From an uncultured bacterium (GTDB lineage Bacteria; Bacillota_I; Bacilli_A; RFN20; CAG-826): 64,000 bases of DNA. The stretch spans positions 271,064 through 335,063 of the forward strand of contig CASDWE010000002.1 in the NCBI GenBank assembly GCA_949284685.1, given 5' to 3'. The notes under the pieces are model-generated. The model made no database searches, was not told where the DNA came from, and saw only the letters and a list, made by a program, of their open reading frames with translations. Below, one piece after another: positions 1 to 64,000 of this stretch (position 1 is the first letter of the stretch; each line of letters begins with the position of its first letter). The position numbers and the translations under genes were made by a program.

Positions 1-681
1 ACTGCCAGCTCCTATGCTTTCTTTATCAATAAAATTTGCAGTAAAAATAGATCCTGATTTAGACACAATACTAAAAGTAGATAAAACATCGTTTTCTGCA
101 GAAATAGATATACTTATAGATTCCGCTTCATCATTGATACCAGTTAATAATTCAAATAATTTTAAATATTTAACATTGTCTAAATTTATAGTAAAAATAT
201 CACTTTCTTTTTCTATTTCATCTATTGTTAAAAACGCAAACGGATTAGAAAATGTTTCAAAAGATATCGGTTGGTTATTATCATCCAATAATAATTTTTC
301 AATAACCTCGTTTTGATAATTATAATTTTGAACGACTACATTATTACTATTTTCACCACTTCCTCTAAAATAATGAATATTTGTTTTTTCTCCATCGCTA
401 GAATTTTTATTAAGCATATATTCATTATTATCAATATAGACATCGATGTTAGTTTGCTTTTCTTCAACTTCTAACATGCCAGACAAAGAAATATTGCTCT
501 GCAATGTTTCTAAAATATATTCTTCATCAATGACTACGCTTGTTTGTGATGATGTTGTAGTGGATGATGAAATACTAGAAGTACCACTGCTAACGGATGA
601 CGAGCTTGTTATATTAGAATCACAAGAACTTAACATCAAAGCAAGAATTGGTAGAATGAATAAATATTTTCCTTGTTCCAT
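1..681 (-). CDS. Ser/Thr-linker lipoprotein, C-terminus outside window
   Basis: The reading frame is open from an ATG at 681 to the left edge (227 codons, no stop). A GAGGT ribosome site lies just upstream. The N-terminus is a lipoprotein signal peptide: a short hydrophobic stretch ending in a lipobox (LSSC, Cys at about residue 20). A linker rich in Ser and Thr follows to about residue 45, then a polar acidic domain of no recognised family. It should be an outer-surface protein anchored by a lipidated Cys. Signal, linker and start of the mature domain resemble the larger lipoprotein just upstream on the same strand, so the two are probably paralogues. Function unknown. Confidence 0.8.
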   Translation of the reverse strand, partial: MEQGKYLFILPILALMLSSCDSNITSSSSVSSGTSSISSSTTTSSQTSVVIDEEYILETLQSNISLSGMLEVEEKQTNIDVYIDNNEYMLNKNSSDGEKTNIHYFRGSGENSNNVVVQNYNYQNEVIEKLLLDDNNQPISFETFSNPFAFLTIDEIEKESDIFTINLDNVKYLKLFELLTGINDEAESISISISAENDVLSTFSIVSKSGSIFTANFIDKESIGAGS

Positions 682-743
682 AGTTTTTACCTCGCTATAC
701 ACATTAAATAATTTTATCAAATTGAATTTAGATAATAAACAAC

Positions 744-767
744 AAAAGCAGGGATTTCCCTGCTTTT
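744..767 (-). terminator. Rho-independent terminator
   Basis: A 10-bp stem (AAAAGCAGGG/CCCTGCTTTT) closes a 4-nt loop. Read leftward it is followed by a T-rich tract and lies directly after the stop of the 809-residue lipoprotein. The arms are nearly symmetrical, so it may work in both directions. Confidence 0.85.
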
Positions 768-794
768 ATATTTTTAAAGTTATTAACTTTGTTA

Positions 795-3224
795 TTAAGC
801 GGCTGGAGTTAATATAGATGTATCTACAGTTGTTGTTCCAACATTGGAAATTGTTAAAGTAAAGCTTTCTTCAACCCAACCAATAGTAGTATAAGAATCA
901 TCTAAATACCACCAGGCTCCACCTAAATCGACGTTAAATGTTAATGTGCCAGCTTCTTCATCTAACACAGCGGTCGCGGTGATTGAATCATATTGACTGG
1001 AATCAAAGAAATTAGTCATATCCACTAAATATGCAAGTGCTGTATCATTTATAACATTATATGTATTAGCAGTTGCAGTGGCTTCAAAAATATTTTGAGT
1101 GCCCACTTCTAAAAGCATGTCATATGGATAAGCAAAGCTTACGTCCAAAAGCGTTCCATTTCCTAACAATTGTTCTGTCCAAACACCATTAACTTCTTCC
1201 CAAGCACTGACTGTACCTGCAGCAGTATCTTCAGTGTAGTAGTAGGTAATTCCATCTTCAACCCAATCTTGTTTAATGGCGCTTCCTGAGAATGCCCAAC
1301 TTCCATTTAATGAAGATGTAGTTGGTTGATTACCATCAGGAATATATGGCATTTCGCTTTCGTCAAATGCACCAATAGTGACTGTTTGATTAATTTCATA
1401 AGAAATTGTAAATGAATTTGTTGGATCAGCAAATGCATTTCTCACCCAATCATCAGCATCGTTTGCAACATATGGTGCTTCTGGTTCATAGATATAAATT
1501 ATTAACAAACCACCTTCTGCCATGATACCAATTTCTAGCACAGTACCATCATCTAATGTATAGTTATAAACTGCTTCGCCATAACTATTTGTTCCGCCTG
1601 AAACCCAACCGGCTTCAGTTAACACAGCGACAAATTCTGCTAAGACAGCATCATCTTCACCAGTATAGGAAGTATAAATATTTGCACCAAAGTATCCTGC
1701 AAAATCTTCATTCCATTCTCCGTCTTCGGGTAACCAGAATGGGAAGATGTCTGGAGTAATTCCATAATCAGCTAAGCCTTCAACCATACCATCAATATCA
1801 TTCCAACTTGTTTGTGGAGTGTATGGTACTAAGTCTTCGACTGCACGTGGGAAAACAGTTGTGCCAATGTCGGTGACATCGACTTTAACATCATATTGTA
1901 TTGAAAATACTTGACCAAATATTTCAAAAGAATAAGTATATGTATATTCAATTGTTAAACTTGTTTCACTATTTAATGTCCAATAGACAGTGCCATGATC
2001 TGGTACAATATCAGAATACATTCCAGCAGTAGCACTTGGATCATTTAATAAAGCAAAAGCTTCTGTACCAGGTGTTAATTGATATTTGTTTTCACCAACT
2101 AAATCAAACATTTCTGGTAAAACTGTAAAGCCTGGTAAATAATCAGAAATTGAAGAATCTGCATCTGGTGTTGTTGTACCAAGTACTGCATCACCAGTAG
2201 ACAATTCGTATTGAACAAGACCTTCAGGTGTAACCATGACACCACCGGCACCATTCATTTCAATACCTTCTTTTGTAACAATTAAATTATCTTCGGCAGG
2301 TTCTTCATCAGAACCAACAGTTGTTTGAGCAGCAGATACTGTGAAGTTACCTTCTTTTAAAGCGTCGATCATATCTGCCATAGCATCATGATCAGCGGTT
2401 CTTGTACGTGGTGTGACGTCATCAGCAGCGATTTCATCAGCACTAACAAAATCAAATGCAAAACTTATAGTTTGTGTAGCAGGAACTAATTCTCCTTCTG
2501 AAGTTTCTACATTTCCTTTTGCTGCTTCGGTTTCTAAAACAGCACTGACGACATCTAAATTGTCATCAACAGTAACAGTCATGCTTGTGGCAACAGCATC
2601 ATAGCCACCACTTAAAATGGAGAATACTGCACTTCCTGCTAATTCATCAAAATTAAATACTACTTGTCCATTAATTACTGAACCCATATCTTCTTCAACA
2701 AGAACAAATGGATTGTAATATTCACTAACAAATGCGATTGGCTCACCTGTTTCCTCACTAACAAGTTCACTAACTTTTGTCTCATTAGTGGTTGCGTCCA
2801 AATATCTTGCTTCAAGTGCACCAGTTTCAGCATTTCTAAAATAATCAAAATAATACAATTCTTCACCTGTTTGATCGTCGGTTTCAATGCTTACATATCG
2901 ATCGCTACTAACAAGTGTTTGAATTGAACGATTAAGTGCTTGAAAAGTCTCACCAGTTGAATCCAAGGTGATAACGTTTGAATATGGTCCTTTGACTGCT
3001 AAAGGATTTGCATTTTGCAATGCGCCTAAAACATCAGCAACAGTTAAAACAGGTGCTGGTGGTTCAGAACTTGTTGTGCCCGTAGAAGTTGTACCTAGAC
3101 TTGTTGTTGTGGTTGATGTTTGGGTATTTCCTCCACCGGAAGTTGTACTTGTTGTAACATTAGGGTCACACGCCACTAACGCTAAAGCAAGTACTGGAAT
3201 TAATAACAAATACTTCTTGTTCAT
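795..3224 (-). CDS. Large surface lipoprotein of unknown function (809 aa)
   Basis: The start at 3224 has a strong AGGAGGT site. The protein opens with a lipoprotein signal peptide and lipobox (LVAC, Cys at about residue 19), followed by a Thr/Ser/Gly linker to about residue 55. The remaining ~750 residues are acidic, rich in Asp/Glu/Thr/Tyr and predicted beta-strand, with no visible catalytic motif or further membrane segment. It is probably an extracellular binding or adhesion protein tethered to the membrane. It lies between its own promoter and terminator, so it is likely monocistronic. It resembles the partial lipoprotein downstream in overall design. I do not recognise the mature domains and assign no function. 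Confidence 0.85.
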   Translation of the reverse strand: MNKKYLLLIPVLALALVACDPNVTTSTTSGGGNTQTSTTTTSLGTTSTGTTSSEPPAPVLTVADVLGALQNANPLAVKGPYSNVITLDSTGETFQALNRSIQTLVSSDRYVSIETDDQTGEELYYFDYFRNAETGALEARYLDATTNETKVSELVSEETGEPIAFVSEYYNPFVLVEEDMGSVINGQVVFNFDELAGSAVFSILSGGYDAVATSMTVTVDDNLDVVSAVLETEAAKGNVETSEGELVPATQTISFAFDFVSADEIAADDVTPRTRTADHDAMADMIDALKEGNFTVSAAQTTVGSDEEPAEDNLIVTKEGIEMNGAGGVMVTPEGLVQYELSTGDAVLGTTTPDADSSISDYLPGFTVLPEMFDLVGENKYQLTPGTEAFALLNDPSATAGMYSDIVPDHGTVYWTLNSETSLTIEYTYTYSFEIFGQVFSIQYDVKVDVTDIGTTVFPRAVEDLVPYTPQTSWNDIDGMVEGLADYGITPDIFPFWLPEDGEWNEDFAGYFGANIYTSYTGEDDAVLAEFVAVLTEAGWVSGGTNSYGEAVYNYTLDDGTVLEIGIMAEGGLLIIYIYEPEAPYVANDADDWVRNAFADPTNSFTISYEINQTVTIGAFDESEMPYIPDGNQPTTSSLNGSWAFSGSAIKQDWVEDGITYYYTEDTAAGTVSAWEEVNGVWTEQLLGNGTLLDVSFAYPYDMLLEVGTQNIFEATATANTYNVINDTALAYLVDMTNFFDSSQYDSITATAVLDEEAGTLTFNVDLGGAWWYLDDSYTTIGWVEESFTLTISNVGTTTVDTSILTPAA

Positions 3225-3266
3225 TAAAAACAGACCTCCTTATCGTTATTAAAAAATATGTAAATA

Positions 3267-3294
3267 ATTTTATCAAAAATGTTCTTCATTGCAA
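3267..3294 (-). promoter_or_regulatory. Putative sigma-A promoter of the lipoprotein gene
   Basis: On the minus strand TTGCAA (3294-3289) and TAAAAT (3272-3267) are separated by 16 nt, about 40 nt upstream of the lipoprotein start. Good match, not tested. Confidence 0.5.
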
Positions 3295-3390
3295 TAAAGT
3301 TTTTTAAAAAAATTGTATGTTTTTAATTTAGATTTAAAATATAATTGTTGGAACCTGAATTTAATATTTTTAATATTATGGGAGAAAAAT

Positions 3391-5157
3391 ATGAACTTGC
3401 TTAAACGTTTTATCAAATACTATAAACCACATAAAAAAATCTTTATTTTAGATATGACGGCAGCTTTTCTAGTAGCAATAATTGGGATGGGTTACCCAAT
3501 TATTACTAGATATATGTTGCAAGATTTTATACCTAATAAAAAAATAGATTTGGTTATTATTTGTGGTGTTGGTTTATTACTTATCTATATAGTAAGAATG
3601 TTATTAAGATATTTTATTCAATATTATGGCCACGTCATGGGTGTAAGAATGCAAGCTCAAATGAGACAGGACATGTTTAATAAATTGGAAAAATTACCAT
3701 ACACTTATTATGATGAGCACGAAACAGGAAAAATCATGTCAAGAATGACAAATGATTTATTTGATATTTCTGAATTAGCGCATCATGGTCCTGAAAATAT
3801 ATTTATTGCAGGTTTTACTCTTTTAGCAAGCTTTATATATTTGTGTTTTATAAATTGGATATTATCCTTGATTATATTCGCGTGCGTGCCACTACTATTT
3901 TTTATAACATCACATTTTCGTCATCAAATGCGTATTGCAATGACAGAATCAAAAGTAGCTATTGCAAAAGTTAATGCTCAATTAGAATCTTCCATTTCTG
4001 GTATTAGAGTAACAAAAGCATTTACAAACACCAAAAAAGAAGAAGAAAAATTTGATAAAACAAACAAAGAATTTGTAAAAGCAAGAGGTTCTGCTTTTAA
4101 AGCAATGGGCAAGTTTTTCGCATCATCACAATTTATTACAGACGTTTTTAATGTCATCGTTTTAATAGCAGGTGGTTTATTTTTATACAATGAGCAAATT
4201 GATTTTGCTGATTACTCAACTTTCATAATTTCTGTGAATATGTTTATAAGCCCTATTAATCAACTTATAAATTTTGTTGAACAATTTCAAAATGGATCTA
4301 CTGGTTTTAAAAGATTTTTAGAAATCATGGATGAGGAAGAAGAAAACATCCATGAGGGCGATAAAATTTGTGAAAATGTTAATGGAGATATTGCTTTTAA
4401 TCATGTTAAATTTCACTACAAATCATCAAAAGGAATATTAAAAGATGTTTCATTTAAAATACCACATGGCGAAAAAATAGCGCTTGTTGGTCCTTCAGGA
4501 GGAGGAAAAACAACAATTTGTCATTTGATACCTAGATTTTATGATGTGGATGAAGGAAGTATAACAATTGATGGAATAAATATTAAAGAATTTACTCTAG
4601 AATCTTTAAGAAAACAAATCGGTATTGTCCAACAAGATGTTTTCCTATTTGGTGGAACAATAAAAGATAATATTGTTTATGGCAAATTAGATGCGAGTGA
4701 AGAAGAAATAATTGAAGCTGCTAAAAAGGCAAACATATATGAATATATAATGAGTTTGCCAAAAGGCTTTGATACTGATATTGGAGAAAGAGGCGTTAAA
4801 CTTTCTGGTGGGCAAAAACAAAGATTATCAATTGCAAGAATATTTTTAAAAAATCCAAAAATCTTAATATTAGATGAAGCAACAAGTGCATTAGATAACA
4901 CAACCGAATTATTAATACAAAATTCTTTAGATGAACTTTGCAAAAACAGAACAACGATTATAGTTGCACATCGTTTATCGACAATTAGAAACGCTGATGA
5001 AATTCTTTTAATCAGCGATGGGCAAATTAAAGAACAAGGAACCCACGATGAACTTATCAAGAAAAACGGTTCTTATAAACTTCTTTATGAATTGCAATTT
5101 ATAAACAATAAAGAAAATGAATTTATACTAAATCAAGAATTAAAAATAACTGGATAA
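3391..5157 (+). CDS. ABC-type exporter, fused membrane and ATPase domains
   Basis: This 588-residue protein is a half-transporter of the MsbA/LmrA type that would export drugs, lipids or peptides as a dimer. About six membrane helices occupy residues 15-290 and the nucleotide-binding domain follows: Walker A GPSGGGKTT at 367, signature LSGGQ at 471, Walker B ILILDEA near 491-497 and the switch His at 527. An upstream in-frame ATG at 3313 would add 26 residues with no ribosome site. The chosen ATG has GGGAGA a few bases ahead and begins like family members. It stands alone between leftward genes. Substrate cannot be told from sequence. Confidence 0.9.
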   Translation: MNLLKRFIKYYKPHKKIFILDMTAAFLVAIIGMGYPIITRYMLQDFIPNKKIDLVIICGVGLLLIYIVRMLLRYFIQYYGHVMGVRMQAQMRQDMFNKLEKLPYTYYDEHETGKIMSRMTNDLFDISELAHHGPENIFIAGFTLLASFIYLCFINWILSLIIFACVPLLFFITSHFRHQMRIAMTESKVAIAKVNAQLESSISGIRVTKAFTNTKKEEEKFDKTNKEFVKARGSAFKAMGKFFASSQFITDVFNVIVLIAGGLFLYNEQIDFADYSTFIISVNMFISPINQLINFVEQFQNGSTGFKRFLEIMDEEEENIHEGDKICENVNGDIAFNHVKFHYKSSKGILKDVSFKIPHGEKIALVGPSGGGKTTICHLIPRFYDVDEGSITIDGINIKEFTLESLRKQIGIVQQDVFLFGGTIKDNIVYGKLDASEEEIIEAAKKANIYEYIMSLPKGFDTDIGERGVKLSGGQKQRLSIARIFLKNPKILILDEATSALDNTTELLIQNSLDELCKNRTTIIVAHRLSTIRNADEILLISDGQIKEQGTHDELIKKNGSYKLLYELQFINNKENEFILNQELKITG

Positions 5158-5198
5158 TTAATTTAAATATCTTGCAAAAACTTATTAATTTTAATAAT

Positions 5199-6080
5199 TT
5201 AAGGCAAAATATGTCCGGCTTTTAAATATAATAAATACCAATCTTTTTTTGATAAATCAATATTTAAAGATTCTATACATTCATCAAAATGTTTAATATT
5301 AGAACAACTAAATACAGGAGTAATATTAAAAGGTAATCTCATTATAAAGCTAAGTGAAACACTTGCTTTGTTTGTTCGATATTTGCTTGCGAGTCTATCA
5401 AGAGTTTCGTTTAATTCTTGATATTTTGGATTATTGATAAATCCTCCTTCGCTTAAAGAAACTTTAAGAGGTGACCAAGCTTGCAATTCAATATTATGCG
5501 TGTAACAATATTCGACAATTTCTCCTACTTTATCATTTGCTAAATCGTTGTTGGTATTCATATTCAATATATGATCAATTAACTGCGTGGAGGTTAATGA
5601 AAATTCTAATTGATTGATTTCTAATTTAACATCAACTTTGTCTTGCAATAACTTAAAAAACGATTTGTTCATATTACATACACCAAATCTTTTGACTAAA
5701 TTATTGCTTTTCAAATAGTTTAAAGCATCGTTTAATTCTTTAAAATCAACAAGGACATCAGGGCGATGTAATAATAATATGTCAACATAATCTAACTCCG
5801 TTCTTTTTAAAGAATTTTTGACACTGCTGATAATATGTTCATAAGAAAAATCATAATAACCTTTACATATTCCACATTTGGTTTGAATAATAATATTTTT
5901 ACGCAAGTTTTTATGAAGTTTTAAAATCTTGCCAAATATCACTTCGCATTCACCATTTCCATAAATATCTGCGATATCAAAATATCGGATATTTTTATCA
6001 TAAGCATGCAAAAATAATTCTTCTGCATCTTTTAAAGACAAATTATTTAAATTCATCAATCCAAAAATTAATTTTTTCAT
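5199..6080 (-). CDS. Aldo/keto reductase family protein
   Basis: A 293-residue NAD(P)H-dependent oxidoreductase of the aldo/keto reductase fold. The complete catalytic tetrad is visible: Asp35 and Tyr40 (FDIADIYG), Lys68 (IIIQTK) and His105 (LLLHRPD). The order and length resemble the YdhF-like branch. No Shine-Dalgarno sequence precedes the ATG. A TATAAA/TAATAT hexamer sits 6-9 nt upstream, suggesting a leaderless message. It is divergent from pepC with 76 nt between them. Physiological substrate unknown. Confidence 0.88.
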   Translation of the reverse strand: MKKLIFGLMNLNNLSLKDAEELFLHAYDKNIRYFDIADIYGNGECEVIFGKILKLHKNLRKNIIIQTKCGICKGYYDFSYEHIISSVKNSLKRTELDYVDILLLHRPDVLVDFKELNDALNYLKSNNLVKRFGVCNMNKSFFKLLQDKVDVKLEINQLEFSLTSTQLIDHILNMNTNNDLANDKVGEIVEYCYTHNIELQAWSPLKVSLSEGGFINNPKYQELNETLDRLASKYRTNKASVSLSFIMRLPFNITPVFSCSNIKHFDECIESLNIDLSKKDWYLLYLKAGHILP

Positions 6081-6156
6081 ACAAAATTTATATTACCATA
6101 TTGATTTATTTTAGCAAAATAAAGTTATACACTAATTTATATTAGGAGGTTTAAAT

Positions 6157-7506
6157 ATGAGTAAATTTAAAATGAATAACTATCCATTAGATGAAAAAAT
6201 ATTAGAAAAAATGAAAAAGGATTATCATAATAATCCAACAAATACCATCATAAGACATGCCCTATCAAAGTCACAAATAAGTGACATTGTTTATGTCAGT
6301 GAGCAAGAAGGAAACATGCAAAACAAATTTTCAATTGATATAAAAACCATGAAAGTTTGTAATCAAAAACAATCTGGCCGCTGCTGGATATTTGCTGGCC
6401 TCAACATTTTAAGAGAAATTATTGGAAAAAAATTAAATGTTGAGCAATTTGAATTGTCCCAAAATTATGTGGCTTTTTATGATAAGTTAGAAAAAATTAA
6501 TTACACGCTAAACGCAATAATGGAACAATTAGATAAACCACACGATGATCGTATTATGATGCATTTATTAACATTTGCAGTTGGCGATGGTGGTCAATGG
6601 GACATGTTTGCAAATATTGTTAAAAAATATGGCATAGTTCCAAAAAGTGCAATGGTTGAAACTAATCAATCATCACAAACTTCTGCTTCAAACCAAATTA
6701 TAAACACTAATATCCGTAATTTTGCAAGCCAAGCAAGCAAGTTGTACGCTGAGGGGAAATACGAAGATATATTAATGCTTAAAGATAATGTTCTTGAGAA
6801 GATGTATTTTTTATTGACTAACAGTTTTGGATTAATACCAGAAAAATTTGATTTAGAATACATTGATAAAAATAAAGAATATCATCTAATTAAAAACATG
6901 ACTCCTAAACAATTTTTTAATGAATATATAGGTGATGAAATTGATTTATATCATTCAATAACTAATTCGCCAACAAAAGATAAACCATATTTAAAACCAT
7001 ATACCATTATGTATCTTGGAAACGTTATAGAAGGTAAAAAAGTAATTCATTTAAATTTAGAAATGAATAGAATTAAAGAATTAATCATTTCGCAGCTCAA
7101 AGATAATACTCCAGTTTGGTTTGGAAGTGATGTTTCATTTTATCGCGATAGAAACGGAGGCAGTTGGGACAGTTTAGCGTATGATTATACTTCAACTTTT
7201 GGACTTGATTTAAAGTTTGAAAAAGGTGATATGCTTGATTATTTTGCTAGTGCAATGAATCACGCGATGGTTATCACTGGTGTAAATATTGTTGATGGAA
7301 AACCCACAAAATGGAAAATAGAAAATTCTTGGGGTGAAGATGTTGGAAATAAAGGATATTTTATTATGTCAGATGACTTCTTTAATAGATTTGTTTATCA
7401 GGCTGTCATATTAGAAACATATTTTAATGATGACGAGTTAAAAGCATTAAAAGAAGAACCGACTATTTATATGCCTTGGGATCCAATGGGCACGTTAGCA
7501 AAATAA
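6157..7506 (+). CDS. pepC: Aminopeptidase C (bleomycin hydrolase family)
   Basis: A cytosolic papain-like cysteine peptidase (family C1B) that removes N-terminal residues from peptides and usually forms a hexameric barrel. The catalytic triad is present: Cys76 in SGRCW, His369 in NHAM and Asn390 in ENSWG. At 449 residues it has the normal full length. A strong AGGAGGT site precedes the ATG. It ends in a terminator, so is probably transcribed alone. Likely role: recycling peptides as amino-acid source. Confidence 0.95.
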   Translation: MSKFKMNNYPLDEKILEKMKKDYHNNPTNTIIRHALSKSQISDIVYVSEQEGNMQNKFSIDIKTMKVCNQKQSGRCWIFAGLNILREIIGKKLNVEQFELSQNYVAFYDKLEKINYTLNAIMEQLDKPHDDRIMMHLLTFAVGDGGQWDMFANIVKKYGIVPKSAMVETNQSSQTSASNQIINTNIRNFASQASKLYAEGKYEDILMLKDNVLEKMYFLLTNSFGLIPEKFDLEYIDKNKEYHLIKNMTPKQFFNEYIGDEIDLYHSITNSPTKDKPYLKPYTIMYLGNVIEGKKVIHLNLEMNRIKELIISQLKDNTPVWFGSDVSFYRDRNGGSWDSLAYDYTSTFGLDLKFEKGDMLDYFASAMNHAMVITGVNIVDGKPTKWKIENSWGEDVGNKGYFIMSDDFFNRFVYQAVILETYFNDDELKALKEEPTIYMPWDPMGTLAK

Positions 7507-7511
7507 TTTTT

Positions 7512-7566
7512 AAACCAATCAATTCAAAATTTGTGCAAAATCAAATTATTTGATTGGTTTTTTATT
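7512..7566 (+). terminator. Rho-independent terminator after pepC
   Basis: AAACCAATCAA (7512-7522) pairs with TTGATTGGTTT (7550-7560), followed by a T-rich run. The 27-nt loop is long, but the 11-bp stem is perfect. Confidence 0.7.
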
Positions 7567-7630
7567 GTTTTATAACCTATTAGATGATAAACTTTGCTAG
7601 TGAGACAATGTGTTTAACGGAGGTAGAATT

Positions 7631-8164
7631 ATGTTAGAAAAAGCATACAATGCGAAAGGTTATATTATCGAAAGTTTTTTAAGACTTTTAGCTAAAAAAC
7701 CATACAATTCTATAACTGTTACTGATGTCGTAAAAAAAGCTGGCGTAGCACGTGCTACTTTTTATAGAAACTATAAATCTATCGATAATTTATTAAACGT
7801 TACTTCTTCTCTTTTAGCGGACACATTAAATAAGAATTTATCTATAATTTTATTAGAAGAAGATGAAAATAAGGCAATTGAAACCCTTACATCATTTTTA
7901 AAAGAGTTATCATTATTAAGACCATATTTGATTAAAATATCCCGTGATAATATTGGTATTATTATCGATAGAATTAACACAAATGCAAATATTAAAGAAA
8001 CGCTTTTAGAAAAATCTAACGATGATTTTAAAAGTAAATATAATCTTATTACTAAAATTGGAATAATCGACACTGTTGTAAAATCTTGGCTATCTGATCA
8101 CTATAAAGATGATGTTGAGTTAATTGCAAAATTTATAGTGGAAAAACTTAAACAAATTAATTAG
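7631..8164 (+). CDS. TetR/AcrR family transcriptional regulator
   Basis: A 177-residue dimeric DNA-binding repressor. The N-terminal helix-turn-helix (roughly residues 17-50, with ITVTDVVKKAGVARATFYRNY) is typical of TetR proteins. The C-terminal ~120 residues form the variable ligand/dimer domain. The ATG at 7631 is chosen over one 21 nt upstream because a GGAGGT site lies directly ahead of it. A plausible promoter (TTGTTT-17-TAAACT) precedes it. The gene converges on and overlaps by 8 bp the DUF2130 gene. Target genes and ligand unknown; the ABC exporter nearby is one possibility. Confidence 0.88.
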   Translation: MLEKAYNAKGYIIESFLRLLAKKPYNSITVTDVVKKAGVARATFYRNYKSIDNLLNVTSSLLADTLNKNLSIILLEEDENKAIETLTSFLKELSLLRPYLIKISRDNIGIIIDRINTNANIKETLLEKSNDDFKSKYNLITKIGIIDTVVKSWLSDHYKDDVELIAKFIVEKLKQIN

Positions 8165-9410
8165 TTTTATCTTTTTTTAAATCTTCAAACATTTTTTTCA
8201 TTGTTTTGTTTTTATATGTTAATTTTCTAATTGTTAAATCTTGCGCTTTATCGTTTGCTAGCTTCAAATTATTTTCACTACTCAATAATGCCTCTTTAAC
8301 TTTTTGTAGTTTTGTAATTGAATTATCTATTTCTTTAATTGCGGCTTGGAATTTTTTTGAAGCGGTTTCAAAATTTTTTGAAAATTTGGATTTAAATTCT
8401 TCCATTTGATCTTCAAATTTAGAAATATCTAAGTTTTCTTCTTTTATTTTTAAAAGTTCTTTTTTGTCTTCTATTGTTTTAATAGCGGAATTTCTTAATA
8501 TTGTTATCAAAGGAATAAAAAACTGTGGCCTTATAACATACATTTTTTCATAATTATAAACTTGATATATGCCGGTATTATATAACTCGTTATCTGGTTC
8601 TAACATAGATACCAACACAGCGTATTCACATCCTTTTTCCTTTCTATCTTTATCTAACTTAGCAAAGAAATCTTCGTTTTTATGACGGTTCAAAGAAACA
8701 TCAGATTCGTTTTTCATCTCAAACATAATAGAGATAAATTCAATACGATTTTCATCATTACTATAATCGCGATATATAAAATCGCCTTTAGTTCCATCTT
8801 TTACATCGTTATCTTTTTCAAAATAAGCATTTGGAAATGCCGTTAAACGAACTTTATTAAATTCTATTTGGCAGTGTTGTTCTAAAGATTCTCCTAACAA
8901 TTTGACAGACATCCGACTTTTAAAATCTTTATATTGTGCAATTACTTCATCTTTATGTTTTAGTTCTTCTTTATATTTATCTTCTAAATTTCTTTTTTCT
9001 AAAAGAGACTCTTTTTCACTTATTTTTAATTGATTTTCCAGTTCTGATATTTTTGCTTTAGAATTTTCAATAGCTTTTTGAATTTCTATTTCTTTATTTT
9101 GCAAATCATATTTTCTTAAATTTTCAAGCTCTTTAATTTTAGCGTTTTTATCATTTTCGATTTTTTCTATTTCGTTTGTCTTTTTTAAATTTTCTTCTTT
9201 TAATTTAGATTCGAGTTCTTGAATTTTAAGTTCATATTCATTCTTTTTGTTATTTTGTTTATATTCCCATTCTTTTTCTATAGAATGCAATTTATCATGA
9301 AGTTCTTTTTCAAATTCATCATTTTTAATTTGTTTTAATATTGAAGAATATGTAGATTCATCAACTTGAAATACTTCTCCACATTTTGGACATTTAATTT
9401 GGCTATTCAT
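8157..9410 (-). CDS. DUF2130 family coiled-coil protein
   Basis: A 417-residue protein starting with a CPKCGEVF zinc-ribbon-like half-motif. A long charged coiled coil follows (about residues 25-170), rich in Lys/Glu. Residues ~170-320 form the conserved DUF2130 core, with a restriction-endonuclease-like look (KGDFIYR...FEMKNE). A second coiled coil closes the C-terminus. AGGAGGT precedes the ATG. Proteins of this family have no firmly established role; the fold suggests nucleic-acid contact. It begins the run of accessory genes to about 20 kb. Confidence 0.8.
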   Translation of the reverse strand: MNSQIKCPKCGEVFQVDESTYSSILKQIKNDEFEKELHDKLHSIEKEWEYKQNNKKNEYELKIQELESKLKEENLKKTNEIEKIENDKNAKIKELENLRKYDLQNKEIEIQKAIENSKAKISELENQLKISEKESLLEKRNLEDKYKEELKHKDEVIAQYKDFKSRMSVKLLGESLEQHCQIEFNKVRLTAFPNAYFEKDNDVKDGTKGDFIYRDYSNDENRIEFISIMFEMKNESDVSLNRHKNEDFFAKLDKDRKEKGCEYAVLVSMLEPDNELYNTGIYQVYNYEKMYVIRPQFFIPLITILRNSAIKTIEDKKELLKIKEENLDISKFEDQMEEFKSKFSKNFETASKKFQAAIKEIDNSITKLQKVKEALLSSENNLKLANDKAQDLTIRKLTYKNKTMKKMFEDLKKDKTN

Positions 9411-9520
9411 AATTAACCTCCTAAAATAATAAGTTATTTTAATAATAACATTTTTACTTTGTTTTGTTTGTTTAAATTAATTTATTCCAACTAATGAGTA
9501 TATTTTGATACAATAACTTG

Positions 9521-10234
9521 ATGAGCGTTTTACAAAGACATTTGATTTTATCAATAATCTTAAAAATAATTTTAATAACTTGTTTTGCTTTAGGCTTATT
9601 TTTTACTTATCAAAGCCAAGCCTTTATGTCAATGTCACCATTTCTTTATTACACAATACAATCGAATACTTGGATAGCCCTGGTGGAATTGGCTTTGCTT
9701 ACCATAGATATCATTTCTTTTATTAAAAATAAAGAAATTAAAATTCCTTATTTTTTATACATAATTAAATATGTTTGTGTAGTCGCAATAACTATTACTT
9801 TTACAGTATTTTTTGTCTTGCTAGCACCTTATATGGCAAGCATAGGATATGTATCTTATTTATATTCTCCAAGCAATTTATTTCCTCATTTATTTGTACC
9901 ATTTTTTGCTTTGGCTGACTTTTTTGCTGTTGATTATAAATTCCAAAATAAAAAATTTGATTTCTTTTGGGGATTATCAACTCCTCTTTACTATCTAGCA
10001 TTTGCGATGATTTGTTATGGACTTAATGTTGATTTTGGTGGAGGGCAAAGATTCCCCTATTTCTTTTTAGATTTTTTAACTAATGGTTGGTTTAATATTG
10101 GGGATGGCAAGTTTGGTGTATTTTATTGGATTGTCATTTTAATTTTATATGTTATTGGTTTGAGTTTTTTAATAATGTTTATTAAAAATATCATTAAGAA
10201 AAAAGTAGAAAAGAAACAAAATACAAATAATTGA
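9521..10234 (+). CDS. Multi-pass membrane protein, Pr6Pr-like
   Basis: A 237-residue integral membrane protein with about six hydrophobic segments and a basic C-terminal tail. The pattern and the YTIQSN motif near residue 45 recall the Pr6Pr/integral membrane family of Firmicutes, which has no known function. Two in-frame starts are adjacent (TTG at 9518, ATG at 9521). The ATG is preferred. There is no Shine-Dalgarno sequence; TACAAT lies 6 nt upstream of the ATG, consistent with a leaderless transcript. It ends in TGA. Confidence 0.6.
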   Translation: MSVLQRHLILSIILKIILITCFALGLFFTYQSQAFMSMSPFLYYTIQSNTWIALVELALLTIDIISFIKNKEIKIPYFLYIIKYVCVVAITITFTVFFVLLAPYMASIGYVSYLYSPSNLFPHLFVPFFALADFFAVDYKFQNKKFDFFWGLSTPLYYLAFAMICYGLNVDFGGGQRFPYFFLDFLTNGWFNIGDGKFGVFYWIVILILYVIGLSFLIMFIKNIIKKKVEKKQNTNN

Positions 10235-10235
10235 T

Positions 10236-10496
10236 TTAACGTTTGCCTAATATAAATGTTAGATAATGCGGTATAGTCAAAACATTATCTTTTTCGCTAA
10301 TATTGTAATCTCCTATTTTGATTAATCTTGTTTTGCCATAATGTTGTGGGTGAGATAAAACAGTTTTTGCAGATTTAGAATTGCCATTTTTAGCCTTAAC
10401 TTCTAATAAAGTGACTTTTGCTTCATAACAAATAACAAAATCAATTTCTAAACCACTTTCTTTGGCAAAATAATATGTCACACAATCAATATTATT
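10236..10496 (-). pseudogene. C-terminal remnant of a DUF4143-type ATPase
   Basis: About 87 codons look like the C-terminal nuclease-fold end of AAA/DUF4143 proteins, with the E-x-D (LEIDFVI) and E-x-K (LLEVKAK) signature. An in-frame TAG at 10497-10499 cuts it off, and nothing upstream resembles the ATPase domain. The only start is a GTG with no ribosome site. It is best read as a decayed gene. An intact relative is present at 17378-18664, but the two are not close copies. Confidence 0.7.
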
Positions 10497-10531
10497 CTAA
10501 ATTCGGAGCGAGTTTTATAAAAAATCATAAA

Positions 10532-11233
10532 CTATATATTTTTTGTAAATCTACATTTTGGATAATTGGAACAGCCATAAAAATTTCCATTTTTTCCTTT
10601 TCTTAAGACTAGTTTTCCTCCACAACGTGGACATATGTTATAACTAATTTCTATTTGTGTTTTTCTAATATTTTGAATGTGTTCACTTTTTGATATATGA
10701 GCGTTTGCGTTTTCTAATTTTTGATATATTTCGTTAATTTCAGAAGTTGTTAAATGAACACCATTATCAAATGAATTTAAATATGATTTTAAATTTCTTA
10801 AATTAATTACATTACTACAGCTTATGTTATCAGCGTTGTTATTACTCATTACTATAATCGAATTTACTATATAATTGTTTCCTATAATTTGTTTTATATG
10901 ATAACAATGAGATTGATTTTGTTTTATCGGATTATAAATATAATGTTTTTCACCAGTATAAAGAGTTTGAGTCCAATATTTGCTTTTTTCATCACCAAAA
11001 ACAAACCCAATTAAACTTTTTGTTTCAATACAAAAAATGCCATTTTCTCTAATTGAAATATGATCAATTTGGTGAGTCTTCATATTATTATCAACAATGG
11101 TTAAATTGTTTATTGAACAAGCATTATCATTTCGTGCTAATGACGTGTTAACTTTAATTTCACCAACTTTGCCATGCACTTTAGCGCGAACTGGGCGTGT
11201 GATGACGCGAAAGAGCCTATTTAATAATCCCAT
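10532..11233 (-). CDS. NERD-domain nuclease-like protein with topoisomerase zinc ribbon
   Basis: A 233-residue protein. Residues ~18-130 form a NERD domain, a PD-(D/E)XK nuclease relative, with GKVGEIKV, QIDHISI and a FCIETKS motif. The C-terminus has a four-Cys zinc ribbon of the topoisomerase-I type (CPRCGGKL ... CSNYPKC). The combination is common in DNA-processing or defence-associated proteins, though no substrate is established here. No clear ribosome site precedes the ATG. It sits just downstream of the XRE gene terminator. Confidence 0.85.
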   Translation of the reverse strand: MGLLNRLFRVITRPVRAKVHGKVGEIKVNTSLARNDNACSINNLTIVDNNMKTHQIDHISIRENGIFCIETKSLIGFVFGDEKSKYWTQTLYTGEKHYIYNPIKQNQSHCYHIKQIIGNNYIVNSIIVMSNNNADNISCSNVINLRNLKSYLNSFDNGVHLTTSEINEIYQKLENANAHISKSEHIQNIRKTQIEISYNICPRCGGKLVLRKGKNGNFYGCSNYPKCRFTKNI

Positions 11234-11280
11234 ATAACGATAATTTTATAATAGCCACACTGTGTTGTCTAACATAAACA

Positions 11281-11306
11281 AAGTGATGTTTGTCACAACA
11301 CCACTT
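11281..11306 (-). terminator. Probable terminator after the XRE regulator gene
   Basis: On the minus strand a 10-bp stem (AAGTGGTGTT/AACATCACTT, one G-U pair) with a 6-nt loop is followed by a T-rich stretch, about 45 nt after the stop of the regulator gene. Confidence 0.5.
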
Positions 11307-11348
11307 CTATGTATATATGTATTGAAAAGTTATTATTTTCTTATAAAA

Positions 11349-12131
11349 TTATTCTCTTGTTTTAAACAAAGATTCAAACGTAAATTTTCCAGTTGAAATT
11401 AAATAAGCTATGATTGAATTAAACACCCCTACTGCTGATAAAAGTATTAGTGCAACCATATATACAAATGGTCCAGCTTCATAAGTATTATACATATTAT
11501 AAGGAATGATAATAACTGTTCCTATAATGCCTAAAATCATTCCTAATAACGCTAACGCGATTCTTAAAATCAGCATAACTAATGGTTTTTTAGGTTGCTT
11601 TTTAAAACCAAAATGTCCTAATGAAGCAGATATCACACATAATAACATTCCAAAAACAATTAAGAAAAATTCAAATAAAGGGGAATTGCCATCAATCCCA
11701 TTTACAATTAAATCAAAAAAAGAATATGATCGTAGTTCTAATTCAAATGCTCCTGTTGTTTTTAAACTATATGCTGGTATAAACATTGCAATGATAAATA
11801 ATAAAAAAGAAAGTAAAACCATTCCTCTTTGCAAATAATCAAAAATTTTAATATTTTTATCGATAGTTTTCTTTGGAGGAACAACAATACTTCCCGCGAT
11901 TGGTTTAACGTTGTCGTTTTCCTCTTTGCCTAATAAATAGTCGACAGTCACACCAAAATACGATGCGATGTTTTTCAAATTATCTAAATCTGGTGTTCCT
12001 GTGTCAGTTTCCCATTTAGAAATAGTTTGTCTAGTAACATATAAAGATGTTGCTAATTGTTCTTGACTTAGATTATTTAATTTTCTAAGTTCGGTAATAA
12101 TTTGTCCTGTAGTTTTTTTGTTAGTTTCCAT
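11349..12131 (-). CDS. XRE-family regulator with C-terminal membrane domain
   Basis: A 260-residue protein. Residues ~8-62 form a Cro/CI-type helix-turn-helix (LNNLSQEQLATSLYVTRQTISKW). About four membrane helices follow from residue ~95 to the end. It should bind DNA from the membrane, perhaps sensing envelope state or a partner. The ATG at 12131 has AGGAG upstream; an in-frame ATG 78 nt further up has none and would run through the operator region, so it is rejected. Two inverted repeats upstream suggest autoregulation. Confidence 0.85.
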   Translation of the reverse strand: METNKKTTGQIITELRKLNNLSQEQLATSLYVTRQTISKWETDTGTPDLDNLKNIASYFGVTVDYLLGKEENDNVKPIAGSIVVPPKKTIDKNIKIFDYLQRGMVLLSFLLFIIAMFIPAYSLKTTGAFELELRSYSFFDLIVNGIDGNSPLFEFFLIVFGMLLCVISASLGHFGFKKQPKKPLVMLILRIALALLGMILGIIGTVIIIPYNMYNTYEAGPFVYMVALILLSAVGVFNSIIAYLISTGKFTFESLFKTRE

Positions 12132-12153
12132 AAACGATTGCTCCTTTGATGTT

Positions 12154-12198
12154 ATTATAAAGACAAAAAGTTTGTCAAGAATAGCAACGTGTCGTTGC
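12154..12198 (-). promoter_or_regulatory. Promoter and operator-like inverted repeats of the XRE gene
   Basis: GACAAA-AAG-TTTGTC (12162-12176) and GCAACG-TGT-CGTTGC (12184-12198) are perfect 6-bp inverted repeats with 3-nt centres. The first overlaps a TTGACA (12178-12173). TATAAT lies at 12159-12154, but the spacer of 13 nt is short, so the exact -10 is uncertain. Confidence 0.55.
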
Positions 12199-12431
12199 TG
12201 CAACAACAAAGCGCAATTTTAATTAGTTTTGGCTTTTTGGGTATTAAAAAAATTATTACATTTTTGCTATATAAATAAACGAATTATTTAAATTTATTAA
12301 TTTTTATCAATTAAAACATAAGGAAAAATATGATTTTCGTTGTTTATAGAAAATATACGATAATTAAATTTAATCTGCTGCAAAAATTGATTATTTTATA
12401 AAATTTTTAAATAGCAAAATATTATATGCAA

Positions 12432-12689
12432 TTAATTAAACACTGTTTTTAATTCATCAATTGAATGAACAATATGATTAGTTTTTGTATTTCTAGCAAT
12501 AATAGTGCTAACTAAACCTACCCCTGTTTTACTTAGCCCCCATAAATGATAAATTTTCTTTTCTTTAAATAGTTTGGGATATAGTATTGGGATGTTGTTG
12601 TTTAGACAAAAATCATAAAGTCTATTTCTGTCTTCTTTTGTAGAAATAATTACTACATATAAATCATCTTGTTGATTAATTTGTGGCAT
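12432..12689 (-). CDS. Small unknown protein (85 aa) under a SAM-type riboswitch
   Basis: The ATG at 12689 has a strong AGGAGGG site 5 nt upstream and begins an 85-residue open frame. The protein is soluble, with alternating strand/helix segments (a YVVIIST strand, a charged helix, then IPILYP and KIYHLWGL strands), and ends in an acidic/hydrophobic helix. No signal peptide, no metal motif beyond a single Cys. I do not recognise the family. The riboswitch upstream implies expression when S-adenosylmethionine is low, so a role linked to methionine/SAM status is inferred, not shown. A longer frame beginning at 12710 lacks a ribosome site. Confidence 0.7.
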   Translation of the reverse strand: MPQINQQDDLYVVIISTKEDRNRLYDFCLNNNIPILYPKLFKEKKIYHLWGLSKTGVGLVSTIIARNTKTNHIVHSIDELKTVFN

Positions 12690-12716
12690 AATAGCCCTCC
12701 TATCTACCACAAAGAA

Positions 12717-12846
12717 TTTAAAAAGCCATCGTCGCTGATGGCTAATATAATCAATCTATTTCCATCAGCCAAGCTTTAGCACCTTGCTTTTGCAGGTTGC
12801 TGACGGGTCATTGAGCTTGTCTCTCACCGCACTCTTTATGGATATA
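12717..12846 (-). promoter_or_regulatory. SAM-I (S-box) type riboswitch with terminator
   Basis: Read on the minus strand, the region has the S-box core: AAGAG, a P2 arm with GAG-ACAAG-CTC, AATGA, then CAGCAACC, a short P3 (ACCTGC/GCAAGGT) and GGTGCTAA. The P2 loop CAAGC can pair with GCTTG after GCTAAA, giving the family pseudoknot with changed but complementary bases. P1 is TCCAT (12842-12838) with ATGGA (12765-12761). No P4 hairpin is visible, so it may be a reduced SAM-I or a SAM-I/IV-like form. Downstream, AGCCATC/GATGGCT (12724-12743) plus T5 forms a terminator. GCTGATGG pairs with CCATCAGC as antiterminator and shares bases with P1, predicting an OFF switch. Confidence 0.88.
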
Positions 12847-12898
12847 TATAAATTAACACATTTTTACTAATGCTACTATTGAATTGTAAAATTATTTA

Positions 12899-15800
12899 TT
12901 ATTCTTCATCAAACAAACTCATTTGGGTGTATGCTTCTTCTATATCTGACAAATCTTTAACGACGAATTCAAACAAACTAATAATTGATTCGTAATCTTT
13001 AACAGCACTATTTGGAATTCGTATCAATTTAATACCGTATCGCTTGCAAACTTCTTCTTTTTGTCTATCTAGAATTGAAGTCTGTTTACTACCAATATGT
13101 TCTCCGCCATCAATTTCAAAAACAACAATTGTATGATATCTGCGATTTATAAAACCGCCTGTTACTTGCACTATAATATCAAACTCTTTTTTGCCTATTA
13201 ATTTAATATCATCTGGATGAATATTTTTGATAGCTTCTTTTACAGGAACATTGCGTTCAATTTTAAATTTAGAACCTCGTCTGTTGAAGTATGGTTGAAT
13301 GGTATCAAAAAAATCTTTCTCATTTTTAGAATCATTAGAAAAGTCATATGAAATAACAACGTCACTTTTTGGTACGACTATTTCACCATTTTTGTAAACA
13401 TAATCAGAAAGAACTTTAATATCATTAGTTTCATCTCTGCTTAACTTATCAATGGCCTCTTTGTCACCAATAAAAATAAATTTTTCTTTAGCCCTAGTAA
13501 CTGCAACATTTATTAACTCGTGATTGTTTTTAATCCAATCCATCGTTTTTTTACTAGTTCTTGGTGACAAAGCCGAAGACATAATAATTATAGATTTTTC
13601 TGATCCTTGGAGTGTATGGATGGTGCCCGCTCTTACGTCGGTAATTTCCATGCGTGACAAATAGTAATTAATAAGGGCGGCTTGATTAACAAATGGCGTG
13701 ATAATTCCAACGTCCTTATAATTATTATTTTTAATAATTTTTGCCACTTGAATTGCTTCCTCTTTATAAGAGTTTCTTGCTTGTGAATTATATGTGTTTT
13801 TAACATCATAGTAAACTAAATCACCTGCATTATTATTCAATAATTTTAGTTGTTGTTCATAAAATCTTTGATTAACAAAATTGGCAATTTTTTTGCCACA
13901 GCGATAATGATATCTAAGCAAAATATTTTTAGAATTATTGTCTTTCCTTAACATGGTAGAAAGAATGGAATTGTGAACATAATCATATTCTTCTCCAATG
14001 CCATATTTTTGCATTAATTCTTCATTGATGGACTGCTCTATTACGGTTACTGGTTGCAGCTGATTTATATCACCTACCAAGAGCAACTTCGTCCCTCTTA
14101 CAATCGGTATGAGCGATGTTGCTATATTGCATTGACCAGATTCATCCATAATTGTTAAATCAAAATGAGGTTTTGCTGACCCAAGTTTATCGCATGATAA
14201 ATTGGTGCAAATAATAATTGGAAAAACCGCAAGAAAAAGTTTTAAATTACCATCATTTTTTAAATATGTATTAAAAAGTCTAACAGCGGTTTCTAGGTTA
14301 TCTGTTGATACAACATTTATTAATTCCTTATATGGATCGGTTAATAATTTTTTAAATCTTAACAAAGATGAATAATAAACATAATTTTGAAAATTTATAT
14401 CTTCCGAAGCTGAAATTGCATATTTTAAAACATCTTCATCTTTAATAGTCTGAGAATTTTTAATTTTTGTTTTATAAATTTCAATTTGATTATCTAATTT
14501 ACTATTAATTTGATTTATATTAGTTAATTTTCTTATTTTTTCTAATATGTGGAACCTTTCTTTTAAATCCACTAATTGCTCGTATTCTATTATTAAATTT
14601 TTTAGCTCATTAAAATTTGATAATGATTTATTTTTGCTTGATTCAGTTAGTCCTTCTTGTGCCCTAATATTCTTATGTTTAGAAATAAAATCAATAATTA
14701 TTCTCAATTTTAAGATGGCATCTTGCATCTCCGTGTTATTTCCAAGACGTATCATTGGGAATATTATTTTTTCTATTTCTTTTTGGTATGGTTTTTTAAT
14801 ACTCAAAGATTGATCTATTTTTTTAAAGATATCATCAACTGGGTGATTATTATTAGAACATATTAAAACTGTTTTATTGTTTGCATAAGCACTTAATACT
14901 ACATTAAATATTGTCTCGGTTTTGCCAGTTCCTGGAGGACCTTTTACATATGTAATATGATTTACCATTGAATTATAAACCACTCGCATCTGATCAATAT
15001 TAATTTTGTTTCTATTAAAAACGACAATGTTTGATTCTTTTGATGTTCCAGAACGATTTTTGTTTCTACCAAAAAATGCTTTTAAGGGGATTGTTAATTT
15101 ATTGTCGATATCCATTTGATGAATGCTTTCAAATGTTTGTTCCACGCTTCGCTGACTATCTCTTGCTAAGAAGAATATAGTGGGCCGAGTATTAATTTTT
15201 TCTCCATTATGAAATGTTTCTTCAATAAGTCGTTTATATTCTTCTTCATGCTCATCATATGTTGAGCAAAAATAATCACGGTCCATATCTAAATACATTC
15301 CAAGAGAAACTTTTTTGCCATCGATCAAAAAAGATTTATTTATAAAAGACTTGTCCGAAATTTTTAATGTTTTATTTTTAAAATTTAAAGTCAAAATTCG
15401 ATAAGCAACAACATATTGTTTGTCATTAATATCAATTGAGATTTTGTTAATAGCTAATGTTTGATATCTGTTAATAATTTCAGCTTCATATTTAGGCTTT
15501 TTAAAAACTTTATCAAGCAATTTGTTAAATTGTTCATCGTCCAATTGATATTTTTCTGAAGTTAACAAAGTGTGAGTATCGATGCCATCCACCATTACAA
15601 TTTCTTTAAGAAACGGATCGTTATCTAAGTGATAGCAGTCCGAAAGATATCCCAAAATATTATTGTCAAAATTCACCACATCTAAAAAATCTTCAATCTT
15701 TTTATCTGTGGTTACTTGTTTTAATAATTCTTTTGGGGTTTCATAATAACTTTGTTTAAGAATAGATGCAGACTTAATGCTTTCAAAGTAAATAAAAGTG

Positions 15801-15997
15801 TCTTTTTTATCTTGAATTATTTCACTGCTTTTAAATGGATTAAAAATATCACAATATATTCTTCCTTTTTCAATATCTAGACCTTTAATACCTATATAAT
15901 AATCAGTTGATTCTTTTGCTTTATTCACGTATGAAATGTCTAACCATTTATTATGGATGATAGCTTGATAAATTAAATTTTTTACAGATAATTTCAT
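12899..15997 (-). CDS. SF1 helicase with N-terminal WYL-like region and C-terminal DUF2726 nuclease
   Basis: A 1032-residue protein. Residues ~5-90 resemble a WYL-type sensor fold (WLDISYV ... YYIGIKGLDIEKGRIYC). The superfamily-1 (Upf1/DNA2-like) helicase core follows: Walker A GPPGTGKTET at ~353, a long coiled insertion ~400-560, Walker B with MDESGQ near 618, GDINQLQPV, and C-terminal RecA motifs including an Arg-rich VAVTRAKEKF. Residues ~895-1015 form a DUF2726/PD-(D/E)XK nuclease with KEFDIIV and VFEIDGGEH. It lies 13 nt after fic. The whole suggests a nucleic-acid unwinding and cutting machine, possibly anti-phage. The helicase and nuclease calls are firm; the WYL call is tentative. 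Confidence 0.88.
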   Translation of the reverse strand: MKLSVKNLIYQAIIHNKWLDISYVNKAKESTDYYIGIKGLDIEKGRIYCDIFNPFKSSEIIQDKKDTFIYFESIKSASILKQSYYETPKELLKQVTTDKKIEDFLDVVNFDNNILGYLSDCYHLDNDPFLKEIVMVDGIDTHTLLTSEKYQLDDEQFNKLLDKVFKKPKYEAEIINRYQTLAINKISIDINDKQYVVAYRILTLNFKNKTLKISDKSFINKSFLIDGKKVSLGMYLDMDRDYFCSTYDEHEEEYKRLIEETFHNGEKINTRPTIFFLARDSQRSVEQTFESIHQMDIDNKLTIPLKAFFGRNKNRSGTSKESNIVVFNRNKINIDQMRVVYNSMVNHITYVKGPPGTGKTETIFNVVLSAYANNKTVLICSNNNHPVDDIFKKIDQSLSIKKPYQKEIEKIIFPMIRLGNNTEMQDAILKLRIIIDFISKHKNIRAQEGLTESSKNKSLSNFNELKNLIIEYEQLVDLKERFHILEKIRKLTNINQINSKLDNQIEIYKTKIKNSQTIKDEDVLKYAISASEDINFQNYVYYSSLLRFKKLLTDPYKELINVVSTDNLETAVRLFNTYLKNDGNLKLFLAVFPIIICTNLSCDKLGSAKPHFDLTIMDESGQCNIATSLIPIVRGTKLLLVGDINQLQPVTVIEQSINEELMQKYGIGEEYDYVHNSILSTMLRKDNNSKNILLRYHYRCGKKIANFVNQRFYEQQLKLLNNNAGDLVYYDVKNTYNSQARNSYKEEAIQVAKIIKNNNYKDVGIITPFVNQAALINYYLSRMEITDVRAGTIHTLQGSEKSIIIMSSALSPRTSKKTMDWIKNNHELINVAVTRAKEKFIFIGDKEAIDKLSRDETNDIKVLSDYVYKNGEIVVPKSDVVISYDFSNDSKNEKDFFDTIQPYFNRRGSKFKIERNVPVKEAIKNIHPDDIKLIGKKEFDIIVQVTGGFINRRYHTIVVFEIDGGEHIGSKQTSILDRQKEEVCKRYGIKLIRIPNSAVKDYESIISLFEFVVKDLSDIEEAYTQMSLFDEE

Positions 15998-16010
15998 TTT
16001 AATTTAATCC

Positions 16011-17057
16011 TTAATTTCGATAATATCTCGTTTGAGGACCTTTGCCGAGTTTTATAATTTTTTTATTTTTTACCATCTGAGTTAAAACCATTTCAATTGT
16101 CGAAATTGAAACATCAGGTAGAATATTAGAAATTTCTTTTTTTGAAATAGGTACAATAGAATTAAGAACTGTGGCTTCTATTCTGCTGGTTTTATTTACC
16201 TTTTTAGAATTAATAGTAGCAAATCTTTTATCTAATTCTTGATAACAAGTCAATAATGTGACTAAAAAATTTCCAATAAAATAAAAATAATTATTTTTAT
16301 TTTCGTGCCAACCAATCGATGATTTTTTTAATGATTCATAATAATTAACTTTGTTTTTATTAATTTGTTCCTCAAAAGAAATATATTTCCCTGCATCAAA
16401 GCCAATTTTATATAAAAGCAGCAGTGATAACAATCTAGACATTCTTCCGTTACCATCGCTAAAAGGATGAATACATAAAAAATCCAAAATAACACACGGA
16501 ATAAGTAGAAGTTGGTTGATTTCACTATCATCTCGAGCATCCATATATGCCAAAATTAGTTGTTCCACTGCATTATCGGTTTCTTTGGCGGGCGTTGGAA
16601 CAAATCTTATATGCCTAGACCCATCATTTCTTAATTCCATAATAACATTATCTTCATGTTTAAAATTGCCTGCTGTATCTGGTCTAGCCATTTGGAGCAT
16701 AATCTTATGCAAATCTAGTAATGTTTGTTTATTAAAAGATAATTCATTGTAGTTTGTATGAACAATATTCAAAGCGTCGCGATAACCAGCAATTTCTTCT
16801 TCATCATGATTTAAAGGAGCGCTGTTTTGATTAACAATAGCATTAATTCTTTCATCTGTGGTGATAATCCCCTCAATAGCGTTACTGCCCTTAATAGATT
16901 GGACCTTTGCTATTTTTTCTAATTCAGAATAAACGTTTTTAAAACGAGATTTTCTAAATTTATCAGAGGTGCTGAAAGATGTAATGTTTATCAAAAGATT
17001 TGCTAAATCGTGTGGAATATCACAATGTTTAAGAAACGAATAATCAAATACTCTCAT
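16011..17057 (-). CDS. Fic family protein (AMP-transferase type)
   Basis: A 348-residue Fic protein that would transfer AMP (or another nucleotide moiety) from NTP to a hydroxyl side chain of a target. The Fic core motif HPFSDGNGRMSR starts at His197 with all catalytic residues. An N-terminal inhibitory helix motif SNAIEG (58-63) matches (S/T)xxxE(G/N), class II, so activity is probably self-restrained. The last ~70 residues look like a winged helix, common in Fic/DUF4172-like regulators, and could bind the tandem palindromes upstream. AAGGAAAG precedes the ATG. First gene of an operon with the helicase; target unknown. Confidence 0.92.
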   Translation of the reverse strand: MRVFDYSFLKHCDIPHDLANLLINITSFSTSDKFRKSRFKNVYSELEKIAKVQSIKGSNAIEGIITTDERINAIVNQNSAPLNHDEEEIAGYRDALNIVHTNYNELSFNKQTLLDLHKIMLQMARPDTAGNFKHEDNVIMELRNDGSRHIRFVPTPAKETDNAVEQLILAYMDARDDSEINQLLLIPCVILDFLCIHPFSDGNGRMSRLLSLLLLYKIGFDAGKYISFEEQINKNKVNYYESLKKSSIGWHENKNNYFYFIGNFLVTLLTCYQELDKRFATINSKKVNKTSRIEATVLNSIVPISKKEISNILPDVSISTIEMVLTQMVKNKKIIKLGKGPQTRYYRN

Positions 17058-17074
17058 TTGCTTTCCTTATTTGC

Positions 17075-17150
17075 TATCTGCATAAATTTTATATTTTTTT
17101 ATGCATATAATCAATAAATATCTGCATAATTTTTTAATTTTTTTATGCAT
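17075..17150 (-). promoter_or_regulatory. Tandem palindromic repeats over the fic promoter
   Basis: Two 32-bp direct repeats (17075-17106 and 17119-17150; 44-bp period) share TATCTGCATAA at one end and TTTTTTTATGCAT at the other. Each is itself an inverted repeat TGCATAA...TTATGCA. On the minus strand a promoter (TTGATT-17-TAAAAT) falls between and inside the first repeat, so a bound repressor would block transcription of fic and the helicase gene. Confidence 0.65.
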
Positions 17151-17377
17151 GTATATTTTTAATTACATTGAAAATTTAGATTATAAATACTCTTTCTAAG
17201 ATATTAAGTTATTGCACTTCTTTTTCAATTCTATCCTTAAAAATATTTTTTCTTCAATAAGCGATACAATCCAGTGAATAATGTTACCACAGCCAATGCT
17301 TATTTATAAACAGCATTATTTCCACGAACTCTTGAAACTGTACTTTATGTATAGTTAGCTTATTTTTATTTATATTT
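17151..17377. other. Intergenic stretch with possible decayed coding sequence
   Basis: No gene, RNA or terminator is clear. On the minus strand about 35 codons starting near 17340 read like protein (SRVRGNNAVYK, one TAA, then a hydrophobic stretch VVTLFTGLYRLLKKK), which may be the tail of a lost gene or chance. Confidence 0.25.
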
Positions 17378-18664
17378 TTAATCTTTTAAGCAACCGATTG
17401 GAATAACAAAAACACCATCTTCCCTTTTCTCAGAAAATCTAGTTCCAGTGATGACAAGTTTTAATGATGGTAAAGGCATCTTGTTTTTTGGATATTTTTG
17501 ATTAAATTCATTAATTAATTTTTCTATTTCACAAAGATGTTTTGCTCCTTCATCGATTTGATTATTCCCCAGTTTAATTTCAATTAATGCATATCTTCCA
17601 TCATCTAGATGCAAAACACAATCTGCTTCTACACCATATCTATCTCTATAATAAGAAAGTTCACCACCATTTTTGGAAGAATAAGCTGTTAAATCTCTTA
17701 TACATAATGATTCAAACAAAAAGCCTAATGTATTGAAATCATTTTTTAGAGATTCAGGAGAAGCTCCCAATGCAACAGCTGCAATGGAAGGATCAATTAA
17801 ATTTCTTTTTGGAGTGCTTCTTACATTAGTCTTACTTCTTAATAAAGGAGACCATGCATTAACATCTTTAATAATACATAAACGCTCAAGTGCATTAATA
17901 TATTCATAAAATGTAGATTCTGACATACCACAACTTAAATACACATCTTGATAAATAGTTTTTGTATTAGCAAGAGTACATATATTTCTAGAATATGATT
18001 TTAAAATCGCACTAACCCATTTAGGATTTCTTTTAATTTTATCTAAAGCTGACATGTCTTTCTTACATGTTTGGTTAAATAAATCCTTGGCTATATATAA
18101 TTTTTCTTTATCGCCTTTTTGAACTATGGTTTTTGGCCAGCCACCTTTGCAAATAGAAAAAACAATATCATCAATATTCATTTTTGATTCACAAGGAATA
18201 AAAGAATCCGGATTATTAAATAAATCAATTAAACTAATTTGTCCGGTTGAGTCACCCATTTCAAATAGTGACATAGGTATCATCTCTAATTCAGAAATTC
18301 TTTGAGTTCCAGTGTGTGGTGTTTGAACATTGTTTGAAGAAGAACCTGTTAAGATAAAACTGCCAACTTCTTCTGGATGATCATCACAATATTTTCTAAT
18401 TGTACCCCAAATCTTTGGAGCATCTTGCCATTCGTCAAAAAGAATTGGCTTTTCACCCTCAAGCAATTTTGTTGGATAATTATTTACTAATTGAAGATAA
18501 TAATCACGTTTTTCCTCATCTTGAAACTCAATTATTGTTTTTGCTTGTTCTGACGCAGTTCTTGTTTTGCCACAACCTTTTGGTCCACTAATTAAAACAG
18601 CACCAAATACGTTCATCCTAAATTTTAATATTTCATCAAATACTCTATTTTTATAGTTAGACAT
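17378..18664 (-). CDS. AAA ATPase with C-terminal DUF4143 domain
   Basis: A 428-residue protein of the common ATP-binding/DUF4143 group. Walker A GPKGCGKTRTA lies near residue 27 and Walker B with ILFDEWQDAP near 80. A winged-helix middle follows, then the C-terminal nuclease-like fold (EADCVLHL ... LIEIKLG). Such genes are frequent, mobile and of unsettled function; toxin-antitoxin or nucleic-acid roles have been suggested. The ATG at 18664 is preferred over one 45 nt upstream, which lies over the promoter. AGGGAT serves as a weak ribosome site. It is separated from fic by about 320 nt. Confidence 0.88.
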   Translation of the reverse strand: MSNYKNRVFDEILKFRMNVFGAVLISGPKGCGKTRTASEQAKTIIEFQDEEKRDYYLQLVNNYPTKLLEGEKPILFDEWQDAPKIWGTIRKYCDDHPEEVGSFILTGSSSNNVQTPHTGTQRISELEMIPMSLFEMGDSTGQISLIDLFNNPDSFIPCESKMNIDDIVFSICKGGWPKTIVQKGDKEKLYIAKDLFNQTCKKDMSALDKIKRNPKWVSAILKSYSRNICTLANTKTIYQDVYLSCGMSESTFYEYINALERLCIIKDVNAWSPLLRSKTNVRSTPKRNLIDPSIAAVALGASPESLKNDFNTLGFLFESLCIRDLTAYSSKNGGELSYYRDRYGVEADCVLHLDDGRYALIEIKLGNNQIDEGAKHLCEIEKLINEFNQKYPKNKMPLPSLKLVITGTRFSEKREDGVFVIPIGCLKD

Positions 18665-18689
18665 AATATTAATCCCTACTTTCAATATT

Positions 18690-18718
18690 ATTGTAATAAT
18701 AGAATACACTCTTGTAAA
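18690..18718 (-). promoter_or_regulatory. Sigma-A type promoter of the DUF4143 ATPase gene
   Basis: On the minus strand TTTACA (18718-18713) and TACAAT (18695-18690) are exactly 17 nt apart, about 25 nt before the start codon. Confidence 0.65.
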
Positions 18719-18731
18719 GTTAGAAATGGAA

Positions 18732-18790
18732 TGATTTGTGGTATTTTACTGGAGTGATTTGTGGTATTTTACTGGCGTGATTTGTGATTA
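18732..18790. repeat. Tandem 23-bp repeats
   Basis: A 23-bp unit beginning TGATTTGTGGTATTTTACTG occurs at 18732-18754 and 18755-18777, with a third partial copy (TGATTTGTGATTA) from 18778. The two full copies differ at one base. They end 14 nt upstream of the -35 box, so could be regulator sites, or the relic of a transposon end carrying multiple repeats as in the IS21 family. Confidence 0.8.
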
Positions 18791-18958
18791 TTAATTTTTG
18801 TGTTTATTAATCAAACAAGCATCATGTACCTCATGTTCACATCATGCTTACAAGGTAGTTTTGGTTTAAAGTGTACTTTAAAGTATACTTTGCCGGTAGA
18901 CTTTAAAAAAATGGCCTGGATAGTACCGAGGTCATCTTTTTCGTCATATTTCTGTGCA

Positions 18959-19900
18959 TTAAGCTATTTTTTCATATTCAACTTTAAAACTAGTTTTAGG
19001 ATACACCATTTTGTATACAGGGATTCCTTTTGATGAAGCAATATCAATTAATCTTTTTTGATCTTCCTCTGATATTCGTAAACCTAAATAAATTGCTGTT
19101 GGTTTAGGTGCCTTAACAATAAAATATGGTTTAGGTTGCTTCCCTAGTGGAATAGTCAATCTCCACTCCTTTTCATATTGCCAATCAGTCCCCTTTATCA
19201 TTGAAGCATAAGTTGAAATTAAGTTATTAAAGGTTTTAATATCATTTCGAAAATACAAAGAGAAATCTGGTATATCATCTTGATAAATAACCGGCTGAAG
19301 CGAACACCATAACGGTTGCCATCTAATTTCATCAAAATTATATTCGATACAGAAACCTCTAAATTTATCTGCATAATGTGCCCACATAGCGCTGGATTCA
19401 TTATTTTCAGATAGCGCACAAATATATATATTATTAGAATTGCTTTCAAGAATTTTTTGGTTTCCAAAATGACATATCGAAGAAATTATTTCTTCTGTAA
19501 ATTTTTTCAAGGTTCCCTTTGGCAAATTTGATTTTGAAGCAGTTTCACTCTTTGATTCTAATAGTTCGAAAAATTCATCATCTGAACATGTTTTAAGTTC
19601 CTCTTTCTCGTTAGTGTTGAATAATTCGCTATTTTTTAACATTTTTCTTAATTCATTAATGCAAATAGTAGGATTAACAACCTTGCTGGAACATTCAAAT
19701 GGATCATTTAATTTTGAAACTTCAGTCAAACTTAGTTCATCATTCTCAAAATTTTCAACAGAATATTTAGTAATTCCGCGATATTTAAACAATCTTTTAG
19801 GAGTGTGCTCTGATTTAATTTTTTTTGCGCCATCAATATCAATGTCATTGTTATTTAAAGGAAATAATAATTTTACATACTCTTCTATCCACTTTTCCAT
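18959..19900 (-). CDS. DUF2971 domain protein
   Basis: A 313-residue soluble protein. The family hallmarks are present: LFKYRGI near residue 37, LNDPFEC near 62-68, ICALSENNES then MWAHYADKFRGFCIEY in the middle, and EKEWRLTIP near 240. DUF2971 proteins are widespread in accessory islands and often neighbour toxin or defence genes, but no reaction has been established that I can name with confidence. A strong AAGGAGC site precedes the ATG. It has its own spacing from both neighbours and is probably transcribed alone. Confidence 0.88.
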   Translation of the reverse strand: MEKWIEEYVKLLFPLNNNDIDIDGAKKIKSEHTPKRLFKYRGITKYSVENFENDELSLTEVSKLNDPFECSSKVVNPTICINELRKMLKNSELFNTNEKEELKTCSDDEFFELLESKSETASKSNLPKGTLKKFTEEIISSICHFGNQKILESNSNNIYICALSENNESSAMWAHYADKFRGFCIEYNFDEIRWQPLWCSLQPVIYQDDIPDFSLYFRNDIKTFNNLISTYASMIKGTDWQYEKEWRLTIPLGKQPKPYFIVKAPKPTAIYLGLRISEEDQKRLIDIASSKGIPVYKMVYPKTSFKVEYEKIA

Positions 19901-20067
19901 AACCTAAGCTCCTTAATATTTAATAAAACTATTTTAAATGTATTGTTTAAATAACTATTTATTCTTTCAATATGTTTCCTAAGACAAACCTGACCGCATT
20001 AACACGACAGATAGTCTTTAGTATTTTAATATAAGTAAAATTGAGCAAAATGCCGAGTTCATCAACA

Positions 20068-21438
20068 TTATTGCAACATTATTTTAAGTTTACTCTTTAA
20101 ACGTAAAGCACAAATCGTCTCGACGTGCGATGTCATTGGAAACATATCAACAGGTGTTATTGATAATATATTATAATATGTTTTTAAATAGTTAATATCT
20201 CTTGCTAGTGTTTCTGGGTTGCATGAAATATATACTATTTTTTTGATTTTTTTATCTATTATTGCTTGTAAGAATTTTTCATTACTCCCTTTTCTAGGAG
20301 GATCCATAATCAATGCATCTATTTGATTAGAATCTTTATATAAATATTCACTCGCATCATCATTAACAAAATAAACGTTATTTATATTATTTTCTTTTGC
20401 ATTTTTTATTCCATCTATATGTGCGGATTTATTAAGTTCAACAGATATTACATTTTTGCAATATTTACTCGCTATTAAGCCAATCGTCCCTACTCCAGAA
20501 TATGCATCAAGCAGAGTTTCTTCTTTATTTAAATTTAATTTATTTATTGCAATATTATATAGTTTTTCTGTTTGTAAAGGGTTGACTTGGAAAAAACTAG
20601 AAGCAGATATTTTAAACTTTAAACCGCATATTTCATCTTTAATGTATCCTTTTCCGTATAATATTTTTTCTTTTTCACCAAGTATAACATTTGTATCTCT
20701 TGAATTAATATTTTCCACGACAGTGGTAATTTCAGGACATTGTTTTAATAATTCATTAATGAAGTTTCTTTGGCTTTTAAAATTTTCAACATTAACTACA
20801 AATACCACCATTATTTCATCATAACAATTCGATGTTTTAATTAGGACATGGCGTATTATCCCGCTTCTTTTGTCTTCATCATAAGGAAGAATATGAAATG
20901 AACCCATTAAATTTGCAATGGCTTTAAAAATTTTTTCAGTTTTATTATTTGCAATATTGCAATTATCAACTTGTATAAGTTTGTGGGTTTTGTTTCTGTA
21001 CATCCCATAAATAACTTTATTATTTTTATCTAATCCAAAAGGCATTTGGACTTTATTGCGATAATAATATGGGTCATCCATTCCAACAGTGTTATCAACA
21101 ATAACACTATCAAGATGTGCTATTTTTTTAAAAGCTTGATAAACCCTATTTCTTTTAAATTCTAGTTGAGCAGGATACGCTAATTGTTGAAACTGACAGC
21201 CACCACAAGCTGTACATATCTTACATAGAGGTTGTATTCTATCTTTTGATAATTTATATAACTTTTTTATTTTCCCATAATAGACTTTGCTTCTAATATA
21301 TTCAATTTCTATATCAGCTTCTTCATCAATAAATAAGCCGTCGCAAAATATCACATCGTTATTTATTTTTACAATACCTTTACCTTCGCTTGATAAATCT
21401 AGACATGTACCATGAACTATTGATTTAATTGATAACAT
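20068..21438 (-). CDS. rlmD: 23S rRNA (uracil-5-)-methyltransferase, RlmCD type
   Basis: A 456-residue SAM-dependent enzyme of the RumA/TrmA group that makes 5-methyluridine in 23S rRNA. An N-terminal TRAM domain (~1-60) is followed by iron-sulfur cysteines Cys72, Cys78 and Cys81 with a later fourth. The Rossmann core carries LDAYSGVGTIGL, LIMDPPRKG and the catalytic-Cys motif YISCNPETLARD near the C-terminus. In Bacillus one such enzyme (YefA/RlmCD) modifies two sites. No Shine-Dalgarno; TATAAT lies 8 nt before the ATG, so the message may be leaderless. Could also be TrmA-like, but TRAM and Cys cluster favour RlmD. Confidence 0.9.
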   Translation of the reverse strand: MLSIKSIVHGTCLDLSSEGKGIVKINNDVIFCDGLFIDEEADIEIEYIRSKVYYGKIKKLYKLSKDRIQPLCKICTACGGCQFQQLAYPAQLEFKRNRVYQAFKKIAHLDSVIVDNTVGMDDPYYYRNKVQMPFGLDKNNKVIYGMYRNKTHKLIQVDNCNIANNKTEKIFKAIANLMGSFHILPYDEDKRSGIIRHVLIKTSNCYDEIMVVFVVNVENFKSQRNFINELLKQCPEITTVVENINSRDTNVILGEKEKILYGKGYIKDEICGLKFKISASSFFQVNPLQTEKLYNIAINKLNLNKEETLLDAYSGVGTIGLIASKYCKNVISVELNKSAHIDGIKNAKENNINNVYFVNDDASEYLYKDSNQIDALIMDPPRKGSNEKFLQAIIDKKIKKIVYISCNPETLARDINYLKTYYNILSITPVDMFPMTSHVETICALRLKSKLKIMLQ

Positions 21439-21540
21439 ACAATTAGATTATATCAATTACTTACATAGAAATAATATTTTTCTTTAAGAAAAGAAAAAAA
21501 TTGATAAAATATCTATTGAAGAAAGAAGAGGTAAATATAA

Positions 21541-22482
21541 ATGCCATTAGTTAACACAAAAGAAATGTTTAAAAAAGCCTATGAAGGCGGTTATGCAATC
21601 GGTGCTTTTAATTGCAACAATATGGAAATTGTTCAAGCAATCACAGAAGCCGCTAAAAAATGCAACTCACCAGTTATTCTTCAAGTCAGTGCAGGTGCAA
21701 GAAAATATGCAAAACCTGTCTACTTAAAAAAATTAGTAGAAGCTGCTGTCGAAGATACAAATTTACCAATCGTTTTACATTTAGACCATGGTGCAGATTT
21801 TGAAATTTGTAAAGATTGTATCGATAGTGGTTTTACATCAGTTATGATTGATGCTTCTAGCAAATCATTTGAAGAAAACATCGCTATTACTAAAAAGGTT
21901 GTTGAATACGCTCACGCTCATCAACCATATGTCACTGTCGAAGCAGAATTAGGAACATTATCTGGCGTTGAAGATGATGTCAGCGTTGATCATGATAAAG
22001 CAATGTATACAGATCCGAATCAAGTTGAAGAATTTGTTAGAAGAACAGGCGTTGATTCATTAGCAATTGCCATTGGCACAAGTCATGGTGCTTATAAATT
22101 CAAACCTGGAACAAAACCACAACTTAGATTTGATATTTTAGAAGAAGTTAGCAAACGTCTTCCAGGTTTCCCAATTGTTTTGCATGGTGCAAGTTCAGTT
22201 AATCAAGAATATGTTAAAATCATTAACGAAAATGGTGGCAAGCTTGATGACGCTATTGGAGTGCCAGAAGAAATGTTAAGAAAAGCTGCTTCTATGGCGG
22301 TTTGTAAAATCAATATCGATTCAGATTTACGTTTAGCTATGACAGCAGGCATCCGCAAACACTTTATTGAACATCCAGAACATTTTGACCCACGCCAATA
22401 TGTTGGAGATGGAAGAGACAACGTTAGAAATTTAGTTGAACACAAAATTAGAGACGTCTTAGGAAGTGCTGACAAATTATAA
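21541..22482 (+). CDS. fba: Class II fructose-bisphosphate aldolase
   Basis: A 313-residue zinc-dependent glycolytic enzyme that splits fructose-1,6-bisphosphate into dihydroxyacetone phosphate and glyceraldehyde-3-phosphate. Landmarks: GAFNCNNME near the start, LHLDHGADFE with the catalytic Asp and zinc His, the second metal segment with VEAELG, GTSHGAYKF and LHGASSV. AAGAGGT precedes the ATG. It is followed directly by a terminator, so is a single-gene transcript, as often for this highly expressed gene. Confidence 0.95.
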   Translation: MPLVNTKEMFKKAYEGGYAIGAFNCNNMEIVQAITEAAKKCNSPVILQVSAGARKYAKPVYLKKLVEAAVEDTNLPIVLHLDHGADFEICKDCIDSGFTSVMIDASSKSFEENIAITKKVVEYAHAHQPYVTVEAELGTLSGVEDDVSVDHDKAMYTDPNQVEEFVRRTGVDSLAIAIGTSHGAYKFKPGTKPQLRFDILEEVSKRLPGFPIVLHGASSVNQEYVKIINENGGKLDDAIGVPEEMLRKAASMAVCKINIDSDLRLAMTAGIRKHFIEHPEHFDPRQYVGDGRDNVRNLVEHKIRDVLGSADKL

Positions 22483-22500
22483 TAACAAATAATCAACATA

Positions 22501-22524
22501 AAAGCGGATAAATCCGCTTTTTTT
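22501..22524 (+). terminator. Rho-independent terminator after fba
   Basis: AAAGCGGAT/ATCCGCTTT stem of 9 bp with a 2-nt apex, followed by a run of T. Confidence 0.85.
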
Positions 22525-22560
22525 ATTGCAATAGATTATTGTTAAAAATAGAATATAAAC

Positions 22561-23511
22561 ATGTTTAACAAATTTGCTAAAAAAGCTCATGATAGTTTCT
22601 TTAATCACCGCTTTGAAATACCATTTGGTATAAAATATTTTTCTTATAAAGACTTTGATAATTTAAAAGCAAAGCCTTTTGAATTTAAAAATAAAAATAA
22701 TTATATTTTGCGAGGTTATTTTTACTCCCAAACTAAAAAGAAAATATATGATGATAAATTAATTATATTTTGTCATGGGATGGGCGGAGGTCACCAAGCC
22801 TATATGATGGAAATTAATTATCTTTGTCAAAATGGTTTTGAAGTTGTTTCTTTTGATTATCAAGGCACTATTTTATCTGAAGGAAATTCAATTAATTGTT
22901 TTTTACAAAATGTTTCAGATATAGATGATTGCATAGATTATTTAAATTCATTAGAAAAATATGAAAAAGCAACAAAATATATTGTTGGACATTCTTGGGG
23001 TGGCTTTGGTGCTTCTAGTGTATTAAGCAATCATAAAGATATTAAAAAACTAGTCATGATATCAGGATTAATATCAGTTCAAAGTGCATTTAATCAATAT
23101 GTACCATTTTTTGTATCATTTTTAAAAAAACCAATGTTAAAAATAGAATATGATAAATATCCGCAATATTTTTTAGTTAACGCTATAACAAATTTAAATA
23201 ATAGATTAGATGTAAAAGCATTAATTATTCAATCAAAAGATGACAAAATTGTTTCGTATAAAAATAATTTTTTAAAAATGGAAAAAGAAATTAAAAATAA
23301 TAATGTTTTATTCTTATCGGTCAATAACAAAAACCATAATCCACAATATACAATTGAAAGCGTTAACTTATTAACAAACTATTTAAAAAAATTAAATAAA
23401 ATTAAATCTATTGAAGATAAAAACAAGACAGCAGATTCAACCAATTTCCATAAATTATGTGAATTAGATGATAACATAATGAAACAAATTGTTGATTTTT
23501 TAAATTCTTAA
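22561..23511 (+). CDS. Alpha/beta hydrolase
   Basis: A 316-residue cytosolic serine hydrolase-like protein. The nucleophile elbow GHSWGG places Ser145, the oxyanion turn is FCHGMGGG near 72-79, and Asp227 or 228 (SKDDKI) and His259 (NKNHNP) complete the likely triad. It resembles COG1073-type peptidase/esterase proteins; substrate unknown. No ribosome site is present. Instead TTGCAA-17-TAGAAT ends 6 nt before the ATG, so transcription should begin at or next to the start codon. DUF2188 follows 48 nt later. Confidence 0.85.
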   Translation: MFNKFAKKAHDSFFNHRFEIPFGIKYFSYKDFDNLKAKPFEFKNKNNYILRGYFYSQTKKKIYDDKLIIFCHGMGGGHQAYMMEINYLCQNGFEVVSFDYQGTILSEGNSINCFLQNVSDIDDCIDYLNSLEKYEKATKYIVGHSWGGFGASSVLSNHKDIKKLVMISGLISVQSAFNQYVPFFVSFLKKPMLKIEYDKYPQYFLVNAITNLNNRLDVKALIIQSKDDKIVSYKNNFLKMEKEIKNNNVLFLSVNNKNHNPQYTIESVNLLTNYLKKLNKIKSIEDKNKTADSTNFHKLCELDDNIMKQIVDFLNS

Positions 23512-23559
23512 TTTGTTTATTTTCAAAAATATTAGATAATTTATATAGGGGGGCAAATT

Positions 23560-23823
23560 ATGGCGGATAAAAAGGTTAAAACGGTTAACGAACCAGTTAA
23601 AGAGGAAAAAACTAAAAAGTCACAAAACCTTTATGTCCTTGAAAAAAGAAGTTCCGACAACATGTGGCAAGTCAAACGTCGAGGTGCTGATAAAGCCATA
23701 AAATTATTTAAGACAAAAGATGAGGCCAGCGAATACGTTAAGAAGATGGCGGAAAATCAAGGAATTAATGTTGTGACTAGACCTAGCAAGGGCAAAAACA
23801 AAGGTAAAATTCAAAAATTCTAA
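23560..23823 (+). CDS. DUF2188 family small protein
   Basis: An 87-residue basic protein. Residues ~27-80 form a DUF2188 domain (VLEKRSSDNMWQVKRRGADKA ... KTKDEA, then INVVTRPSKGK), a small fold found in many bacteria with no established role. The Lys-rich ends suggest nucleic-acid contact. A strong AGGGGGG-like site precedes the ATG and a terminator follows at once. Confidence 0.85.
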   Translation: MADKKVKTVNEPVKEEKTKKSQNLYVLEKRSSDNMWQVKRRGADKAIKLFKTKDEASEYVKKMAENQGINVVTRPSKGKNKGKIQKF

Positions 23824-23830
23824 ATAAAAT

Positions 23831-23854
23831 AGGTGATGTGAATCACCTTTTTAT
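23831..23854 (+). terminator. Rho-independent terminator after DUF2188 gene
   Basis: AGGTGAT/ATCACCT stem with a 4-nt loop and following T-rich tract. Confidence 0.8.
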
Positions 23855-23906
23855 TTTATTCAATAAGTTTGCAAAAATATAAAATATCAAGCAAAACAAA
23901 AGTTTT

Positions 23907-25493
23907 TTACTTAATATTCATCATTTGTTTAATTTTTTCTACTTCTATTGTTTCGTCCAATCTTGGGAATAGTGGTAAACCTTTGTTAATCTTAATATTA
24001 TCTAAAATATGTTGATTTAATATAGTTTCATAATTTATATTGCCATCTAAACCTAGTTGCAATAGTATTTCTTTACTTTTTCTTGTTAACACTATTGATA
24101 ATAATACTGCACATATATATAAACTATACGCTAAATGTGTCATTACTGATTGTAATGGTGTTTTATCTTCTTGTTTTGCTAAAACCCATGGTGTTGTTTC
24201 ATCAATATATTTATTAGCGCGTGCACCAATTTTAGTCGCGGCAATTAAAGCATCGGTTACCCTTAAATCATTTAAACATTCTTCATATTCTTTAACACTA
24301 TTTATAATTGTTTGATCTAAATCTGAATCGTAAGGATTGTTAATATTACTAATAAATTCTGGGGTGACGCCATCATAATATTTATTAATCATCGACAAAG
24401 TTCTATTTAACAAGTTTCCAATATTATTTGCTAAATCCATATTGATTCTTTCAACGAATTGTTCTGGCGTAAATTGACCATCACTACCAAAATTAACTTC
24501 ACGTGCTAAATAATATCTAACTGCATCCACACCATATTCTTCAATAAGTGGATATGGGTCAATAGTGTTTCCTTTTGATTTAGACATTTTGCCATCTTTT
24601 GTCATCAATAAACCATGAACAAATTCTCTATTTGGCAATGGCAAATTTAAAGCTTTTAAAAACATTGGCCAATAAATCGCGTGAAATCTTGTTATGTCCG
24701 CACCTAAAACATGAACTTTTTCACAATTATCATTTAACCAAAATTTTTTAAATAAGCTATCATCTTGCTGCAAATATCCTAATGCCGAAATATAATTGAC
24801 CAAAGCATCTAACCATACATATATAACATGTTTAGGGTTTTCTTTTACTGGTATGCCCCAACTAAAAGATGTTCTTGAAACACATAAATCTTCTAATCCG
24901 GGTTTAATAAAAGTATTAATCATTTCGTTTTTGCGAGATTCTGGTGTTATAAATTTTTCATTTAAATCATAAATTTTTAATAAATCATCTAAATATTTAG
25001 ATGTTTTAAAAAAATATGCTTCTTCTTTTGCTTTACTAACTGGACGATGGCAATCTGGACATAAATGTTCTTCGCCAACTTGAATATCGGTCCAAAATGC
25101 TTCGCACTCCTTACAATACCATCCTTCGTATTCGCCTAAATATATGTCATTGTTTTTTAAAAAATATGAAAAAATCTTTTGCACTGTTTCAACATGCCTT
25201 TTTTCAGTCGTACGTATGTAATCATCGTTTGAAATATCTAACGCTTTCCATAATTTTTTAAAACCTACAACAATTTCATCAACAAATTCTTGTGGGGATT
25301 TGTTATTTAAAGCTGCATTTTTTTCAATTTTCATTCCGTGTTCATCACTACCAGTTAAAAAATATGTGTCATCACCTTTTAATCGATGATAACGCGCTAA
25401 AACATCACAAAGAGTTGTGCAATAAGCATGTCCGATATGCAATTTTGCACTTGGATAATATATTGGTGTGGTGATGTAGAATGATTTTTTCAT
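23907..25493 (-). CDS. metG: Methionyl-tRNA synthetase
   Basis: A 528-residue class I aminoacyl-tRNA synthetase that charges tRNA-Met. The HIGH signature is intact at residues 19-22, the KMSKS loop at 302-306, and a zinc-binding insertion has CKEC and CPDC pairs near 126-150. AAGGAGC precedes the ATG. It lacks the C-terminal EMAP/Trbp111-like tRNA-binding domain found in many Bacilli enzymes, a natural short form. No T-box or S-box leader is seen in the short upstream gap. Confidence 0.96.
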   Translation of the reverse strand: MKKSFYITTPIYYPSAKLHIGHAYCTTLCDVLARYHRLKGDDTYFLTGSDEHGMKIEKNAALNNKSPQEFVDEIVVGFKKLWKALDISNDDYIRTTEKRHVETVQKIFSYFLKNNDIYLGEYEGWYCKECEAFWTDIQVGEEHLCPDCHRPVSKAKEEAYFFKTSKYLDDLLKIYDLNEKFITPESRKNEMINTFIKPGLEDLCVSRTSFSWGIPVKENPKHVIYVWLDALVNYISALGYLQQDDSLFKKFWLNDNCEKVHVLGADITRFHAIYWPMFLKALNLPLPNREFVHGLLMTKDGKMSKSKGNTIDPYPLIEEYGVDAVRYYLAREVNFGSDGQFTPEQFVERINMDLANNIGNLLNRTLSMINKYYDGVTPEFISNINNPYDSDLDQTIINSVKEYEECLNDLRVTDALIAATKIGARANKYIDETTPWVLAKQEDKTPLQSVMTHLAYSLYICAVLLSIVLTRKSKEILLQLGLDGNINYETILNQHILDNIKINKGLPLFPRLDETIEVEKIKQMMNIK

Positions 25494-25551
25494 ATAGTTG
25501 CTCCTTACTACTAGTTTTTATTATAAAATAAAAAACTGAATTTAAAATAAA

Positions 25552-25571
25552 AAGCAGAATTTAATCTGCTT
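25552..25571 (-). terminator. Terminator after rpmE
   Basis: On the minus strand AAGCAGA/TCTGCTT with a 6-nt loop, followed by TTTATTTT. The stem begins within the rpmE stop codon. Confidence 0.75.
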
Positions 25572-25788
25572 ATTTGTCTTCGTTAGTTTTAAGACCGTAT
25601 TTTTTATTGAACTTATCAACTTTACCTTCGGCTTGAACAAAACGTTTTTTGCCAGTATAAAATGGGTGACAATTTGAGCATGTATCAACTCTAATTTCTT
25701 TTAAAACAGAGCCTGTTTCAAAAGTAGAACCGCATGATACACATGTCACTGTGCAATGTTGATAGTTAGGATGAATACCTTTTTTCAT
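25570..25788 (-). CDS. rpmE: Ribosomal protein L31 (zinc-binding form)
   Basis: A 72-residue 50S subunit protein. Zinc ligands are Cys16, Cys19, Cys37 and Cys40 (CVSC and CSNC), so this is the Zn-containing C+ paralogue type, with HPFYTGKK typical of L31. The ATG at 25788 starts MKKGIHP as in the family. AAGGAG lies 12 nt ahead, slightly far. An upstream in-frame ATG (25857) would add 23 unrelated residues. It lies between metG and a glycosyltransferase. Confidence 0.95.
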
Positions 25789-25881
25789 AATCTTTTTTAA
25801 CTCCTTCCGCCTTGGATTTGATTTACCAAAGTAAGTCGTGCTTATAGATAATATCATAAATTATTTTATTAAATCAACGAT

Positions 25882-26898
25882 TTAATCTTTTTTTGAATAA
25901 TTTTTATAAACAAATTCATAAGCTTTTTTTAATTCTTCACCTATATTTTTAAGATTTTTATCTTTTGCAATTTGATAACCTGAAGATGTGATTGAGGAAT
26001 TATCACTCTTTAATATTTTATCTATTTTAAAAAGAAAGCCTTCATTATCACACGCTTTATAACAATTAACACCATCTGTTAACCAATCAGCATAAACACC
26101 AATGTCTCTAATCAAAACAGGACAATTAGATGCAAGAGCTTCTAAAACAACAATACCTTCAGTTTCTTCATAAGAAGGGAAAAATAAACATTTTGCAAAA
26201 TGATACGCTCCTTTGATAATGCTGTTATCAATATAACCAGGCATAATAACATTATCAGGTTTATTTTTGATAGCTTTTTTAACAATATGTGAAGTTAAAA
26301 TTTTTTGTAAATATCCAAACCAAATAAATTTAATATCAGGGCGTTTTCTTGCTACTTCAAAAAAATCAATTATTCCTTTTCTTTGAAATGGAAATCCAAC
26401 CCCAATGACAACTATATCATCGTCATTTAAGTTAAAATATTTTTTAAATGATTCAACTTTGTTTCTATCATAGACATACTCATCAATATCAATACCATTA
26501 GAAACATGTATGACTTTTGTGCCAGTATTATATGAATCGATTAATTTTTTAGAATAATTTGTTGGAGTAATAATAAAATCAGCGTTTTTGTAAAACCACA
26601 TTAAATTAGGATTAAACCAAACCGCCATCAATTTCCAAAAAGCAAAAGAATACTTAAAATCTTCAATCGTTGAATGACCATGAACTATGATGGGGATATG
26701 TCTCTTTTTTAATTTTTTCAATAATCGTTTTGAAGCCGGCCAATAAGTATTGATATGAGCTAAATCGAAATTGTCTTTTTGTGAAAGCGTATATTCAATA
26801 CCAGCACTTTCAAGTGCAATGATTTGGTGTTTAAGTGCTCTACCAATACCAGATCTTTTAATTTTATCTTCTTTTTCAAAATATAATAAAACTTTCAT
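25882..26898 (-). CDS. GT4 glycosyltransferase, glycolipid type (CpoA/LafB-like)
   Basis: A 338-residue GT-B enzyme. The N-terminus (MKVLLYFE ... KRSGIGRALKHQ) closely follows Firmicutes enzymes that add the second sugar to monoglucosyl-diacylglycerol. The C-terminal half has the donor-binding VGFPFQRKG region and the EX7E motif in YEETEGIVVLEALAS with both Glu. Likely role: membrane glycolipid synthesis at the inner face of the membrane. No Shine-Dalgarno is visible. The assignment to the lipid branch rests on the N-terminal pattern; the sugar is not known. Confidence 0.75.
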   Translation of the reverse strand: MKVLLYFEKEDKIKRSGIGRALKHQIIALESAGIEYTLSQKDNFDLAHINTYWPASKRLLKKLKKRHIPIIVHGHSTIEDFKYSFAFWKLMAVWFNPNLMWFYKNADFIITPTNYSKKLIDSYNTGTKVIHVSNGIDIDEYVYDRNKVESFKKYFNLNDDDIVVIGVGFPFQRKGIIDFFEVARKRPDIKFIWFGYLQKILTSHIVKKAIKNKPDNVIMPGYIDNSIIKGAYHFAKCLFFPSYEETEGIVVLEALASNCPVLIRDIGVYADWLTDGVNCYKACDNEGFLFKIDKILKSDNSSITSSGYQIAKDKNLKNIGEELKKAYEFVYKNYSKKD

Positions 26899-26961
26899 AA
26901 CACAAATAAGTTTATTATTTTATAAAGAAAAAATCATCAAAATAATATAACTCCACTGATT

Positions 26962-27017
26962 GTTACCTGTAAGGTAACATAATAAAAATAAAAGGTATCT
27001 CCACTAAAAGTAGAGAT
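26962..27017. other. Two hairpins upstream of the hemolysin-III gene
   Basis: GTTACC/GGTAAC (26962-26978, 5-nt loop) and ATCTCCACT/AGTAGAGAT (26997-27017, 3-nt loop, one mismatch), the second followed on the plus strand by GTATTTTTC. They could be terminators or an attenuator in the leader of the next gene. Nothing else is seen in the 230-nt gap. Confidence 0.4.
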
Positions 27018-27128
27018 GTATTTTTCTATCTACCAAATTAAAATCAACAGTTCGAAAAAATAATTAAAAAGTAGGTAATTTTTTTGTGTACATTATTTTA
27101 AAATTGCTTCGAAAAGAGGTAATCGAAT

Positions 27129-27815
27129 ATGTCTATCAATCAATTAAAAGCTAAGTTAATCTCTCAACCAATTCCAAAATATAGTAAAGGTGAGGAAACA
27201 TTTAATTGGATAACTCATTTAATAGGTGCAATTCTAGGATTTGGATTAATGATAATATTTATTTCTTTAAGTATTATTAATGATTATAGTCCTTTAAAAG
27301 CTTGTTCTTTAATTATATATAGTTTTTCAATTATGTTTTTATATGGCATATCAACCATTTATCATATGATTAATGAATCTTCTCCATGGAAAAGATTATT
27401 TAGAATATTAGATCATAATACCATCTATGTTTTAATAGCAGGTACATACGCACCTGTATGTGCGATAGGCTTTCCAAGCAATCCAGAAATAGGATTATCT
27501 ATGATTATTGTTGAAGCAGTATGTTTAATTATTGGTTCGGTTTTGAATCTAATAAATATTAACAATAAGTTCATTAAAATTTTTACTGTCGTTTTGTATG
27601 TAATAATGGGTTGGCTAGTAGCTTTTGCCTATCCTGCTATAACTTTGCTTGATACATCGGCGATGTTATATATTTTATTAGGTGGTATTGCTTATACGGT
27701 TGGCGTTATATTTTATGCAGCAGGAAAAAAGAAAAAGTGGATGCACAGCATATTCCACTTATTCGTTTTAGTAGGCACTATTATACAACTAGTGGGCATT
27801 ATTATTTTACTTTAA
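27129..27815 (+). CDS. trhA: Hemolysin III / TrhA family membrane protein
   Basis: A 228-residue protein with seven predicted membrane helices of the PAQR/HlyIII family. Family signatures are the early EETFNWITHLIGA motif, STIYHMI with its conserved Ser and His, LDHNTIYVLIAGTYAP in the middle and MHSIFHLFVLVG with the closing His residues. Members bind zinc through these His and are linked to membrane energetics or lipid homeostasis; haemolysis is not an established normal role. AAGAGGT precedes the ATG. The gene converges on cadA and overlaps its 3' end by 14 bp. Confidence 0.92.
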   Translation: MSINQLKAKLISQPIPKYSKGEETFNWITHLIGAILGFGLMIIFISLSIINDYSPLKACSLIIYSFSIMFLYGISTIYHMINESSPWKRLFRILDHNTIYVLIAGTYAPVCAIGFPSNPEIGLSMIIVEAVCLIIGSVLNLININNKFIKIFTVVLYVIMGWLVAFAYPAITLLDTSAMLYILLGGIAYTVGVIFYAAGKKKKWMHSIFHLFVLVGTIIQLVGIIILL

Positions 27816-29964
27816 TTTTCTTTTTCAATAATAAAATTGAACACAATATTAAAAATAAAGATAATCCAGTGTCTGCAATGACAGCAACCCACATTGGTAC
27901 AAGAGATAATAATGACAATATCATGATTGTAATTTTAACTACTAATGCAAATACAATATTAAATATCGCTTGTGTTCTAGTCGCTTTTGCTATACTAATA
28001 GCTTCGGCAATTTTTAAAGGATCATCATTCATTAAAACTACATCGGCGTTAGTTACACTTGCATCGCTCCCTAAACCACCCATTGCAATACCAACATCGC
28101 TTAATATAATGCTAGGAGCATCGTTTATCCCATCACCAACATACGCAACTGCATAGTGTGATGAGGATTGTTTAAGTTCTTCTTTTAAATGATTAATTTT
28201 ATCTTCTGGTAGCAGATTAGAATAATAGTTATTGATTCCTAATTTTTTAGATATCGCATCAGCACTTTTGTTGTTACCGCCAGTGAGCATTAATGTTTTA
28301 ATTTTACGTATATTTAAATAATTTATAAGTGCTTTTGAATTTTCTTTAATTGTGTCATCTACAATGATGTAACCAACACAAGTTTTATCGACCGCTAGAT
28401 ATAAAATATTACGATAATCTTCAATTTTTGCAAAGTTTATAGAATGTTTTGCAAGCAATTTATAATTTCCAAATAACAATTCGTGTCCTTTATAAAGACC
28501 GCTGACACCATAACCAGATAAGTCATGATAATTGTCTAATGTTTCATAATTATCTTTATAATTTAGTCCACTTACAATTGCTTTTGCGATAGGGTGAGTG
28601 GAATGTGATTCTAATACACTTACATATTCATCAAAAGTTTTTTCATTAATATCATATTTTTTTTCTTGAATAGAAAATTTACCAGTCGTTAAAGTCCCGG
28701 TTTTATCAGTCACCAATTCTTTAACGTCATTTAGTCGATCTAAATAATTACTTCCTTTAATCATAATGCCTCGCTTGCTGGCAAGTGCTACGCCAATAAA
28801 ATATGCAAGCGGTACCGAAATAACAATTGCACAGGGACATGATATAACCAAAAATGTTAATCCAATGTAAATATAATGATACCAGGTATTATCCCACGAC
28901 CAATTTCCATTAACTAACGAAACAATCAAAGGTACAAAGACACCGATAATTAACGCTAATGCAAAAACAATTGGTGTATAAATTTTCGCGAATTTTGATA
29001 TGAAATTTTCGGCTCTTGACTTATGTTCTCCGCTATCAATTACCATTTTTAAAATTTGAGCGGTTGTAGAATCTTTAAACTCTTTTTTAACACTAATATT
29101 TATAGTTCCATCAACAATTGTGGTTCCAGACATAACATTATTATTTTTTGTGACCGGAACAGGTTCAAATTCTCCAGTAACAGATGATGTATCAATTAAT
29201 GCATTTCCACTTACGACCTTTCCATCTACAGGTAATACTTCTCCTACTTTTAAAACAATTTCATCATTTATGTTTAAAGTTTCAACACCAACTACTTCAA
29301 TTTTTCCATTATTTATTTTTGAAACAACTTTTGGTCTCATATCAATAGTGTTAACAATTATGTTTCTAGATTTATTAACAGAAATATGTTCAAAAACTTC
29401 CCCTACTTGAGCCAAAATCATGACAAGAACAGCTTCTGGAAATTCTTGAATGGCAAAGGCGCCTATACTTGCTATTGTCATTAAAGTTATTTCGTTAATC
29501 ATAGTTTTTGGATGAGTGAATGATTTAATAAATTTAAATAAATAATCATAAGAAACAATCAAATATGAAATGATATAAAAACTAAGCATGCACCACCAAA
29601 ACACATCAAATGTTTCTCTAGAAAGCAAATTAAAAACGGCAAAACCAATAATTAACAGCAAAGCAGAAATAAGTATTCGAATAATTAATGTTATTACTTC
29701 TTTATCAAACACTTTAACATGATAATCCGTATTATCTTTTTTGTAAGTTAAATTAACAGGGTCATCTGTTCCTTTTTTTATTATTTTTAGCAATTCATCA
29801 ATTGATAATTCTTTATTTGGATAATTAACTTTTAGTGTTTTGGTTAAAAAGTTTAAATTAACTGAATCAATTCCTTCTTTTTGACATTTGTTTAAATAAC
29901 TTTCTAACGATTTGGCACAATTAGCGCAATCTAGACCATCAATTTTATAACTAATCGTTTTCAT
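27802..29964 (-). CDS. cadA: Heavy-metal P1B-type ATPase (Cd/Zn/Pb exporter)
   Basis: A 720-residue membrane pump that exports divalent soft metals using ATP. An N-terminal HMA domain has GLDCANC (Cys13, Cys16). The transmembrane metal site is Cys376-Pro-Cys378 in SCPCA, the phosphorylated Asp is 420 in DKTGTLT, and GDGINDAP lies near the C-terminus, before the last membrane helices. The ATG at 29964 has GAGGAAAG upstream; the one 15 nt earlier overlaps that site. It overlaps the end of the ArsR gene by 14 nt and is clearly in its operon. Cd/Zn/Pb rather than Cu is favoured by the CPC context and the SmtB-type regulator. Confidence 0.93.
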   Translation of the reverse strand: MKTISYKIDGLDCANCAKSLESYLNKCQKEGIDSVNLNFLTKTLKVNYPNKELSIDELLKIIKKGTDDPVNLTYKKDNTDYHVKVFDKEVITLIIRILISALLLIIGFAVFNLLSRETFDVFWWCMLSFYIISYLIVSYDYLFKFIKSFTHPKTMINEITLMTIASIGAFAIQEFPEAVLVMILAQVGEVFEHISVNKSRNIIVNTIDMRPKVVSKINNGKIEVVGVETLNINDEIVLKVGEVLPVDGKVVSGNALIDTSSVTGEFEPVPVTKNNNVMSGTTIVDGTINISVKKEFKDSTTAQILKMVIDSGEHKSRAENFISKFAKIYTPIVFALALIIGVFVPLIVSLVNGNWSWDNTWYHYIYIGLTFLVISCPCAIVISVPLAYFIGVALASKRGIMIKGSNYLDRLNDVKELVTDKTGTLTTGKFSIQEKKYDINEKTFDEYVSVLESHSTHPIAKAIVSGLNYKDNYETLDNYHDLSGYGVSGLYKGHELLFGNYKLLAKHSINFAKIEDYRNILYLAVDKTCVGYIIVDDTIKENSKALINYLNIRKIKTLMLTGGNNKSADAISKKLGINNYYSNLLPEDKINHLKEELKQSSSHYAVAYVGDGINDAPSIILSDVGIAMGGLGSDASVTNADVVLMNDDPLKIAEAISIAKATRTQAIFNIVFALVVKITIMILSLLSLVPMWVAVIADTGLSLFLILCSILLLKKKIKVK

Positions 29965-30271
29965 TTTTTCTTTCCTCATTTACGTGATCGTAAGCAACTT
30001 TAATTAATTCATGGATATGATTATCATCTAAGGAATAAAAAATTTTATTCCCTATCCTTTTAAAAGTAACAAGTTTATTTTTCTTTAACACTTGAAGTTG
30101 ATGAGATACTAGCGATTGAGATGCATTAATTTCATTTTGCAAATCCCCTACACACATATTTTTATTTGCTAAAAGGGAGAGCAAAATTTTTAATCTTGTC
30201 TCATCTGCGGCAATAAACAACAATTGTGACATATTTGTTATAATTTCATCAGTCAAGCGTAATTTTTTCAT
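29951..30271 (-). CDS. ArsR/SmtB metal-sensing repressor
   Basis: A 106-residue winged-helix repressor. The alpha-5 zinc site is complete: Asp83, His85, His96 and Glu99, with the same spacing as SmtB (D-x-H, 11, 3). A Cys in MCVGDL (Cys40) recalls the CadC-type alpha-3 site but stands alone, so zinc via alpha-5 is most likely the inducer. The ATG at 30271 is preferred because GGAGGT lies ahead of it, inside the reading frame of a longer version from 30289. It should repress itself and cadA until metal binds, and perhaps tldD. Confidence 0.92.
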   Translation of the reverse strand: MKKLRLTDEIITNMSQLLFIAADETRLKILLSLLANKNMCVGDLQNEINASQSLVSHQLQVLKKNKLVTFKRIGNKIFYSLDDNHIHELIKVAYDHVNEERKNEND

Positions 30272-30306
30272 AAATATATGAACCTCCATTCATATTCTTC
30301 ACATAA

Positions 30307-30335
30307 ATTATATGAATAGTTGTTCATATTGTCAA
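30307..30335 (-). promoter_or_regulatory. Promoter and operator of the arsR-cadA operon
   Basis: On the minus strand TTGACA (30335-30330), a 17-nt spacer and TATAAT (30312-30307) form a near-ideal promoter. ATATGAA-N6-TTCATAT (30310-30329) is a perfect inverted repeat inside the spacer, matching the TGAA-N6-TTCA type bound by SmtB/CzrA proteins. Confidence 0.85.
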
Positions 30336-30359
30336 ATATTTTTATAATTGTTTTTTTAA

Positions 30360-30389
30360 CTTGAACTAATGTTCAAGTAAACGTATAAT
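30360..30389 (+). promoter_or_regulatory. tldD promoter with matching ArsR-type operator
   Basis: TTGAAC (30361-30366), 17 nt, TATAAT (30384-30389). The perfect palindrome CTTGAAC-TAAT-GTTCAAG (30360-30377) covers the -35 box and contains TGAA-N6-TTCA, the same core as the arsR operator 49 bp away. Confidence 0.7.
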
Positions 30390-30424
30390 ATTCACTGCAA
30401 AAAATATTTAGAAAGGGAAAAATT

Positions 30425-31822
30425 ATGTTAAATAAGAAATTGGCTATTGAAATATTAAACTTAGCGTTATCAACTGGTGCTGATTTTGCAGAAATTTTTT
30501 ATGAAAATAGTTCCAATTATTCTTTAATGATAGAAAATGATGTAGTTGAACAATCTCACGATTCATTAAATGAAGGGGTTGGAATTAGATTATTAAAAAA
30601 ATTGCAATGCGTATATGGATATACTTGTGATTTATCAAAAAAAGGACTTTTAAAATTAGCAAAAGATTTATCAAGTTCTTTTAAAGATAATCAAACTGTA
30701 TTTGTTAAAGATTTAAAAGTCAAAAAATATAAAACTATTAACCCAATTAAAATTGACTATGATAGTGTTTCTCGTGAAGAAAAAATTGCTCTAATACGTT
30801 TGGGATTAGACGCAACAAAAGATTATGATCCAAGAATAATTCGTCGACAAGGCAGTTTTGCTAACAACCATAGAAATGTTGTAATTTATAATTCAAAAGG
30901 CGAAATAATAAAAACATCCACACAATATGGTAGGTTACTATTTATGATTTTGGCTAGCGATGGAAAATCATTAGAGTATGGATTTGAAGGTCCTGGTTGT
31001 CAAGATGATATAAATTATTTCAAAGAAAAAATTGATGTTAAAAAAATAGCATTGAATGCAGCAAGAGTGGCTATTCAAAATCTAGAAGCTAAAGAATGCC
31101 CATCTGGTGTTATGCCGGTTGTTTTAGGAAATGGTTGGGGTGGTGTATTGTTCCATGAATCATGTGGACACCCTCTTGAAGCTTCTTCTGTCAGTAAAGG
31201 TTTGTCTTGCTTTTCTAATAAATTAGGAACAAAAATTGCTTCTGATGTTGTAAGTGCTGTTGATGACTCAACAATTCCTAACGCTTGGGGTTCAATAGAT
31301 TATGATGACGAAGGAATTAAAGGCGAAAAACGCCAGTTAATAAAAAATGGCATTTTAACCGAATATATGATTGATGAATTCAACGGAAGAAGAATGAATA
31401 GCAAAGCAAATGGTGCGTGTCGCCGTCAATCATTTAGATACACTCCTACATCTCGTATGTCTAATACCTACATTGAAAATGGAAAATCAACACCTGAAGA
31501 AATAATACAAGCAACAAAATTAGGTTTGTACGCTGTTGGTTTTACTGGTGGAAGTGTTAATCCAATTACTGGTGAATTTAATTTTTCTTGTTCGGAAGCT
31601 TATGTCATAAGAGATGGCAAAATTTGTGAACCGGTTAAAGGGGCAACATTAATTGGAAAAGGAAACGAAATATTGCAAAAAATAGATATGGTCGGTAACG
31701 ATTTGGCATTAGGACAAGGAATGTGTGGAGCATCAAGCGGAAGCATTCGAGTCAATGTAGGTCAACCAACCTTAAGAATATCTTCAATTACCGTTGGTGG
31801 AAGAGGAGGCGAATTAAAATAA
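30425..31822 (+). CDS. tldD: TldD-family metalloprotease subunit
   Basis: A 465-residue cytosolic protein. The TldD metal/catalytic motif HExxxH is intact (His244, Glu245, His249 in FHESCGHPLEA). TldD pairs with TldE to form a barrel that degrades unfolded peptides and, in known cases, matures small peptides such as microcin B17. GAAAGGG precedes the ATG. The next gene starts 1 nt after the stop, so the two are made together. Its promoter faces the arsR-cadA promoter. Confidence 0.95.
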   Translation: MLNKKLAIEILNLALSTGADFAEIFYENSSNYSLMIENDVVEQSHDSLNEGVGIRLLKKLQCVYGYTCDLSKKGLLKLAKDLSSSFKDNQTVFVKDLKVKKYKTINPIKIDYDSVSREEKIALIRLGLDATKDYDPRIIRRQGSFANNHRNVVIYNSKGEIIKTSTQYGRLLFMILASDGKSLEYGFEGPGCQDDINYFKEKIDVKKIALNAARVAIQNLEAKECPSGVMPVVLGNGWGGVLFHESCGHPLEASSVSKGLSCFSNKLGTKIASDVVSAVDDSTIPNAWGSIDYDDEGIKGEKRQLIKNGILTEYMIDEFNGRRMNSKANGACRRQSFRYTPTSRMSNTYIENGKSTPEEIIQATKLGLYAVGFTGGSVNPITGEFNFSCSEAYVIRDGKICEPVKGATLIGKGNEILQKIDMVGNDLALGQGMCGASSGSIRVNVGQPTLRISSITVGGRGGELK

Positions 31823-31823
31823 T

Positions 31824-33149
31824 ATGAATATTTATCAAAAATTTATTAAACTAGCGTTAGAAGCTGGTCTTAGTGAAGTTGAAATTTCAGTAAATAAATC
31901 TTCAAGTTTTAATGTTGATATCTATCACCACGAAATAGAAAATTATGGTGTGAGCACCGATATAACAACAACAATTAGAGGTGTTTATAACGATAAATTT
32001 GGAACCGCAACATGCACAGCATTAAATAAAGATAACACATTAAAATTAATAAGAGATTTAATCGCCAATGCTAAATCAATTGAAAAAGTCGAAGTAGCGT
32101 CATTATTTGAGGGCAGCAAAAAGTATCATAAAATCTCCACCTATAACAAAACATATGAATCAGTCTCTTCACAGAAAAAAATTGATGATATGTTTTTGTT
32201 AGAAAAAACTATTGAATCTCAAAGTCAATTAATTAAAGATGTGGTTGGTGTTTCGTTTTCTGATACCACTAATGAATATCTTATAATTAACTCACACGGA
32301 TTAAATTTAAAGCAAAAATCCAATTATTTTTACATTTCTGGTGGTGTAGTGGTTAAAAAAGATGAAGATGAACAAACCAATTTTGAAGTTATAATTGATA
32401 ACAACTACAACAATTTTAATATAGAAAATTTTGCTAAAAAAATTGTCGATAATGCTATTAGAAAGTTAAATGCATCTCCTTGCGATAGCAAAAAAATGAA
32501 AACTATTTTGGGCAAAAATTGTGTCAGTACGTTGTTATCAACATATCTTGATTGGGCAAATGCAGAAAGCGTCCAAAAACATACTTCTTTATTTGAAGGC
32601 AAATTAAATACAAAGATAGCTAGTAGTAAATTAAACATAGCTGATATGCCACAAAAAAGAACAATATACGCTCGCTGGTTTGATGATGAAGGCGTTGCAA
32701 CATATAACAAAGACATTATTAAAAATGGTGTTTTAAAAACTTATTTATATAATCGAGAAACCGCTAAAAAAGATAATGTTGAATCTACTGGCAATGGTAT
32801 AAATTTAAATTCCAAAATTGCTGCTGGAAGTTTCTTTACTTATGTTAAACCAGGTAAAAAATCACTAAATGAATTATTTCAAATAATTAAAGATGGCATT
32901 TATATTACAAATCTAGAAGGTGCCCACGCTGGAATTAATTCTGTCAGCGGTGACTTTTCTTTACAAGCCGAAGGCTTTTTAATTGAAAATGGGAAACTTT
33001 CAAGACCTGTTTCTTTAATTACATTAAGCGGTAACATTTTAAAATTATTTGCGGATGTTAAAATGTTAGCTAACGATTCGGAAATATTGCCTGGAGGAAT
33101 ATCAACGCCATCAATATATATTAAGTCTTTGTCAATAAGTGGGAGGTAG
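31824..33149 (+). CDS. tldE: TldE/PmbA-family protease partner
   Basis: A 441-residue homologue of TldD that lacks HExxxH, as expected for the non-catalytic partner TldE/PmbA. The fold landmarks match: the N-terminal AxxxGLSEVEIS segment, the central KTILGKNCVSTLLSTY stretch and a C-terminal GDFSLQAEGFLIENGKLSRPV. It starts 1 nt after tldD, and its last codons contain the GGGAGG site of the mscL homologue. No candidate peptide precursor was seen next to it. Confidence 0.92.
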   Translation: MNIYQKFIKLALEAGLSEVEISVNKSSSFNVDIYHHEIENYGVSTDITTTIRGVYNDKFGTATCTALNKDNTLKLIRDLIANAKSIEKVEVASLFEGSKKYHKISTYNKTYESVSSQKKIDDMFLLEKTIESQSQLIKDVVGVSFSDTTNEYLIINSHGLNLKQKSNYFYISGGVVVKKDEDEQTNFEVIIDNNYNNFNIENFAKKIVDNAIRKLNASPCDSKKMKTILGKNCVSTLLSTYLDWANAESVQKHTSLFEGKLNTKIASSKLNIADMPQKRTIYARWFDDEGVATYNKDIIKNGVLKTYLYNRETAKKDNVESTGNGINLNSKIAAGSFFTYVKPGKKSLNELFQIIKDGIYITNLEGAHAGINSVSGDFSLQAEGFLIENGKLSRPVSLITLSGNILKLFADVKMLANDSEILPGGISTPSIYIKSLSISGR

Positions 33150-33151
33150 AA

Positions 33152-33832
33152 ATGGCAAAAGAAAAGACAAAAAAAATGAAAAGATCTTTTAAAGAAGTTT
33201 GGATAGAGTTCAAACAATTCATCAATCGTGGCAATGCCTTAAATTTAGCTGTTGGTGTTGTCATAGGCGGTGCATTTACTGCAATCGTTACTGCTTTAAC
33301 AAATGTTTTAATGGCTATATGTACATGGGGCGTTCCTGGTGGTTTAAATGGTTTAATCACTGTTTTGCCTGCTGCAAACGATCTACAAAAAGGCATGGAT
33401 GGAATTGGTCAAACATTTGCAAGTAGCAATTTGCAAAGCGTTGCACAATCTTACGCAGAAAGTTTGTATGGTGCTGATGTTACTGATACACTCGTGCAAT
33501 CATTAAAAACAGAAATTTTATCAAAATACACTCTTTATGGATCAGTTTATGTGTCCAACAGTGCTGCTGTTATTAACTGGGGTGCAATTATTAATGCAGT
33601 TATTTCATTCTTAATTATTGCTGTTGTTTTATTCATTATTGTTAAAGTTGTTACATCAATCATGAACAAACAAAAAGAATATAAAGCAAAATTAAAAGAA
33701 GAATATTATCAAAAGCATCCAGAAGAAAGACCTGTGGTTGTTCCTGCTGAAGTTAAACCAACTGAATTAGAAGTATTATTACAAATTAAAGAATTGTTGG
33801 CTAAACAGCAAAAACCGACTGATACTAAATAA
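33152..33832 (+). CDS. mscL: Large-conductance mechanosensitive channel, long-loop form
   Basis: A 226-residue channel that opens under membrane tension to release osmolytes. The N-terminal amphipathic helix and TM1 (FKQFINRGNALNLAVGVVIGGAF, about 21-46) and TM2 (~142-172, ending in a basic stretch) are typical of MscL. The loop between them is about 95 residues instead of the usual ~30, with polar Asn/Ser/Gln sequence. The C-terminal helix follows. Total length greatly exceeds the usual 120-150. Third gene after tldD-tldE. Confidence 0.88.
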   Translation: MAKEKTKKMKRSFKEVWIEFKQFINRGNALNLAVGVVIGGAFTAIVTALTNVLMAICTWGVPGGLNGLITVLPAANDLQKGMDGIGQTFASSNLQSVAQSYAESLYGADVTDTLVQSLKTEILSKYTLYGSVYVSNSAAVINWGAIINAVISFLIIAVVLFIIVKVVTSIMNKQKEYKAKLKEEYYQKHPEERPVVVPAEVKPTELEVLLQIKELLAKQQKPTDTK

Positions 33833-33849
33833 CGAAAATTAGATGTTAA

Positions 33850-33876
33850 AAAACCATGGATTTCCATGGTTTTTAT
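33850..33876 (+). terminator. Rho-independent terminator after mscL
   Basis: AAAACCATGG/CCATGGTTTT stem of 10 bp with a 4-nt loop, followed by T-rich sequence. It can act in both directions, toward the leftward gene as well. Confidence 0.85.
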
Positions 33877-33887
33877 GTTAAACAACA

Positions 33888-35060
33888 TTATTTCTTTTCT
33901 TTGTTTTTTTGTTCTTCCAATTCTTTTAAACGATATTGTTCAAATTCCCAATCTGGATGAGCTTCTATAACTTTATCCAAAGCTTTATTGAATAATTTAA
34001 TTTCTATTGCTCTTCTTGCAGGAGCGGTTCTTTTAAAAGCTTTTTGGATATTAGAAATAGTAATAAGACATTCGGATTTAGATTTATCAAGCAAACCCGC
34101 TAAAAGGATATAGGCTCTAGAACACACCATAGTATCATCTTTTGAAATATCTCTTCTTAAATCGGCTGGAACTTCTTCATCTAATGTTTTTATTGCATCT
34201 TCTAAAGGCGTTGTCATGATATCTATATATACTTTTTGTGCAATCGCTCTAATATACACTTTTTCAGAAATATCTTTTTTGTGTTCAATAATTTGATTAA
34301 TTAAAACCAAAGCATCTTTAAAATTATCTTTTTCTAATAAAAGATAAACTTTGTTTAAATTTAAATCCGCGGTAAAGTTTGTGATTTCCTCAAAAGTTTT
34401 GATTTCAACATTTTTATTGCCTTGGCTTATCTCATATTCAACGCGTAACAATTCATTAAAAGCTACTTTGTTTTTTGGATTGCTAACTAATGTTAAACGA
34501 TACCCATCTGTTGTTGAATCTAATTTGAAAGGAAGAATATTGTAAAGAAAAATCATTCCGCCTATAAACACAACCACTAATAAGAAATAGGCAATATCAC
34601 ATAAAACAGGATCGGCGCTTAAATTAAACACCACAAACATCGTGACAAACGCAATTAATTCCACTACATAAAAAAGTGTTCCAAATAACAAATATGGACG
34701 CGGATTTGGTTCTTTTTTTGCATCTTTTTTTGGTATGATTTTGGTTTCCCCAGTTAACCCATCAAATCCTGCGAATTTAAATTTAAATTTTCCGTTTTCT
34801 TTATAAAAACAAAATCCTAAAACATCAAATTTAATTACTTCATATCTCCCGATTTTTGCACCTGCTAAATGCATTAATTCAAACATAATAGAATTAAATA
34901 ATACTCCGGTAATTATTGCTCCAATGATGAATATTGCATATTCTACACCGCCTAAACTTGTTGTGGTTTCTCTATTTTGCAGAATAACTAATCCAAAAAT
35001 AATAGCTAAAGCAATGATAAATACATAAACTATCAACGCAGTTATATCTTCTTTTTTCAT
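33888..35060 (-). CDS. Membrane protein resembling an inactive M50 peptidase
   Basis: A 390-residue protein with membrane helices at ~8-28, ~42-65, and two more at ~130-180. In the second helix the sequence FELMHLAGAKIGRYEV has the shape of the M50 (site-2 protease) zinc motif HELGH, but the first His is Phe60, with Glu61 and His64 kept. Catalysis is therefore unlikely. Residues ~190-390 are soluble and helical, perhaps TPR-like. AGGAGGT precedes the ATG at 35060. Last gene of the five-gene leftward cluster starting at 40185. Function unknown; relation to M50 is my inference. Confidence 0.6.
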   Translation of the reverse strand: MKKEDITALIVYVFIIALAIIFGLVILQNRETTTSLGGVEYAIFIIGAIITGVLFNSIMFELMHLAGAKIGRYEVIKFDVLGFCFYKENGKFKFKFAGFDGLTGETKIIPKKDAKKEPNPRPYLLFGTLFYVVELIAFVTMFVVFNLSADPVLCDIAYFLLVVVFIGGMIFLYNILPFKLDSTTDGYRLTLVSNPKNKVAFNELLRVEYEISQGNKNVEIKTFEEITNFTADLNLNKVYLLLEKDNFKDALVLINQIIEHKKDISEKVYIRAIAQKVYIDIMTTPLEDAIKTLDEEVPADLRRDISKDDTMVCSRAYILLAGLLDKSKSECLITISNIQKAFKRTAPARRAIEIKLFNKALDKVIEAHPDWEFEQYRLKELEEQKNKEKK

Positions 35061-35070
35061 AAATAACCTC

Positions 35071-36249
35071 CTAATCAATCGCTAATTGATAAATTGCTCT
35101 TGCGACAGCCAAATCCATATCTTTATTTCTGTGGCCAATCACACGTGTACCACTTTCCAATAATTTTTGTACTAATAGATTACTATCAACAACAAGATTT
35201 AAGTCTTTAAAACTAGTTGGCATATTCAATGATTTAAAAAACTTTTCAAATTCATTTACACACATTTTAGCATTTTCATATTTGCTTTTAAAAGAAAGAT
35301 GAAAAAGATTTCGTCCAAGGTAATCAAATTTATCTATTTCGTAAACATAATAATACTTTGCCCAAGCAATAAATAAAATAGAAAGTCCTTCTCCATGACT
35401 AACATCAGGATAAAGTGCGCTTATAACGTGCTCTAGTTTATGAACAGGCATTACATATTCCTTATTAATTGAAGTGATTCCGTTATGTGAAAAACTAGAC
35501 GCTAACATCAAATTACTTCTTACATCATAGTTAAGCAAATTTTCTTTTATATCGATAGAATTATTAATCACATTTTTCAAAAGACCGACAGCAAAATCAT
35601 CCGCAAGTGGATTTTCATTGCTATCGTAAGAAAAATATCTTTCTAAGGTATGCATTAAAGTATCAACTATACCAATACATGTTTGCTTGTAACTTACAGT
35701 AAAAGTCAAACAAGGATTACAAATGGCAAAAAGAGGTCTATTTAATTGACTTGTATATCCTAACTTTATTCCAAGTTTATCATCTTGTATAACGCACGAA
35801 TTTGACATTTCTGATCCGGAACCACTTACAGTCAAAATAACACCAAATTCAATACGCCTGGTAGGTGAAAATATGTGACGAGAAATATCAAAAGGATCAC
35901 CATCATAGTAAAACGATGTAGCTATTAATTTTCCTGTATCAATAACCGAACCACCACCGACGCATAAAATAAAATCGATGTTTTCTTTTTTTGCTAATTC
36001 TAATCCACTTCTAACTAAATCAATTGTGGGGTTAGCACGCACTCCACTCAAAAAACAATAATCAATATTATATTCTTTTAAACAATCGGTGATAGTTTGA
36101 ATTAATCCGCTTTTAACGGCACTGTTTTTTCCATATACAATTAAAACATTATGAAAATTGTATTCATTTAAAATTTTGCCTATTTTTAAATGCTCATCTT
36201 TCCCAAAAAATAATTTTGTTGTTAGATTTAATGTATAACTATTTTCCAT
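35071..36249 (-). CDS. Iron-containing alcohol dehydrogenase family protein
   Basis: A 392-residue NAD(P)-dependent oxidoreductase. The cofactor Gly-rich loop CVGGGSVIDTGK and the metal ligands (Asp in GIVDTLMHTLERY, His in PVHKLEH and DVSHGEGLS) are present. It resembles the BdhA/YqhD branch that reduces aldehydes to alcohols. The start is uncertain between 36249 and 36264. The nearer ATG is favoured, with a weak GCGAG site. The gene overlaps the end of the TetR gene, and the regulator may control it. Confidence 0.85.
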   Translation of the reverse strand: MENSYTLNLTTKLFFGKDEHLKIGKILNEYNFHNVLIVYGKNSAVKSGLIQTITDCLKEYNIDYCFLSGVRANPTIDLVRSGLELAKKENIDFILCVGGGSVIDTGKLIATSFYYDGDPFDISRHIFSPTRRIEFGVILTVSGSGSEMSNSCVIQDDKLGIKLGYTSQLNRPLFAICNPCLTFTVSYKQTCIGIVDTLMHTLERYFSYDSNENPLADDFAVGLLKNVINNSIDIKENLLNYDVRSNLMLASSFSHNGITSINKEYVMPVHKLEHVISALYPDVSHGEGLSILFIAWAKYYYVYEIDKFDYLGRNLFHLSFKSKYENAKMCVNEFEKFFKSLNMPTSFKDLNLVVDSNLLVQKLLESGTRVIGHRNKDMDLAVARAIYQLAID

Positions 36250-36805
36250 TGTTTTTTCTCGCATTTATTATATTTTTAATTGAGTTTTGCAAAGAATTAT
36301 CATTAATTAGCAAGAAATTATTTTTTAATCCTTCTAGTGTTTTTCTTTTGCTATTTTGAAAATAGAATGCAATCGTGTAGCTAAAACCCGCGGCATATAA
36401 TCTTGCAATTGTTTTTCTTTCGCTCAAAGTAATTTGTTTACTATCATTATATAAATTTACAATTCTAAAAATTGTTTGATAACAATTGTTAAACAAAAAC
36501 TCTGATAATAAATCTTTACACGCACTTTGAATTACTCCGTCTAAAAAACGAGAATTTTCTTTATAATAACTAAATATAATTTCCAAAAGTTGATTCAAAT
36601 CTTTTGCCTCTTTGATATGAGGAATTTCTTCATTTAAAAATACAAGAGTAAGCAAATCATAAATATCGTGAAAATGATAATAAAAAGTTTGGCGATTTAT
36701 TTTGCATTTTTTTGTTAAAAGAGTAACAGATATATCATCTAATGATTTATCTTGGGACATTAACTCTTTTAAAGCGTTTGCTAAGCGATATTCTGTTTTT
36801 ATCAT
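36239..36805 (-). CDS. TetR-family regulator, DhaS-like
   Basis: A 188-residue protein with an N-terminal helix-turn-helix (ISVTLLTKKCKINRQTFYYHFHDIYDLL, residues ~24-52) and a helical C-terminal domain of the type seen in DhaS-like regulators. AGGAAAG precedes the ATG. It starts 9 nt after psuG ends and overlaps the dehydrogenase, so it is cotranscribed with both. It may sense a substrate of the dehydrogenase. Ligand not identifiable. Confidence 0.82.
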   Translation of the reverse strand: MIKTEYRLANALKELMSQDKSLDDISVTLLTKKCKINRQTFYYHFHDIYDLLTLVFLNEEIPHIKEAKDLNQLLEIIFSYYKENSRFLDGVIQSACKDLLSEFLFNNCYQTIFRIVNLYNDSKQITLSERKTIARLYAAGFSYTIAFYFQNSKRKTLEGLKNNFLLINDNSLQNSIKNIINARKNNGK

Positions 36806-36814
36806 TTTACTTTC

Positions 36815-37726
36815 CTACTTGCTTTTTATTTTAGCGTATTCTTTTGCAATTTGTGCTCCTAATTTTGCATTATTTAATATTAATGCAATGTTAGCTTTTA
36901 AAGAATCTCCTTTAGTCATCTCAACAATTGTTTTTAAAAGATAAGGGGTTATTTCTTTTCCTTTAATACCTAATGTATCTGCTTTACAAACTGCTTCTTT
37001 AATAATAGACTCAATAAAATTTGCATCCATTTCTGCTTCTTTTGGAATAGGATTTGTAATTAGAATTCCGTTGTCTAATTTATTAATTCGTTGTTCATAT
37101 ATCACATCAGCAGCTTCTTTTGGATTAGATAATTGATATTCGAGTTTAATGTTTGATTTGCTTGTATAAAAAGCTGGTAGTTCATTTGTTTGATAACCAA
37201 AAATCGGCACTCCCATAGTTTCTAAATATTCCATTGTTAATGGCAAATCTAAAATAGATTTGCAACCAGCACAAATAACAGTGACACCAGTTTTAGATAG
37301 TTCTTGAAGATCAGCGCTAATATCAAAAGTTTGTTGAGCGTTTCTATGAACACCTCCTACACCGCCAGTGACAAAAATTTCAATACCAGCTTGCTTTGCT
37401 AATATCATAGTGGCCGCAACTGTTGTTGCACCCCACAATTTTTTACTATAGACATACGATAAATCACGACGCGAAACTTTTTTGATACCTTTTCTTAGGC
37501 CGAATTCTTTGATTTCATCATGACTCATACCAATAACCGCTACGCCATCAATTATTCCAATAGTTGCTGGAACAGCACCATTTTCTTCGATAATTTTTTC
37601 TACTTTATAAGCAGTATTTATATTATCTGGATATGGCATTCCGTGCGATATAATCGTGGTTTCTAATGCCACAACAGGCTTGTTATTTTTTAATGCTTCT
37701 TCAACTTTAGGAGAAATCTTAATCAT
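36815..37726 (-). CDS. psuG: Pseudouridine-5'-phosphate glycosidase
   Basis: A 303-residue enzyme that breaks the C-C glycosidic bond of pseudouridine-5'-phosphate to uracil and ribose-5-phosphate. Signatures: ALETTIISHGMPYP near the start with the conserved Glu, GAVPATIGIIDG, and VTGGVGGVHR in the middle. Its ATG overlaps the stop of the upstream P-type ATPase (ATGA). The usual partner kinase psuK is not in this cluster, so the phosphorylated substrate must come from a kinase elsewhere. Confidence 0.93.
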   Translation of the reverse strand: MIKISPKVEEALKNNKPVVALETTIISHGMPYPDNINTAYKVEKIIEENGAVPATIGIIDGVAVIGMSHDEIKEFGLRKGIKKVSRRDLSYVYSKKLWGATTVAATMILAKQAGIEIFVTGGVGGVHRNAQQTFDISADLQELSKTGVTVICAGCKSILDLPLTMEYLETMGVPIFGYQTNELPAFYTSKSNIKLEYQLSNPKEAADVIYEQRINKLDNGILITNPIPKEAEMDANFIESIIKEAVCKADTLGIKGKEITPYLLKTIVEMTKGDSLKANIALILNNAKLGAQIAKEYAKIKSK

Positions 37727-40185
37727 TTTTTGCTTTCCTTTCTATGATTTATTATTAAATTCATCAAAGAAGTGCCAATTAAATACGCGCCTAATAAACT
37801 AATAATAATCACTAACATTTCAATATAATTTATTCCTATTAATGATTCAAAATTAACACTAAATAATGATGTAAATCCAACTGTATATTCAAGCAAAACA
37901 CCAAAGCCCATCCCTACTAAATTTAGCACCGCCATACTAATAAAAACGATTAATCTATATTTTGAAAAAGGTGTACAAACTCGATATAAATTTCCAAGAG
38001 ATAAAATAGAGAATAATACAAAACACATAGTTAAGAAAATTTCATCATTAAACACTCCAGTATAAGCAATGTTTGCTTGCTGCAAATATTTTAACAATTC
38101 CATAATTCCAACAGATGCAAGCATCATAATCGCACCAGGAACAGCGCCTTTTAAAATATTTGGTATAAATTTTCCTTTTAAAATATCTTTGTTTGGCTCT
38201 AATGCAACAAAAAATGATCCTAAACCAATTACTGTAAATTCCCATAAATACAAATGATTTGTTTTAAATGGATAAACATCACCATTAAAGAATCCTAAAA
38301 TTACAAATATAATTGATAGAGTCATTGCAAATATTGTTTTAACTAAAAACAAAGAACAAGTTCTTTGTAAATTATTTATAACTCTTCTTCCTTCAGCAAC
38401 AACACTTGGAAGAGAGGCAAAATTAGAATCAAGCATAACGAGCTGCGAAACGTTTTGAGCAGCATCTGAACCATTAGCCATCGCGATTGAACAATCCGCT
38501 TTTCTTAAAGCTAAAATATCATTAACACCATCGCCAGTCATAGCGACAACTTCACCATTTTCTTTAAATGTTTCAACCAAGATTTCTTTTTGTTCTGGGG
38601 TTACTCTTCCAAAAACAGTATATTTAGTTGCAACTTCTTTGACTTCTTTGTTAGTTAATCCGCTTAAAGAAATATAATTTTCAGCATTTTTAATATCGAC
38701 ACGGCGAGCAATTTGTGAAACTGTTAGAGCATCATCACCAGAAATAACTCGAACTTTAACATCATTTTCTTGAAACCATTTAATAGTATCTTTTGCATCT
38801 TCTTTAATGTGATCTTCTAATACAACAATAGCTAATGGCTCAACCTTACAATTTAAAGTTGTGCCATCTAATTGTTTTTCTTTTCCTTTTCCTAATAAAA
38901 TAACGCGTTTGCCGCTGGCGGTATAAGTTTGAATAAGTTTCAAAATTTTTTCTTTTCCATCCATTTTCATCCCATCAGCGGCTCCTAAAACATATGTATT
39001 CTTTTTAAAAGTTACAAAAGAATATTTGTTTTCGCTATTAAAACTAGAAACATAAACGGCTTCTTCTGTTGCATTAAATGGGAATGCTTTTTTTAATGCT
39101 TTCGCGGTCGCATTATCATCTTTTGTCGCACTTAAAATATTAGCAATTATTAATTCTATATCTTCTTCTTTATAAGATTTATCAATTAAAACCAATTCAT
39201 TCATCGACATTGTTCCATCAGTAATGGTGCCGGTTTTATCTAAACATAAACAATTCGAGCGAGCGAGCATTTCAAGTGCATAAAAGTCTTGAACCATCGT
39301 TCTTTTTTTATATAAATTTAATACCCCGACAGTAAGCGTAACTGACGAAAGCAAATATAATCCTGCTGGTATCATAGATACAAGTGAACCCGCTACATAT
39401 CCTATTGTGTTTTGAAAGTTATCAATTAAATTATTCCATTGACTTGCAAAAGTTAAAATGCTAACCAAAATAACAATCGACCCAATTACTTTAAACAAGT
39501 TGTCCAAATCTTTTTTTAGTTGTGATTTTGAGGCTTTTTTCTTTCTAGCTTCTTTTTCTAATTTTTGAACATAATTATCGTTTCCAACATGCATGACTCT
39601 AATTTTTGCACTTCCGGAAGTAATATATGATCCACTTAATATTTTGTCGCCTTCTTTTAAATAAACGGTTTGTGATTCGCCTGTAAGCATCGATTCATTA
39701 ACACCAAGAATAGAATCTAAAATAATACCGTCAACAGGAACTTGGTTAGAAGATTTTAAAATTATAATATCATCCAACACTATTTCATCTACCGGTATGG
39801 TAACAACTTTACCATTTCTAATAACTTCAATTTTGGCTTGTGTCATTATTTGAAGTTTCGTTAATAATCTTCTAGCTTTAATATCTTGATATAAGCCTAT
39901 TATCAAATTGGCAAGATAAATAACAATGAAAAATAACGAAAAATACTGTCCGCCATATATCAATAAAATTGCAATGATACAAAGCAAAATGTTATAAAAA
40001 GAGCATAGGTTTTTTATAAAAATTTCAGGATAACTTTTCCCAACTATTTTTTTGGTTTTGTTAGTAAGTTTTTCCTTTATTCTTAAATCTACTTGTTCAT
40101 CATTAAGACCTAAGTTTAAATCCGCTTCTACTCTATCTACATTAATTGAGTGTTTTTTCTTTTTAAAAATATTAAAAATATTCAT
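37723..40185 (-). CDS. Cation-transporting P-type ATPase, CtpE/Exp7-like
   Basis: An 820-residue P-type pump. The phosphorylated Asp is 316 in DKTGTITDG, TGES lies near 165, and GDGVNDILALRKADCSIAMANGS continues into EGRRVINNLQR, the pattern of the CtpE/Exp7 group linked to Ca2+. About ten membrane helices. No N-terminal metal domain. There is no Shine-Dalgarno site; the ATG lies 3 nt from a palindrome that contains TATAAT, so the message may be leaderless. First gene of the leftward cluster. Ion specificity is a family-based guess. Confidence 0.85.
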   Translation of the reverse strand: MNIFNIFKKKKHSINVDRVEADLNLGLNDEQVDLRIKEKLTNKTKKIVGKSYPEIFIKNLCSFYNILLCIIAILLIYGGQYFSLFFIVIYLANLIIGLYQDIKARRLLTKLQIMTQAKIEVIRNGKVVTIPVDEIVLDDIIILKSSNQVPVDGIILDSILGVNESMLTGESQTVYLKEGDKILSGSYITSGSAKIRVMHVGNDNYVQKLEKEARKKKASKSQLKKDLDNLFKVIGSIVILVSILTFASQWNNLIDNFQNTIGYVAGSLVSMIPAGLYLLSSVTLTVGVLNLYKKRTMVQDFYALEMLARSNCLCLDKTGTITDGTMSMNELVLIDKSYKEEDIELIIANILSATKDDNATAKALKKAFPFNATEEAVYVSSFNSENKYSFVTFKKNTYVLGAADGMKMDGKEKILKLIQTYTASGKRVILLGKGKEKQLDGTTLNCKVEPLAIVVLEDHIKEDAKDTIKWFQENDVKVRVISGDDALTVSQIARRVDIKNAENYISLSGLTNKEVKEVATKYTVFGRVTPEQKEILVETFKENGEVVAMTGDGVNDILALRKADCSIAMANGSDAAQNVSQLVMLDSNFASLPSVVAEGRRVINNLQRTCSLFLVKTIFAMTLSIIFVILGFFNGDVYPFKTNHLYLWEFTVIGLGSFFVALEPNKDILKGKFIPNILKGAVPGAIMMLASVGIMELLKYLQQANIAYTGVFNDEIFLTMCFVLFSILSLGNLYRVCTPFSKYRLIVFISMAVLNLVGMGFGVLLEYTVGFTSLFSVNFESLIGINYIEMLVIIISLLGAYLIGTSLMNLIINHRKESKK

Positions 40186-40187
40186 AT

Positions 40188-40206
40188 ATACAATATTATA
40201 TTGTAT
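40188..40206 (-). promoter_or_regulatory. Palindrome at the P-type ATPase promoter
   Basis: ATACAATA-N3-TATTGTAT, 8-bp arms, ends 2 nt before the start codon. It contains a minus-strand TATAAT (40200-40195), so a bound factor would cover the -10 box and start site. No good -35 is visible. Confidence 0.5.
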
Positions 40207-40240
40207 TTAAACTTTTAAAAAGAGGAAAATTAGTTTTGTT

Positions 40241-41167
40241 TTAGATTATACTTAATTCGTTAGTAATAGTTTTTTCTTCTAATAATTTTGATTCTTTGTT
40301 GTCGGTAAATTCAGCCTCTACTAAATCAGAATAAACTAGTTTTGTAATCATTCCGTCCTTTAAAACAATATCGACAGTTGTTGAATAACTAATAGTATGG
40401 GGCTTTGTCTCTTCGCTGTTAACATTAAATAATTTTTTAGCACTAATACCTAAATTTATAGATAAATCATCTTTGATTTCACCATAAAATACTTTTTCGT
40501 TTTCAGAATAAAATGTTGAAGATTTGATATCGTTTATTGCATCTAAAAAATAATCTGTTTGTGTTAAATTAAGGCAGTTTTGCAAATTATAATCAGTTAA
40601 ATAATAGGAATATTCTTTATTTAACGTTTCTTCTTTTAGGTCAAGAATTTGCATTATTGTAGATGAAGTTATATCAATATTTACAAAATATTTTCCATCA
40701 TTTATATCGTAATCTTTTACTGTGCCATCTTCATCAATTCCATAGTAATCAAGCGTTGCATCACCAACAACATTGTAATTATTGTTATCGCGTGTTAAAT
40801 TCATTTCTAAAAGCGAATCAAAATTATTTGCGTCAAATACAGTTTCAGCATTGTCATTATTAGAATAATCATACAAATTTGATTCTTTTATAGTTAGTTT
40901 TGAATTATTTGCGTATAAGTCGTTTGTATTCAATATTTTTAAAACACTTTCGATTTCTTTAACGCTTAAAGTTTTATCAGTAAAAGTTTGAATTAAATTT
41001 GAAAGGTCGTCTTTTTTTGAAAAATCTATATTATAAACAAAAACATTTGAAGAAGAATTTGGATCAATATAAGTAAAAGAACTAGAATTGTCTCCATTAA
41101 TATCACAAGAAGTTAAAAGTGCTAATATCACACCACAAGTTAAGATACTTGCGTTAATTTTTTGCAT
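40241..41167 (-). CDS. Lipoprotein of unknown function (308 aa)
   Basis: The protein starts with a lipoprotein signal peptide and lipobox (LLTSC, Cys21), then a short Asn/Ser linker. The mature part is acidic, mostly strand-forming, without recognised domain. Its GGGAGGT site and first 28 bases overlap the 3' end of tadA, so it is likely cotranscribed. It is shorter than the two lipoproteins at the left end but shares their design. Expected on the outer face of the membrane. Confidence 0.8.
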   Translation of the reverse strand: MQKINASILTCGVILALLTSCDINGDNSSSFTYIDPNSSSNVFVYNIDFSKKDDLSNLIQTFTDKTLSVKEIESVLKILNTNDLYANNSKLTIKESNLYDYSNNDNAETVFDANNFDSLLEMNLTRDNNNYNVVGDATLDYYGIDEDGTVKDYDINDGKYFVNIDITSSTIMQILDLKEETLNKEYSYYLTDYNLQNCLNLTQTDYFLDAINDIKSSTFYSENEKVFYGEIKDDLSINLGISAKKLFNVNSEETKPHTISYSTTVDIVLKDGMITKLVYSDLVEAEFTDNKESKLLEEKTITNELSII

Positions 41168-41628
41168 TTTTTAACCTCCCTTTTGTTTTTAAAATAGTTT
41201 TTGATAATCATACTGCATTCGTTTGCTAAAACGTTGGACTTGACATTTACCTTATGATTTAATCCGCTGACATTTGACAAATTTAATATGGTTCCAAACG
41301 AACCGCCCTTTTCATCAGAAACACCATATATAACTTCTTCTATCCTAGAAGCGATTATTGCACCGGCACACATTGGGCATGGCTCGATAGTAACATATAT
41401 TTTACAGCCATTTAATCTCCATGATTTAATCTTTTTGCATGCTTTTTTTATTGCAATAATTTCAGCGTGTGCTGTCGGATCGTTTTTGCTTTCTTTTAAA
41501 TTGTATCCTCTTGATAAAACCATACCATCCTTAACAATAACAGCACCTACTGGCACTTCATCTTTTAAAAAAGCTTTTTTTGCTTCGTTAAGAGCAAGTT
41601 TCATGAAATAAGAATCATCTTTTAACAT
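41140..41628 (-). CDS. tadA: tRNA-specific adenosine deaminase
   Basis: A 162-residue zinc enzyme that converts the wobble adenosine of tRNA-Arg(ACG) to inosine. Zinc and catalytic residues: His54 and Glu56 (TAHAE), Cys84 and Cys87 (PCPMC). The ATG at 41628 gives the normal N-terminus. An in-frame ATG at 41649 is rejected because it lies inside the 3' arm of the SRP RNA. No clear ribosome site. tadA beside the SRP RNA gene is an arrangement conserved in Bacillus. Confidence 0.92.
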   Translation of the reverse strand: MLKDDSYFMKLALNEAKKAFLKDEVPVGAVIVKDGMVLSRGYNLKESKNDPTAHAEIIAIKKACKKIKSWRLNGCKIYVTIEPCPMCAGAIIASRIEEVIYGVSDEKGGSFGTILNLSNVSGLNHKVNVKSNVLANECSMIIKNYFKNKREVKKCKKLTQVS

Positions 41629-41634
41629 AATACC

Positions 41635-41715
41635 AAAACCATCGCACATAGCGAATTGTCTTAAGGCTGCTACATTCCTGTCCTGACCTGGTTCGAGAAT
41701 CGCTATCGCGATGGC
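41635..41715 (-). ncRNA. ffs: Small SRP RNA (4.5S type)
   Basis: On the minus strand the helix-8 core GGTCAGGACAGGAATGTAGC is followed by AGCC, with a GGAA tetraloop closed by A-U. Outer arms CCATCGC and TAGCGA (41714-41700) pair with TCGCTA and GCGATGG (41654-41639). A TATAAT at 41727-41722 puts the 5' end near 41715, and GGTTTTGG marks the 3' end. About 81 nt, without an Alu domain. It binds Ffh for cotranslational targeting of membrane proteins. Confidence 0.93.
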
Positions 41716-41744
41716 AAGTGTATTATATCATAATTTCACGATAA

Positions 41745-43157
41745 TTAATTCTTTTTGTTTGTTTTATTTTTGGCTTTATCTAAAACGTGAGAATACCCAC
41801 CTTTAATATTGATTTGTTCGGTTCTTTCAATAGCCAATTCGTCAAAGTTAACATCTTTTGTTATGGTAGAACCTGCCGCTGTAAAACAATTATCATTTAA
41901 TTTTATTGGAGCAATAAGTATTGTTCCTGACCCAACAAAGCAATTTTTACCTATTGTTGTTTTGTGTTTGCTAAATCCATCATAATTTGCGGTAATTGTT
42001 CCGCATCCAATATTTGTGTTTTCGCCAACTTCAGCATCTCCAATATATGAAAGATGGCAACATTTTACATCTTTATTTATGTGTGATTTTTTTATTTCTA
42101 CAAAATTAGAGATTTTGACATTATCTTCAATAACACATTCATCTCTTAATCTAGAATATGGACCAATGTTTGTATTGTTTTTAATCTTACAATTACTAAT
42201 ATGAGAAAAAGTAATAACATTATGATTTCCAATAACAACATTTTCTAAAAAAGTATTTGGCCCTAATCTGTTAGAATGCCCAATTTTACAATTTCCAACA
42301 ATAGTGGTTCCTGGAAAAATAATTGTATCAGGTAATATTTCAACATCTGGCGAAATATATGTTGTTTTTGGATCTTCTATTGAAACTCCAGACAACATTA
42401 ATTTTGCATTAATTCTTTTCTTTAAAATTTTAGATGCTTTAGCCATGTGATATCTGTCATTAATAGAATAAATTTCGTGATTATCTGATGTAACAAATGT
42501 TTCTATTTTTAGTTTAAAATTATGGAAAATTTCCGCTAAAGAGATTATGGATAATTCGCCAGTTATATCTTTTTTGACCTCATCTATATGTTTTATCAAA
42601 TCTTTACAACTAAAGATGTATATTCCTCCGTCAACTTCAACAGTAGAATAATTATCAAAATCAATTTCTTTTTCTTCGTTAATTTTTAAAACAGCTTGCG
42701 TTTTATTATCTCTTATTATTTTGTTATATCCATAAGGATTTAGTAAAATTGATGTTAAAATTGTTAAATTTGAATGGGTTTTGCAGTGTTTTTCATACAT
42801 TTCTAATAATGTTTGTTTTTCAATTAATGGTATATCGCCATACGCTACTATTACATCCCCATCAAAATTTGATAATTCATCGACACAGCATTTTAATGCA
42901 CCAAGAGTTCCATTAATCTCAACTTGTTCAACTACTTTACAATCATCTTTTAAAATGGATGTTGAAACATCTTTTCCGCTACCTACTACTGCAATTATAT
43001 TAGCAGGATTTAATACTTTAATTGCATCAACAACATATCTTACAATTGGCTTTCCTAATATTGGATAACAAACTTTGTTATAAGATTTATCAATTGCGTG
43101 CATGCGTGTACCGTGACCAGCAGCCAAAACTATTGCAATTAATTTTTTATCAATCAT
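41745..43157 (-). CDS. glmU: Bifunctional GlmU (GlcNAc-1-P uridyltransferase / GlcN-1-P acetyltransferase)
   Basis: A 470-residue cytosolic enzyme making UDP-GlcNAc for cell wall and lipids. The N-terminal pyrophosphorylase domain (1-~230) has LAAGHGTRM and GKPIVRYV. The segment between them has about three extra residues compared with the usual pattern, keeping the Lys. The C-terminal left-handed beta-helix (~250-455) shows hexapeptide repeats and the acetyltransferase landmarks (SYIGDAEVG, GCGTITANYDG). Its ATG overlaps the ispE stop (ATGA), closing a six-gene leftward run. Confidence 0.94.
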   Translation of the reverse strand: MIDKKLIAIVLAAGHGTRMHAIDKSYNKVCYPILGKPIVRYVVDAIKVLNPANIIAVVGSGKDVSTSILKDDCKVVEQVEINGTLGALKCCVDELSNFDGDVIVAYGDIPLIEKQTLLEMYEKHCKTHSNLTILTSILLNPYGYNKIIRDNKTQAVLKINEEKEIDFDNYSTVEVDGGIYIFSCKDLIKHIDEVKKDITGELSIISLAEIFHNFKLKIETFVTSDNHEIYSINDRYHMAKASKILKKRINAKLMLSGVSIEDPKTTYISPDVEILPDTIIFPGTTIVGNCKIGHSNRLGPNTFLENVVIGNHNVITFSHISNCKIKNNTNIGPYSRLRDECVIEDNVKISNFVEIKKSHINKDVKCCHLSYIGDAEVGENTNIGCGTITANYDGFSKHKTTIGKNCFVGSGTILIAPIKLNDNCFTAAGSTITKDVNFDELAIERTEQINIKGGYSHVLDKAKNKTNKKN

Positions 43158-44020
43158 CTTTTTTCTTCCTTTAAAACTGATGTAAATTCAATATCATAGT
43201 CTTCATATTTTTTTAAGAAAAATTTATAAGCTTTTTTTATTAATTTTTTATCGGTCGACATTGCAAAAACACTCGAACCAGAACCAGACATTAAAACGAT
43301 TTTTAAGCCAAGATTTTTCATCTCGTCTTTGATTGTTTGTATTTCTTCTAGTAAAGAAATCGAAGTTTCTTCTAGACTATTTCCGATAACATCCACCAAT
43401 GTCTCATCATCGCCGTTTGCTAATGCAATCAGTGCTTTTTCAATATCATATACTGGTAATTTAAAATTGTCGCTTGTATCATAGACTAGTTTTGTAGATA
43501 GTCCTTCTTTTGGCTTAACTATTAAAACACGATAATCATTTTTAACAAAAATAGGTGTTATTTTTTCGCCTGCCCCTTGAACCCTTGCAGGTACGTTATA
43601 TAAGAAAAATGGAACATCGCTTCCTAACGAAAAACCAATTTTTGCTAGTTCATCTAAAGATATATCGCTGTTTGTAATTCTTTTTAATCCAATTAAAGTA
43701 CCCGCGCAATTAGAAGAACCGCCACCTAATCCTGCGGAAATCGGTATCGCCTTATTAATTAATATTCTAAATTCCTCATTTGATCCTGTTTTTTCTTTAA
43801 ATTTTTCTAACGCTAATGTTGATAAATTGTTTTCAAAACCACCCATTGAATAATCAGCAAAGGTAACAAAGCTGTCTCTATTGTCTTTTAACTTAGTAAT
43901 AAGTATAGAATCGTGTAGCTTCAAAGGAAGCATAATTGAATCTATCTCATGCAATTTATCGTTATATTTTCCTAAAACATTTAATACTATATTTATTTTT
44001 GCATAACACTTAACTAGCAT
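43154..44020 (-). CDS. ispE: 4-diphosphocytidyl-2-C-methyl-D-erythritol kinase
   Basis: A 288-residue GHMP kinase of the non-mevalonate (MEP) isoprenoid pathway. The ATP loop PISAGLGGGSSNCAG is intact near residue 95-110, and the N-terminal CYAKINIVLNV and the C-terminal MSGSGSSVFA motif are typical. It shows that this organism uses MEP rather than mevalonate. It overlaps glmU by 4 nt and begins 14 nt after rsmA. Confidence 0.94.
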   Translation of the reverse strand: MLVKCYAKINIVLNVLGKYNDKLHEIDSIMLPLKLHDSILITKLKDNRDSFVTFADYSMGGFENNLSTLALEKFKEKTGSNEEFRILINKAIPISAGLGGGSSNCAGTLIGLKRITNSDISLDELAKIGFSLGSDVPFFLYNVPARVQGAGEKITPIFVKNDYRVLIVKPKEGLSTKLVYDTSDNFKLPVYDIEKALIALANGDDETLVDVIGNSLEETSISLLEEIQTIKDEMKNLGLKIVLMSGSGSSVFAMSTDKKLIKKAYKFFLKKYEDYDIEFTSVLKEEKR

Positions 44021-44034
44021 ATTTTTATTATACC

Positions 44035-44838
44035 TTAATTATTTAAGAAATAATACAGATTACAATATTGTTCGATTGTTATGTTTTCTGGTCTTAAATT
44101 TGCTTCTATGTTTATTTTTTTTAAAATTTCAGATGCTTTTTCTTTATCTACAAGATAATTAGTAAGATTATTTAAAATTGTTTTTCTTCTATTTTTAAAT
44201 AAAGTTTTACACATTTTATAAATTTTAAAGTTTGTTTCGGTTCTTTTATTAGTATCTATATTTATTGATAAAACAACAGAATCAACGCGAGGAATTGGAT
44301 AAAAATTATTCTTCCCAACATAAAATTCTTTTTGTATGTTTCCTAACAAATGAATAAGAATAGAAACCGGTCCATAATCTTTATTGTTTTCTAGATTCAT
44401 AAATCTACCAGCAGCTTCTTTTTGCATCATTAAAACAATTCTTTTAGCCCTTTTAGCGTGCAACAACAAATAAGTAACAATATCCGTTGTTATGTAATAA
44501 GGAAGGTTTGAAATTATGTATTCGTATTTTGAAACATCAAATTGTAAAATGTCGTCGTTATAAATATTAATATTGTCGTTAGGGTAAGTATCTTTTAAAA
44601 ATCTAACTAATGATTTATCGATTTCGACAACATCCAAATGCGAATCCTTTAAAAAATGAGTTAGAGAACCTAAACCTGGGCCAATCTCTAAAATACAAGA
44701 ATCTAAATCAGGATGAAGGCACGACACAATATCCTTTGCTATTTGGGGATTGATTAAAAAATTTTGACCTAAATTTTTGTTTGAATTAATTCCTAAGAGA
44801 TGAAAAACATCTTTGATTGTTTTGCTATCTATAATCAT
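44035..44838 (-). CDS. rsmA: 16S rRNA dimethyladenosine transferase
   Basis: A 267-residue SAM-dependent enzyme (KsgA) that dimethylates two adenosines in the 3' hairpin of 16S rRNA during 30S maturation. Key stretches: NLGQNFLINP, the SAM loop LEIGPGLGSLT, and NLPYYITT with the catalytic motif. It overlaps rnmV by 14 nt, the same order as in Bacillus. Confidence 0.95.
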   Translation of the reverse strand: MIIDSKTIKDVFHLLGINSNKNLGQNFLINPQIAKDIVSCLHPDLDSCILEIGPGLGSLTHFLKDSHLDVVEIDKSLVRFLKDTYPNDNINIYNDDILQFDVSKYEYIISNLPYYITTDIVTYLLLHAKRAKRIVLMMQKEAAGRFMNLENNKDYGPVSILIHLLGNIQKEFYVGKNNFYPIPRVDSVVLSINIDTNKRTETNFKIYKMCKTLFKNRRKTILNNLTNYLVDKEKASEILKKINIEANLRPENITIEQYCNLYYFLNN

Positions 44839-45361
44839 AATCTATCATTACTCTTTCTATATCTTTTTTGGTATATTTTAAATAATTGAGTCGTCTAATT
44901 GTTGTTTTAAAATTACAATTTCCAATTTTAAGTCTGTTTTGCAAATATTTTCTCTTATTTACGTCAAATAAATCTAAATCAATCAAATCTTTTCTAGTTA
45001 ATTGAAAAGAAGATTTTTCAATGTTTATTATAAAAGGCTTTAAAGCATTAAGCACGTTTTCTTTTGATGTTTCTGCAATACCATTTTTTTGATAATTTTT
45101 TCTATTTTTAAACACCACTAATGCATTATATGCATTAGGAAATGTATTTTTTAATCTTTTTGCTATTGTTCTTCCGGCTTCATCTTGGTCTGTTAATATT
45201 ATTGGTTGAGATACACGGCAGAGTTGTGATATGTAGTCTAATGTTCCACGTGGCATATCATATCCACCCATACATATAATTTCACAATTTAAAAATGATG
45301 ATAAAAATGCTTTATCTGCAATACCTTCAACAATCAAAAAACCATCAATACTTTGTTTCAT
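44825..45361 (-). CDS. rnmV: Ribonuclease M5
   Basis: A 178-residue TOPRIM nuclease that matures 5S rRNA. TOPRIM Glu is in FLIVEGIADK and the DxD in LTDQDEAGR. Position between tatD and rsmA matches Bacillus. It begins 3 nt after tatD stops. Confidence 0.93.
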   Translation of the reverse strand: MKQSIDGFLIVEGIADKAFLSSFLNCEIICMGGYDMPRGTLDYISQLCRVSQPIILTDQDEAGRTIAKRLKNTFPNAYNALVVFKNRKNYQKNGIAETSKENVLNALKPFIINIEKSSFQLTRKDLIDLDLFDVNKRKYLQNRLKIGNCNFKTTIRRLNYLKYTKKDIERVMIDYDYR

Positions 45362-45364
45362 ATT

Positions 45365-46135
45365 TTACACGTGGAACAATTTTTTTGCATTACTAGATGT
45401 TGTATTTGCAACATCTTCATAACTTAAATTTCTTAATTTTGCAATTTCTTCTATTACTAAAGTAATAAATTTGGGCTCGTTTTGTTTTCCTCGATATGGA
45501 TGTGGCGTTAAATAAGGACAATCTGTTTCTACTAACAAACGATTAATATTAATTTCTTTTGCAACTTCTTTTGGTTGTTTAGAATTTAAAAAAGTCACTG
45601 GACCATCTAAACCAATATAATATCCAAGCTTAATAAATTCGTTTGCCATTTCTATAGAAGAAGAAAAACAATGAAGAACCCCTTTGTGATTAGTGTCATA
45701 TTGTTTTAATATTTGATAACAATCCATTATCGCATCACGACAGTGTACCACTATTGGAATATTGTTTTTGTTTGCATATTCAATTTGCTTAATGAACCAT
45801 TCTTTTTGTTTGCTTTGTTTGTCGTGATCTTTAATCCAATAATAATCCAAACCAATTTCACCTAACGCTTTTACTTTTGTGTGTTTTAATAAATTCATAA
45901 CTTGTATAAAATCGCTTTCTGAAACATCATCAATTTCTGTAGGATGAAAACCAACTGTTGCGTAAACGTTTTCATATTTAGAAGCAATTTCTACTGCTTT
46001 AAATGAAGTTTCTTTATCAAAACCAACAACTAAAAAATACTTCACTCCAACATCTTGCGCGCCTTCAATAATTTTTTCTATGTTTTTATATAAATCAGGA
46101 TGATTTAAATGACAATGAGTATCAAAAATTTCCAT
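45365..46135 (-). CDS. tatD: TatD-family metal-dependent DNase
   Basis: A 256-residue TIM-barrel hydrolase. Metal ligands are visible in FDTHCHLNH, GEIGLDYYW, VVHCRDA and LVETDCPYLTPHPYRG. Proteins of this family act as DNases and may also edit D-aminoacyl-tRNA. It starts 1 nt after mnmE ends, in the same leftward run. Confidence 0.93.
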   Translation of the reverse strand: MEIFDTHCHLNHPDLYKNIEKIIEGAQDVGVKYFLVVGFDKETSFKAVEIASKYENVYATVGFHPTEIDDVSESDFIQVMNLLKHTKVKALGEIGLDYYWIKDHDKQSKQKEWFIKQIEYANKNNIPIVVHCRDAIMDCYQILKQYDTNHKGVLHCFSSSIEMANEFIKLGYYIGLDGPVTFLNSKQPKEVAKEININRLLVETDCPYLTPHPYRGKQNEPKFITLVIEEIAKLRNLSYEDVANTTSSNAKKLFHV

Positions 46136-46136
46136 T

Positions 46137-47474
46137 TTATTTACCTACACAAAATCTTTTAAAAATTTCATTAGCGATATCTACGTCTGGAGTTTTCCCA
46201 ATTAACTGCAAACTATCTTGATAAGCGGCTGTTAAATTAATCGAAATTAAATCCATTGGTTTTAATAATTTTGTTTCGCTTTTAGCGATTTTTAAAGATT
46301 GTTTAATTTGTTCTAATAAACTTTCTTGTCTAGCATTAGCTAAGGAAGGTGTTACGAAATCGTTTTCTTCAATGTTTAAAACTTTCAAAATTTCCTTTTT
46401 TAATGGATCTATTTCCTTTTTTAAAGCAGATATATAAAGATTTGTTGATTCTTTAGTCGTGGTGTTTATTAAATCTGATTTATTAAATACAATTATTCTT
46501 TTTTTGTTTTTTGTTAAATCTAATATCTCTTTATCATAACTATCGAGTTGACTATTTGCAGCTAAAACAACAATAATCAAATCGGCTTTTTCAATTGTTG
46601 ATTTTGCTTTTTCTACACCGATATTTTCAACATAATCATCGCTATTTCTAATTCCTGCTGTGTCTAATAAATGTAATATTACTCCGTGACAATTTATTTC
46701 ACCCTCAACAATATCTCTTGTGGTACCAGCAATTGGCGTCACAATAGCTTTTTCTTCATCTAAAAGAGCATTTAATATCGAGGATTTTCCAACGTTTGGT
46801 TTTCCAATAATAGCAACATTTACACCATCTTTAATTATTTTTCCTTTTTTAGAATGGATTAACAATGTATTAATTTCATCAATTATCTTATCAATCTTCT
46901 TTTCTACTTCAATATAAGACAACTCTATATCATCAACTTCTTCTGGATAATCAAAATGAACTTCAATTTCACATAACAAATCCTCTATTTGCTGTTTAAT
47001 AGGCAAAAATTGTTTTGTTGTTTCTCCTTTTAATGAGAGTATTGATATATTTTTAGCTTGCGGTGTTTTGGCGTCTATTAAATCTTGAATAGCTTCAGCC
47101 TGAATTAAATCAAGTTTTTTATTTAAAAACGCTCGTTGAGTATATTCACCATTTTTTGCTTGTCTAGCACCATATCTTGATAACAGTTTAAAAATTTGTT
47201 CAACAACAAGCATGGAGCCATGGCAAATAATTTCAATGCTATTTTCTCCTGTAAAACTTTTAGGGGCACGATAAATTAACAAAACAACATTATCGACAAC
47301 GTTTTTTCCATCTAAAATATCGCCATTTACAATTGAATTTTTATTGTACTTATTTAAATCGCGCGAAAAGAAATTATTAACAACGTTTACACTGTCGTCG
47401 CCAGATATTCTAATAATTGCTAGTGCTGATTTAAATGGTGGTGTTGCCAAAGCATAAATTGTATCCGCTAACAT
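46137..47474 (-). CDS. mnmE: tRNA modification GTPase MnmE
   Basis: A 445-residue GTPase that, with MnmG, modifies wobble uridine (5-carboxymethylaminomethyl). The N-terminal folate-binding domain (DTIYALATPP, FTGEN), the G-domain (GKPNVGKSS, TRDIVEG, DTAG, NKSD) and the final FCVGK with catalytic Cys are intact. ATG 47474 is preferred over 47480: TATAAT ends exactly 6 nt before it, implying a leaderless message; no Shine-Dalgarno exists. Confidence 0.94.
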   Translation of the reverse strand: MLADTIYALATPPFKSALAIIRISGDDSVNVVNNFFSRDLNKYNKNSIVNGDILDGKNVVDNVVLLIYRAPKSFTGENSIEIICHGSMLVVEQIFKLLSRYGARQAKNGEYTQRAFLNKKLDLIQAEAIQDLIDAKTPQAKNISILSLKGETTKQFLPIKQQIEDLLCEIEVHFDYPEEVDDIELSYIEVEKKIDKIIDEINTLLIHSKKGKIIKDGVNVAIIGKPNVGKSSILNALLDEEKAIVTPIAGTTRDIVEGEINCHGVILHLLDTAGIRNSDDYVENIGVEKAKSTIEKADLIIVVLAANSQLDSYDKEILDLTKNKKRIIVFNKSDLINTTTKESTNLYISALKKEIDPLKKEILKVLNIEENDFVTPSLANARQESLLEQIKQSLKIAKSETKLLKPMDLISINLTAAYQDSLQLIGKTPDVDIANEIFKRFCVGK

Positions 47475-47489
47475 ACTCATATTATATCA

Positions 47490-47513
47490 TTTAAAAAAGC
47501 GGTTTCCCGCTTT
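47490..47513 (-). terminator. Terminator after jag
   Basis: On the minus strand AAAGCGG-GAAA-CCGCTTT followed by TTTAAA, three nt after the jag stop. It separates the rpmH-jag run from mnmE. Confidence 0.85.
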
Positions 47514-47515
47514 AA

Positions 47516-48184
47516 TTATTCATTTTCTTGATTAGAAGTTTGTTCTTCAGCTACATCTGCAGCCGTTTCTGAAACTTTGTTTTCGCTTTCAACAAATACG
47601 ATGTGAACTTGTCTGTGTGTTCCGTCGCCTTGTGAAATGGTTTTAACGTTTTTAAATCCATGAATTGCATTATGAACAATTCTTCTTTCATCAGCAGGCA
47701 TTGGATCTAATACTGCATCGGTTTTTGTTCTTTGCACTTGTTTAGCGGTTTTTTTAGCTAAATGAACAAGCTTTCTATATTTAGAATCTTTATATCCATT
47801 TATATCAATGAGAAGACGGAAACGTCTTTTAAATTTAACAGCAACCGCTAATTTGGTTAATTCAGCCATTGCTTGAAGTGTTTTGCCGTTTTTCCCAATT
47901 AATATTGGGTTATTCGTAGAATCAATAGTGATTTTAATCATGTCATCTTTTAACGTTGTTGAAGCAGTTGCTTCAATACCTAAAGTGTCTGTGATGTTTA
48001 AAATGTATGTTTCTGCATAATCAACCACATCTTCAAGTTCGTAAACGTTAATCACAACACGCTTGGTAAAAAGCGTTTTCTTTTCTTCTTCAATTGAATA
48101 AACCAAATCTTCTTTTTCGCATTGCAATTCAGCACACGCTTTTTGCAAAGCATCTTCTAAAGTTTTTGCTACAAACTCTTTCAT
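47516..48184 (-). CDS. jag: RNA-binding protein Jag/KhpB
   Basis: A 222-residue protein with three parts: an N-terminal Jag_N domain (1-~50, KEFVAKTLEDAL), a KH domain (~75-145, with LIGKNGKTL) and an R3H domain (~145-210, PADERRIVH). The C-terminal tail is acidic. KhpB binds many RNAs with KhpA and affects cell division and elongation in streptococci. Its ATG overlaps the yidC stop by 4 nt. Confidence 0.93.
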   Translation of the reverse strand: MKEFVAKTLEDALQKACAELQCEKEDLVYSIEEEKKTLFTKRVVINVYELEDVVDYAETYILNITDTLGIEATASTTLKDDMIKITIDSTNNPILIGKNGKTLQAMAELTKLAVAVKFKRRFRLLIDINGYKDSKYRKLVHLAKKTAKQVQRTKTDAVLDPMPADERRIVHNAIHGFKNVKTISQGDGTHRQVHIVFVESENKVSETAADVAEEQTSNQENE

Positions 48185-49905
48185 GAATTATTATCTCCTT
48201 TATCATTATTACTATCATTGTTTTGCTTTTTCAAATTACGATCTTTAAATTTCTTTTTTCCTGTTGGAGCAACAAATTGTTGTGGAATAACTTCAGCATC
48301 GATAACGACGTTATTAGAGGTTTGATGGACTGGTTTTCTAGGTTTGTTTTTGCTCTTGTTTTTCAAATATTTAATTAATTCTAAAATCAATGTTTGTGCA
48401 ACAGACCAAATCGAACCCGCTATCCAATAAATAACCATACCAGAAGCCATCGAGAAGCCCATAAAAATAATGAATACAAGCATGATGATTGTAAACCATT
48501 TCATCATTTTGTTTTGTTTGTTTAAATTGTTGTTTACCAATGTTTTTGGTATCTTTTTTTGTCTGTGTTTTTGTATAAATTGTGGCAAAAGCATTGCAAA
48601 AGTCTGCAAAAGTGCCATTATTATGAAAACAACGAGCGCCGTCCACCAACCTGGATTGTTTGGCCAATTTTCTATATTAAATAAAACGTCTTGAACTGAT
48701 AAACTAAGTCTTAAACCTAAAAATTCATTGCTTGCTAATACTGCTGAACCAGACATCGCGCTCCAGACACATAAGAAAACAGGGAATTGAACAATCATTA
48801 AAATCATTGATAAAAATGGGTGTACTTTGTTTTTCTTATATAAAGCGCTTGTTTCCATCGCTAATGCTTGCTGTTCACTACGATTAGTATTTGCGTTAGG
48901 ATATTTAGCTTGAATTTTAGCCATTTCTGGTTGCAAGTCGTTCATTTTTTGACTGGTTAATGTTTGTCCTAATGTGAAAACCATCATAACAGCACGAATC
49001 AAAAATGTAATTACAAAGATAGCCAAAACTTGGCCCCAACCAGCACCAATACCAGCCATAAACGATACTGCCGTTTGATCAATCAACCAACCAATTGGAT
49101 AAACAAGAAGCCCTTCTAAAAAGCCAAGACTCCAAGCATAATTCCAATCTTTTCCTTCAATAAACATTTCTAATTTGTTGTTATTATCAAAACCATAATA
49201 ACCATAAAATCCGTCTTCTGTAGCAATACATGTTCTAGATGTTGCAGAATAATTTGTCATGTTGGTTTGATAATATTCAACAAAATCGTTGTCTGGACAC
49301 ATATCTACACCTATGTCGTATCTGACTTCGGTTAAATACAAATTCCATGTTTCCCAGTTAGTTTGAACGCCTTCACTATTTAAACCGATATATTTTAAAT
49401 AACCATATCCTTTTTCGTTTCCGTTTCGATTACCAATTAAAATGTTACAAACATCAGAATATGTCATTGTATTTTTGTCTGTGTTATAACTTGCATTATT
49501 TTCAATTGCGGCTTGAATAGCTAAATTTAAAAATTTATTATCCATCTCAGCCCAAAACTTTGTATAATCGTTGACTCTAATGTTATTACTAATAGCGTTT
49601 TCGTTTATAGCTTTTAAGGCGAGGTTGCTGTCTATATCATAGACAACATAAAGTTGACCAAATCCGTCTAGTTTTTCTGCTTCTTTAGGACGAGATTCAT
49701 CGTTTTCATCATAATACGTAGAAATACCAAAACTGTATTTTCCTGTGTTTTGTCCATTGTCATCGACTATATTATAAACATCATAAGAATAAACAATTTG
49801 GGCATTGTCTTCTATAGAACAAAAATTAGCAGAGCACGCAGTAAGTGCTAGGCCTGTTAATCCAATTGCACCAATTGATAATATAAATTTAAGTTTTTTA
49901 TTCAT
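48181..49905 (-). CDS. yidC: Membrane protein insertase YidC with long extracellular N-domain
   Basis: A 574-residue insertase/foldase that integrates membrane proteins with or without Sec. A lipoprotein signal (LALTAC, Cys about 24) is followed by about 200 extracellular residues. The conserved core then starts near 235, with Arg304 in FLIRAVMM, the key groove Arg, and five membrane helices. Gram-positive YidC proteins normally have a very short N-terminal part (total ~260-330), so this one is unusually long. The C-terminal tail is strongly basic. Overlaps rnpA by 8 nt. Confidence 0.92.
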   Translation of the reverse strand: MNKKLKFILSIGAIGLTGLALTACSANFCSIEDNAQIVYSYDVYNIVDDNGQNTGKYSFGISTYYDENDESRPKEAEKLDGFGQLYVVYDIDSNLALKAINENAISNNIRVNDYTKFWAEMDNKFLNLAIQAAIENNASYNTDKNTMTYSDVCNILIGNRNGNEKGYGYLKYIGLNSEGVQTNWETWNLYLTEVRYDIGVDMCPDNDFVEYYQTNMTNYSATSRTCIATEDGFYGYYGFDNNNKLEMFIEGKDWNYAWSLGFLEGLLVYPIGWLIDQTAVSFMAGIGAGWGQVLAIFVITFLIRAVMMVFTLGQTLTSQKMNDLQPEMAKIQAKYPNANTNRSEQQALAMETSALYKKNKVHPFLSMILMIVQFPVFLCVWSAMSGSAVLASNEFLGLRLSLSVQDVLFNIENWPNNPGWWTALVVFIIMALLQTFAMLLPQFIQKHRQKKIPKTLVNNNLNKQNKMMKWFTIIMLVFIIFMGFSMASGMVIYWIAGSIWSVAQTLILELIKYLKNKSKNKPRKPVHQTSNNVVIDAEVIPQQFVAPTGKKKFKDRNLKKQNNDSNNDKGDNNS

Positions 49906-50239
49906 TAATTGCTCTCCAAACGGTATTTAGCAACTCCGACAAAATTAAGCAGTTGTCATTAAAAGTTTTGTCTAAATAATTTTTTCTAATCACAATAACA
50001 ATGTCGAAAGAGTTGCTTTGGAAATCGATAAGTTTATCACACATTGAACGAACTTGACGTTTTATTTTGTTTCTTATAACGGCTTTACCGATTTTTTTGC
50101 TTACCGAAATTCCGACTCTAATATTTTTGATATCATTTTTCAAAAAATGAATTGTATAGGAATTGTTTTTTTTGCATTTTCCTTGGTGAACGACTTCACC
50201 AAATCTAATATTGTTTTTAATTCGATAGTCTTTTTTCAC
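49898..50239 (-). CDS. rnpA: Ribonuclease P protein component
   Basis: A 113-residue basic protein that helps the RNase P RNA mature tRNA 5' ends. The RNR motif is present in KAVIRNKIKRQVR, with GISVSKKIG upstream. It lies between rpmH and yidC as in nearly all Firmicutes, overlapping yidC by 8 nt. Confidence 0.94.
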   Translation of the reverse strand: MKKDYRIKNNIRFGEVVHQGKCKKNNSYTIHFLKNDIKNIRVGISVSKKIGKAVIRNKIKRQVRSMCDKLIDFQSNSFDIVIVIRKNYLDKTFNDNCLILSELLNTVWRAINE

Positions 50240-50261
50240 TACGTTTCCTTTTAAATTTAAA

Positions 50262-50396
50262 TTAAGCGGTTAATTTTTTTCTACCTTTAGCACGACGTCT
50301 TGCTAAAACTTTGCGTCCTCCGGCTGTTTTCATTTTTGCTCTAAATCCGGCTTTATGAGCGTGTTTGATTTTACTTGGTTGATAAGTTCTTTTCAT
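50262..50396 (-). CDS. rpmH: Ribosomal protein L34
   Basis: A 44-residue 50S subunit protein: [18 protein letters not shown] then [19 protein letters not shown], a standard L34. The ATG at 50396 has GAAAGGG ahead. A longer in-frame extension upstream is not supported and would run through the promoter. First gene of the rpmH-rnpA-yidC-jag transcript. Confidence 0.97.
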
Positions 50397-50429
50397 AAAT
50401 ATACCCTTTCTAATTATATAGCACTTTGC

Positions 50430-50459
50430 ATTATACGTGCATACGTGTGTGATTGTCAA
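50430..50459 (-). promoter_or_regulatory. Strong promoter of the rpmH operon
   Basis: On the minus strand TTGACA (50459-50454), 18 nt, TATAAT (50435-50430), perfect hexamers, about 35 nt before rpmH. Confidence 0.85.
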
Positions 50460-50494
50460 ATTAATAATTAAATAAAATGTAAAATTTTTATGGC

Positions 50495-50824
50495 ATTTCC
50501 ACAAAATTTATAAGAATTATTTAGGTAAAATTGTTTTTTCAACATCTGTTTAAAAATTGGCTTTGTGACGAGTATATATGTTTTAGTTATAAAATAACTA
50601 TTATGCAACAAATCTTGAAAATGTTGTATTTGAGTTTTCAACATTTCCACACTTTGTTTTCAACATATTAGTTTTCCACAATGTTTTCCACATGTTGGAA
50701 AGTGGAAAAGTGGATTTTTTTAGTTATTTGAATGTATAAATTGACTATTTTGTGGAAAAAAATATTTTTTTACTATTTTGTGTTTACACTATATGTGGAA
50801 AACGTTATAATTGACACGTAAATT
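50495..50824. other. Replication origin region (oriC) with DnaA boxes
   Basis: Between divergent rpmH and dnaA lie several DnaA-box-like 9-mers: TTTTCCACA at 50672-50680 and 50684-50692, TGTGGAAAA (reverse) at 50751-50759 and 50794-50802, and ATTTCCACA at 50495-50503 and 50643-50651. TTTTCAACAT, one base from a box, repeats near 50535, 50635 and 50657. The boxes use TTTTCCACA instead of the usual TTATCCACA. Surrounding sequence is very AT-rich, fitting unwinding. One more ATTTCCACA lies at 52273-52281, before dnaN. Confidence 0.85.
50783..50811 (+). promoter_or_regulatory. dnaA promoter
   Basis: TTTACA (50783-50788), 17 nt, TATAAT (50806-50811). Transcription would start about 7 nt before the dnaA ATG, leaving almost no leader. 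A reverse DnaA box lies in the spacer, suggesting autorepression. Confidence 0.8.
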
Positions 50825-52180
50825 ATGAACTTATCAGTAAGCGAAACTATAAGATTGTGGGAACGTGTTTTAGAAAAACTAAAACAACGTATTGTCGATA
50901 AGAACATGTATGATACTTTTTTCGATGGTTCTTATATTAGTGAAATATCAAACGATACAATAATTGTTGTTGTCAATACTTCTTTAGCGGTTCAACTTTG
51001 CAATACAAAATATTATTCCTTGCTAAACGAGATTGTCTTAGAAGTTACAGAATCGAATTTTAAATTAAATTTTATAACAAAAGACGAAGAAAAAAAGAAT
51101 TCAAAAACACCACAAAAGCAAGAAGAAATATTTAAAACTTCTTATACCAATCCCAATTCAACATTTGATAATTTTGTTATAGGAACATTTAATAGATCCG
51201 CTGCTCAAGCAGCTTTAATGATAGCTTCTGATCCTGGAAAGGTTTTTAATCCACTATTTATACATTCAGAATCAGGACTCGGAAAAACTCATTTATTACA
51301 CGCGATAGGCAATTATATAAAAAAGAATAGACCCGGTGCGAAAGTTGTTTGTATCACAAGTGACGATTTCTTTAATGAATTTGTCAAAAATTTATCAAAC
51401 GGCAAAGATACCACTTCTTTAAGAGATTATTGCAAAACAGTTGATGCTTTTTTAATTGATGACATACAGTTTTTAACAGAAAAAAAGAAAACCCAAGAAC
51501 TATTTTATTATGTCTTTAACGATTTGGTAAAAGAAGAAAAACAAATAGTAATTACTAGTGATAGACAACCATCAGAATTAAAAGACATCGAACAAAGGCT
51601 TGTCACAAGATTTTCTAGTGGACTAACAGTAAAAATAGACGATCCAGACCCAGAAACTTGTGTCGCTATTTTAAAGAAAAAAATAAGCTCAAGCGATTTA
51701 AAAGAACTTAATTTTGAGGAAGATTCTTTAAGACTTCTCGCAGAAAGATTTTCTAAAAATATTCGTGAATTAGAAGGTGCTTTAAACAAACTTGTATATC
51801 ACGCTATATTAAAACAAACAAATCAAATTGACTTAAAATTAACTATTGAAGCAGTTTCCACAATTTCTGGTGGAAAATACATTCAAAACGAATTAGACGA
51901 ACAAAAAATTATTTCTTTGGTATCGGATTATTACAACTTAACACCATTTGTTTTGACCGGAAAAAGTCACAATAGACAAATTTCATTAGCAAGACATATA
52001 GCTATGTATTTAATTAGGGATATTTTAGACTCTCCACTTAAAAAAATCGGTCAAGCTTTCGGTAATAGAGATCACACCACTGTTATGTCTGGCATTAGCA
52101 ATGTTGAAAAAATGTTGAAAACCGACGTAATGACACAGCAAGCGATAAAAGAGTTAAAAAGTCGTATAAAAAGCGAATAA
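50825..52180 (+). CDS. dnaA: Chromosomal replication initiator DnaA
   Basis: A 451-residue AAA+ protein that binds DnaA boxes at oriC and opens the duplex. N-terminal helicase-loading domain (1-~85), a short linker, Walker A ESGLGKTH near 150, Walker B with FLIDDIQFL near 215, and the C-terminal DNA-binding helix-turn-helix with NRDHTTVMSG (Asp416). No Shine-Dalgarno site precedes the ATG; the -10 box lies 13 nt upstream, so the leader is only about 6-7 nt. Confidence 0.97.
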   Translation: MNLSVSETIRLWERVLEKLKQRIVDKNMYDTFFDGSYISEISNDTIIVVVNTSLAVQLCNTKYYSLLNEIVLEVTESNFKLNFITKDEEKKNSKTPQKQEEIFKTSYTNPNSTFDNFVIGTFNRSAAQAALMIASDPGKVFNPLFIHSESGLGKTHLLHAIGNYIKKNRPGAKVVCITSDDFFNEFVKNLSNGKDTTSLRDYCKTVDAFLIDDIQFLTEKKKTQELFYYVFNDLVKEEKQIVITSDRQPSELKDIEQRLVTRFSSGLTVKIDDPDPETCVAILKKKISSSDLKELNFEEDSLRLLAERFSKNIRELEGALNKLVYHAILKQTNQIDLKLTIEAVSTISGGKYIQNELDEQKIISLVSDYYNLTPFVLTGKSHNRQISLARHIAMYLIRDILDSPLKKIGQAFGNRDHTTVMSGISNVEKMLKTDVMTQQAIKELKSRIKSE

Positions 52181-52333
52181 ATTTATTTTATAAAAATAAA
52201 ATATATAAAATTATAGGCGGTTATGGTAAAATAAAAAGAGTTAAAACATAGTTGTAAAAATGCATTTTCAACATTTCCACAAAGGATAATATTACTACTA
52301 TAAATATATGTAAAAAAGAAAGGAAATAAAATT

Positions 52334-53455
52334 ATGAAATTTACAATCAACCGAGAAGAATTCTTAAAAGGATTAAACATCACCGCTCGAGCAATAGCGT
52401 CTAAAAGTGTAACACCTGCCTTAAGTAATTTTAAAATAGATTTAGACGAAACTGGGTTATATTTAACTGGATCTAACAACAATCTAACTATTAAAACAAT
52501 GATTCCTTACAAGGACGAACAAAAAGAAATAATTAGAAATTATAAAGAAGGTACAACTTTAATAAATGCTAAAATTTTAACAGAAATAGCTAGACGTGTT
52601 GATTCGGTAGAATTATCTTTGGATGTAATCGATTCTTCCACTGCAATTATTGGTGATGGTAAATCCGAATTTAAGTTAAATTGTATTAGAAGCGATGAAT
52701 ATCCGGATATTGATTTAGAACCAGACGGGCAATTCCTTTCTTTAAATAGCGCCGATTTTATTACCATGATTGATCAAACTGCTTTTGCAGCCTCAACAAA
52801 AGAACAAAGACCAATTTTAACAACGATTAATTTTGAAGCACATGACGGAAAACTAACAGCGACCGCGACAGATTCGGCCAGAATGGCAAGAAAAACACTA
52901 AACATCGAACAAGGTGTTGAATTTATTGCAAACATCAGTGCAAGAATGCTAGTTGAAGTGACTCATTTAATAGATAATGTTCAAACGGTCGATATGACGG
53001 TTAGCGAAAATAAAATTCTTTTCTCTTTAGGGAAAACGGTTGTTTCTACTCGTCTATCAAGCGGAGACTATCCTAATACAAAAAACATTGTTCCTAGAAA
53101 TTTAAACTATGTTTTGCAAGTCAACGCACAAGAAATGATAAAAGCTATCGAAAGAGTGTCTTTACTTTCAATAGAAAGAGAAAATGTTGTAAATTTATCG
53201 ATGTCTGATGATGGTATTGAAGTTTCTTCCAAATCTTCTCAAATCGGTTCAGCCAGCGAAAAAATATCATCGTATCGTTACGAAGGACAAAGATTAGAAG
53301 TTAGTTTTAATAATGAGTTCGTTTTAGCAGCGATTCGCGCTCTTGGAAGTGTGGATGTTACGCTTGCCTTTGTTGGTGAAATGAAACCTTTTGTTGTTAA
53401 GAATGATAAAGATGACTCGGTTATTCAAGTGATAACGCCAATGAGAACATTTTAA
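52334..53455 (+). CDS. dnaN: DNA polymerase III beta clamp
   Basis: A 373-residue sliding clamp that tethers the replicative polymerase. Three repeated clamp domains are recognisable; the start MKFTINREEFLKGLN and the C-terminal end in MRTF are typical. AAAGGAAAT precedes the ATG. It follows dnaA by 153 nt, in which an ATTTCCACA box lies. A terminator separates it from yaaA. Confidence 0.96.
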   Translation: MKFTINREEFLKGLNITARAIASKSVTPALSNFKIDLDETGLYLTGSNNNLTIKTMIPYKDEQKEIIRNYKEGTTLINAKILTEIARRVDSVELSLDVIDSSTAIIGDGKSEFKLNCIRSDEYPDIDLEPDGQFLSLNSADFITMIDQTAFAASTKEQRPILTTINFEAHDGKLTATATDSARMARKTLNIEQGVEFIANISARMLVEVTHLIDNVQTVDMTVSENKILFSLGKTVVSTRLSSGDYPNTKNIVPRNLNYVLQVNAQEMIKAIERVSLLSIERENVVNLSMSDDGIEVSSKSSQIGSASEKISSYRYEGQRLEVSFNNEFVLAAIRALGSVDVTLAFVGEMKPFVVKNDKDDSVIQVITPMRTF

Positions 53456-53543
53456 TATTTATCGATAAAAAATACCTTTTTCCTTCAAACAACGCTTAAA
53501 ATACGTTTTATGAAAGAAATAAGGGCATATTTTTACATAAAAT

Positions 53544-53567
53544 AAGAGAATTATATTCTCTTTTTTA
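53544..53567 (+). terminator. Terminator after dnaN
   Basis: AAGAGAAT/ATTCTCTT, 8-bp stem with a 3-nt loop, followed by a T run. A TATAAT at 53579-53584 just after it may start the yaaA-recF transcript. Confidence 0.75.
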
Positions 53568-53604
53568 TTTTTAAGTTGTATAATACCACTAGGAAGTTTT
53601 AAAA

Positions 53605-53825
53605 ATGCAAGAAAACCCACTCCAAGTTTATATAGAAAGTGATTATATTGAACTACAGCAATTATTAAAAAAACTTTCTATTGTTTCTAGTGGAGGGCAA
53701 GCCAAAGTGTATTTAAATAACAATCAAGTTTTGGTGGATAAGCAATTAGAAACAAGAAGAGGGAGAAAAATTTACCCTCAAATGCTTGTTGATGTGGGTG
53801 GTAAAACTTACATAGTTTTGAAAAG

Positions 53826-53829
<4 letters not shown>
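53605..53829 (+). CDS. yaaA: S4-domain RNA-binding protein YaaA
   Basis: A 74-residue S4-like protein (IELQQLLKKLSIVSSGGQAK ... NNQVLVDKQLETRRGRKIYP), the family always found between dnaN and recF in Firmicutes. Linked to ribosome biogenesis. AGGAAG precedes the ATG. Its TGA stop overlaps the recF ATG, showing that TGA is a stop codon here. Confidence 0.93.
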
Positions 53830-56952
<3,123 letters not shown>

Positions 56953-56969
56953 TCTAGGAGGAATTAAAA

Positions 56970-59498
56970 ATGGCAGAAGAAAATAAAACATTAGAAGAAA
57001 TCGAAGAAGGTATTGTTCCTAGTTTAAAAGACACCGCAATTGTTGAACAAGTTCAAACATCTTTTTTAGACTATGCAATGAGCGTTATTGTTTCGCGTGC
57101 TATTCCAGATGTAAGAGATGGTTGTAAGCCAGTTCACCGCCGTGTTATTTTTGGCATGAACGAGGCTGGCATGTTTCCAAACACACCATTTAAAAAATGC
57201 GCTAGAATCGTTGGCGATGTTATGGGTAAATATCATCCACATGGCGATTCTGCAATTTATCAAACTTTAGTAAGATTAGCCCAACCATTTTCAATGCGTT
57301 ATACGCTTGTTGATGGACATGGTAACTTTGGCGATGTAGATGGTGAAGAAGCCGCTGCAATGCGTTATACAGAAGCAAGAATGACTAAACTCGCCATGGA
57401 GATGGTAAGAGATATAAACTGCAACACTGTTGATTTTGTTGATAACTATGATGGAAGCGAGCAAGAACCAAGTGTTTTACCATCGCGTTTTCCAAATCTT
57501 TTAGTTAATGGTTCTAATGGTATTGCGGTTGGTATGGCAACAAACATCCCACCACATAACCTTGGAGAAGTTATCGATGGCATTGTCGCTGTTAGTAAAA
57601 ACCCTGAAATTACACCAGAAGAAATTATGGCAAATTATATTAAAGGGCCAGATTTTCCAACTGGTGGAATTATTTTAGGAAGAGGTGGTATAAGAGAAGC
57701 ATATAGTACCGGTTCAGGTTCAATTGTTATTCGTTCAAAAGCCTGCATTGAAAACATAGAACACGGCAAATCTCGAATAATTATTACAGAAATACCATAT
57801 CAGGTGAACAAGGCTAAAATGATTGAAAAGATTGCGGATTTGGTTCACGAAAAGATAATTGATGGTATTACTGATATACGTGATGAAACCAACAAAGAAG
57901 GTATTCGAGTTGTTATTGAGTTAAGAAAAGATGTTGTTCCAGAAGTTATTTTAAATCAACTTTATAAAAATAGTGATTTACAAGTTAGCTTTGGTATTAT
58001 CATGCTTTGTTTAGTCAATGGAGTTCCAAAAATTTTGCCTATCACAAAAATGTTAAGCGAATATTTGGATTTCCAAGTTGAAGTAATTCAAAGAAGAACA
58101 CAATTTTTGTTGAACAAAGACGAAGCAAGAATTCATATCATCGAGGGATTAATTGTTGCCCACGACAATATCGATGAAGTAGTGGATATCATAAAAGCAA
58201 GCGACACCCCAGAATCTGCTTCAAATGCATTAAAAGAAAAATTCGCATTATCTGATGTTCAAGTTCAAGCAATTATGGGCATGGCACTTAGAAGATTAAC
58301 TGGTATAGAAACACAAAAGTTATTACAAGAAAAAGCCCAACTTGATGAAAATGTTAAAAATTATCACTACATTTTAGAAAGCCGTCAGCACATGGTTGAT
58401 GTTGTTGTTAAAGAATTGTTAGAAATTAAAGAAAAATTCTCTGATGAAAGAAGAACAGAAATTTCTGATGATTTATCTTCTATTGATGATGAAGATTTGA
58501 TACCACAAGAAGATATAGTTATTACCTTAACAAAAAACGGCTATATTAAACGTTTAACAAGCGATACGTTTAGAACTCAAAATCGTGGTGGAAGAGGCGT
58601 TAGAGGCATGTCTATGAACGAAGATGACCTTGTTGATATTATGCTATACACAAAAACTCACACCGATTTATTATTCTTTACCGATAAAGGTAAGGTTTAT
58701 CGTGTTAGAGGATACAAAATTCCAGAATATGGTAGAAATAGCAAAGGATTACCAATTATTAATTTAATCAACGTTGAAAAAGACGAAAACGTTAAAGCGA
58801 TTATTCAAGCTGATGAATACGCAGAAAACGGATATTTATTCTTTGTTAGTAAAAACGGTATCGTTAAAAGAACAGCGGTTAAAGAGTTTGAATCCATTAG
58901 ACAAAATGGTAAAATCGCAATCACACTTCGTGATGGCGACACACTTTTAGATGTCAAATTAACAGATGGCAATACCATCATTGGCATTGCTTCATCAAAT
59001 GGAAAAATGGTCAAATTTAACGAACAAGAAGTTCGCCCAATGGGAAGAACTGCTTCTGGTGTAAAAGGAATGAATATTTCTGATGGAAGCCATTGTGTTG
59101 GTGTCACAACCTCATTAGAAGGACAATATGTTTTATCTATCACCGATAGAGGATATGGAAAATTATCCTTATTTAGTGAATATCGACAAACATCACGTGG
59201 TGCAAAAGGTGTTATCACTATTAAATCAAACGATAAAATCGGCGAACTTGTTTCAGTTCGTGCGGTTAACGGAGACGAAGATTTGATGGTTGTCACAATA
59301 AACGGCATCGTTATTAGAACTCCGCTTGCACAAATAAAAATTGCTGGCAGAAACACACAAGGAGTTAAAATTATTCGTATTGAAGACAAACAAAGAGTAT
59401 CTTCAATCGCGATTGTAAATCACGTCGAAGAAGAGGAAGAAAATTTGTCTTTAGAAGAACAAAATCAAGACGATACCCAAATCAAAGAAAGCGAGTAA
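56970..59498 (+). CDS. gyrA: DNA gyrase subunit A
   Basis: An 842-residue subunit that cuts and rejoins DNA. The catalytic Tyr is 133 (AMRYTEARM). The quinolone-binding helix reads HPHGDSAIYQTLVR, with Ser94 in the usual place but Gln98 where Asp or Glu is typical. The C-terminal beta-pinwheel has the GyrA box in QNRGGRGVRG (~residue 530), needed for negative supercoiling, and ends in an acidic tail. AGGAGGA precedes the ATG. It lies 17 nt after gyrB. Confidence 0.96.
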   Translation: MAEENKTLEEIEEGIVPSLKDTAIVEQVQTSFLDYAMSVIVSRAIPDVRDGCKPVHRRVIFGMNEAGMFPNTPFKKCARIVGDVMGKYHPHGDSAIYQTLVRLAQPFSMRYTLVDGHGNFGDVDGEEAAAMRYTEARMTKLAMEMVRDINCNTVDFVDNYDGSEQEPSVLPSRFPNLLVNGSNGIAVGMATNIPPHNLGEVIDGIVAVSKNPEITPEEIMANYIKGPDFPTGGIILGRGGIREAYSTGSGSIVIRSKACIENIEHGKSRIIITEIPYQVNKAKMIEKIADLVHEKIIDGITDIRDETNKEGIRVVIELRKDVVPEVILNQLYKNSDLQVSFGIIMLCLVNGVPKILPITKMLSEYLDFQVEVIQRRTQFLLNKDEARIHIIEGLIVAHDNIDEVVDIIKASDTPESASNALKEKFALSDVQVQAIMGMALRRLTGIETQKLLQEKAQLDENVKNYHYILESRQHMVDVVVKELLEIKEKFSDERRTEISDDLSSIDDEDLIPQEDIVITLTKNGYIKRLTSDTFRTQNRGGRGVRGMSMNEDDLVDIMLYTKTHTDLLFFTDKGKVYRVRGYKIPEYGRNSKGLPIINLINVEKDENVKAIIQADEYAENGYLFFVSKNGIVKRTAVKEFESIRQNGKIAITLRDGDTLLDVKLTDGNTIIGIASSNGKMVKFNEQEVRPMGRTASGVKGMNISDGSHCVGVTTSLEGQYVLSITDRGYGKLSLFSEYRQTSRGAKGVITIKSNDKIGELVSVRAVNGDEDLMVVTINGIVIRTPLAQIKIAGRNTQGVKIIRIEDKQRVSSIAIVNHVEEEEENLSLEEQNQDDTQIKESE

Positions 59499-59501
59499 GG
59501 A

Positions 59502-60548
59502 ATGAAAATTCTGGTTTGCTTTGACCCTAATAAAAAACACGATAATTTTGAGGGCTCTCGATTAAGAAAAACAATCAAGGGAGCCCTTGAAATTGCACAA
59601 ATCGATTACACATCAGATGTTTTAGATGACGACTATGATATAGTTCATCTAATAAGTTATGATGATTTTGATTTACAAGAAGACGCTATTGACAACAATA
59701 AAAGTGTTGTTGTTTCAGCGTTATCTTGTGAAAATGATAATTACGCTAATTATTTCCAATTCGACTATAAGGACGGACAAATTAAAAATGTTTTGTCTAA
59801 TAAAGCGATAAAATTTTTAAATAATGCAAATGTTGTTTTGGTTCCGACAGAGAGCGCAAAACGACTTTTAATAAAAAATGATATTACATCAAAAATCAAG
59901 GTCGTTCTTCCTGGTGTAAACATATCTAGATTTGATTCTAATCATGACGTGGAGAAAGAATTGTTTTATCGCTATTTTCGAGAAGACAAAACAAAAAAGC
60001 TAGTCGTAGCGATTGGTAATTATGATTATCTTGATGGAATTAGTGCATTTATTAACGCCGCTAAAAACTGTCCCGATGCTATTTTTTATTTTTTTGGTCA
60101 AGCAAGCAGTACTTTAAGTGTTAAAAATCAAATCAAACAATTAGAAAAAAATAGTCCAAAAAATATTCATTTTAAAGACGTAGTGCCTGATGATATTTAT
60201 CGTTCTGCTCTTATGAATGCCTCAATATTTATGTTGCCTTGTTATCATTATTGTGGCGTAGTATCTCTTTTAGAAGCCATGGCTGCAAAATGTGAATTAA
60301 TCATAAGAGAACAAGAAATACTCGATGGATTTGTTGTCGATGGTGTTAATGGGCATGTTGCAAAATTTAGTGAAACACTAGTGGAATTATGTAAAGAATG
60401 TCTTGCGGGTAAAATAAAATCAACAATTCCAGATGCTTATCAATTAGCACTAGATGCTTCTTTAAAACACACAGGCGAAAGATTAAAATCAATTTATGAA
60501 GAGGAAACCAAACTTGGTTTTTATCTAAGGAGAGAAAAAAATGATTGA
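59502..60548 (+). CDS. GT4-like glycosyltransferase with altered donor motif
   Basis: A 348-residue GT-B fold protein 3 nt after gyrA and overlapping serS by 8 nt. The C-terminal half follows GT4 (VVLPGVNISRFD, then YFFGQ and CYHYCGVVSLLEAMAAK), but the first Glu of the EX7E motif is Tyr; only the second Glu remains. The N-terminal half diverges from the relative at 25882-26898, sharing the MKxLxxF start. It may be a poorly active or non-catalytic partner of that enzyme. Function not known. Confidence 0.7.
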   Translation: MKILVCFDPNKKHDNFEGSRLRKTIKGALEIAQIDYTSDVLDDDYDIVHLISYDDFDLQEDAIDNNKSVVVSALSCENDNYANYFQFDYKDGQIKNVLSNKAIKFLNNANVVLVPTESAKRLLIKNDITSKIKVVLPGVNISRFDSNHDVEKELFYRYFREDKTKKLVVAIGNYDYLDGISAFINAAKNCPDAIFYFFGQASSTLSVKNQIKQLEKNSPKNIHFKDVVPDDIYRSALMNASIFMLPCYHYCGVVSLLEAMAAKCELIIREQEILDGFVVDGVNGHVAKFSETLVELCKECLAGKIKSTIPDAYQLALDASLKHTGERLKSIYEEETKLGFYLRREKND

Positions 60549-61824
60549 TGTAAATTTAATTAGGAAAGATCCAAAAAAAATTCAAGACGCTCTAAAAAGA
60601 AAATTATACGACGTTGATTTTAGTGAATTTTTAAAATGGGATGAAGAAAGAAAAATATTGTTAGTAAAAACAGAAACCAACAAAGCAGAGCAAAATCAAT
60701 TATCTAAATCTGTTCCGTTTGTAAAAAAACAAGGCGGAAACATTGAAGAAATTTTTGCAAAAGTTAAGCAACTTAGTTTAGAAAACGCGCAATTTGAGGA
60801 TAAATTAAAAGAAATCGAACATAAAATATTTGATTTTGTTAGTGCTCTACCAAACATACCAGATGACGATTTGCTTGGTGGTGGAAAAGAAAATAACGAA
60901 CCAATTAAATATCATTTAGAAAAACCAAATTTTGATTTTAAGCCCAAAGATCATGTTGAACTTTGTGAATCACTAGGACTGATTGATTTTGAAAGAGGAG
61001 CAAAAATTGCAGGTCGTGGAAGCTGGGTTTATACCGATAAAGGAGCGTTGTTAGAATGGGCTTTAATAAACTTTTTTATTAGTGAACATTTAAAAGATGG
61101 TTATACTTTTATTCTCCCGCCTCATTTGCTTAATGAAACATCTGGTTTTGTTGCTGGACAATTCCCGAAATTTAAAAGCGATGTATTTTGGTTAGAAGAT
61201 ACCGAACCAAAAAGGTTTTTGTTACCTACCGCTGAGACGGCATTAGTAAATTTACATCGAAAAGAAATATTAAAATTAGAAGATTTACCAAAAAAATATT
61301 TTGCTTATACTCCGTGTTATAGAAAAGAAGCCGGTTCATATAGAAGCGAAGAAAGAGGCACTATTCGTGGATATCAATTTAATAAAGTGGAAATGGTTCA
61401 ATATACCACTCCTGAAACAAGCGATAATGCTTTTGCTGAAATGGTGAAAAAAGCTGAAACATTATTGCAAAAATTAGGTTTGCATTATCGTGTTAGCAAA
61501 TTAGCAGCGGGCGATATTTCTCATTCCATGGCTAGGACATACGATATTGAAATTTGGATTCCATCAATTGGGATTTATAAAGAAGTATCTTCGGTTAGTA
61601 ATGCTAGAGACTACCAAGCTAGACGCGGAGAAATTCGTTATAAAGATGAAAATGGCAAAACTAAATTTGTAAACACACTGAATGGTTCTGGCTTGGCTAC
61701 TTCAAGAGTTTTTCCAGCGTTATTAGAACAGTTACAACAACCAGATGGTTCTGTTAAGATTCCTGAAGTTTTACAACCATATATGGGCGGCATTAAGGTG
61801 TTAGAACCAATTAATAAAAAATAA
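60541..61824 (+). CDS. serS: Seryl-tRNA synthetase
   Basis: A 427-residue class II enzyme that charges tRNA-Ser and tRNA-Sec. The N-terminal coiled-coil arm (~30-105) is followed by the catalytic domain with motif 2 (CYRKEAGSYRSEERGTIRGYQF) cut short here as RKEAGSYRSEERG, and motif 3 NGSGLATSR near the C-terminus. AAGGAGAG precedes the ATG. Last gene of the run that starts at yaaA; a terminator follows. Confidence 0.96.
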   Translation: MIDVNLIRKDPKKIQDALKRKLYDVDFSEFLKWDEERKILLVKTETNKAEQNQLSKSVPFVKKQGGNIEEIFAKVKQLSLENAQFEDKLKEIEHKIFDFVSALPNIPDDDLLGGGKENNEPIKYHLEKPNFDFKPKDHVELCESLGLIDFERGAKIAGRGSWVYTDKGALLEWALINFFISEHLKDGYTFILPPHLLNETSGFVAGQFPKFKSDVFWLEDTEPKRFLLPTAETALVNLHRKEILKLEDLPKKYFAYTPCYRKEAGSYRSEERGTIRGYQFNKVEMVQYTTPETSDNAFAEMVKKAETLLQKLGLHYRVSKLAAGDISHSMARTYDIEIWIPSIGIYKEVSSVSNARDYQARRGEIRYKDENGKTKFVNTLNGSGLATSRVFPALLEQLQQPDGSVKIPEVLQPYMGGIKVLEPINKK

Positions 61825-61854
61825 TAAAATACATTAAAATTATTAACAACAAAA

Positions 61855-61882
61855 AAAGAGCATCACGCGATGCTCTTTTTGT
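61855..61882. terminator. Bidirectional terminator between serS and ppdK
   Basis: AAAGAGCATC/GATGCTCTTT, a 10-bp stem with an ACGC loop, flanked by A-run and T-run, so it can serve both converging genes. Confidence 0.88.
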
Positions 61883-61906
61883 TAAATATTGTTAACTTGA
61901 CAATTA

Positions 61907-64000
61907 CTATTTTTTAGCGTTAGTAATCGCAGCTTGTGCAGCGGCTAATCTTGCGATTGGAACACGATATGGTGAGCAAGAAACATAATCTAAACCAACT
62001 GCATCAAAGAATTGGATAGAAACTGGATCTCCACCATGTTCACCGCAAACACCGACATGTAAATCTTTGTTTGCAGCACGGCCTTCGTCAACAGCAATTT
62101 TGATTAAGCGGCCAACACCTTTGGTGTCAACGTGAGCAAATGGATCTTGTTCTAAAATCTTTTTAGAGTAATAATCTGGTAAGAATTTTCCAGCATCATC
62201 ACGAGAGAATCCAAATGTCATTTGTGTTAAATCGTTTGTGCCAAATGAGTAGAATTTAGCTTCAGGAGCAATTTCTTTAGAAAGCAAGGCTGCTCTTGGA
62301 ATTTCAATCATTGTACCAACATGATAATTTAATTTGGCGTTGTTTTCTTTGATTACTTTTTCAACTTCTTCCACTAATACTTCTTTAACATAACGGAATT
62401 CTTTAACATCTAATGTTAATGGAATCATAATTTCGGCGGTTAATTTTTTACCCAAATCTTTTTGGGCTTTAATAGCGGCTTCAGCAATAGCACGAGCTTG
62501 CATACGTCCGATTTCAGGATAAGAAACGTCTAAACGGCATCCACGATGTCCCATCATTGGGTTAAATTCATGTAAATAAGAAATTCTTTCTTTGACATGT
62601 TGAACAGTCATGTTCATTGCTTTTGCCAATTCTTCAATCTTATCTTCTTCTTGAGGTAAGAATTCGTGTAGTGGTGGGTCAAGTAAACGAACATTAACGT
62701 TCATGCCTTTCATAGACATATATAAGTGATAGAAGTCATCTCTTTGATATGGAAGTAATTCAGTGAGAGCTTTTTCACGATCTTCAACAGTTTCAGAAAG
62801 AATCATTTTTCTCATATGGAAAATTCTTTCAGGAGCAAAGAACATGTGTTCGGTACGGCATAATCCAATACCTTCGGCACCAAATCTTGCTGCTGTTTCG
62901 GCATCACGTGGAGTATCAGCGTTAGCACGAACATGCAAACGGCGATATTTATCTGCCCAATCCATAATGCGCTTGAAATAACCACCCATTTCTGGATCAA
63001 CTTTTTTGATGTCGCCAGCATATACATTACCAGTAGATCCATCTAAAGAAATAACGTCATCAGCTGTATATGTAACACCACCTAATGTTAAGGTACGTTT
63101 TTCTTCGTCAATAACGGCACTTGAACAGCCAGCAACACAGCATTTACCCATACCACGAGCAACAACTGCAGCGTGAGAAGTCATACCACCTCTCATAGTT
63201 AAAATGCCTTCGCTAGAAACCATACCATCAATATCTTCTGGTGATGTTTCTGCACGGACTAAGACAACTTTTTCACCATTTTCTCTTCTTTCTTTAGCTT
63301 CATCTGCAGAGAAAGCAATTTTTCCTGTTGCAGCACCTGGGCTAGCTGGTAAGCCTACACCAATTGGAGTTGCGGTTTTTAAAGCGGTTGCATCAAAACT
63401 TTGGTGTAATAAGCTATCTAATGCTTGTGGTTCGACACGGCACACAGCGGTTTTTTCATCAATTAAACCTTCGTCCACCAAATCACATGCAATTTTTAAT
63501 GCTGCAGCAGCGGTTCTTTTACCGTTTCTTGTTTGTAAGAAATATAATTTTCCTTCTTCAACTGTAAATTCCATATCTTGCATGTCTTTGTAATGTTGTT
63601 CCATGTTTTTGATAGTATTTACAAATTGTTCATATACTTCAGGCATTCTAGCTTTTAATTCTTCAATGTGAAGTGGTGTACGAATACCTGCAACAACGTC
63701 TTCGCCTTGAGCGTTTGGTAAATATTCAGCAAAAATTTTCTTTTCACCTGTTGAAGGAGAACGAGAGAACGCAACACCAGTACCTGATGTTTCACCTTTA
63801 TTACCAAATGCCATCGATTGAATGTTAACAGCAGTTCCCCATTCGTAAGGAATGTTGTTCATTTTACGATATGTGTTTGCGCGTGGGTTGTCCCAAGAAC
63901 GGAAAACAGCGGTAACCGCTTCAATTAATTGAACATATGGGTCGCTTGGGAATTCTTCATTGAATGTTTTTTTGTAATATTCTTTATATTTGGCTACCAA
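61907..64000 (-). CDS. ppdK: Pyruvate phosphate dikinase, N-terminus outside window
   Basis: The visible 697 residues are the middle and C-terminal parts of PPDK, which interconverts pyruvate+ATP+Pi and PEP+AMP+PPi. The gene runs past the right edge; about 190 N-terminal residues are missing compared with the usual ~880. Seen: the end of the nucleotide domain (NIQSMAFGN, TGEKKIFAEYL), the phosphohistidine domain GMTSHAAVVARGMGK with its His, and the PEP domain with GFSRDD and CGEHGGDP carrying the catalytic Cys. It is the only leftward gene right of oriC. Suggests PEP-based fermentative metabolism. Confidence 0.95.
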   Translation of the reverse strand: MVAKYKEYYKKTFNEEFPSDPYVQLIEAVTAVFRSWDNPRANTYRKMNNIPYEWGTAVNIQSMAFGNKGETSGTGVAFSRSPSTGEKKIFAEYLPNAQGEDVVAGIRTPLHIEELKARMPEVYEQFVNTIKNMEQHYKDMQDMEFTVEEGKLYFLQTRNGKRTAAAALKIACDLVDEGLIDEKTAVCRVEPQALDSLLHQSFDATALKTATPIGVGLPASPGAATGKIAFSADEAKERRENGEKVVLVRAETSPEDIDGMVSSEGILTMRGGMTSHAAVVARGMGKCCVAGCSSAVIDEEKRTLTLGGVTYTADDVISLDGSTGNVYAGDIKKVDPEMGGYFKRIMDWADKYRRLHVRANADTPRDAETAARFGAEGIGLCRTEHMFFAPERIFHMRKMILSETVEDREKALTELLPYQRDDFYHLYMSMKGMNVNVRLLDPPLHEFLPQEEDKIEELAKAMNMTVQHVKERISYLHEFNPMMGHRGCRLDVSYPEIGRMQARAIAEAAIKAQKDLGKKLTAEIMIPLTLDVKEFRYVKEVLVEEVEKVIKENNAKLNYHVGTMIEIPRAALLSKEIAPEAKFYSFGTNDLTQMTFGFSRDDAGKFLPDYYSKKILEQDPFAHVDTKGVGRLIKIAVDEGRAANKDLHVGVCGEHGGDPVSIQFFDAVGLDYVSCSPYRVPIARLAAAQAAITNAKK

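Follow-up and report, generated by a model that had tools for sequence, protein, structure and literature searches.

A P4-less SAM-I riboswitch, probably a transcription-attenuating OFF switch, precedes a phage-shared small protein gene in uncultured Bacilli

We found a SAM-I riboswitch variant that lacks the P4 helix in front of a gene for an 85-residue protein (P0001) in an uncultured bacterium (GTDB lineage Bacillota_I; Bacilli_A; RFN20; CAG-826). The element lies in a stretch of 64,000 nucleotides of contig CASDWE010000002.1, hereafter called the window. It is a real P4-less SAM-I variant, and it quite probably works as a transcription-attenuating OFF switch controlling an accessory small protein that is shared with phages. 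We infer SAM as the ligand, the OFF direction and the accessory role of P0001 from sequence comparison. Far from being an isolated oddity, the P4-less form is a recurrent subtype found widely among uncultured Bacilli, and the P0001 gene is one of many genes in its regulon. Among the open-access papers searched, none dealt with a SAM-I subtype lacking P4 or with SAM switches of phages.

Results

A scan of the whole window with Rfam models placed a SAM riboswitch (RF00162) on the minus strand at 12759–12844, with 48.0 bits against a gathering threshold of 44.4 (E = 6.7e-8, computed on the whole window). RF00162 is the best-scoring SAM-clan model at this site, which bears out the SAM-I-type riboswitch proposed in a first-pass annotation, together with the Rfam SAM-clan scan that it had suggested as a check. 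All motifs of the switch were found (CCATAAAGAG, GAGAGACAAGCTC, AATGACC, CAGCAACC, GGTGCTAA and GCTTG). Within the Rfam envelope, the aptamer core, consisting of P1, P2, P3 and a pseudoknot, occupies 12762–12841. The 5' strand of P1 (CCAU, 12838–12841) pairs with AUGG at 12762–12765, and the P2 loop (CAAG, 12816–12819) forms the pseudoknot with CUUG at 12770–12773 in J3/1. P2 contains the tandem G•A pairs of a kink-turn (G17 A18/G33 A34). We take the pseudoknot of the Thermoanaerobacter tengcongensis RNA to comprise bases 25–28 and 65–68. The CAAG/CUUG pair sits at the known position of the SAM-I pseudoknot, which is formed by the P2 loop with J3/4 and in which bases 27, 28, 65 and 66 are conserved (PMC3764141). 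In the window RNA, GGUGCUAA is followed by AGCUUG, which pairs with the P2 loop, then by 4 nt and then by P1. Canonical SAM-I has P4 next to this pseudoknot strand, whereas the 4 nt in the window aptamer hold no P4 helix. The suspicion that the aptamer is a reduced one is thus correct, and it is a three-helix aptamer.

The comparative evidence comes from R1, a covariance model built from 16 P4-less aptamers. R1 scores the window site at 95.1 bits (E = 1.6e-25), the window sequence itself being one of the 16 model members, and has no other match in the window. We aligned 102 R1 matches, fitted to the nested structure with the pseudoknot left out of the model. In this alignment, 97.0% of the cells are paired and 18 of 25 pairs are changed on both sides. 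The covariation score is 0.335 versus 0.130 for shuffled and at most 0.092 for slid alignments, and none of the shuffles attains any of the five measures. Over the 101 distinct rows, the paired cells amount to 99.8% in P1, 99.7–99.8% in P2 and 92.4% in P3, with compensatory changes present. The pseudoknot, which is outside the R1 model, is paired in 99% of the cells, and three of its four pairs are compensated (CAAG/CUUG, CUAG/CUAG, CUGG/CCAG, CAGC/GCUG, CUGC/GCAG and CAGG/CCUG). The compensated CAAGC/GCTTG pseudoknot noticed earlier in the single sequence is therefore supported by its relatives. P1 is almost fixed as CCAU/AUGG in the P4-less group, and the distance from the pseudoknot strand to P1 is 3–5 nt throughout. 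An origin of the window switch by chance or artefact was rejected on the RF00162 score, the covariation and the R1 score.

We compared the alignment with the list of SAM-pocket nucleotides in PMC3764141. A6, U7, G11, C44, A45, A46, C47, G56, U57, G58, A87 and U88 are invariant in all 102 aptamers. The kink-turn bases A18 (101 of 102), G33 (99), A34 (102) and G17 (69) recur as well. The G43 position (alignment column 42) is A in 12 aptamers and C in two. About 12% of the P4-less aptamers read GACAACC, without the conserved G43–C59 pair, which is flipped to C–G in L168 and L194.

The expression platform follows the aptamer. An intrinsic terminator stem-loop at 12743–12724 (minus strand), followed by UUUU, was found by a terminator scan (AGCCATC-AGCGAC-GATGGCT-TTTT; one found versus 0.2 expected). 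The antiterminator strand GCTGATGG (GCUGAUGG in the RNA; 12762–12769) is shared with the 3' strand of P1 and is a perfect eight-base-pair complement of CCATCAGC (CCAUCAGC; 12734–12741), which overlaps the 5' arm of the terminator. The exact terminator/antiterminator pair claimed from the first reading, and with it transcription attenuation, thus holds. Downstream, the Shine–Dalgarno region AUAGGAGGGCU (12693–12703), containing AGGAGG, precedes the ATG at 12689 of the P0001 reading frame, which ends with a stop codon at 12432 (12432–12689, minus strand). The minimum-free-energy fold of the isolated leader contains the terminator hairpin, with the aptamer mispaired (z = −1.78). Such mispairing is common for pseudoknotted, ligand-stabilised aptamers, and because of it we relied on the comparative evidence. 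In a loose scan, 120 of 124 P4-less sites have a terminator 3' of them; the P1 3' strand (GAUGGG) recurs in the 3' arm of this terminator, whose 5' arm can often pair with P1. A strict scan of all sites gave 80 of 160, compared with 0.35 in shuffles. The P4-less switch is an OFF switch by design, a direction that we infer from this arrangement.

We surveyed the order of the window genome for SAM-I sites. About 96 sites in 273 genomes fall into two groups. The P4-bearing sites precede metK in 19 of 19 cases. Among the 78 P4-less sites, seven lie before metK, 67 before other genes and four have no readable gene; metK is thus the first gene at seven of the 74 sites with a readable one, and some further sites head metK operons. 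The association of P4 with a metK target has a Fisher p of 2e-14, a value that ignores the relatedness of the genomes. Most of the non-metK targets are small proteins that match no Pfam family. Across the whole class, R1 detects the subtype in 130 genomes out of 395 (E ≤1e-4), and its higher scores (above about 55 bits) are scattered across many families, while at lower scores R1 also picks up ordinary SAM-I. Among the matches listed in a phylum-wide draw, all belong to the same class.

The window genome has one P4-bearing switch, before metK, and one P4-less switch, the window site. As a point against the proposed mechanism, this genome already runs metK through the P4-bearing SAM-I, so that a further class of SAM sensor calls for an explanation. 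The metK riboswitch of the window genome (L002, G000:C2:23299–23398) scores 43 bits, below the cut-off; it keeps P4 and seems to be without the P2b/kink-turn part. Several related genomes (G004, G030, G147, G151, G163 and G164) have forms like it before metK. Two identical P4-less aptamers form tandem cassettes in L077 (G109:C69), each with its own small gene, and G109 has five RF00162 sites in total. A P4-less switch of 82.5 bits is also present in Mycoplasmopsis cynos (L215, NZ_LR214986.1) before a DUF4116-type ORF, and the first genes in three small genomes (G630, G645 and G653) resemble it.

The ligand is likely SAM, judging from sequence, because the pocket is invariant and the targets include metK and metK operons. 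The subtype is found directly before metK and before operons of the type priA-fmt-..-metK and gltX-..-metK. PriA and GltX were initially candidates for odd targets, and were dismissed as such because both head metK operons. The subtype shares with SAM-I (S box, RF00162) the helices P1, P2 with its kink-turn and P3, the L2–J3/4 pseudoknot, the SAM-pocket nucleotides and an OFF design by terminator and antiterminator. However, RF00162 has P4 and a four-way junction where the P4-less form has a three-way junction, and its pseudoknot reads CUGG/CCUG where the window aptamer has CAAG/CUUG. The nearly fixed P1 and the mostly non-methionine targets also set the subtype apart. In known SAM-I, P4 stacks on P1, and the loss of P4 could weaken binding. 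The core and pocket of the clan are common to the P4-less subtype, SAM-IV and the SAM-I/IV variant (RF01725); according to PMC2864571, the last has no P2 internal loop, an element that the P4-less subtype keeps. For lack of P4, the window element is assigned to the SAM clan as a P4-less variant rather than to canonical SAM-I.

A changed ligand, either a SAM derivative or another compound, was considered as well. Spermidine-sensing SAM-I variants, with an altered J1/2 and P3 internal loop and polyamine targets, are precedents (PMC10853860); they resemble the P4-less subtype in having a variant SAM-I scaffold and OFF termination, and most P4-less targets are non-SAM genes. However, the spermidine-type changes in J1/2 and the P3 internal loop are absent from the 102 P4-less aptamers, in which these positions are invariant, and the subtype also has metK operons as targets. 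We regard a changed ligand as improbable.

P0001 has no family match in Pfam, NCBIfam, PADLOC or PDB sequences, nor in PHROGs (best E = 0.21), as had been expected of a protein of no recognised family. Relatives turned up in 13 bacterial genomes, spread over several families, by protein and profile searches; the four viral contigs described below have further ones. The suggestion to look for relatives behind S-boxes was borne out: although these relatives were found by protein sequence alone, the switch lies upstream in 13 of 13 bacterial genomes. Three of these switches are below the Rfam cut-off (G172, 44.0 bits; G040, 35.7 bits, where its contig begins; and G546, 37.5 bits), but all three are strong R1 matches. 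A 69-residue ORF lies between the switch and the P0001 relative in G041 and G226. These genomes belong to different genera and have identical aptamers and identical 69-residue ORFs, which is a sign of recent transfer. Weak protein matches (L024–L029) were rejected as partial matches to unrelated ORFs (for example, an ABC-type permease) without a riboswitch.

The relative in G546, which is broken by stop codons while its switch persists, would agree with a plain SAM-I riboswitch upstream of an ORF that is spurious or dead. However, the ORF, Shine–Dalgarno sequence and motifs are kept among the 13 bacterial and the viral relatives down to 24–29% identity, and we consider a spurious ORF extremely improbable. 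P0001 looks like a cytosolic small α/β domain. Its AlphaFold model from two sequences was poor (pLDDT 53.8), and addition of the viral relatives gave pLDDT 66.4 with a predicted β-α-β-β-α-β-α layout. A Foldseek search of this model against the PDB gave no credible match (best E = 1.4). The proposal that P0001 is a methionine-linked regulator or transporter partner was not supported: no methionine gene adjoins P0001 relatives in any family member read, and the gene is an accessory one that is also found on viral contigs.

Profile searches against a background of 2602 ORFs connect P0001 with other targets of the subtype. After its own relatives, the P0001 profile next finds L051, and with a profile of L051-type domains the next matches are L150, L015, L075, L120, L175 and L022, all of which are first genes behind P4-less switches. 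The L051-type domains are the C-termini of 280-residue proteins controlled by a P4-less switch, and a further small domain (L124) is fused to an N-formylglutamate-amidohydrolase-like enzyme. An hhalign comparison of P0001 with L051 gave 39%, compared with at most 6% for controls. These comparisons lend moderate support to a loosely knit superfamily of small domains induced at low SAM, to which P0001 would belong. A shared ancestry of all the small target proteins has only partial support.

There are also targets of other kinds. Genes similar to PF05013 (N-formylglutamate-amidohydrolase-like) lie behind P4-less switches in L036, L045, L069, L076, L091, L093, L113, L114, L115, L124, L177, L186 and L188, some with an extra N-terminal small domain, and a role in formyl-methionine salvage is conceivable for them. 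L044 and L048 encode FtsH-like AAA and M41 proteins without obvious membrane segments. MoxR-like AAA ATPase genes are found in L062, L074, L082, L098, L131, L133, L136 and L183.

These targets bear on a nutritional reading, according to which methionine-auxotrophic, small-genome Bacilli induce salvage and protein-turnover factors, P0001 among them, when methionine, and with it SAM, is low. The FtsH-like AAA–M41 proteins, the N-formylglutamate-amidohydrolase-like enzymes, QueT and MFS transporters among the targets speak for it, as does the position of the subtype before metK operons including fmt. On the other hand, the P0001 family has a sporadic distribution (10 genomes among 279 from the order), its contexts are diverse and it is present on viral contigs, none of which is typical of core nutrition. 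We consider this nutritional reading less likely than not.

P4-less aptamers also occur in viruses. We found them in Ruminococcus phage NatCom_28274, in one unannotated gut phage record and, with a relaxed pattern, in 26 IMG/VR contigs; R1 confirms all viral matches. A strict pattern had found none in viral contigs, and this apparent absence was discarded as a pattern artefact. The viral identity of the IMG/VR contigs is that collection's label together with our reading of neighbouring ORFs, and their genes were called by eye. P0001 relatives lie on four of the viral contigs (L222 and L243–L245), all behind the same riboswitch class. The relative in L222 is 41% identical to P0001 by BLAST and follows a 95.9-bit switch, and the cassette adjoins methyltransferase-like ORFs. 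In L243–L245, the relative is 65% identical to that of L222 and follows an 80.3-bit switch, the cassette being flanked by tail-type genes and serine recombinases. The viral P0001 cassettes look like moron cargo. As in phage morons and prophage cargo, one small gene appears to stand under a regulatory leader of its own, placed within tail modules or beside integrases; unlike these, the P0001 cassette would be controlled by a metabolite riboswitch. About 13 viral contigs carry, behind the same switch, a second family of small phage proteins (90–106 residues).

No recognisable prophage surrounds the window copy of the cassette. The cassette occupies the position 3' of a superfamily-1 helicase gene. 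Its surroundings are a row made up of helicase, Fic, AAA/DUF4143 and DUF2971 genes (12899–19900) that shows similarity to PADLOC candidate families and varies between sister genomes. The slot 3' of the same helicase is taken up by Fic genes in sister genome G004 and by a TIR-like ORF in G002, and is thus a variable one. Elsewhere in the window, a bacterial small SRP RNA is encoded at 41626–41722 on the minus strand (RF00169, 69.6 bits).

This setting raises the possibility of defence or counter-defence, in which loss of SAM during phage attack, for example through phage SAM-degrading enzymes or heavy methylation, would switch on a protective or abortive small protein; on the phage side, the same protein would serve superinfection exclusion or anti-restriction. 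The helicase slot and the PADLOC-like neighbours are in line with it, and so are the viral cassettes by serine recombinases (L244), in a tail module (L216) and beside C5-methyltransferase-like ORFs (L222 and L221). However, enrichment of defence genes around the subtype was not found: PADLOC matches are only scattered among the 87 ORFs near P4-less sites (one match among 43 control ORFs around metK), and P0001 matches no PADLOC model. We regard a defence role as rather unlikely.

Discussion

We think it most likely that P0001 is an accessory factor that came from phages and is induced at low SAM, the induction having good support. With SAM in ample supply, the ligand would bind the P1/P3 pocket, and P1 (CCAU/AUGG) would hold the 3' strand, so that the terminator forms and the gene stays silent. 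When SAM is low, GCUGAUGG would pair with CCAUCAGC, the terminator would be broken and the 85-residue protein would be made. The P0001 family would be an accessory, horizontally moving one, carried by phages and prophages as a self-contained cassette of aptamer, terminator and gene. More speculatively, and in our view unlikely, mobile phage-borne P4-less switches may treat SAM depletion as an alarm that arms small proteins for phage–phage or host–phage conflict over DNA methylation and restriction; these proteins would form a large accessory pool that includes P0001 together with its more remote relatives.

Methionine genes are the textbook targets of SAM riboswitches. The subtype described here is recurrent and covarying, has mostly orphan small-protein targets and is present in phage genomes. 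It thus runs counter to the rule by which the pathway is read off the target gene, and provides a natural test of the purpose of P4. Its targets constitute a defined gene set with a shared trigger, presumably low SAM, ahead of any knowledge of function. If loss of SAM is a signal of infection or competition, the P4-less switches would give a directly testable route to it.
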